Shown: positions 1 to 33,069 of the stretch, one piece after another
How the letters are laid out: each line of letters begins with the position of its first letter
How positions within the stretch are numbered: position 1 is the first letter of the stretch
NCBI GenBank assembly: GCA_903839535.1
Contig: CAIMCT010000556.1
Span: forward strand, 1-33,069
Source of the DNA: an uncultured Desulfobacteraceae bacterium
Lineage (GTDB): Bacteria; Desulfobacterota; Desulfobacteria; Desulfobacterales; Desulfatirhabdiaceae
Direction of reading: 5' to 3'
DNA length: 33,069 nt
Notes under the pieces: generated by a model
The model's input: the letters and a program-made list of their open reading frames with translations, nothing else
Databases searched by the model: none
Told to the model about the DNA's origin: nothing
Position numbers and translations under genes: made by a program

Positions 1-213
1 CTTGTTCGATATATAATGAATCAACGCTACTCTACCACACAAAAAAAAGGATGTCTATTAATACTTTGCGACAAAATATTTTTACGGCATCATTGCAACC
101 CTTGTCGCATCTCGATCTTTAATGTCATGCGTCAGCACTGTCAAAACCAGCAGATGTCATATCAATTGACCAAATTCACAAACAGATGCTTGGATAATGA
201 AATGCGGGTCGAT
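1..213. other. non-coding left edge
   Basis: No gene is supported here. A 90-codon open frame at 16-288 has no recognisable domain or ribosome binding site and runs across the tRNA terminator, so I do not count it as a gene. Confidence 0.5.
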
Positions 214-260
214 AAAAACAAAAAGCCGTCTGGAGAGCCGTCACTCCCTTTTCGGCTTAT
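214..260 (-). terminator. Rho-independent terminator of the tRNA unit
   Basis: On the minus strand the sequence reads AAGCCG, an inner GGAG/CTCC stem, then CGGCTT followed by TTTGTTTTT. It lies just downstream of the two minus-strand tRNA genes, where their transcript should end. Confidence 0.6.
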
Positions 261-289
261 CACAAAAAACCGTAACTACTTGAAATAAT

Positions 290-367
290 TGGCGTCCCCA
301 AGGGGATTTGAACCCCTGTCGTCGGCGTGAAAGGCCGATGTCCTGGACCGGGCTAGACGATGGGGAC
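290..367 (-). tRNA. tRNA-Glu (anticodon TTC)
   Basis: The minus strand folds as a full cloverleaf. The acceptor stem is GTCCCCA/TGGGGAC, the D arm is GTCTAGCCCGGTCCAGGAC, the anticodon loop is CTTTCAC with anticodon TTC, the T loop is TTCAAAT, the discriminator base is G, and the 3' CCA is encoded. It sits 8 bp from a tRNA-Lys gene on the same strand, and both probably share one transcript. Confidence 0.95.
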
Positions 368-375
368 GCAGATGG

Positions 376-451
376 TGGTGGGCCGTGTTGGACTCGAACC
401 AACGACTCTCTACTTAAAAGGCAGATACTCTACCGACTGAGTTAACGGCCC
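376..451 (-). tRNA. tRNA-Lys (anticodon TTT)
   Basis: The minus strand gives an acceptor stem GGGCCGT/ACGGCCC, a D arm ACTCAGTCGGTAGAGT, an anticodon loop CTTTTAA with anticodon TTT, a T loop TTCGAGT between GTTGG and CCAAC, discriminator A and an encoded CCA. It is the upstream member of a two-tRNA unit ending in the terminator at 214-260. Confidence 0.95.
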
Positions 452-664
452 TTGATGAAAATGCTATTGTAAACAAAAATTAAAATTTGTCAACAATAAA
501 AATCAACGATTGCAACTTCATCAAAACTCCTAAGGTCGTTAATCAGAAACGAAACGCATCTAAAGACCTTACATCTGACACATATAAACCAATTTATACG
601 CAAATTGCAAGCACAAATTTCAAACAAAAGCATTTTTTGTTCGATACGATTACAAATGAAATTT

Positions 665-843
665 GTATCATTCTTAAATTTCATCGACCAATCTAAAATA
701 CTAAAATCGAAAGGATTCCCCCCCCTTTGAAAAAGGGGGGGGATTTAGGAGGCAGTCCACCTGAAAAATCCCCCTTGATCCCCCTTTTCCAAAGGGGGAA
801 GTATCATTTTCATGTATGGGGTGATCGAATTTAAGAAACACAC
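665..843. mobile_element. MITE-like non-autonomous element, copy 1
   Basis: This 179 bp element begins GTATCATTCTTAAATT and ends AATTTAAGAAACACAC, so its ends are imperfect inverted repeats. It is flanked on both sides by the same 8 bp, TGAAATTT (657-664 and 844-851), as expected of a target-site duplication. The interior carries C-run/G-run palindromes around CCCCTTTGAAAAAGGGG and CCCCTTTTCCAAAGGGG. A related copy at 25111-25306 has its own distinct 8 bp duplication. There is no coding capacity, so it would have to be moved by a transposase elsewhere in the genome. The transposase family cannot be named from this window. Confidence 0.85.
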
Positions 844-922
844 TGAAATTTTATTCTTGAGCGATGACAAAAGGAATTTTATTGACTCAATAACGATAAT
901 GTGATTATCTAAAAAGGTTAAA

Positions 923-951
923 TTGCAGAAAAAAGGTTTATATCGAATAAT
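923..951 (+). promoter_or_regulatory. candidate sigma-70 promoter for rpmH
   Basis: TTGCAG (923-928) and AATAAT (946-951) are separated by 17 bp and lie 34 bp upstream of the rpmH start. The -10 matches consensus at five of six bases; the -35 is weak. A second possible -35, TTGACT, is at 882-887 but lacks a good -10. Confidence 0.4.
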
Positions 952-984
952 CGCTAAATTAACATTTAAATGAGGGTATTTTGC

Positions 985-1119
985 ATGAAAAGAACATATC
1001 AACCCAGTCAGATCAAGAAATCACGTACCCACGGCTTTTTATCGCGCATGGCTACCAAACAAGGTCGAAAATTGATTAACCGCAGGCGAGCCAAAGGCCG
1101 GAAACGATTGACGGTTTAA
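985..1119 (+). CDS. rpmH: 50S ribosomal protein L34
   Basis: A 44-residue, highly basic protein beginning [18 protein letters not shown] and ending [12 protein letters not shown], which is the signature of bacterial L34 at its usual length. L34 is a small protein of the large ribosomal subunit that binds 23S rRNA. The start codon at 985 follows a GAGGG purine stretch at a suitable distance. It opens the conserved rpmH-rnpA-yidD-yidC-jag-mnmE cluster, which in most bacteria lies near the chromosomal replication origin. The upstream 140 bp separates it from the MITE-like element, which does not appear to disrupt its promoter. Confidence 0.97.
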
Positions 1120-1188
1120 AAATACTCATTTTCGTGGACCATGGATCCGTTCTTGAATGCGCCAGATAGTTGCTACCATATCATTTTG

Positions 1189-1578
1189 ATGAAATCATTT
1201 ACGTTTCCCAAAATTGCCCGCATTCTCAAACGTTATGAATTCGTTGAATTTTATTCCTTCGGAAAGGCGGTCCACAGCTCGGGTTTCGTGTTGGTTTACA
1301 AAAGCGGAAAGTCCGGCAGATCCCGTATCGGTATTACTGTTTCACGAAAAGTCGGCAATGCCGTGGTGCGCAATCGGATCAAGCGACACATAAGGGAGTA
1401 TTATCGCCTTCACAGTGTCTCGGCGCAAACTGACTGGGATTTTCATCTGATTGCAAAAAAGCCGGCATCCACCCTTTCTTTCCAGCAGATGCTAGCCATG
1501 CTGGATGGTTTATTTGATAAATTTGCAAAGATCGCTGTTGTGGTACAGACGGCGATTCCGCAAAGTCATCATGTTTAA
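1189..1578 (+). CDS. rnpA: ribonuclease P protein component
   Basis: The protein subunit of RNase P, which with the catalytic RNA removes 5' leaders from pre-tRNAs. The family signature RNRIKRHIREYYR is present after GITVSRKVGNAVV, and the N-terminal part shows FPKIARILKRYEF, typical of RnpA. I chose the ATG at 1189 because the family starts a few residues before the FPK motif; the frame is open back to an ATG at 1141, which would add 16 unconserved residues. From 1189 the protein has 129 residues, close to the normal 110-130. Its stop codon shares one base with the yidD start (TAATG), so the two are probably translationally coupled. Confidence 0.93.
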   Translation: MKSFTFPKIARILKRYEFVEFYSFGKAVHSSGFVLVYKSGKSGRSRIGITVSRKVGNAVVRNRIKRHIREYYRLHSVSAQTDWDFHLIAKKPASTLSFQQMLAMLDGLFDKFAKIAVVVQTAIPQSHHV

Positions 1579-1802
1579 TGGGTTTATATACAATTCGATA
1601 TCTTGTCAATTTTGTAATCATGGTGTATCAACTTGCCGTTTCTCCATTCATTGGGCCGTGCTGCCGATTTTATCCTTCGTGTTCGGCTTACGCATCAGAG
1701 GCAATACTGAAATACGGTACACGCAAAGGCGGAGTTATGATGTTCAAACGCCTGTTGAAATGCCACCCGTTTCACCCCGGCGGCGTTGATCCAGTCCCCT
1801 GA
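1578..1802 (+). CDS. yidD: membrane protein insertion efficiency factor YidD
   Basis: A 74-residue protein containing the YidD hallmarks: VYQLAVSPFIGPCCRFYPSCS, followed by AYASEAILKYG and KRLLKCHPFHPGGVDPVP. The spaced cysteines and HPGGxDPVP tail are diagnostic. In other bacteria YidD is a small membrane-associated protein that helps YidC insert membrane proteins, consistent with its place between rnpA and yidC. Length is normal (about 70-85 residues). The start overlaps the rnpA stop by one base. The 125 bp to the yidC start contain no gene. Confidence 0.95.
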   Translation: MGLYTIRYLVNFVIMVYQLAVSPFIGPCCRFYPSCSAYASEAILKYGTRKGGVMMFKRLLKCHPFHPGGVDPVP

Positions 1803-1927
1803 AAAATGAACCTATCTTTCCCTCTACGCCTCATTATCTATCCAAGTGATATCGCTTCATTACATCAACCATATCATTCACTGGGTTATCATCTGATTTC
1901 CTTTACCGGGAAATCATGGGAGTACTT

Positions 1928-3565
1928 ATGGAACAAGGTCGTTTACTTATAGCAATTGTGCTTTCTGTTTTGGTCTTTACTGTCTGGGGATTTTTTTTCC
2001 AGGACAATAATCCCCCCCCCCAGCAGCAGACAGCTCAAACTCAGCCTGACACAACCTTGCCGGCAGACAAGATTGCAACAGGTGCCCACCAGGAAACCGC
2101 CATTAAGGAACAGCATCTGCCTGCTTTTCAAAAAAGTAAAGACCTTGTGGTGAGTACTCCGTTCTATTCGGTTACCATTTCGGACAAAGGTGCTTTTTTC
2201 AAGAATTTTGTTCTGAAGCAATACCGGGAATCGGTTGAATCAGATTCCCCGAATAAAGAATTGATTACCCTGCCCAATGTCGGATCGCTTCATCTGTCTT
2301 TTTCGGAAAACAGCATTCCGGAATTAAAGGATGCGGTTTTTTTGTCAACCGTTTCCTCCGATGGCATTGATGTTCGCGACATATCCAAGGAAGTATCGTT
2401 TCTGTGGACTTCCCCTGCCGGCGTTGCAATCGAGAAACAATATACGTTTCATCCGGATTCATATGTGATCGACTTGAGTGTTATCATTAAAAACAGCTCC
2501 GGCAAGCTGCTGCAGGATAAACTGGAGTTGTCCTTGACCAGTAGCTTTAAAGAAGCAAAAAACAGCTATGGATTTGAAGGCCCAAGCGCATTCATCAATG
2601 ACACTCTTGAACAAATCGCTGTAAAGGATATTCAGAAAAAGAGTGTATATTCAGGTAAAATCAATTGGACCTGTCTTGAAGAACGTTATTTTTTATCGAG
2701 CATTGTTCCAGTTGTCCCAACAGATGGCAGCATCCGGTTATCACTTACGAATGGACGGCTTGACGATGTTTTTGTTGAACCGGAAATCAAACTTGATTCC
2801 GGCGTTCAGCGAAAATTTCAATACAAAATCTACATGGGACCCAAAAGTTATTCCATTCTCAGCAATCTGGGCATCGGACTGGACAAGGCCATTCATTTCG
2901 GGTTCTTTGATATTCTTGCCAAACCTTTACTTTGGCTTCTTAATTTTCTACATGACTATATTCCGAATTATGGCTTGGCAATTATCGTGTTGACGCTGAT
3001 TATCAAGGGCATTCTCTGGCCGCTGGGTTCAAAGAGTTATAAATCCATGAGCGAGATGAAAAAAATTCAACCGTTGATGGCCCAGATTCGTGAAAAATAC
3101 AAAGATGACAAAAAGAAAATGAACGAAGAAACTATGGCGCTGTACAAAACTTACAAGGTCAATCCACTGGGCGGATGCCTTCCCATGGTGGTTCAGATTC
3201 CCGTGTTCTTTGCATTGTATCGGATGCTTTACGAGGCGATTGAACTGCGCCATGCCCCCTTTATCGGATGGATAACCGACCTTGCAGCCCCTGATCGTCT
3301 GTTGCATTTTTCGTTTACGGTCCCATTCATGGAACCACCTTACGGTATTCCGGTATTGACGATCATTATGGGCGCTACCATGTTTATTCAGCAAAAAATG
3401 TCTCCGCCAATGGGAGACCCCATGCAGGCAAAGATGATGATGATGATGCCCGTTGTATTTACTTTTATATTCATCAACTTTTCTTCAGGCCTGGTTTTAT
3501 ACTGGCTAATCAATAACATTGTCTCGATAAGCCAGCAGTACTATATTCAAAAGAAATATGCTTGA
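1928..3565 (+). CDS. yidC: membrane protein insertase YidC
   Basis: Inner-membrane insertase of the Oxa1/YidC/Alb3 family, which inserts proteins alone or with SecYEG. The N terminus MEQGRLLIAIVLSVLVFTVW is the first transmembrane segment. Residues of about 60-330 form the large periplasmic domain typical of Gram-negative YidC, and the rest is the conserved five-helix core, including NYGLAIIVLTLIIKGILWPL, the charged cytoplasmic hairpin EMKKIQPLMAQIREKYKDDK, and NPLGGCLPMVVQIPVFFALY. At 545 residues it is of normal length. I prefer the ATG at 1928 over 1916: it is preceded by GGGAG and gives the family N terminus. A Met-rich stretch (AKMMMMMP) lies in the core, as in many homologues. Confidence 0.96.
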   Translation: MEQGRLLIAIVLSVLVFTVWGFFFQDNNPPPQQQTAQTQPDTTLPADKIATGAHQETAIKEQHLPAFQKSKDLVVSTPFYSVTISDKGAFFKNFVLKQYRESVESDSPNKELITLPNVGSLHLSFSENSIPELKDAVFLSTVSSDGIDVRDISKEVSFLWTSPAGVAIEKQYTFHPDSYVIDLSVIIKNSSGKLLQDKLELSLTSSFKEAKNSYGFEGPSAFINDTLEQIAVKDIQKKSVYSGKINWTCLEERYFLSSIVPVVPTDGSIRLSLTNGRLDDVFVEPEIKLDSGVQRKFQYKIYMGPKSYSILSNLGIGLDKAIHFGFFDILAKPLLWLLNFLHDYIPNYGLAIIVLTLIIKGILWPLGSKSYKSMSEMKKIQPLMAQIREKYKDDKKKMNEETMALYKTYKVNPLGGCLPMVVQIPVFFALYRMLYEAIELRHAPFIGWITDLAAPDRLLHFSFTVPFMEPPYGIPVLTIIMGATMFIQQKMSPPMGDPMQAKMMMMMPVVFTFIFINFSSGLVLYWLINNIVSISQQYYIQKKYA

Positions 3566-3612
3566 TACCAGTTTTTATGCTAATGCGTAAAGTAAGATAA
3601 CGGGGGGTATTG

Positions 3613-4410
3613 ATGTCGCCTTTCATTGAATTTGAGGCAAAAAATGTTGAGCGGGCCGTAACCAAAGCATGCGAAGTTTTAAAAATCCATAGTGACCAGT
3701 TAAAACACGAAGTGCTTTCTTTTGGCGCCACCGGAATCTTTGGATTGATTGGAAGAAAAAAAGCGCGCATTCGGGTGACAGTTCCGGACATTCATGAATC
3801 AGACACTGCCCCGTGTTCAGGGGAAAAAAATGTTCTGCCAGTTGACGAACCTGCTGAAAATATTGCTGTAACAGATAACTCTCAAAAAACTGATTCGAAA
3901 TGCGTTGACGTGGAATCATCAATGTCTTTGGATTCGGTGGATTACGGCAGGCTTGTTTTACAAAAGTTGGTTGATTCAGTGACTAATGACGCGGTAATCG
4001 TTGTGAAAAGCAACAGCAAGCAGATTGTTTATACCATCAGCGGCGGTAATTCGGCGGCACTCATCGGCAAAAGAGGTCAAACACTTGAAGCCATTCAATA
4101 TCTTTTAAAAAAAATAGTCAACAAGTCATCTGAAAACAGAACCCGCATTATCGTTGATATCGAAGGCTATTTTTCCAAGCGGCAGGAAGATCTTCAAAAA
4201 CAGGCGTTGCGTATTGCAGAAAAAGCCTGTCAAAATGAAAAACCCCTGGTTATCGGCAATTTTAACCCGCATGATCGAAAAATCATCCACATTGCGCTGA
4301 AGAACGACCTCAGGGTAAAAACACAAAGCATGGGAGAAGGGTATCTGAAGAAGATTGTCGTTTTTCCTCAGAAACCCAATCGCCAGGAACCACTGCCTGC
4401 TGAACCGTAA
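3613..4410 (+). CDS. jag: Jag/SpoIIIJ-associated RNA-binding protein (KhpB-type)
   Basis: A 265-residue cytoplasmic protein with the Jag architecture. The Jag-N domain (about 1-52, EFEAKNVERAVTKACEVLK) is followed by an acidic, low-complexity linker (about 60-105), a KH domain (about 110-180, with SGGNSAALIGKRGQTLEAIQ, including the GxxG-type loop), and a C-terminal R3H domain (about 190-255, with NPHDRKIIHIAL). It is an RNA-binding protein usually encoded next to yidC. The ATG at 3613 follows a strong CGGGGGG element; a TTG one codon earlier is less likely. The stop lies about 150 bp before mnmE, and that gap holds a hairpin repeat. Confidence 0.95.
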   Translation: MSPFIEFEAKNVERAVTKACEVLKIHSDQLKHEVLSFGATGIFGLIGRKKARIRVTVPDIHESDTAPCSGEKNVLPVDEPAENIAVTDNSQKTDSKCVDVESSMSLDSVDYGRLVLQKLVDSVTNDAVIVVKSNSKQIVYTISGGNSAALIGKRGQTLEAIQYLLKKIVNKSSENRTRIIVDIEGYFSKRQEDLQKQALRIAEKACQNEKPLVIGNFNPHDRKIIHIALKNDLRVKTQSMGEGYLKKIVVFPQKPNRQEPLPAEP

Positions 4411-4490
4411 TTCATCTTTTGCATGAAATGATGAAACATACATGAAGCAGATTCATTACTGTTTATCTTACCTTTGAAGGAATTGTGAGT

Positions 4491-4555
4491 GATGAATGAT
4501 GGATGATGAATGAAAAAAGGACTATTCCGCATTCATCATTCCGCATTCATCATTC
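4491..4555. repeat. GATGAATG inverted/direct repeat in the mnmE leader
   Basis: GATGAATGATGGATGATGAATG is answered after a short loop by CATTCATCATT(CCG)CATTCATCATTC, so the transcript would form a long hairpin. The right arm itself contains a 14 bp direct repeat (ATTCCGCATTCATC). It ends only 6 bp before the mnmE start codon and occupies the place of its ribosome binding site. Confidence 0.7.
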
Positions 4556-4561
4556 TTATAC

Positions 4562-5971
4562 ATGAATGCTTCAACAATCGCCGCAATTGCCACCCCTTTA
4601 GGTCGTGGGGGAATTGGAATCATCAGAATATCCGGTGACCGGGCTTTGTCTATCGCCCTTTCCATCTTTAGACCCCGCTCGTTGCAACGTTCAAGCACTT
4701 CGGTTTGCTGTTCCCAGCCGGATCTGATTATCTCACACCGTCTATATTATGGCTCCATAGTTCAACCGGATACGCAGGCTGTTCTGGATGAAGTTCTACT
4801 TGCATTTATGAAAGCCCCTCATACCTATACCCGTGAGGATGTGGTCGAGATTCAGGCGCATTCCGGTTATGCTGTGCTTAAAGCCATTTTAAATGCAGTC
4901 TTGCAAAGCGGTGCCGAACTGGCCGGCCCTGGCGAGTTTACCCGCCGTGCTTTTCTGAATGGTAGAATTGATTTAACACAGGCTGAAGCGGTTATCGACA
5001 TTGTCAATTCGAAATCAGAAAGAGCCCTTGAATCTGCAGCATCGCATCTGTCCGGCGGTTACAAACAGCATGTCGAACAGCTCCGCACTGCTTTGCGGGA
5101 TATTCTGGTGAGAATGGAAGCTTCAATCGACTTTCCGGATGAAGCGGATGAATTGCAGTTACTTTCAGTTTATCCACAACTGCAATCAATCGTACTCGAG
5201 CCAGTTTTGCGTTTAATTCAGCGGTATGAAGACTTCCACTTTGTTCGCGATGGGTATTGCATATCCATTATCGGACGACCGAATGTTGGCAAATCCAGTC
5301 TCATGAACTGGCTGGTCAAAAAAAACCGCTCCATTGTTACGGACATTCCCGGAACCACCAGGGACGTGGTTGAAGAAGCCGTGATTTTTCGGGGAATACC
5401 GGTTAATTTTTTCGATACCGCCGGGGTCCATATCACGCAGAACACTGTTGAATTGCTGGGAATTGAAAAAACTTATGAACGCATTTATGCATCTGATCTG
5501 ATTCTCTTGCTGCTGGATGCGTCTGTTTCTGATTACGAGCTGGAAACTCAGCTTCTGGATATAACAGGAAGCATTCCGGTTATACTTATTTTTAATAAAA
5601 TTGACCTTGCGGCGAACCCTGATTATATTGTAAACAGTGAAAAATTTTCTACTTTTCCCTCTGTGGTGATCTCGGTAAAAGAGCAGACCCATTTGGAAGA
5701 GATGGTTGACCTGATTGTCAAGAAAATTCTTGAGAAAACCCATAGCGAAGAGCCTGTTGGATTTATTCCCAACCTCAGGCAGATGCGTGCATTAGAAAAA
5801 GCTGCTGCGCACATCCGCCAGGCCATGGACGAAATTCAGCGAATGAGTCCACCTGAAGTTATTGTCATGGATATTCGAGATGCCATTGAATGCATCGACG
5901 AAATTTCCGGGGTGCGGACTACGGATGAAATTCTCGATCACGTTTTCAATTCGTTTTGTATTGGTAAATAG
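4562..5971 (+). CDS. mnmE: tRNA uridine-5-carboxymethylaminomethyl modification GTPase MnmE
   Basis: A GTPase that, with MnmG, modifies the wobble uridine (U34) of several tRNAs. The order is the tetrahydrofolate-binding N-terminal domain (1-118, ending near GPGEFTRRAFLNGRIDLTQAEAV), a helical domain, and an inserted Ras-like G domain. The G domain shows GRPNVGKSS (238-246), DIPGTTRD switch residues (261-268), DTAG (285-288) and NKID. The protein ends with CIGK, the FCIGK motif whose Cys is needed for modification. At 469 residues it is of normal length. mnmG and rsmG, often next to it, are not in the following region; a YkgJ-type gene follows instead. Confidence 0.97.
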   Translation: MNASTIAAIATPLGRGGIGIIRISGDRALSIALSIFRPRSLQRSSTSVCCSQPDLIISHRLYYGSIVQPDTQAVLDEVLLAFMKAPHTYTREDVVEIQAHSGYAVLKAILNAVLQSGAELAGPGEFTRRAFLNGRIDLTQAEAVIDIVNSKSERALESAASHLSGGYKQHVEQLRTALRDILVRMEASIDFPDEADELQLLSVYPQLQSIVLEPVLRLIQRYEDFHFVRDGYCISIIGRPNVGKSSLMNWLVKKNRSIVTDIPGTTRDVVEEAVIFRGIPVNFFDTAGVHITQNTVELLGIEKTYERIYASDLILLLLDASVSDYELETQLLDITGSIPVILIFNKIDLAANPDYIVNSEKFSTFPSVVISVKEQTHLEEMVDLIVKKILEKTHSEEPVGFIPNLRQMRALEKAAAHIRQAMDEIQRMSPPEVIVMDIRDAIECIDEISGVRTTDEILDHVFNSFCIGK

Positions 5972-6014
5972 CACTGGCAATATTTTTGCTACACGCACTT
6001 TGAACCCAAAGAGC

Positions 6015-6081
6015 CAGGGGGCAGGTACAGTAATAAAAATGTACGGCGGCCAGCCGGTTGCCCTTGCATGCCCCCTGTACC
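6015..6081. repeat. GC-rich inverted repeat between mnmE and the YkgJ-type gene
   Basis: CAGGGGGCAGGTACAG is mirrored by TGCCCCCTGTACC, so CAGGGGGCA/TGCCCCCTG form a 9 bp stem with further pairing possible around GGCGGCCAGCCGG in the loop. It has no following T-run, so it does not look like a classical terminator; it may be an intergenic repeat or an mRNA stabiliser. Confidence 0.55.
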
Positions 6082-6106
6082 CTTCTAAAAACAGGTAGAG
6101 AGTATA

Positions 6107-6805
6107 ATGAACGAACAATTCAAACCATTTTTTGAGCAGTACGAGGCGTTGACCGCATCTGTCGAACGTGCATTTGAATCCGTAAAAAATCAGTTCCCGG
6201 ACTGTGTAAAATGTAAACCCCTCTGTGCTGACTGCTGTCATGCATTGTATGATCTAACTTTGATTGAAGCGCTGTATATAAATGAACGGTTCAGGAATGA
6301 ATACAGTGGCGAAATCCTTGATACATTGCTGGAACGTTGTAATAAAATTGACCGTATGCTGTGTAAACTTAAAAAGAGCGCCTACAAGGCTGTCGAATCC
6401 GGCAAGGAAGAAAAAGAGATTCTAAACGAAATGGCCGAAACGCGAGTCCGCTGCCCCATGTTAAATGATACCGAGATGTGTGAGATTTACGATTTCAGAC
6501 CACTGACATGTAAACTCTACGGCATTCCCACTGCAATCGGCGGTGAAGGATATACCTGCGGGCTGTCTGGATTTGAAAAAGGGGAAAAGTATCCAACGGT
6601 AAATCTGGATAAGATTCAGAATAAATTGCTTCAGCTTTCAGCAGAGCTGGCGGTTTCGATACAATCGAAGTATGCCCGATTAGGCGAAATGCTGGTTCCT
6701 CTTTCCATGGCTCTGGCAACTGTTTATGATGACGAATATCTGGGAATTCGGAAAGCGGATGAAACGTCTGCGCAAGCAGTAGACAAGACAATGACGACTG
6801 AATAA
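6107..6805 (+). CDS. YkgJ-family cysteine cluster protein
   Basis: A 232-residue soluble protein of the YkgJ/CxxCxxCC family, thought to bind zinc or iron. The cluster CVKCKPLCADCCHALYDLT lies at about residues 35-53. A second set of cysteines occurs in RCPMLNDTEMCEIYDFRPLTC (about 115-140), matching the family pattern CPxL...CxIYxxRPxxC. The biochemical role is unknown; members are often described as metal-chelating. The gene has AGAG-rich sequence upstream of its ATG and is followed after 25 bp by a small unknown gene leading into ftsE, so it may belong to the same transcript. Confidence 0.85.
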   Translation: MNEQFKPFFEQYEALTASVERAFESVKNQFPDCVKCKPLCADCCHALYDLTLIEALYINERFRNEYSGEILDTLLERCNKIDRMLCKLKKSAYKAVESGKEEKEILNEMAETRVRCPMLNDTEMCEIYDFRPLTCKLYGIPTAIGGEGYTCGLSGFEKGEKYPTVNLDKIQNKLLQLSAELAVSIQSKYARLGEMLVPLSMALATVYDDEYLGIRKADETSAQAVDKTMTTE

Positions 6806-6830
6806 ATCCATTCCACATAAGGCGGATTCC

Positions 6831-7181
6831 ATGATTGAACTTTCTAAAGAAGATATCGAGATTCGTAAAAAAGCGGTGTTTGACAGCATGTCTCTTAAAA
6901 GGCAGGCGCACATTCAGAAAAAAGGATATGAAAAATGGGATCCTTTTTCCGAACCAAAAGACCCGATCGACATTCGAAGAGATAAAACCAAACGAACCAC
7001 CCAGATGCTGGTCAGGGAATTTCTGCAGACAATGACCCAGGAAAACTACAGTAACGCCTACGGCAGCGGTGTCCTGGAAATCGCATTGGGAATAATCAAT
7101 GATGATGACAAATATAAGGGAATGTTTGATTTTTCATGCTGGTATCGCGAATTGTTGATGAAAGAAGGACAAAAAACATAA
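6831..7181 (+). CDS. conserved-looking small protein upstream of ftsE
   Basis: I do not recognise this 116-residue protein. It is charged, has no signal peptide or membrane segment, and contains MIELSKEDIEIRKKAVFDSM at the N terminus, a basic middle (RRDKTKRTTQMLVREF) and an aromatic, acidic C-terminal part (DDDKYKGMFDFSCWYREL). It looks like a real gene: it is tightly packed between the YkgJ-type gene (25 bp) and ftsE (16 bp), has coding-like composition, and an AAGGCGG purine stretch precedes its ATG. Its position suggests co-expression with the division operon, but I infer no function from that. Confidence 0.7.
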   Translation: MIELSKEDIEIRKKAVFDSMSLKRQAHIQKKGYEKWDPFSEPKDPIDIRRDKTKRTTQMLVREFLQTMTQENYSNAYGSGVLEIALGIINDDDKYKGMFDFSCWYRELLMKEGQKT

Positions 7182-7197
7182 TTTTGAGCGAATCATC

Positions 7198-7905
7198 ATG
7201 GAAGATCACCGCAGCAATCCAATCGTTCGAATGTTTCATGTACACAAAAACTACGGTATTCAAAAGTCGTTGGTGGACATTACCCTGGATATTTACCGCA
7301 ATGAGTTTATCATCGTTACGGGTCCCAGTGGTGCAGGAAAATCGACGCTATTGAAGCTTATGTATCTGGGAGAACCAGTTACACAAGGACAGGTTATTGT
7401 GGACGGCATCAATTTGAACCGGATTTCCAGACGCAGAATTCCCTATCTTCGTCGCAACTTCGGAATCATCTTTCAAGATTATAAATTGATTCCGACCAAA
7501 ACCGTTTTCAGTAATGTAGCGCTGGTTCTTGAGGCAACGGGTGAAAAGCGCCGGTTGATCCAGAAAAAAGTTCACAGCGTTCTTAGAACGGTCGGAATGG
7601 AGCATAAACAGGATGCTTTTCCTCCTGGCCTGTCCGGAGGCGAACAGCAGCGAGTGGCAGTGGCCAGGGCTATTGCAGGCAGTCCCAGAATCATTCTTGC
7701 TGATGAACCTACTGGGAGTCTTGATCCGGATTCAACTGGCAATATCATGGCCTTGCTAAAAGAAATTCATCATAGAGGAGCTACTGTAATTCTCGCCACG
7801 CACGACCGAATGCTCATTGAGAATGCTGGCGGCAGAATAATTCAGCTTGTTCAGGGACAAATGTCACAGAACGATGAAAATGGTCAGATCGTCAATACGC
7901 CATGA
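7198..7905 (+). CDS. ftsE: cell division ATP-binding protein FtsE
   Basis: ATPase of the FtsEX complex, an ABC-type machine that signals from the divisome across the membrane to activate peptidoglycan hydrolases. Visible motifs are Walker [10 protein letters not shown] (42-50), the Q-loop in [11 protein letters not shown], the ABC signature [14 protein letters not shown] (145-158), Walker [13 protein letters not shown] (165-176), and the switch His in ATHD. Length (235) is slightly above the typical 220, with a short C-terminal extension. FtsE proteins characteristically have FQDYKL after the Walker A region, as here. The stop overlaps the ftsX start (ATGA). Confidence 0.96.
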
Positions 7906-8780
7906 AATCATATATCATGCGGGCCTTAAGGGATATTAATGACAATCGGTTCTTAAACGGTGTCGCCATGCTTACGGTCGCGCTGTCTGTCCTGATTGCA
8001 GGCGCTTTTTTATTGATCTGGACCAATCTCAATCATTGGATGACCGCCTCCGAAAGCAACATTCGCATCATGGTGTATCTGAAAGACGGCTCTACCGAAG
8101 CCCAAAGCCAGGACACCACTTATCTCATTCAGGGAGTCGATGGCGTTCAGAAGGTGCAGTTCATATCCAGGTCTCAGGCGCTTTCGGAATTTAAGGTTCA
8201 ACTGAAGCATCAGGCATCGCTTCTGGACGGGTTGAGGGAAAATCCTCTTCCCGACTCCTTTGATGTGGAGTTGAAAAAAGGGGCGGTCAGATTGAATCAG
8301 ATTGAATCCATCGCAGATCAGATAACCAGAATGCCGGCAGTTGAAAGTGTTGAATACGGTCAACAGTGGATGGAACGTTTTGCAAACCTGCTAAATCTTT
8401 TTCGCTTTGCCGGCATGATTCTGGGAGGGATTTTTTTTATAGCATCTGGATTAATTGTTGCAAATACCGCCCGGCTCGTGCTGTATTCCCGTCGGGACGA
8501 AGTCGAAATCATGCGACTTGTTGGCGCAACCGATTTGTTCATTAAGATGCCTTTCTACATTGAAGGAATGATACAGGGCGCTTTTGGCGGGGGCATCGGA
8601 TTATCTGCAGTTTATGCCACATATATGTTTATGTCCTCGAAACTGACCAGCGACATGGTATCCGGATTTTGGCGAATCCATTTCCTTTCGATAGAATCCA
8701 TCGGAATAATCATTGGCTGTAGTACAGGAATCGGATTGATCGGATGTTTCCTTTCGATGAAACAGTTTTTTCGAAATTAA
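7902..8780 (+). CDS. ftsX: cell division protein FtsX
   Basis: Membrane partner of FtsE. The 292-residue protein shows the FtsX layout. TM1 is at about 20-42 (FLNGVAMLTVALSVLIAGAFLL). A periplasmic loop of about 120 residues follows, with the MVYLKDGSTEAQ...VQFISRSQAL pattern. Three clustered TMs follow (about 170-190, 220-245 and 262-282), with the conserved RDEVEIMRLVGAT between TM2 and TM3. The periplasmic loop is the part that contacts the amidase activator in other bacteria. The start overlaps ftsE by 4 bp, and the end overlaps the next gene by 37 bp, so the three proteins are very likely made together. Confidence 0.95.
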   Translation: MKSYIMRALRDINDNRFLNGVAMLTVALSVLIAGAFLLIWTNLNHWMTASESNIRIMVYLKDGSTEAQSQDTTYLIQGVDGVQKVQFISRSQALSEFKVQLKHQASLLDGLRENPLPDSFDVELKKGAVRLNQIESIADQITRMPAVESVEYGQQWMERFANLLNLFRFAGMILGGIFFIASGLIVANTARLVLYSRRDEVEIMRLVGATDLFIKMPFYIEGMIQGAFGGGIGLSAVYATYMFMSSKLTSDMVSGFWRIHFLSIESIGIIIGCSTGIGLIGCFLSMKQFFRN

Positions 8781-10177
8781 TCAAAATTACTGTTGCCTGC
8801 TTACTGTTCATGTTGACAGAATACGGCAACCTGCTTTCCGCGCCGCTAACTCTGACCGGCAGCATAAAGGTTGACCGGGTTCATGTCCGCGAAAAACCCG
8901 ATAAGCAAAGCGCCATCATCGTCACTTTGCCAAAAGGAGCATCCATTGTCATTCATAACCATTTGAGCGGATGGTATGAAATCATCATCAATGATCAAAG
9001 GGGTTTTGTCAGCGATCAATTCGCCATTGTATTGGATCAGCAGTCAGTTGATGAAGAGGATACATCCCAGAGACGGTCTCTGAAGGATTACAACCATGTT
9101 CAACATCAGGTTGGTAAAATTACCCGTAATATTCAAACGCACCAGGCGGAACTTGAATCTTATTCTCAAGAAGAGATTTCGGTTGTCACCCTTCTGGATG
9201 AAATTGACCGGACCCTCAACACATCCCGAAGGCTGACCGCAACACTTCATCGGGATATTGAAATCTTGAAACAAAAAATCAATGAAACCCTGTCAACATC
9301 TGAAGAGATTTCCCTCCGGATCAAAACCAGCGATGAACATACCGGAAAACGATTGACGGCGTTATTCAAACTGAACGGCATCGGCGGATTGAATTTTCTG
9401 ATGTCTGCGGAAACCCTGCAGGACTGGGCCCATCGAAAATATTTGCTGCAACGGATTTTGTCTTATGATGATCGTATATTTGCTCAACTTCAGGAAAACA
9501 GGGAAAAACTGGTGGCATTGTACGAAAAGCAGAAAAGCCAGTATGAAGATAAACAGCACCTGGAAAAACTGCACACCGATCAAATCCAATCCATTGAAAA
9601 GGAAAAAGGCAAAAGACAAAAGCTGTTAGCGGATATCCGGACCAAAAAAACCCGGGAGATCAATGCCATAGAATCCCTGAAACAGGCAGCAGATCAGTTG
9701 AACGCAACCGTTGAAACCCTGCAACAAGACGATACAATGCCGGACGATTCGATTCCAATGGTTGGGCGCGATTTTATTTCAAGCAAAGGCTTGCTTCAAT
9801 TACCTGTGAAGGGTAGAATTGTATCATCGTTTGGCAAAGAGGTCCACAGCCGCCTGAATGTGGAAACTTTTCGAAACGGTATTGATATCAAGGCAGACAG
9901 GGGAGAACCGGTTCTGTCTGTCTATGCTGGCCAGATCATCTTTGCGGAGTGGTACAAGGGATATGGCAACATGATGATCATAAACCATGGGAGCCATTAC
10001 TATTCGGTTTATGCGCATCTTGAAGAACTGCTCAAGTTTAAAGGGGATAAGGTCGAAACAGGAGAAGTCATCGGAACAGCAGGTGATACGGGTTCTGTTA
10101 CTGATGCTGGATTGTATTTTGAAGTACGGCACCGGGGAAAACCAATGGATCCAATAGAATGGATCAAGACAGGTTAA
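8744..10177 (+). CDS. envC: EnvC-like murein hydrolase activator (SH3 + coiled coil + degenerate LytM/M23)
   Basis: An exported protein that should link FtsEX to cell-wall amidases. A signal-peptide-like segment lies at about 11-33, followed by a bacterial SH3 domain (about 38-95, VHVREKPDKQSAIIVTLPKG). A long coiled coil runs through about 110-325, and the LytM/M23 fold is C-terminal (about 350-475). The zinc site is degenerate: the usual HxGID reads FRNGIDI and the usual LHFEVR reads LYFEVR, as in E. coli EnvC, which activates amidases rather than cutting peptidoglycan itself. The YAHL histidine remains. The SH3 domain before the coiled coil is not part of E. coli EnvC. The ATG at 8744 lies within ftsX; no better in-frame start gives a signal peptide. 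Confidence 0.88.
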   Translation: MFPFDETVFSKLIKITVACLLFMLTEYGNLLSAPLTLTGSIKVDRVHVREKPDKQSAIIVTLPKGASIVIHNHLSGWYEIIINDQRGFVSDQFAIVLDQQSVDEEDTSQRRSLKDYNHVQHQVGKITRNIQTHQAELESYSQEEISVVTLLDEIDRTLNTSRRLTATLHRDIEILKQKINETLSTSEEISLRIKTSDEHTGKRLTALFKLNGIGGLNFLMSAETLQDWAHRKYLLQRILSYDDRIFAQLQENREKLVALYEKQKSQYEDKQHLEKLHTDQIQSIEKEKGKRQKLLADIRTKKTREINAIESLKQAADQLNATVETLQQDDTMPDDSIPMVGRDFISSKGLLQLPVKGRIVSSFGKEVHSRLNVETFRNGIDIKADRGEPVLSVYAGQIIFAEWYKGYGNMMIINHGSHYYSVYAHLEELLKFKGDKVETGEVIGTAGDTGSVTDAGLYFEVRHRGKPMDPIEWIKTG

Positions 10178-10190
10178 AAGGAGCAACTGA

Positions 10191-11597
10191 ATGGCCATGA
10201 AACACCAAAAAATTAAATTATGGCGACAAATTAAATTATGGGTGACTGTGGCAGTCGCCGTAGTTTTTTGGACCATTGGCGCCGGCTTTTTCCGAGATCT
10301 TTCAGCAACAACAGATGAAACATACAAAGGGCTCAAGTTGTTTTCCGATGTCATCGAGCTGATTGAAAAGAACTATGTAGAACCAGCAGACACAAAAAAA
10401 CTCATCGAAGACGCTATTCAGGGAATGGTTCACGGGCTTGACCCGCATTCCTCATTGCTTTCACCGGAGGACTACAAGGAGCTTCAGGTCGATACACAGG
10501 GGGAATTTACAGGTATCGGCGTCAGCATTACCACCCGTGATGGAATGGTTACGGTGGTATCCGCCATTCAAGGGACACCGGCTTACAAGGCCGGTATTAA
10601 ATCCGGGGATATTATCATCAAGATCGGAACAGAGGTTACAAAAAATCTTAGGGATGCCGTAAGCCGTATTCGCGGACCCAAGGGAAGCAAGATTATCGTC
10701 ACCCTTATGCGGGAAGGTGCTCCGGAACCTCTTGAATTTGTGCTGGTTCGCGATGTGATTCCAATTGAAAGCGTCCGTTCCCTGAGCCTTAAACCTGGAT
10801 ACGGATATATCTGGATTACCAATTTCAGGGACAATACGACTCCCGATTTGGTCTCAGCTCTGGAAAAATTGGAGTCCGGCCCAACGCCCCTAAAAGGACT
10901 CATCCTTGATCTTCGAAACAACCCTGGCGGGCTTTTGAATCAATCCATCGAGGTATCCGACCTGTTTCTGGAAAAAGGAACGATTCTGTCCATAAAGGGA
11001 AGACAGGAAAAAAATACCAAGGTTTTTACAGCGCACGCCAATGTTGTTAAACGCAATTATCCAATGGTTGTATTAATCAACGGCGGCAGCGCCAGTGCAT
11101 CGGAAATTGTTGCCGGCGCGCTTCAGGATCATCAACGGGCCTTGGTCATGGGGACTACTTCCTTTGGAAAAGGATCCGTGCAGAATGTTGAAGCACTTCG
11201 GGATGGCTACGGGCTTAAACTGACCATAGCCAGGTACTTTACGCCAAGCGGCAGATCCATACAGGCCAAAGGAATTGAACCCGATATCGAGGTCAAGCAA
11301 GAGCCTGTCCGCATCAAAGAAAAACCAGGGCGCGAACCCATGTTGATGCCAAAAGAAAAAGATCTGGAAAACCATCTTGACGCAGAACCTGGCAAGGGGC
11401 AAAAAAATACAAAGGAACCCAAGCCGTCACCGGATAAAAATTTAGACAAAAATCCGGTGCCTTCACAGCCGGGACATGAGGAAGAAAGTGTTGACGGATT
11501 GGTAAGTCCTGAAAGGCTGGAAATGGATACACAGGTAAAAAGGGCGTTGGAAACATTGATCAGCTACGATATTTTTAAAGGCTTGCAGCAAAAATAG
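10191..11597 (+). CDS. ctpA: C-terminal processing peptidase, S41 family (CtpA)
   Basis: A periplasmic serine protease anchored by an N-terminal TM/signal segment (about 15-38, IKLWVTVAVAVVFWTIGAGF). The PDZ domain (about 100-175) includes GEFTGIGVSITTRDGMV and the PDZ core GIKSGDIIIKIG. The S41 catalytic region follows: INGGSASASEIVAGALQDH has the likely nucleophile Ser302, and GTTSFGKGSVQ has the general base Lys327, 25 residues apart as in CtpA/Prc. The C-terminal 90 residues are Lys/Pro/Glu-rich and poorly conserved. An AAGGAG ribosome binding site precedes the ATG. The order envC-ctpA-YibQ-type deacetylase is recurrent in proteobacteria and suggests a shared role in envelope turnover. 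Confidence 0.94.
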   Translation: MAMKHQKIKLWRQIKLWVTVAVAVVFWTIGAGFFRDLSATTDETYKGLKLFSDVIELIEKNYVEPADTKKLIEDAIQGMVHGLDPHSSLLSPEDYKELQVDTQGEFTGIGVSITTRDGMVTVVSAIQGTPAYKAGIKSGDIIIKIGTEVTKNLRDAVSRIRGPKGSKIIVTLMREGAPEPLEFVLVRDVIPIESVRSLSLKPGYGYIWITNFRDNTTPDLVSALEKLESGPTPLKGLILDLRNNPGGLLNQSIEVSDLFLEKGTILSIKGRQEKNTKVFTAHANVVKRNYPMVVLINGGSASASEIVAGALQDHQRALVMGTTSFGKGSVQNVEALRDGYGLKLTIARYFTPSGRSIQAKGIEPDIEVKQEPVRIKEKPGREPMLMPKEKDLENHLDAEPGKGQKNTKEPKPSPDKNLDKNPVPSQPGHEEESVDGLVSPERLEMDTQVKRALETLISYDIFKGLQQK

Positions 11598-11638
11598 CCC
11601 TTTACATAATATCACGCAGGAGTACGAACAACGTTGAT

Positions 11639-11667
11639 CGTTGACCGCTAATGGTAAACGGTCAACG
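11639..11667. repeat. inverted repeat CGTTGACCG/CGGTCAACG
   Basis: A perfect 9 bp inverted repeat with an 11 bp loop lies between ctpA and the deacetylase gene. The ATG at 11651 that would extend the deacetylase frame lies in its loop, which argues for a later start. There is no T-run; it may be an RNA processing site or a dyad operator. Confidence 0.6.
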
Positions 11668-11746
11668 TGATGTAGTTCGGTCAGCGTTACCCGTTCGGTT
11701 GCAGCATCAAGCCCAAAAGATATTTTGCTCTGTCTTCATAACGGAT

Positions 11747-12763
11747 ATGTCCATGGCGGCACCCCATCGCACACGAAAAAAGAAAGCCTCCTTGGCGAAG
11801 AAATCTCGAAAAATCGCGGAAATGTTTTCTAACTTGAAGCGTGGAATCGCAGGACTCATCTTTTTAATTGTTCTGGTGCTGATTCTGGGGTTTCTGGTGA
11901 ATCATTCGCTGAAAAAAAACAAACACGGACAGATATCGGATCCGATAGCGGCGATTCCTGAAGTGAAAAGATATCCGATCCATCAGCCGACGGAAATAAA
12001 GCCGCCTGCCTTCGAGATATATCCCAAGACCGAGCCATCAGTTCCACCTGTACGGGAAGCTCTGAACAAACCCATGCCGCTACAAAAGGGAATTGTGCCT
12101 TCGATTGCCATCATCATTGATGATATCGGATATGATTCCAAAATTGCCGAAAAATTTATCGGTCTTAATGTAGCGATTACCTTATCTATCCTTCCTCATA
12201 GTCCTTATCAAAAACAAATCATCAAGATGGCCAGAGAAAAAGGGCTGGACCTGATGCTTCATCTTCCTATGGAGCCATTGGAATATCCAGCCGTCAATCC
12301 TGGCCCTGGAGCGTTGATGACCACAATGCTGCCGGATGCGCTGATACGTCAGTTGAATGATGATCTGGATGCCGTTCCCTATATTAAAGGGGTCAACAAT
12401 CATATGGGCTCAAAAATGACGGCCTCATCAGATCAGATGAATCAGTTGATCTCAGGTATCAAAAAGAGAGAGCTTTTCTTTATCGACAGCCGAACCACTC
12501 ACGAAAGTAAAGCGCGATCATCTGCCAGGTTGTTTCAGGTGCCATTCGCTGAACGCGACGTATTTCTGGATAATGTTCATGATCCAGAGATGATTCGTAA
12601 GCAGTTTCGCCTGCTGTTACAAAAGGCCCTGATAAATGGTCAGGCTTTGGCCATCGGGCATCCATATCCGCTGACATTTCAGATTCTTCAGGAAGAGCTT
12701 CCTGAAATTCAAAAAAAGGTAACGATTGTTCCCGCATCAGCCATGGTTCACCCTGCTGGGTGA
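11747..12763 (+). CDS. divergent polysaccharide deacetylase (YibQ/DUF610 family)
   Basis: Residues from about 120 onward match the divergent polysaccharide deacetylase family: PSIAIIIDDIGYDSKIAEKF (metal-binding DD of the NodB-like fold), ITLSILPHSPYQKQI, LMLHLPMEPLEYP, NNHMGSKMT, FFIDSRTTHESKA and AIGHPYPLT. The catalytic activity of this family is not established. The N terminus is a basic cytoplasmic stretch (HRTRKKKASLAKKSRK) followed by one TM (about 28-50), so the domain is periplasmic. I chose the ATG at 11747 (or 11753, MAAPHRTRKKK); the frame is open from 11651 but the extra residues lie in a hairpin and look non-coding. It probably ends the ftsE-to-deacetylase run. Confidence 0.87.
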   Translation: MSMAAPHRTRKKKASLAKKSRKIAEMFSNLKRGIAGLIFLIVLVLILGFLVNHSLKKNKHGQISDPIAAIPEVKRYPIHQPTEIKPPAFEIYPKTEPSVPPVREALNKPMPLQKGIVPSIAIIIDDIGYDSKIAEKFIGLNVAITLSILPHSPYQKQIIKMAREKGLDLMLHLPMEPLEYPAVNPGPGALMTTMLPDALIRQLNDDLDAVPYIKGVNNHMGSKMTASSDQMNQLISGIKKRELFFIDSRTTHESKARSSARLFQVPFAERDVFLDNVHDPEMIRKQFRLLLQKALINGQALAIGHPYPLTFQILQEELPEIQKKVTIVPASAMVHPAG

Positions 12764-12838
12764 TACACTAAACGGGGGCTGGAGATATGTTCAATTGAGA
12801 TATATCTCTTCATTGTCGGACTGCCGAATAAACCGCTA

Positions 12839-12876
12839 TAAAAAAAGCCGGAACGCAAGGGCTTTATTGTTTTTAA
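12839..12876 (+). terminator. hairpin with T-run upstream of comM
   Basis: AAAAGCC and GGGCTTT pair around a short loop and are followed by ATTGTTTTT, as in a Rho-independent terminator. It lies 76 bp after the deacetylase stop and 10 bp before the comM start, so it either ends the upstream operon or acts as an attenuator for comM. Confidence 0.5.
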
Positions 12877-12886
12877 GGGGGCTCCA

Positions 12887-14410
12887 GTGCTGGCAAAAAT
12901 ATTAAGCAGCGCCGTAATCGGAGTGGATGCCTATCTGGTTGAGGTTGAAGTGGATATTTCCTACGGACTTCCCAACTTTACCATTGTCGGGCTTCCGGAA
13001 ATATCTGTGAAAGAGAGCAAGGAGCGAGTCAGAGCCGCAATTCAAAATTCAGGATATACATTTCCAGACGATCGGATTACGGTAAATCTTGCGCCTGCCA
13101 ATATCAAGAAAGAGGGTACTGGTTTTGATCTTCCCATAGCAGTTGGAATTCTGGCTGCGACCAAGCTGATTCCTGCAGAAGCGGTTTCCGGATGCCTGAT
13201 ACTTGGAGAGCTGTCTCTGGACGGCCGTATCAAACCGGTCAACGGCTCTCTTCCCATGGCGATTGCAGCAAAACTAGCAGGTTATCCGTCAATTGTCGTT
13301 CCTTATGACAATCGCCTGGAAGCCGCCGTGGTTCAGGATATTGTGGTCTTTCCCGTTAAAACCCTGCCCCAGGTTATTGATTTTTTCAGGGGCTATTCGC
13401 CAATTTCACCTGAAATAAGCGATGTTTCACGCATGTTTGATGAAACCGGTGAGTATGATTTGGATTATGCGGAAGTCATGGGGCAGGAGCTTGCCAAGCG
13501 GGCGCTGGAAGTAGCTGCAGCCGGGGGACACAATCTAATTATGATTGGCCCGCCGGGTTCCGGCAAAACCATGCTGGCCAAACGGATTCCGTCAATTCTT
13601 CCGCCCATCAGCTTTGATGAGTCCATTGAAACCACTAAGATATTCAGCGTATCCGGAATGCTTGCAAAAGATCAGGCGCTTGTTGTTCGCAGACCGTTCC
13701 GGTCCCCGCATCACACCATAAGCGATGCAGGCTTGATTGGCGGCGGTCATTTTCCCAGGCCAGGTGAAGTCAGTCTGGCGCACAACGGGGTCTTGTTCCT
13801 GGATGAGCTGTCCGAATTTAAAAAACACGTTCTGGAAGTTCTCCGCCAGCCGCTGGAAGATCAGCAGGTAACCATTTCAAGAGCCGCAACAACCATCACC
13901 TTTCCTTCCAGTTTTATGCTGGTTGCCGCTATGAACCCATGTCCCTGTGGTTATTTTTCAGATCCCAAGCACGAATGCGGCTGCTCTTCCCAGCAGATAC
14001 ATAAATATCGTTCAAAGATTTCCGGCCCTCTTCTGGACCGCATCGACATTCATGTCAATGTGCCGGCCGTCCCGTACAAGGACTTGATGGGCAACTGTTC
14101 CGAAGAGCCATCCTCTGCAATTCGAAGTCGCGTTGCTGCGGCCAGAGCCATACAGTCCAGGAGATTTTATCAGCTTGCAATGTATTGCAATTCCCAGATG
14201 TCCAGCCGTCAGATCAAAAAATTCTGTAAAACAGATATTCCTTCCAGCGCGCTTCTGGAATCCGCCATCGACAGGCTGGGGCTTTCCGCCCGGGCCTACA
14301 ACCGGATACTCAAGATTTCCAGAACCATTGCTGATTTGGATGGATCGCCGGATATTCAGGTAGATCATGTGGCGGAGGCCATTCAATATCGAACACTGGA
14401 TCGCAGATAG
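12887..14410 (+). CDS. comM: YifB/ComM-family Mg-chelatase-like AAA+ ATPase
   Basis: A 507-residue AAA+ protein of the YifB/ComM family. In naturally transformable bacteria ComM is a helicase that drives branch migration during recombination. The N-terminal ChlI-like/Lon-fold domain (1-170) includes [16 protein letters not shown] and [13 protein letters not shown]. The AAA+ core has Walker A GPPGSGKT (221-228) and Walker B VLFLDEL (302-308). A cysteine cluster CPCG...CGC lies at about 352-366, and the Mg-chelatase C-terminal domain is helical. The start is GTG, preceded by AAGGGGG; the family N terminus [14 protein letters not shown] follows directly, so the start is secure. Length is normal. 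Confidence 0.95.
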
Positions 14411-14425
14411 ATGCTGGCAGCAGAT

Positions 14426-14446
14426 GGTTATATAACCTTTTTATTT
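14426..14446 (+). terminator. likely terminator after comM
   Basis: GGTTATATAACC, a short perfect palindrome, is followed immediately by TTTTTATTTA, 16 bp after the comM stop. The stem is short, so termination strength is uncertain. Confidence 0.5.
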
Positions 14447-14655
14447 ATCAGCATAAAGAAAGTTGGGATTGTCGATAAGCAAAATTAGTGCCACTATGTC
14501 ATAGTTTTCGAAAACTCAAGATGCTGATGAACTCGTAAAATCACTTTTCTGTTGCATTTACGCCTACAATCTGTTTATTCTCAAATGATGTTAAATTTTG
14601 AACTTGACTTTATTCGGAACAGCAATCCTTACAAACATAAAAAAAGGAAAACATC

Positions 14656-16602
14656 ATGAAAAAAACATTGATAAGTACTTTAGGCTTTATTATTTTGATG
14701 CTTAATGCAATTGCATGGGCCGTGCCGGTGCCGAACACCGGACAAAGCAAATGCTATGATATGGACGGAAATGTAATCATCTGCCCCTCGCCCGGTCAGG
14801 CTCTTTACGGCCAGGATGCCTGCTACAGCATCAACCCGATGTCCTACACCAAGTTGGACGGCAGCGGTAAAGCGCTGCCGGATTCGGACCTGTCATGGGT
14901 TATGATAATGGACAATATTACTGGCCTAATATGGGAAAATAAGACGGACGATGGTAAAATCCATGACAAGGATAACAAATACACTTGGTACGACAGCAAT
15001 CCGGCTACCAACGGTGGCAATGCCGGAACACCGGGTGACGGCACGACGAATACCGAATACTTTATTAAAACCCTGAATGATGCGAATTATGGCGGATATA
15101 AGGACTGGCGGCTGCCCACCATCAACGAACTTGCTTCGATCGTCAATTATGATATTTCGTATCCTGGACCAACAATAAATATTAAGTATTTTCCTGATAC
15201 CATGGCATCCTCTTATTGGTCATCTAACACCAACACGAACAATACGACTCTCGCGTGGGGTGGGAGCTTTTCCGGCTTGGACTACGACTACAAATACAGT
15301 AAAAGCACCAATTACCATGTCCGTGCCGTTCGTAGTGGACAACCAGGATCATCAGTGAGTCATTTGGCTATTGGATCATTTGATGCTGTTGACAGCGGGT
15401 TGATATATGATGCATCGACAACTATCGGCAGTTATACGGATAACAAAGATGGTACAGTTACAGATAATTCTACTGGCCTGACTTGGCAGCAAGATGGTTA
15501 TTCCAAAACAAATACATGGGAGTTGGCGCTAGTCTATTGTGAAGAGCTGAATCTTGGCGGCTATTCGGACTGGAGACTCCCTACCATCAAGGAATTACGT
15601 AGCCTGGTAGATTACAGCCGCAATAATCCTGCAATCAATACTATGTACTTTCCGGATACAGTTTCGTCCTTTTATTGGGCATCAACTACCTACACGCTCA
15701 ATACAGCTAGTGCGTGGGGAATGTCCTTGTACGATGGCGATGACTACAACACCAATAAGAACCACGGCAACTATGTCCGCGCTGTTCGTGGTGGGCAGTC
15801 ATTGGATCTCCTAGTAAGTCCATCCAGTCGAGCTGTTTCGAAAGATGCTGGTGTAACCACGTTCAGTGTTTCCAACACCGGAACTAAACCCATGCCTTGG
15901 ACAGCCGCAGTAATATCTGGTGGCGGTTGGCTTTCGATCACATCGGGTTCCAGCGGTACGGATACAGGAACTATCATCTGCTCATTTACTCCCAATACCA
16001 GCACCTCGCCCCGAACTGCCACCGTCCGGGTAACAGTAACCGGTGCAACGGGAAGCCCCAAGGTGGATGTGACGGTAATACAGGCAGCAACGCCGATGCC
16101 AACTCCAACTCCAGCTCCGACACCAACTCCAGCTCCGACACCAACTCCAGCTCCGACACCAACTCCAGCTCCGACACCAACTCCAACTCCGACACCAACT
16201 CCAGCTCCGACACCAACTCCAGCTCCGACACCAACTCCAGCTCCGACACCAACTCCTACTCCAACGCCAACTCCTACTCCTACTCCCATAATTGGATCAA
16301 ATTCAATTGATGAGATTGATATGGTCAAGATTACGGATATGTCGGGTTCGCTTCCTGTTGGTGGTGGGGCTGTCACTGTCACGGCATGGGATAAAGACGG
16401 AAAGCAGCTCACAGCGGCAACTGGTGCCTCGCCGTTGTCAATCATCAATCACGGAACCACCAGCATTACTGGTAAAGACCTTGAGGACAGATTCACCGCT
16501 GGCACTCCGGCAGCTTATACCTTTTCAGTCGGATCTTCGAAAAGGTTTATCACCAACATCACTAACAGCACTGGAGGCACAGTTAAGGTACCCATTATTT
16601 AG
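14656..16602 (+). CDS. secreted multidomain protein with two DUF1566 domains, 5' part up to an in-frame amber
   Basis: An AAAAAGGAAAA ribosome binding site and a clear signal peptide ([22 protein letters not shown]) show export. Two DUF1566/Lcl C-terminal domains follow (about 90-228 and 255-380). Each has TGLxW, GGYxDWRLPTIxEL, YFPDT, (Y)YWxS/A, and a YH/NYVRAVR end. Next is a BACON-like beta domain (about 385-478), a Thr-Pro-Ala-Pro linker (about 482-545), and the first of four roughly 100-residue repeats. Codon 649 is TAG; the same frame then stays open for 340 more codons to 17625 with three more copies of the repeat, so this is probably the truncated product of a 989-residue protein. Function unknown; DUF1566 modules are frequent in surface proteins of environmental bacteria. 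Confidence 0.85.
16105..16248 (+). repeat. eight 18 bp tandem repeats encoding TPAPTP units
   Basis: Eight consecutive copies of an 18 bp unit (CCAACTCCAGCTCCGACA). Seven are identical, and the fifth (16177-16194) has one G-to-A change giving Thr for Ala. Less regular Thr-Pro codons continue to 16287. Because the unit is a multiple of three, copy-number changes would alter linker length without shifting frame. Confidence 0.95.
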
Positions 16603-17625
16603 TCAAACGGGCAAAGCAACTTTGTCTCGAACTCCATCGGTTCCAGAAATACCCTTAAAGTGACGGATATGTCCGGTACCATTGCCAGCGGTGGTATTGC
16701 GATTACCGTTGCTGCCTGGGATGTATCCGGTAATGCCATTCCGGAATCAACATCTGCTGATCCCTTGAAGCTTTACAGTCGTGGCACAACCATCATTGAC
16801 GGGAAATCCCTCCCTGCCCGTTTTCCATCTGGTATACCAATGACTTACGAGTTTACCATCGCCTCACCCAAGCTGATTATTTCTAATGTGAAAAACAGCA
16901 TTGATGATGAAACGGTAAACATTCCAACCGTTTATATTGTTGGTATCAGCAATTTTGTATCAAACACCATCGGTCCCCAAAATACTATCTCTATTTCGGA
17001 TTTTTCGGGTAAATTGGATAAATCCGGCGTTGCTATCAAAGTCAAGGCTTGGGATGCTTCCGGAGCGGAAATTGTCGAGACTGGAACTGTAATTCATAAA
17101 ATTTACGATTATGGAACGATAAAGATCACTGGTGCAGAGCTAGCCAAGCAGTTCTCTTCCGCTTCCGGCCCACCCATGACTTACGATTTTACAGTTGATT
17201 CACCAAATGTCGTGATCACCAATGTCAAGAGCAGCTCGGACGGTAGTATCAACATCCCAACGGTTTACGCCAGTGGGATAACCAACTATACGACCAACTA
17301 TGTCAGTGATATGAATACCATTCAAATTTCCGATATGTCTGGTGGCATCCAGACAGGTGGAGTCAATATAACTATTACTGCGAGGGATGCGGACGGAAGA
17401 AAGATTCCCGAATCCGGAAGCGCCGAAGCGTTGAAACTTCATAATCACGGCACGACCACCATCAAAGGGAACGACCTTATGAATCGTTTCCCCGGCGGTA
17501 CTACTGTCACATACGAATTTTCCATCGTTTCAACAAATGCAGTCGTCACCAATCTGACGAAAAGTATGGATGGAACGATCAATATCCCTGTGGTATTCAC
17601 CATCGGACCTTATGGAGGGATATAA
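16603..17625 (+). pseudogene. 3' part of the DUF1566/repeat protein, beyond the amber codon
   Basis: The frame of the upstream gene continues here without any shift. It encodes three further copies of the ~100-residue repeat: D(M/F)SG near the start, a GG/SG-V-I-T-V-A-WD strand, HGTTTIxGxxLxxRF in the middle, (M/V)TYxFxxxSxxxVxTN(V/L), and IPTVY at the end. The TAG at 16600-16602 falls where repeats 2 and 3 have the Tyr of IPTVY (TAT, TAC), so a single base change from a Tyr codon explains it. The internal ATG at 16660 lacks a ribosome binding site and would start inside a repeat, so independent translation is unlikely. A strong terminator follows at 17653, not at 16603. Confidence 0.8.
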
Positions 17626-17652
17626 TCACCAGTTTGACGGATGTTAGCTGGA

Positions 17653-17701
17653 GTGGATATTAAACAAGAGAAATCTGTTTAACATCCACTTTTCGTTTTA
17701 T
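17653..17701 (+). terminator. strong terminator after the repeat-protein gene
   Basis: GTGGATATTAAACA pairs with TGTTTAACATCCAC (only one A-C bulge/mismatch) around a 9 bp loop and is followed by TTTTCGTTTTATT. It lies 28 bp after the stop at 17625, which marks the ancestral gene end. Confidence 0.85.
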
Positions 17702-18350
17702 TGACCGATGTCTCGGATTTCGATATCAGGCTTGTAATCTTGCCAATCTGGGTGCATTGGTGGATGTCAAGTTTTACTTTGAAGGTATCATGATTCATCC
17801 CCAGTTGATGACGGTAAGAGATATTCGGCAGTTGAAGCAACTGATTCAGGTGGTGAAACTGCCCAAAACCCCGAATGATATATTGAACATTTTGGATACA
17901 AAACCGAATTTCTTCTGCGGGGTAGGAAAACCGGACTGGACATTGCGTTCACAATGGCTACAGAAGCGCTTCAATTTCATATCGAAGGGCTGCTTGAAGA
18001 TGGAGAATCCCTTCCCTTCCATGGCGATGTATACTGCGAACCGGCATAATTTTACGTTTTTGATCCCCCACCCCAACCCTCCCCCGCTGAGAGAGGGAGT
18101 TTATGAAAAGCGCAGATTATGCCAGTTCGCAGTATAGTAGACATTGGAGACAATGAAGTCGGAACATTTATTATACAAATCAGTTTTCATTCGCAGTTAA
18201 AGATCACAGCGTTAAATGGAAGGATGCACCTGACATAGGTGTTACCAATAGCAGGTCAAAATCTATCTGGCATACTGCGGTCCGTATGAATTTGTGCAAA
18301 CTCCTCCATACATGGGTAATTCATAAATTTATCCATTCTCAAGTATATAT
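17702..18350. pseudogene. mostly non-coding stretch with a possible HicB-like antitoxin relic
   Basis: No intact gene is supported. In one plus-strand frame about 17923-18049 reads KTGLDIAFTMATEALQ then FHIEGLLEDGESLPF, ending at a TAA. This resembles the C-terminal helix of HicB-type antitoxins (EALxxHxEGLLEDGE), but there is no start codon, no beta-sheet core and no hicA toxin, so at most it is a decayed fragment. A 126-codon frame at 17757-18137 overlaps it in another phase and has no recognisable features. At about 18062-18105 a short C-rich element (CCCCAACCCTCCCCCGCTGAGAGAGGGAG) resembles one at 32824-32853. Confidence 0.3.
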
Positions 18351-18374
18351 GAACGCGGGTAGCGTATATACGTT
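18343..18374 (+). promoter_or_regulatory. candidate ECF-type promoter and dyad before the sigma-factor gene
   Basis: GAAC (18351-18354) and CGTT (18371-18374) are 16 bp apart, which is the spacing and core sequence of many ECF-sigma promoters. The motif is embedded between GTATATAT (18343-18350) and GTATATAC (18364-18371), spaced 21 bp, which also read as a dyad. The likely start of transcription would be just upstream of the sigma gene, suggesting autoregulation. Confidence 0.45.
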
Positions 18375-18456
18375 GGACTGATTCATTTCTGATATTTCAG
18401 TGATCGCAGGTTACAACAAGATATCATGCTCCAATAGAATTTTTTTGCGGATACCC

Positions 18457-19410
18457 ATGCACCAGGGAACAAAAATTCAAAAAATTTCATCTGACGCTTC
18501 AGGGGATGACAAAAATCCCTGTCAAGATGCTGATGTGTTGGCAAACAAAGCCATTTTTCAAACCGAATATGGGGTTCTGATTTACAACTATCCGATGCGT
18601 TTTTTGAAAATGGATTCTGATAAAGCAGGTGATTTTTATTTGTATGTTTTTGAGAAAGACCGAATTTTCAAGCGGCTTGCACGTTTCAAGGGGGAGCGCA
18701 TCTCTCTTGTAAATTATCTTAAGTATTATGTCCTGAAAGATATGTGCATGGAGTGGCTGCGAGCTACATCCCCGCAATTGAATACCGAGTCTCTGGATAA
18801 TCCGGATAGCGGTCTGGAAAATCAATTGAATGCAGATGACGATTACCATCAGCGGGAAAAAACACCGTGGCTGGATTGCTTTCTGCAGATTTTCAAGCAG
18901 CCGGCGTTTTTGATTCTCAGAATACTTTATTTGGCGGATTTCCCTGCATTGACAGAGGATGTTCGGCAGATTGCCGCAAAGACCGGTCGGGAGCTGACCG
19001 AAGTTGTCAAGTGGGTTGCAAGAGTTGAACATCAACTGGGTGAAAAGGTTGCAGCAGTCGATTCCAGATTGGATCAACTTGCTGTAATTCACTGGCGCCG
19101 TCTGGCGTATCAAAAGAGACTGATCCAAATCGAAAGTGAACTTCTATCGGCAGAGCATAATAACCAGACATCTCTGATTTGGAAATTGAATCATGAAAAA
19201 CTGGAATTGGAGCGTAAATATGCCTGGAGACTGCATCAGACAGAGATATTTGTGGCCGATATGTCGGATCAGTCTGTAACCATGGCATACAAGGACATTG
19301 CAGAATTGATGATGACCAGCATCGGCGCGGTCAGCGCCAAAGTTTATAAAACCAAAGCACGTCTGAAGGCGGAAGTCATTCGTCTATGCGGAAAGGATGC
19401 AGCATGCTGA
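18457..19410 (+). CDS. ECF-like RNA polymerase sigma factor
   Basis: A 317-residue protein with a sigma-70 region 2-like segment (about 35-105: YGVLIYNYPMRFL, then AGDFYLYVFEKDRIFKRLARFKGE and LVNYLKYYVLKDMCMEWLRA). A C-terminal region 4 helix-turn-helix lies at about 278-306 (YKDIAELMMTSIGAVSAKV, then YKTKARLK). The 170-residue stretch between them is much longer than in ordinary ECF factors (about 180-200 residues in all) and is charged and helical. It should direct RNA polymerase to a dedicated promoter set. I prefer the ATG at 18457; a GTG at 18400 is also in frame. It overlaps the next gene by 7 bp, the usual arrangement of a sigma factor with its anti-sigma factor. Confidence 0.8.
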   Translation: MHQGTKIQKISSDASGDDKNPCQDADVLANKAIFQTEYGVLIYNYPMRFLKMDSDKAGDFYLYVFEKDRIFKRLARFKGERISLVNYLKYYVLKDMCMEWLRATSPQLNTESLDNPDSGLENQLNADDDYHQREKTPWLDCFLQIFKQPAFLILRILYLADFPALTEDVRQIAAKTGRELTEVVKWVARVEHQLGEKVAAVDSRLDQLAVIHWRRLAYQKRLIQIESELLSAEHNNQTSLIWKLNHEKLELERKYAWRLHQTEIFVADMSDQSVTMAYKDIAELMMTSIGAVSAKVYKTKARLKAEVIRLCGKDAAC

Positions 19411-20126
19411 ACCATTGTCCTGACAGTGAAGAATTGCTGGCCTATTATCTGAAAGAAGTGCATGCGCCGTATTTCCGTACCCATGACCATCTGGCAGGCT
19501 GTGATGTCTGTGTGCTGCGGTTGCTGGATCTGGCGCGAACTGACTCTTTCCTGCAGCATGATGATGCGGATGCAACTGTCCCTGAAAGATTTATGCAGCC
19601 AGAATATCTTTTGCCAGAATACCTTTTGGCCAGTAAAAAAGTGAATACTCCGGATGTTCAGTTCAAGCCATCGCTGCCATTTTTGGCGATTCGACTGGCG
19701 CGTTCATCCATTCAGCTATTAAAAGATACCCTGATGCCAGATACGGTTACGATTGACTGGATTCGTGGGGGGGTTCCAGCAATGGCTTTTCGATCTGCAG
19801 ACAGCATTCCACGGAAACAGTTGTGGATTGAACAGATCGTTGATAAACAGCAGATGAGTCTTCAACTGACCCACGTCGATCAGAATCAGGTCGATCTTGA
19901 AATTCGACTGGCGCAAGCAGATCAGCCTGCATCTGGCATTCGGATTGTGTTGAAGGACAATACTACTATTTTGTACTCTCAAAAAACTGATGCTTTCGGC
20001 AAGCTGACAATTTCACACATACGGCCAGGTCAGTACCGCCTGCAAATACCTGCTCGACAGATTGACTGGATCATCGACCAAAAGATATTCCAGCAGCCGG
20101 AGTCGGAACCAAAGGCGATGCAATGA
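19404..20126 (+). CDS. zinc-finger anti-sigma-like protein with C-terminal beta domain
   Basis: A 240-residue protein starting MLNHCPDSEELLAYYLKEV, followed by HDHLAGCDVC at about 27-36. This HxxxCxxC pattern with the upstream His/Cys is the zinc-binding anti-sigma (ZAS) signature. The middle is unassigned. The last about 90 residues look like a carboxypeptidase-regulatory-like/Ig-type beta domain (QADQPASGIRIVLKDN, TDAFGKLTISHIRPGQYRLQI). No transmembrane segment is visible, so it is probably cytoplasmic, unlike many ZAS proteins. It lies between the sigma gene (7 bp overlap) and the CHAT gene (ATGA overlap), so the three are likely made in set ratios. Binding to the neighbouring sigma factor is inferred from motif and position. 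Confidence 0.72.
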   Translation: MLNHCPDSEELLAYYLKEVHAPYFRTHDHLAGCDVCVLRLLDLARTDSFLQHDDADATVPERFMQPEYLLPEYLLASKKVNTPDVQFKPSLPFLAIRLARSSIQLLKDTLMPDTVTIDWIRGGVPAMAFRSADSIPRKQLWIEQIVDKQQMSLQLTHVDQNQVDLEIRLAQADQPASGIRIVLKDNTTILYSQKTDAFGKLTISHIRPGQYRLQIPARQIDWIIDQKIFQQPESEPKAMQ

Positions 20127-22447
20127 AATCACCAATGGTCGTTTCAATCTACAAAAAAGATGAAGTGGCCATTTTTGATACTGCTGATACGACATCTGTT
20201 TCGGGCTATCATCAGCAGCCCATAGATAATACCCTGATTCAAAGCGTTTTCAAGGAAATTCAGCAGATCGCAGCCAGTTTCACCTGCCCCGTCGATTCAC
20301 GGCGGTGCCAAACAAAACAATCTCAATTTACTATATCTCCGGAAAGTCTTTCTGAGTTCAGCCGACTTGGCAGGATAATCTATACCCAGTGTATTCCCCA
20401 AAGTGTTCGAATGATGCTGGAACATTCGTCTTCACAGGAGCTGATCCTCCGCATGGATGCCCGCTTGATGGATATCCCCTGGGAAATTGCATTCGATGGC
20501 AATCACTATCTGTCCATGCGGTTCTGTCTGTCCCGTCAGATATTGATTGCCAACCCATCAACTGAATTATCAAAAAATGTTTCCAAAAACGTCTCGTATC
20601 CAATTAAAATTCTGATAATTGCCGATCCCAGCGGTACCCTGTCATCGGTCGATCAGGAAGTCGAAATCCTGATGGATATGTTGGACAACATGTCTCATTT
20701 TCAGGTCGAGGTCGTCGGAGGCAGCCGGGCAACCCGTCTTAATATTCTGAAACTGATTGAAATCTATGATATCGTTCATTTTGCCGGTCATTCCGCTGTT
20801 GCCCCGAATCGACCAGATCAACGCGGCTGGCGTTTGTCAGACGGCTTTCTGAGTGCATCAGATTTTACCGGGCTGAACAATCCGCCAATGCTGGTATTTT
20901 CCAACTCATGCGCATCTGCTGCAACCGGACTGTGTGTTCTCCCCGAATCCACATCAATCGGTGATCTGGGTATGGGTGGCGGTTTTTTGCTGGCGGGTGT
21001 TCGACATTTTATCGGCGCACTCTGGGTGATTCATGATGCTGCAAGTGCTGAATTCGCCAGGTATGTCTATCAGGAACTGCTGAACGGCAAGTCCATTGGC
21101 AGAGCCTGTTTGACTGCCAGGCAGGAATGCATGCGCCAGCATCCGGAGTTTATACCCGTCTGGTCGGCATACGTTCATTATGGAAATCCGTTGGATATTC
21201 TGATGCCGGTTCCAGAATGCCATCCTCCAACGCCGATGCCGATGCCGTCCCTTCCACGGGTTCAACGCAGCGGTTACAGATGGCGGAAACTCTTCCTGCC
21301 GGTAATCCTGCCGATAATCCTGATGGCGGCTGGCATTGGTTTTGCTTTTTTTATATGGGGTCATTCCCTTCAACAATCATCACTCGACAAGCCGGTTGAA
21401 AAAGCACCGGTTATTGATCCACTCTCCACCATATACGCAACAGCCATTCAGGACTATCAGAACCACCGCATCGACAAGGCGATTGCGATGTTGGTTCGCC
21501 TTACAGACAAACCAGAAAATACCACGGGAATCGGAGTTGCTCTGCTATCTGAAATTTATCGGGAGGCTGGTCTCAATCAACAGGCGGAAACCTTCCTGAA
21601 TAGGGCGCTGGCAAAAAATTCATCCGATCCTTATGTACTGATTTTAAAAGGGGAACAATTATGGGCTTCAGGCGATATCTCAGGTGCGGATGGGTGTTTT
21701 GGACAAGCTGCTGAATCTCCAGCAGGTAATCCATCTGACCGGGCGCGGGCATTAAACAGTCGAGGCGTTCTGACCTTTTTGAGCGGAAACAGCCAATCGG
21801 CGAAACTGTTTTTTGAAACCGCAATCCAGGTACATCCGATGAACACGGATGCCCTTTTTAACCTGGCTTTCCTGTCCTATTGCCAGAAAGATTATTCCGC
21901 AGCAAATCGATATCTTGAACCGGTTCTGAAACAGTCGCCCGAAGATGCGATGGCCTGTGAGCTGCAGACGCTACTTAATGCCACCTTATCCGCGATTGTT
22001 CCACAGATTGTAGACCGTTCGCCATATATTCTTGTGACTCCCCCGGTATTGTCTTATGGTCAGCTCAATCGCCTTGGAATGGACAGAATCCTTTCCGAAA
22101 AAATGGTGACGCTATTGATACTGCAATATCCAAATATGTTGATCAAACAGGTTCTGCCGGTATATGGTCAAAATTATTCCATGTGGCGACAGAACATGGA
22201 TAGCGGCTGGCTTACTCTGCTCGGCCAGGCCGATGCGGGTGTAGCTCAGCAGATCATAATGGGTGAATTCGGCCAGACATTGCATACGCTTACCGTAACC
22301 ATTAGATGGATTCAGATTGATTCGGGCCAGGCAGTTTTCAACCAGACATTTCATGGTGATGGACCAGACAAAATTAACCTGCTGCTGAGTGATTGGATTC
22401 AGGCGGTGAACAAACAGGCTTTGGCCCGGCTTTTGCGAAAGAAATGA
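20123..22447 (+). CDS. CHAT-domain protease with transmembrane segment, TPRs and a C-terminal domain
   Basis: A 774-residue protein. Residues about 90-380 form a CHAT (caspase HetF associated with TPRs) domain, a clan CD cysteine peptidase relative: the histidine is in HFAGHS (His223) and the cysteine in SNSCAS (Cys263), followed by GALWVIHD and VHYGNPL typical of CHAT ends. A Pro-rich stretch and a basic segment (RVQRSGYRWRKL) precede one TM (about 391-413), placing CHAT in the cytoplasm and the rest outside. TPR-like helices follow (about 430-625: AIQDYQNHRIDKAIAMLVRL, AETFLNRALAKNSSDPYVLI, AKLFFETAIQVHPMNTDALF). The last 130 residues resemble an outer-membrane-type CsgG/LpoB-like alpha-beta fold (weak). 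Both catalytic residues are present, so it may be active. Confidence 0.87.
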   Translation: MKSPMVVSIYKKDEVAIFDTADTTSVSGYHQQPIDNTLIQSVFKEIQQIAASFTCPVDSRRCQTKQSQFTISPESLSEFSRLGRIIYTQCIPQSVRMMLEHSSSQELILRMDARLMDIPWEIAFDGNHYLSMRFCLSRQILIANPSTELSKNVSKNVSYPIKILIIADPSGTLSSVDQEVEILMDMLDNMSHFQVEVVGGSRATRLNILKLIEIYDIVHFAGHSAVAPNRPDQRGWRLSDGFLSASDFTGLNNPPMLVFSNSCASAATGLCVLPESTSIGDLGMGGGFLLAGVRHFIGALWVIHDAASAEFARYVYQELLNGKSIGRACLTARQECMRQHPEFIPVWSAYVHYGNPLDILMPVPECHPPTPMPMPSLPRVQRSGYRWRKLFLPVILPIILMAAGIGFAFFIWGHSLQQSSLDKPVEKAPVIDPLSTIYATAIQDYQNHRIDKAIAMLVRLTDKPENTTGIGVALLSEIYREAGLNQQAETFLNRALAKNSSDPYVLILKGEQLWASGDISGADGCFGQAAESPAGNPSDRARALNSRGVLTFLSGNSQSAKLFFETAIQVHPMNTDALFNLAFLSYCQKDYSAANRYLEPVLKQSPEDAMACELQTLLNATLSAIVPQIVDRSPYILVTPPVLSYGQLNRLGMDRILSEKMVTLLILQYPNMLIKQVLPVYGQNYSMWRQNMDSGWLTLLGQADAGVAQQIIMGEFGQTLHTLTVTIRWIQIDSGQAVFNQTFHGDGPDKINLLLSDWIQAVNKQALARLLRKK

Positions 22448-22486
22448 ATTGGAAAAAATCCTTGCAACCCATATCAGAGGTGACCA

Positions 22487-23932
22487 ATGCACAGAAATCC
22501 GCTTTTTTTATCGAGACTTTTGATTATCCTGAATCTGATGTTTCTGATTCAATGTCATTCGTTCCAGGCAGTCGCCTCAGAGAATCGCGTGGCGCTGGTG
22601 ATTGGCAACAGCGCCTACCAGAACGCGCCTAACCTTGCCAATCCCCGAAACGATGCAACAGAGATAGGAAAGGTTTTGAAGCGCATCGGGTTTGACGTTG
22701 ATGTGGTTTTGGATGCCACAAAAACAGAGATGGATCAGGCACTGAGGCGATTTGGAAACAAGCTGGAAGGGGCAAGCGCAGCCGTTTTTTTTTATTCCGG
22801 GCACGGAATCCAAGTGGATGGCAATAATTATATTCTGCCCATCAATAGTGCTTTGAAAAACGAACGTGATCTGCACTGGGATTCCTGTGATCTGACCACT
22901 GTGTTGAAGCAGATGGAAGGTCATAATCGGGTGAATTTGCTGTTTCTGGATGCTTGCCGGGACAACCCGCTGTCGCAGACATTGGCCAGAGGCATGGGAG
23001 AAAGCAGATCATCCGCAATTGGAAGAGGACTCGCGCCGATGAAAGCCACAGCCGGAACAATGATATCCTATTCGACCAAAGAGGGCGAAGTGGCGGCGGA
23101 TGGAAAAGGAAAACACAGCCCCTATACCGAGGCCCTATTAAAACATATTCAAACACCAGGTGTGGAGATCGGCCTGATGCTTCGAAAAGTCAGACAAGAG
23201 GTGATTTCTTCCACAAATAACAAACAGGTTCCTTGGGAGTATGGATCGCTTCTGGGTGAGTTTTATTTCTCCGGACCGGTGACAATTCAGGTGCAGCCAG
23301 AAGCGGATAAATCACCTTCTGGATCAAAAATTGAGGCTCTGTATTGGGAATCCATCATGAGTGAAACCGATCCGGATGTATTTGAGGATTATTTAATAAA
23401 ATATCCAGGTGGTGCATTTCGAGAAATCGCAAAAAGAAAAATCGAAAAACTCAATAAAGGCGGCTCAAAGCCATCTACAACGAAAGCTGTTCCACAAAGT
23501 GATCATACAAAACCGTTTGTAGTGAATGACGTTCCACGGAGTGATCAGACAAAGCCGTCTGTAGTGAATGACGTTGCGCAAAATGATCAGACAAAACCGT
23601 CTGTAGTGGATAACGTTGCACAAAGTGATCATACAAAACCGTCTGTGGATAGTGTTACACAAAGTGATCATACAAAGCCATCCATAGAGGATGTCATTCC
23701 ACAAAATGATCAGACAAAGCCTTCCGGCAAGTTAAAGATAACCAGTAATCCCCCAGGTGCAGATATTTATATGGATGAAAAATATATGGGCGTAACACCT
23801 GCGGAACTGGTCGATGTGCCGGCTGGCACATATACACTCATCCTTAAAATGGAAGGATTTGACGAATGGACGGATACTGTCACTGTAAAAGCCGGGAAAA
23901 CTGTTTCTATAAACGATGGAAGCAAGCAATAG
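22487..23932 (+). CDS. exported caspase-family (C14) protein with PEGA domain
   Basis: A 481-residue protein with an AGAGGTG ribosome binding site. The N-terminal signal segment spans about 6-30 (LFLSRLLIILNLMFLIQ); the FLIQC at its end is not a good lipobox. Next is a caspase p20-like domain (about 33-265): RVALVIGNSAYQNAPNLANP, YSGHG with His106, and LDACRDN with Cys157, so the catalytic dyad is intact. Residues about 280-325 are a linker. Residues about 327-412 carry six imperfect 13-14-residue repeats (SDHTKPSVVNDV type). The C-terminal PEGA domain (about 413-475: GKLKITSNPPGADIYMDEKY, MGVTPAEL) is an extracytoplasmic beta domain. It lies 39 bp after the CHAT gene on the same strand and is probably its partner. 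Confidence 0.9.
   Translation: MHRNPLFLSRLLIILNLMFLIQCHSFQAVASENRVALVIGNSAYQNAPNLANPRNDATEIGKVLKRIGFDVDVVLDATKTEMDQALRRFGNKLEGASAAVFFYSGHGIQVDGNNYILPINSALKNERDLHWDSCDLTTVLKQMEGHNRVNLLFLDACRDNPLSQTLARGMGESRSSAIGRGLAPMKATAGTMISYSTKEGEVAADGKGKHSPYTEALLKHIQTPGVEIGLMLRKVRQEVISSTNNKQVPWEYGSLLGEFYFSGPVTIQVQPEADKSPSGSKIEALYWESIMSETDPDVFEDYLIKYPGGAFREIAKRKIEKLNKGGSKPSTTKAVPQSDHTKPFVVNDVPRSDQTKPSVVNDVAQNDQTKPSVVDNVAQSDHTKPSVDSVTQSDHTKPSIEDVIPQNDQTKPSGKLKITSNPPGADIYMDEKYMGVTPAELVDVPAGTYTLILKMEGFDEWTDTVTVKAGKTVSINDGSKQ
23468..23725 (+). repeat. six ~42 bp tandem repeats inside the caspase gene
   Basis: Units of 39-42 bp, built around AGTGATCATACAAAACCGTC, encode (P/A)Q(S/N)D(H/Q)TKPSVV(N/D)(D/N)V. Differences between copies are mostly base substitutions that keep the frame. 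They form a flexible spacer between the protease and PEGA domains. Confidence 0.85.
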
Positions 23933-24037
23933 AAGCTCTATTGAACATCATTCAGAGATGATGCGTTCATTAAAGAATGTTCTTGCAGAAAGTAAAATGG
24001 CAAGGTATCTCCCACTCAAGGAGCTGTAGAAATTCCT

Positions 24038-24688
24038 ATGAACATAACTGGAATCTATCTGGTCTCGGATCGTGCATCTCTCTCCGGAAAATCTCTGGAT
24101 AACGTCATTCTCATGGCAGTAAAAGGTGGCGCAACGATGGTTCAACTTCGGGAAAAGGATGTTTCAACCCGTTTTTTTATCGAAGAAGCTCAACGCATCA
24201 AGAGGATTCTGGCTACATATACCGTTCCTTTGATTATCAACGATCGAGTTGATGTGGCGCTGGCTGTCGGTGCCAACGGGGTTCACATCGGGCAGGAAGA
24301 CATGCCGTATCCGCTTGTCAGAAAGTTGCTGGGGCCTGGGGCCATTATAGGTTTATCGGTTGAAACACTGGAACAGGTTGAGTCGGCGGAAGCTTTTGAT
24401 GTCGCCTATTTAGGCATCAGTACGATATTCGCCACACCGACAAAAACCAACACCCGGAATCATTGGGGACTTGACGGGTTGCGGAAAGTCAGAGCTATAT
24501 CTCGTCATCCCCTGGTCGCGATCGGGGGGATCAACGTATCAAATGCCGCCGAGATCGTACAGGCAGGAGCGGATAGCCTTGCTGTTGTTTCTGCGATTTG
24601 TTCCGCGCCTGACCCGCAACAAGCCACGGAACTTCTCCGGAGGATATCGTTCTTTAGCGCCGAAGAAGCAAAACGCACCCCCACTTGA
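24038..24688 (+). CDS. thiE: thiamine-phosphate synthase
   Basis: A TIM-barrel enzyme that joins hydroxymethylpyrimidine diphosphate and thiazole phosphate to make thiamine phosphate. Family motifs are visible: GIYLVSDR, GGATMVQLREKD, PLIINDRVDVALAVGANGVHIGQEDMP, YLGISTIFATPTKTN and VAIGGINVSNAAEIVQAGADSLAVVSAI. At 216 residues it is of normal length. The 105 bp leader, after the caspase gene, contains a small GAACATCAT/ATGATGCGTTC hairpin but no TPP-riboswitch signature (no CUGAGA-type core), and no other thi gene is next to it. The gene thus looks isolated from a thiamine operon. Confidence 0.95.
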   Translation: MNITGIYLVSDRASLSGKSLDNVILMAVKGGATMVQLREKDVSTRFFIEEAQRIKRILATYTVPLIINDRVDVALAVGANGVHIGQEDMPYPLVRKLLGPGAIIGLSVETLEQVESAEAFDVAYLGISTIFATPTKTNTRNHWGLDGLRKVRAISRHPLVAIGGINVSNAAEIVQAGADSLAVVSAICSAPDPQQATELLRRISFFSAEEAKRTPT

Positions 24689-25102
24689 TCATGATTCCTC
24701 ACATATCCGGTAAAATCAGTAGTATTGCGCCAGACACGCTGCTGGACACCCCTGAAAAGCGCCGCATAGCTCAGTCGTCCAATTGCCGTGAGGGAAAAAA
24801 TGTTTGTCGATGTTCCTGAACACATAGTTTCTTAAGCATTGCAAAAATTATCGGCAGCTCATCAACTATTTCAATCATGTTAGAATATAACCCTCAAATT
24901 TGTAGGTTTTATGATGACTATAACAAGATATTAATTCTTTGTTCAGCAAAATCGAACGTAATTATAAAATGTTAAAAAAATAAGCAAAATGTGAGGATTG
25001 AGTGATAGATGCAAGATTTATTTTGACTGCTCATCTCTCATAGAAATAAAACCGGGTGTGAATTTTTGGACTTTTTCCAATACATCGTATAAGATAATCA
25101 CA
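24689..25102. other. intergenic region between thiE and the second MITE
   Basis: I see no gene, RNA fold or strong repeat here. Both strands contain short open frames without ribosome binding sites or recognisable domains, and the second half is AT-rich. Confidence 0.4.
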
Positions 25103-25110
25103 ATATTTTT

Positions 25111-25306
25111 GTATCATTCTTAAATTTCATCGAACGCTCTCGTGCCCGCTAATCACAACTAAAATCGAAAGGATTCCCCCCTTTGAAAAAGGGGGGCCAG
25201 GGGGGAGTTATGAGTCTATCTACCTGAAAAATCCCCCTCGATCCCCTTTTTCCAAAGGGGGAAGTATCATTTTCATATATGGGGTGATCGAGTTTAAGAA
25301 AGATAC
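25111..25306. mobile_element. MITE-like non-autonomous element, copy 2
   Basis: This 196 bp copy runs from GTATCATTCTTAAAT to GTTTAAGAAAGATAC. The first 15 bases of its two ends match as inverted repeats at 13 positions. The flanks are an 8 bp direct repeat, ATATTTTT (25103-25110 and 25307-25314). It shares both ends and the C-run/G-run interior with copy 1 at 665-843, but a segment of about 25 bp near the left end and the loop between the palindromes differ. It stops 33 bp before the asnS start, so it may supply or separate promoter sequence. Confidence 0.85.
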
Positions 25307-25339
25307 ATATTTTTTATAAAATCATAACGAGGTCTATCT

Positions 25340-26722
25340 ATGAATCGCATAAAAATTAACAGACTGCTCCGATCCAAAATTCCAATGAATCAGGTCCTGG
25401 TAAACGGATGGGTCAGAACCCGCCGTGATTCCAAGGGGTTTTCATTTATCGAAGTCAATGACGGGTCCTGCCTGAAAAATATTCAGATCATCGCAGCCAG
25501 CAACCTGCCAAATTACGATGAGATTCAACGTTTGACCACTGGATCAGCGGTCAGCATCTCCGGCAGTCTGGTTCCGTCACAGGGCAAAGGCCAGAGCTGG
25601 GAAATCACCGCTGCCCGGATATTGGTCATCGGTCAGGCCCCGGAAACTTTTCCGCTTCAGAAAAAACGCCACAGTGATGAGTATCTCAGAACCATCGCCC
25701 ACCTAAGACCCCGAACCAACAAGTATGGCGCAGTGTTTCGCATACGATCCGAACTGTCTTACGCCATTCATACGTTTTTCAGAGACCGTGGCTTTCGTTA
25801 CATACATTCTCCAATCATCACAGGTTCAGACTGTGAAGGCGCCGGAGAAATGTTCAGGGTAACGACGCTGGATATCAAGAATCCGGCTTTAAAAGACAGG
25901 GGACTGGATGCTTCGCAGGATTTTTTTGGCAAAGAGGTCAGCCTAACAGTTTCAGGACAGTTATCCGCAGAAATGTTTGCACTGGCGCTGGGAGATGTCT
26001 ATACATTCGGCCCAACGTTTCGGGCTGAGAATTCCAATACCCGCCGTCATGCCGCAGAATTCTGGATGATAGAGCCGGAAATGACTTTTTGTGATCTTTC
26101 AGAAAACATGAATCTCGGCGAGGAACTAATTCGCTACCTTATCAGCCATGTACTTCGGGAGTGCCGGGAGGACATGGAACTTTTTGGAAATTTTGTGGAC
26201 AAAACCCTGATGGAGACCTTGAATCACATTTTATCATCCGATTTTGTAAGGCTACCTTATGCTGAAGCAGTGGAAATCCTGAAAACGTCAAAAGTTTCGT
26301 TTGACTATCCCGTTACTTATGGCATCGATCTTCAATCCGAACACGAAAAATATCTGACAGAAACCCATTTTAAAAAGCCGGTCATTCTCCATGATTATCC
26401 CAAAACCATCAAACCGTTTTACATGCGGTTAAATGCGGATCAGCAGACTGTAGCGGCGATGGACATTCTGGTTCCTGGTATTGGCGAGATCGTTGGAGGA
26501 AGTCAGAGGGAAGAACGTCTAAATGTGCTTGAGGCCAGAATGGGTGAAATGGGACTCCTCAAAGAAAACTACTGGTGGTATCTGGATTCCAGGCGTTACG
26601 GATCAGCGCCGCACAGCGGTTTTGGGATGGGATTTGAGCGATTGATCATGATGATAACCGGAATTACCAATATTCGCGATGTCATTCCATTTCCCAGAAC
26701 CCCGGGTAATATTGATTTTTAA
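25340..26722 (+). CDS. asnS: asparaginyl-tRNA synthetase
   Basis: A class IIb aminoacyl-tRNA synthetase that charges tRNA-Asn. The N-terminal OB-fold anticodon-binding domain (about 15-105) shows [20 protein letters not shown]. The catalytic domain has class II motif 2 ([20 protein letters not shown]) and motif 3 ([12 protein letters not shown]), plus the asparagine-type region [13 protein letters not shown] (about 350-362) that distinguishes AsnRS from AspRS. At 460 residues it is of normal length for the bacterial enzyme. An AACGAGG purine stretch precedes the ATG. The presence of AsnRS implies direct Asn charging, so the genome need not rely on the amidotransferase route for Asn-tRNA. Confidence 0.97.
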
Positions 26723-26727
26723 AATAA

Positions 26728-26927
26728 TTAATGCGTGAGCGAAAAGTGAGCTTGCTCGCGCATCGCACGAATGTCTTCACCGGTCAGTGATCCAGCCACA
26801 AATTTTTTTTCACGCCAAGATGGCGCAAGGTGATTTTCCTATAATCAGCCTCATCCATAAGTCCGGCATGTTGCATATCTTTGGCCGTCTCAAGCAACGC
26901 TTTTCCCAATCTATCGAATTTGTTCAT
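26728..26927 (-). pseudogene. broken XRE-type transcriptional regulator (HigA/NadS-like)
   Basis: On the minus strand, starting with ATG at 26927 and AGAGG before it, the frame reads MNKFDRLGKALLETAKDMQHAGLMDEADYRKITLRHLGVKK and then hits a stop. Shifting at an A8 run (T8 on the plus strand, 26803-26810) continues as KKFVAGSLTGEDIRAMREQAHFS before TAA. These two pieces join in the order found in HigA/NadS-like antitoxin regulators (RRHL...LTGEDIRAIREKAHxSQ). The gene ends before the helix-turn-helix proper, so it is both frameshifted and truncated. It begins only 10 bp after the thymidylate synthase stop on the same strand. No toxin partner is next to it. Confidence 0.6.
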
Positions 26928-26937
26928 TCCTCTCACT

Positions 26938-27594
26938 TTACACAGTTTTCATTGTTCGCAGCCGGGCCAGCTCCCATATATAGTCATAAAGATGCAGTCC
27001 TTTGCTGGCGGCAATAATCTCGCCATCTTCAACACCTATTTCCTGGGCCATGTATTCTTTCAGCATTTGAATGGCTCCAAGATTTGCGGGAAAACCGTTC
27101 CACAAATCCCATGACCGGAAGTACACCATAAAATGGAGTTTACCATACCTTATCCGCGTGTCGATTCCCCGAAGGCATGGCGGGTCGTTCAATAACAGAG
27201 CGTTCGGATCACCGACCGTCATGTATGCCTGATTGGTTCTGTGTCCGTCCTGCTGGTACATGCGAATCACCTCGGCAATTTGAGGCTCAAGATATTCTCC
27301 GTAAGTGTAGTCTTCATTGGGCTGTTTTTCTGCTGTCATCAGGTAGGGCAGATAGCTTTCAATATAGCCGTCTGCAACCGGGTTCGGAATACACAGCGCT
27401 TCAGGAATATCAGGTATCAGTGGCCTGGTTCCGGGATACTTGATCTGCACCGTAATATAATCAAATTCAAGCCGTTCCTGGCCTTGGAAACTTCCCCTGT
27501 CAATCTGATAGCGGTGCCCCTTGTCGATAATTTCATAGACGCACTGAAACCAGGCATCCGGAATATCTCTTGCCTGAATGGTCGTGATGTTCAT
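26938..27594 (-). CDS. thymidylate synthase, short archaeal-type ThyA
   Basis: A 218-residue protein of the thymidylate synthase/dCMP hydroxymethylase fold, which methylates dUMP to dTMP using methylene-folate. The nucleophile is in DPPCLRG (Cys140), and FRSWDLWNGFPANLGAIQ (159-176) carries the phosphate-binding Arg-Ser and the Asp and Asn of the family pattern (RSxDxxxGxPxNL). YDYIWELA matches the C-terminal HxYxN-like region. It is shorter than E. coli ThyA (264) and closer to the methanogen-type proteins (about 216). Whether the substrate is dUMP rather than dCMP is not certain from sequence. It lies 39 bp after gyrB on the same strand. Confidence 0.8.
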   Translation of the reverse strand: MNITTIQARDIPDAWFQCVYEIIDKGHRYQIDRGSFQGQERLEFDYITVQIKYPGTRPLIPDIPEALCIPNPVADGYIESYLPYLMTAEKQPNEDYTYGEYLEPQIAEVIRMYQQDGHRTNQAYMTVGDPNALLLNDPPCLRGIDTRIRYGKLHFMVYFRSWDLWNGFPANLGAIQMLKEYMAQEIGVEDGEIIAASKGLHLYDYIWELARLRTMKTV

Positions 27595-27633
27595 TGTCGT
27601 AATTGTGTTAAGTGTTAATCTTAAACGGCTTTT

Positions 27634-30078
<2,445 letters not shown>

Positions 30079-30160
30079 TTACCCTTAAAACATCCATGAC
30101 CTTAAACATGACCTTAAATACGCAACAAACGCCGACCTATCCTGATTTCTTTTTTTCATC

Positions 30161-31285
30161 CTATATTTTCATGGGCATTATCACGCTGATATAGCTCTTA
30201 TCTTTTTCTCCCTCTATTAAACAAGGTGTTTGATCATCGATTATACTCAATATGACCTGATCCTCTTCAATCACGGAAAGAGATTCAATAAAATACCTGG
30301 GATTAAATGCGACTTCTATTGGACTGCCAGGATATACAATAAACATTTCTTCCTTGGATTCTCCAAGTTCGGGATTCGTTGAAGTAATAATCATTTTATC
30401 GTCATTAAAATTAAATATTACACCTTTGTAATCTTCAGTTGAAAAAATGGACATGCGTTTGAGCGTCATAATGAACAGTTGTTTGTTAAGAATGATTTGC
30501 CTGGCATCCTTGATGAAAAGAATATCGCTGATATCCGGAAAAGCGCCATTAAGGAGTTGAATACTGACTGTTTCCTGATTCTGTTTAACGAACAGTTTGT
30601 TGTCCATTATACCGATGGAAAGAGTCCCTTGTGGAATAATGATTTTAGAGAGTTCGTTAAATCCTTTTTTTTGAACAAGAATTGTTCGATCAAGGGCCAA
30701 GGCGGATTCATTTATACAGGGGTATTCCACCCTGGCAAGACGATTTCCGTCTGTTGAAACAACTCTGATCCAGTTTTCACCTTCTTTTTGAACCGTCTCC
30801 AGACAAACTCCATGAACATGAGGACGTTTGTCTTCGGCAGATGCCGACATCATGGATGTTTTATCAATCATTTTCTTAAAATACCGCGATTCCATCTGGA
30901 TGAATGGAATATTTTCTATTTCAGGAACCTCTGGAAAAGAATCAGGATTCATTCCAACAAGATGATATTGAACATTGTAATTGCCAATTTCTATCCAGAA
31001 ATTTTCTACTTCATTTACAAGAATATCTTCGGTTGGAAAATCCCTGACAATTTCATACAGTTTTCTGGCATTGATGGCGATTGCGCCTTCTGATTCCACA
31101 TCAAGTGGATAAAAGCCGATAAATCCGGTTTCATAATCGGTGACATATATTTTAAGGCCGTTCTCAAGCGCTTTAATAAGTACACAGGATATAATGGCAT
31201 TGCTCGTGCTCGATTTTTTTCCGGCGATCCCCTGTATTTTTGCCAGTGTATCCAGGATTTTTGATTTTTTCAGTGTGAATTTCAT
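30161..31285 (-). CDS. dnaN: DNA polymerase III beta subunit (sliding clamp)
   Basis: The ring-shaped processivity clamp of the replicase. It is a 374-residue protein starting MKFTLKKSKILDTLAKIQGI and ending SYISVIMPMKI, the family-typical C terminus (VIMPM). The three clamp domains are of normal size; AINARKLYEIVRDFPTEDI and RVVSTDGNRLARVEYP are recognisable landmarks. I chose the ATG at 31285; an ATG ten codons upstream (31315) would add a tail absent from the family. The RdgC-like genes precede it and gyrB follows on the same strand. Confidence 0.96.
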   Translation of the reverse strand: MKFTLKKSKILDTLAKIQGIAGKKSSTSNAIISCVLIKALENGLKIYVTDYETGFIGFYPLDVESEGAIAINARKLYEIVRDFPTEDILVNEVENFWIEIGNYNVQYHLVGMNPDSFPEVPEIENIPFIQMESRYFKKMIDKTSMMSASAEDKRPHVHGVCLETVQKEGENWIRVVSTDGNRLARVEYPCINESALALDRTILVQKKGFNELSKIIIPQGTLSIGIMDNKLFVKQNQETVSIQLLNGAFPDISDILFIKDARQIILNKQLFIMTLKRMSIFSTEDYKGVIFNFNDDKMIITSTNPELGESKEEMFIVYPGSPIEVAFNPRYFIESLSVIEEDQVILSIIDDQTPCLIEGEKDKSYISVIMPMKI

Positions 31286-31299
31286 TGAATAAGCCTTTT

Positions 31300-31824
31300 T
31301 TACTGCAGTATCCATTTTTTGATTTGAGGAACGACCACATCATTCCATTCAGAGGAAAGCCTGATTTTTACAAAAAAATTATATATAGCATCCAGCCAGA
31401 CCGTAATTTTTTCATACAAAAAAAACTTCTCCAGCACAGCGCCTTCCACGTCATCCTTGGTTTCGATCTGTCCTGATTCAGGCAATTTAAGATTGCTGAT
31501 ATTAAGACTTTCGCCTTTCAAGGTAAGCTGCCATTCATTTTCTTCTTCCGTAACTCTCAAATGAATTTCTGTGACCAGCGCCCCTTTTTTAAGGGCCAGA
31601 ATCCCCTCTTCCAATCCGGCATCATCCCCTTTGATCGTAATGGTTTCCACTGCATCATGAAGAGCATTTTGCAGCATAATCCGGTTGCCAATGGTAAAGT
31701 TGACGTTTTCCTGAATGACCTGATTCAATTTGGCTGGATCATGTTCGATAACAAACCACAACCATGTCAAAAATTCATATCCTAAAAATTTATAACGGTT
31801 ATATGCAACGGATATATCTAACAC
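31300..31824 (-). CDS. C-terminal part of an RdgC-like protein (second ORF)
   Basis: A 174-residue protein starting with GTG, with FLGYEFLTWLWF at residues 13-24. It lies in the same frame as the RdgC-like gene just upstream, separated from its TAA by one codon. GGAG is positioned 6 bp before the GTG, so re-initiation is plausible. I read it as the C-terminal half of one longer RdgC-like protein, either split long ago into two coupled genes or interrupted by a nonsense change. It lies 14 bp upstream of the dnaN start. Exact function unknown. Confidence 0.6.
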   Translation of the reverse strand: MLDISVAYNRYKFLGYEFLTWLWFVIEHDPAKLNQVIQENVNFTIGNRIMLQNALHDAVETITIKGDDAGLEEGILALKKGALVTEIHLRVTEEENEWQLTLKGESLNISNLKLPESGQIETKDDVEGAVLEKFFLYEKITVWLDAIYNFFVKIRLSSEWNDVVVPQIKKWILQ

Positions 31825-31827
31825 TAT

Positions 31828-32436
31828 TTACTCCATGAATTGAGAAGGTGTAAGCTTGTTCAGCATATCTTCCTCAGAATTTGTGAGGGATTCCATGGCG
31901 GCGGTATAGGGAAATAGTCGAACAAGATTAAGTTTGAACGATTTAGTAAAAAAAACTTCAAATGCCTCACTAACTGCTTTTTGTGTTGAAAAAAACCAGA
32001 TACTTGATTTTTCATAATTCCAGAGAACATCATACACATTCGGTGTTGCTGGTATTCGAAGTGAAAGTTCGCGAATAACATCTTCCTTGATTTGCTTTTT
32101 TTCATTTCGGGATAAAAATTCTTTGCCGCTTTCCTTCAGAAGTTTTGTAATTTGCTGACGAAACCTTTTTTTAACAACTTTTGAAGGAATTGATTTTTTA
32201 TCCATGCGGAAAGAAAAAATGAATTGAGATCCCATCACAAACGCTGAGCCGGTGAAATCAGGGGTAAAAGGATCTTCAAAAGATGTCCACCCAGCGGATT
32301 GATCCACATCCTCATCGTCTATTTCAACAATTGAATTTTGAGTAAGAAGCCTGGTTAAGGTATCCATTAAAGGATCAGCCAGTTGATCCAGCACCTGATA
32401 ACGAGTTATAGAAACGCTTGAAGAAAGAATGCTCAT
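31828..32436 (-). CDS. RdgC-like recombination-associated protein, N-terminal part
   Basis: A 202-residue protein that resembles the N-terminal half of RdgC, a ring-shaped DNA-binding protein that restrains RecA in E. coli. The matching features are AGWTSFEDPF (RdgC: GW-x-PP), the FRMDKKSIPSKVVKKRF segment, RNEKKQIKEDVIRELSLRIPA and IWFFSTQKAVSEAFEVFFTKSF. E. coli RdgC has 303 residues, so this is only part of the protein; the following ORF in the same frame supplies the rest. The match is from pattern recognition and moderate in strength. Confidence 0.62.
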   Translation of the reverse strand: MSILSSSVSITRYQVLDQLADPLMDTLTRLLTQNSIVEIDDEDVDQSAGWTSFEDPFTPDFTGSAFVMGSQFIFSFRMDKKSIPSKVVKKRFRQQITKLLKESGKEFLSRNEKKQIKEDVIRELSLRIPATPNVYDVLWNYEKSSIWFFSTQKAVSEAFEVFFTKSFKLNLVRLFPYTAAMESLTNSEEDMLNKLTPSQFME

Positions 32437-33069
32437 AAAGTATCCAATATCGAAGTATTTAATCTGAATTAATCATTCTATCCGTTTTGTTTATGGGTTA
32501 CAAGTTCTATTTGTTAACGGATACAAGCAGACATCACACCTATTCTCTTGATGTGTTCTTATTATTTATTTATAAAAAAAACAATAATAATACCCTGTTT
32601 ATTGTGTTAAAAACTTTATAACACACTATTATAACATATAGAAAATGATAATATTACTGTTAAAAACGTTGATGATACAATCTGTTTAATTGAACACACA
32701 TTCTGATGTTGTTTATAACTGCCATTTTTTAAACATAATGTAAGCAAATTCTTCAAAATTGGCGGCAATATTCATATTGTTACGGGTTATACTGTCAACG
32801 GTCATAATCTGCAATTTTGAACCATCCCCCAACCCTCCCTGCTGAGGGAGGAAAGCGCTGGCAGAGCAGGCATCTTTCCGGCCCTATTGCGAAATATTAT
32901 TCCTGTTTGCAGATATGATGGTAAAAATAAAAAAACAGCGTCTGATTTGACTTTTTACGAAAATAGCGGTATTTGTGGCATATTAAGATTAAGTACAATT
33001 TTGAGGTCTTTCTGTAAATAACAATAAAATGCTATAATAAAAGCATGTTAAGATAGTAAACTGCTTATA
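32437..33069. other. AT-rich non-coding region at the right edge
   Basis: More than 600 bp without a supportable gene. About 32530-32700 is very AT-rich, with an inverted repeat TGTGTTAAAAAC/TTTATAACACA at about 32599-32624. I searched both strands for TTATNCACA-type DnaA boxes and found no good match, so I do not call an origin. A C-rich element like that at 18062 lies at 32824-32853, and an extended -10 (TGCTATAAT, 33030-33038) lies near the edge within an ATGCT/AGCAT hairpin, possibly for a gene outside the window. Confidence 0.5.

Follow-up and report, generated by a model that had tools for sequence, protein, structure and literature searches.

A MITE family with 8-bp target duplications beside rpmH and asnS, probably moved by an IS66-related transposase

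The window analysed here is positions 1 to 33,069 of contig CAIMCT010000556.1, a stretch of 33,069 nucleotides from an uncultured Desulfobacteraceae bacterium (Desulfatirhabdiaceae). Two short elements of the MITE type lie in it in the same direction: copy 1 upstream of rpmH, and copy 2 upstream of a class II aminoacyl-tRNA synthetase gene that we take, by resemblance, to be asnS. The features of the two sites are as follows.

657..664, plus strand: left target duplication of copy 1, TGAAATTT (sequence and duplication test).
665..843, plus strand: MITE copy 1, 179 bp; left terminal inverted repeat (TIR) GTATCATTCTTAAATTTCATCG; right TIR decayed, GTGTGTTTCTTAAATT on the minus strand.
844..851, plus strand: right target duplication of copy 1, TGAAATTT (sequence and duplication test).
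882..910, plus strand: promoter-like TTGACT-N17-TTATCT, a putative promoter with counterparts in four relatives.
985..1119, plus strand: rpmH (ribosomal protein L34), downstream of copy 1; Pfam PF00468 (Ribosomal_L34).
25066..25095, plus strand: promoter-like TTGGAC-N18-TAAGAT, upstream of copy 2, a putative promoter with counterparts in three congeners.
25103..25110, plus strand: left target duplication of copy 2, ATATTTTT (sequence and duplication test).
25111..25306, plus strand: MITE copy 2, 196 bp (sequence and duplication test).
25307..25314, plus strand: right target duplication of copy 2, ATATTTTT (sequence and duplication test).
25340..26722, plus strand: class II aminoacyl-tRNA synthetase, D/K/N type; Pfam PF00152 and PF01336.

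The first-pass annotation had described 665-843 as a transposable element flanked by a true 8-bp duplication, inserted about 140 bp from the rpmH start, and sharing its ends with a second copy that has a duplication of its own. Each of these points holds. TGAAATTT stands at both 657-664 and 844-851; 141 bp separate the element from the ATG at 985; and the left ends of the two copies are identical at 16 of 16 bases, with ATATTTTT at 25103-25110 and again at 25307-25314. The right ends, read inward, are less regular: GTGTGTTTCTTAAATT in copy 1 departs from the left-end motif at three bases, and GTATCTTTCTTAAACT in copy 2 at two. With up to three mismatches allowed, this motif occurs four times in the window; shuffled sequences gave 0.54 on average and never more than 3. 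The copies can be aligned end to end, apart from blocks of 12 and 5 bases that are unique to copy 2. At either copy, the only open reading frame to reach 80 aa is 85 aa long and overlaps part of copy 1.

The window's genome, a draft of 580 contigs and 5.66 Mb, contains a large family of such elements. At up to one mismatch, the end pattern is found at 120 places genome-wide, compared with one for a reversed control. The right-end pattern, with at most one mismatch, matches 64 places (49 exactly and 15 with one mismatch); copy 1 of the window escapes this pattern because of its three mismatches, so the genome-wide search proposed at first pass yields at least 65 copies or remnants, some of them truncated. 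Many copies sit at contig ends. The 32 complete copies, drawn from fetched loci and not from the whole genome, measure 133-302 bp, and the element is typically about 180-200 bp long. Of the first 16 bases, 15 are shared by typical left and right ends, which thus form terminal inverted repeats. By a simple ORF-based call, copies are intergenic in nearly all cases; an ORF of 140 aa overlaps one copy, and ORFs of 70-99 aa overlap nine more.

Two complete copies with flanks shorter than 8 bases were left out; among the other 30, the 8-bp duplication is perfect in 18, has one mismatch in four, and is missing in eight (4-7 mismatches). As a control, each left flank was matched with right flanks from all copies but its own. 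None of these 870 pairs shows a perfect octamer and three show a one-mismatch octamer, which rules out chance as the source of the duplications. Apart from being rich in A and T, the duplicated octamers vary. Copies whose flanking 8-mers are not duplicated, or whose boundaries differ, had been named beforehand as evidence against a transposable element, and they are a minority, 8 of 30. Recombination, decay, or assembly may account for these eight; no octamer swaps among them were seen by eye in the flank table. Over aligned bases, the 32 complete copies share 85-97% identity with one another, and the median of 92% points to some age.

The window and the fetched loci contain other repeats as well. 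Another short element with inverted repeats, TACTGCGAAC...GTTCGCAGTA, lies between TA bases at 18030-18136 of the window, and 30 distinct ends of it occur in the fetched loci. It is also nested within two MITE copies, the 302-bp one at G000:C298 (L106) and the 293-bp one at G000:C522 (L093 663-955); set beside the MITE consensus, these suggest a TA duplication. Two tandem repeats of the window lie within open reading frames: an 18-bp unit at 16049-16312 (ORF 14656-16602) and a 42-bp unit at 23480-23724 (ORF 22487-23932). Both unit lengths are divisible by three.

A search with the MITE end, one mismatch allowed, covered 94 genomes: that of the window and those most closely related to it. The end is matched in 29 of them, with 129 matches in the window's genome, eight in the same-genus genome G006, and 0-5 in each of the others. 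Outside these two genomes nearly all matches carry one mismatch, and the reversed control gives 0-3 matches per genome. Viral contigs gave neither an exact MITE end nor a relative of the insertion-sequence ORF introduced below, and plasmids gave none.

The rpmH site is matched in five of seven relatives searched, four of which were aligned. The interval from tRNA-Lys to rpmH lacks the MITE in three congeners (L279, L280, and L281); the fourth relative, L282, gives no alignment upstream. The asnS site is matched in six of seven relatives, and the three that were aligned (L284-L286) all lack the MITE. The flanking octamers are not kept in these relatives, so the comparison documents the absence of the element and not the original target. 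Taken with the site-specific octamers of most complete copies, absence from both sites in three congeners bears out the earlier view of a transposable element as opposed to a conserved intergenic motif. The family is thus short, devoid of a transposase gene, bounded by TIRs and a duplication of fixed length, dispersed, and absent from orthologous sites, as MITEs are.

A conserved intergenic motif, be it a REP-like palindrome, a terminator, or an RNA element, would account for the strong internal palindromes, for RNA folding better than that of shuffled sequence (z -3.6 and -5.0), and for terminator-like stems (3, against 0.3 and 0.5 in shuffles). Such a motif is extremely improbable, given octamer duplications particular to each site, three congeners without the element at both window sites, and neighbouring genes of no fixed orientation (20 versus 10 for the left neighbour and 15 versus 11 for the right, by the simple ORF-based call). 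Moreover, the only Rfam matches in the window are two tRNAs. The excess of terminator-like stems is a product of the internal palindromes and no proof of function. Nor is the core an independent REP-like repeat: in the fetched loci, 67 of 70 CCCCCTTT..AAAGGGGG palindromes have a MITE-end motif no more than 230 bases away. (A 36-bp part of the core, at 25174-25209 of the window, matches a site in Haemophilus phage SuMu at 94% identity, which perhaps reflects a widespread C-rich palindrome.)

What the two insertions do to their neighbours was considered from conservation and folding. Both promoter calls, at 882-910 and 25066-25095, derive from conservation and are absent from the list of a consensus scan. 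The first of these stretches lies between copy 1 and rpmH, so the promoter is probably intact and the insertion at rpmH probably neutral. The second lies directly upstream of copy 2, which is therefore probably transcribed as part of the asnS 5' leader; the asnS start codon is 33 bp past the element. The RNA of copy 2 folds strongly (z -5.0) and terminator-like stems are present. The MITE does not appear to carry promoters of its own: promoter-like matches near the two copies number 1 against a shuffle mean of 1.8, and 1 against 1.4, and the simple ORF-based call finds no consistent orientation of neighbouring genes.

The best explanation is that the family is a non-autonomous MITE, moved in trans by an IS66-related, single-ORF (ISBst12-like) transposase that makes 8-bp duplications; its probability is put at about 0.86. 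The case begins with the same-genus genome G006, the public MAG uncultured Desulfobacteraceae bacterium Loc090721-6m_bin-047. (The identification rests on the 2.58 kb taken from G006 contig C134, which recur unchanged in the named contig L090. L090 2500-3760, corresponding to G006:C134, holds a series of short ORFs that resemble one another (MQKIIARCWEDEEFKKRLMADPAKIL...) and look like leader peptides of modified peptides, and a 130-bp MITE with CGTATATA on both flanks lies between two of the small ORFs of L090.) Six left ends of an insertion sequence in G006 share the sequence GTATCATT(T/C)TTAAATTTTATGG; those on contigs of sufficient length continue into an ORF that begins with MTPENTTKILDSIQPE. 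One of these left ends is identical to the MITE end over 16 of 16 bases, and at 20 of 22 overall.

The right-end pattern in G006 matches 15 places, compared with two for a reversed control. These comprise the six left ends, two MITE ends, three right ends of the form GTATCGTTGTTAAA, and four places (C36, C89, C145, and C273) that were set aside as unrelated, judging from their sequence. Two of the right ends continue as TATCATGG to the contig ends; the third, in C170, diverges after 14 bases. The octamers at two of the three right ends (C170 included), GATATAAG and GATAACAC, are identical to those at two left ends, in 18 comparisons. The G006 element thus also makes 8-bp duplications. Its left ends run into contig ends, and its body was not found in the G006 assembly. 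An intact IS66-type ORF of the parent, in G006 or in the window's species, would lie between GTATCATTTTTAAATTTTATGG and GTATCGTTGTTAAATATCATGG ends.

The 67 N-terminal residues available from the G006 ORF give no Pfam match above cut-off by themselves. They have full-length homologues in G063 (47% identity) and G042 (42%), and both proteins match PF03050 (DDE_Tnp_IS66) above cut-off. This domain is found in seven of seven proteins tested (L212-L214, L247, L249, L250, and L263), at 36-64 bits with a cut-off of 23.1. The NCBI IS66 model NF033517 gives 92-116 bits in five of five tested, below its cut-off of 180, and for that reason the transposases are termed IS66-related.

Of 389 genomes belonging to the class, 32 gave a transposase match with an E value no higher than 1e-20, and 30 fetched loci were tested for ends. 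Twelve have inverted repeats that start GTA and a perfect 8-bp duplication: two, in G142 and G144, have GTATC ends (GTATCCTATTCA), and ten have GTAAC ends (L250, L251, L252, L254, L258, L260, L262, L263, L264, and L265). Six further elements have GTAAC ends without a perfect duplication (L253, L255, L257, L261, L267, and L271), and the remaining loci have no clear duplication or no clear ends. The full-length elements nearest the G006 ORF, those of G042 and G063, have clear GTATC repeats and no duplication in that register; G063 has a one-mismatch octamer one base inward of it. The G142 and G144 ends have only 8-9 of 16 bases in common with the MITE ends. These two elements are about 1.86 kb long with a transposase of about 1.65 kb, which implies a single ORF and leaves no room for tnpA or tnpB. 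A single ORF together with 8-bp duplications fits the ISBst12 group. The IS66-related group thus includes a same-genus member whose ends are nearly those of the MITE and whose duplications are of equal length.

The likeness between the MITE and the insertion sequences is confined to the terminal 16-22 bases. The MITE is therefore not a simple internal deletion derivative of the insertion-sequence ends observed, and would derive from an unsampled sister element, or from a sequence that acquired the ends. This confinement is also what a transposase of an unrelated family would predict, one with similar ends and an 8-bp duplication, with the IS66-type ends a coincidence; in addition, the assembly of the window's genome has no intact IS66-type element with such ends. 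Coincidence is quite improbable in the face of identity to one G006 end at all 16 terminal bases, a duplication of equal length, and, in the window's own genome, a broken homologue and similar end fragments.

That homologue is an ORF in contig C269, 84% identical to the G006 ORF over 67 aa, which stops after 98 codons and is preceded by the end GTATCATACTTAAATG. Further relic left ends lie in C129 and C440. Those of C269 and C129 are inside contigs, and C440 has a 62-bp stub next to a MITE. (L091, CAISJJ010000071.1, a contig assigned to a Bacteroidales MAG, is 99% identical to C440 over 1292 bp, and so is probably mis-binned.) Stretches resembling the G006 right end occur in C102 and C318; they run to contig ends and contain no open frame longer than 86 codons.

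Two other loci of the window's genome were considered as the parent and rejected. The sole longer match to an IS66 transposase, in C130, is 18% identical to the relevant group, and a lax scan found no matching pair of ends there. In C73, ends at 10241 and 13925 face each other 3.7 kb apart. The interval holds no transposase-like ORF but a 616-aa putative acyl-CoA dehydrogenase-like ORF, and the two ends seem to be one-ended remnants. Nearby, at G000:C73:14403-14867 (L092 5886-6383), a truncated ORF like the N-terminal part of an IS66-related transposase stands beside a MITE remnant.

The first-pass proposal to look for a transposase with the same terminal repeats and 8-bp duplications has thus led to a family, IS66-related and single-ORF, and to no intact copy with the same ends. 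The assembly of the window's genome contains no intact IS66-type transposase with MITE-like ends, and the element may by now be stranded there, its parent no longer present as an intact copy. This absence is weak evidence, because drafts often lack the bodies of repeated insertion sequences and the stretches in C102 and C318 reach contig ends. An element that is still mobile, its helper dropped as a repeat from a draft of 580 contigs (as bodies appear to drop out of G006), would also fit the perfect duplications of 18 of 30 copies. Such present mobility is a real possibility but a doubtful one, since all three insertion-sequence left ends (C269, C129, and C440) look like relics, C102 and C318 lack any frame above 86 codons, and the median copy identity of 92% points to some age.

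In the mechanism favoured here, the DDE transposase of an ISBst12-like insertion sequence would recognize the 16-22-bp TIRs of the MITE in trans and insert it into AT-rich, mostly intergenic DNA, where an 8-bp staggered cut would produce the 8-bp duplications. Presumably, the transposase acted before its copies in the window's genome decayed, and the MITE copies are now largely immobile. A more far-reaching version, in which an IS66/ISBst12-type MITE of at least 65 copies has outlived all intact copies of its transposase in this lineage and now forms the 5' leader of asnS, an essential tRNA-synthetase gene whose expression the strong hairpin and terminator-like stem may control, is improbable as a whole.

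ISDge4, of the ISBst12 group of IS66, is described as having a single ORF, GTAAC or GTGAC ends, and 8-bp direct repeats (PMC12898284). The presumed parent group resembles it, as there described, in its single ORF, its GTAAC or GTATC ends, and its 8-bp repeats. The MITE differs in lacking a transposase, and its GTATC.TTCTTAAATT ends, like those of the G006 insertion sequence, have diverged from GTAACTTCTCAATAA. Classical IS66 terminal repeats are given as starting GTAAGCG (PMC11946415). In contrast, the MITE, the G006 insertion sequence, and the G142 and G144 elements start GTATC, and the outer group starts GTAAC.

Geobacter was once classed with these bacteria. The Chunjie MITE of Geobacter uraniireducens is multi-copy, 178-235 bp at full length, and mostly intergenic (PMC10969869); the present family is likewise short, multi-copy, and mostly intergenic, a comparison made by description only. 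MITECca01 of Cardinium is lineage-specific and IS-derived, with 169 mostly intergenic copies that share mainly terminal repeats with a parent of the IS982 family, intact copies of which are reported in the Cardinium genome (PMC9769881). The present MITE is also mostly intergenic, and terminal repeats are its main likeness to its presumed parent; unlike that of MITECca01, this parent is related to IS66 and was recovered only as fragments. No IS66-derived MITE is described in the available text of PMC9769881, PMC3189936, PMC10969869, PMC3281130, or PMC9208149, and none was found in the open-licence literature, so that a prior report elsewhere is possible. The element is of an ordinary kind, with a parent family not found reported for MITEs in that literature.

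Together, these results link a MITE family to IS66-related transposases. Because many copies lie at contig ends, short-read assemblies of these bacteria are probably interrupted by repeats of this kind. Moreover, a MITE-rich genome and a same-genus genome with at least six copies of the insertion sequence form a pair for testing how MITEs multiply and how their helpers are lost.
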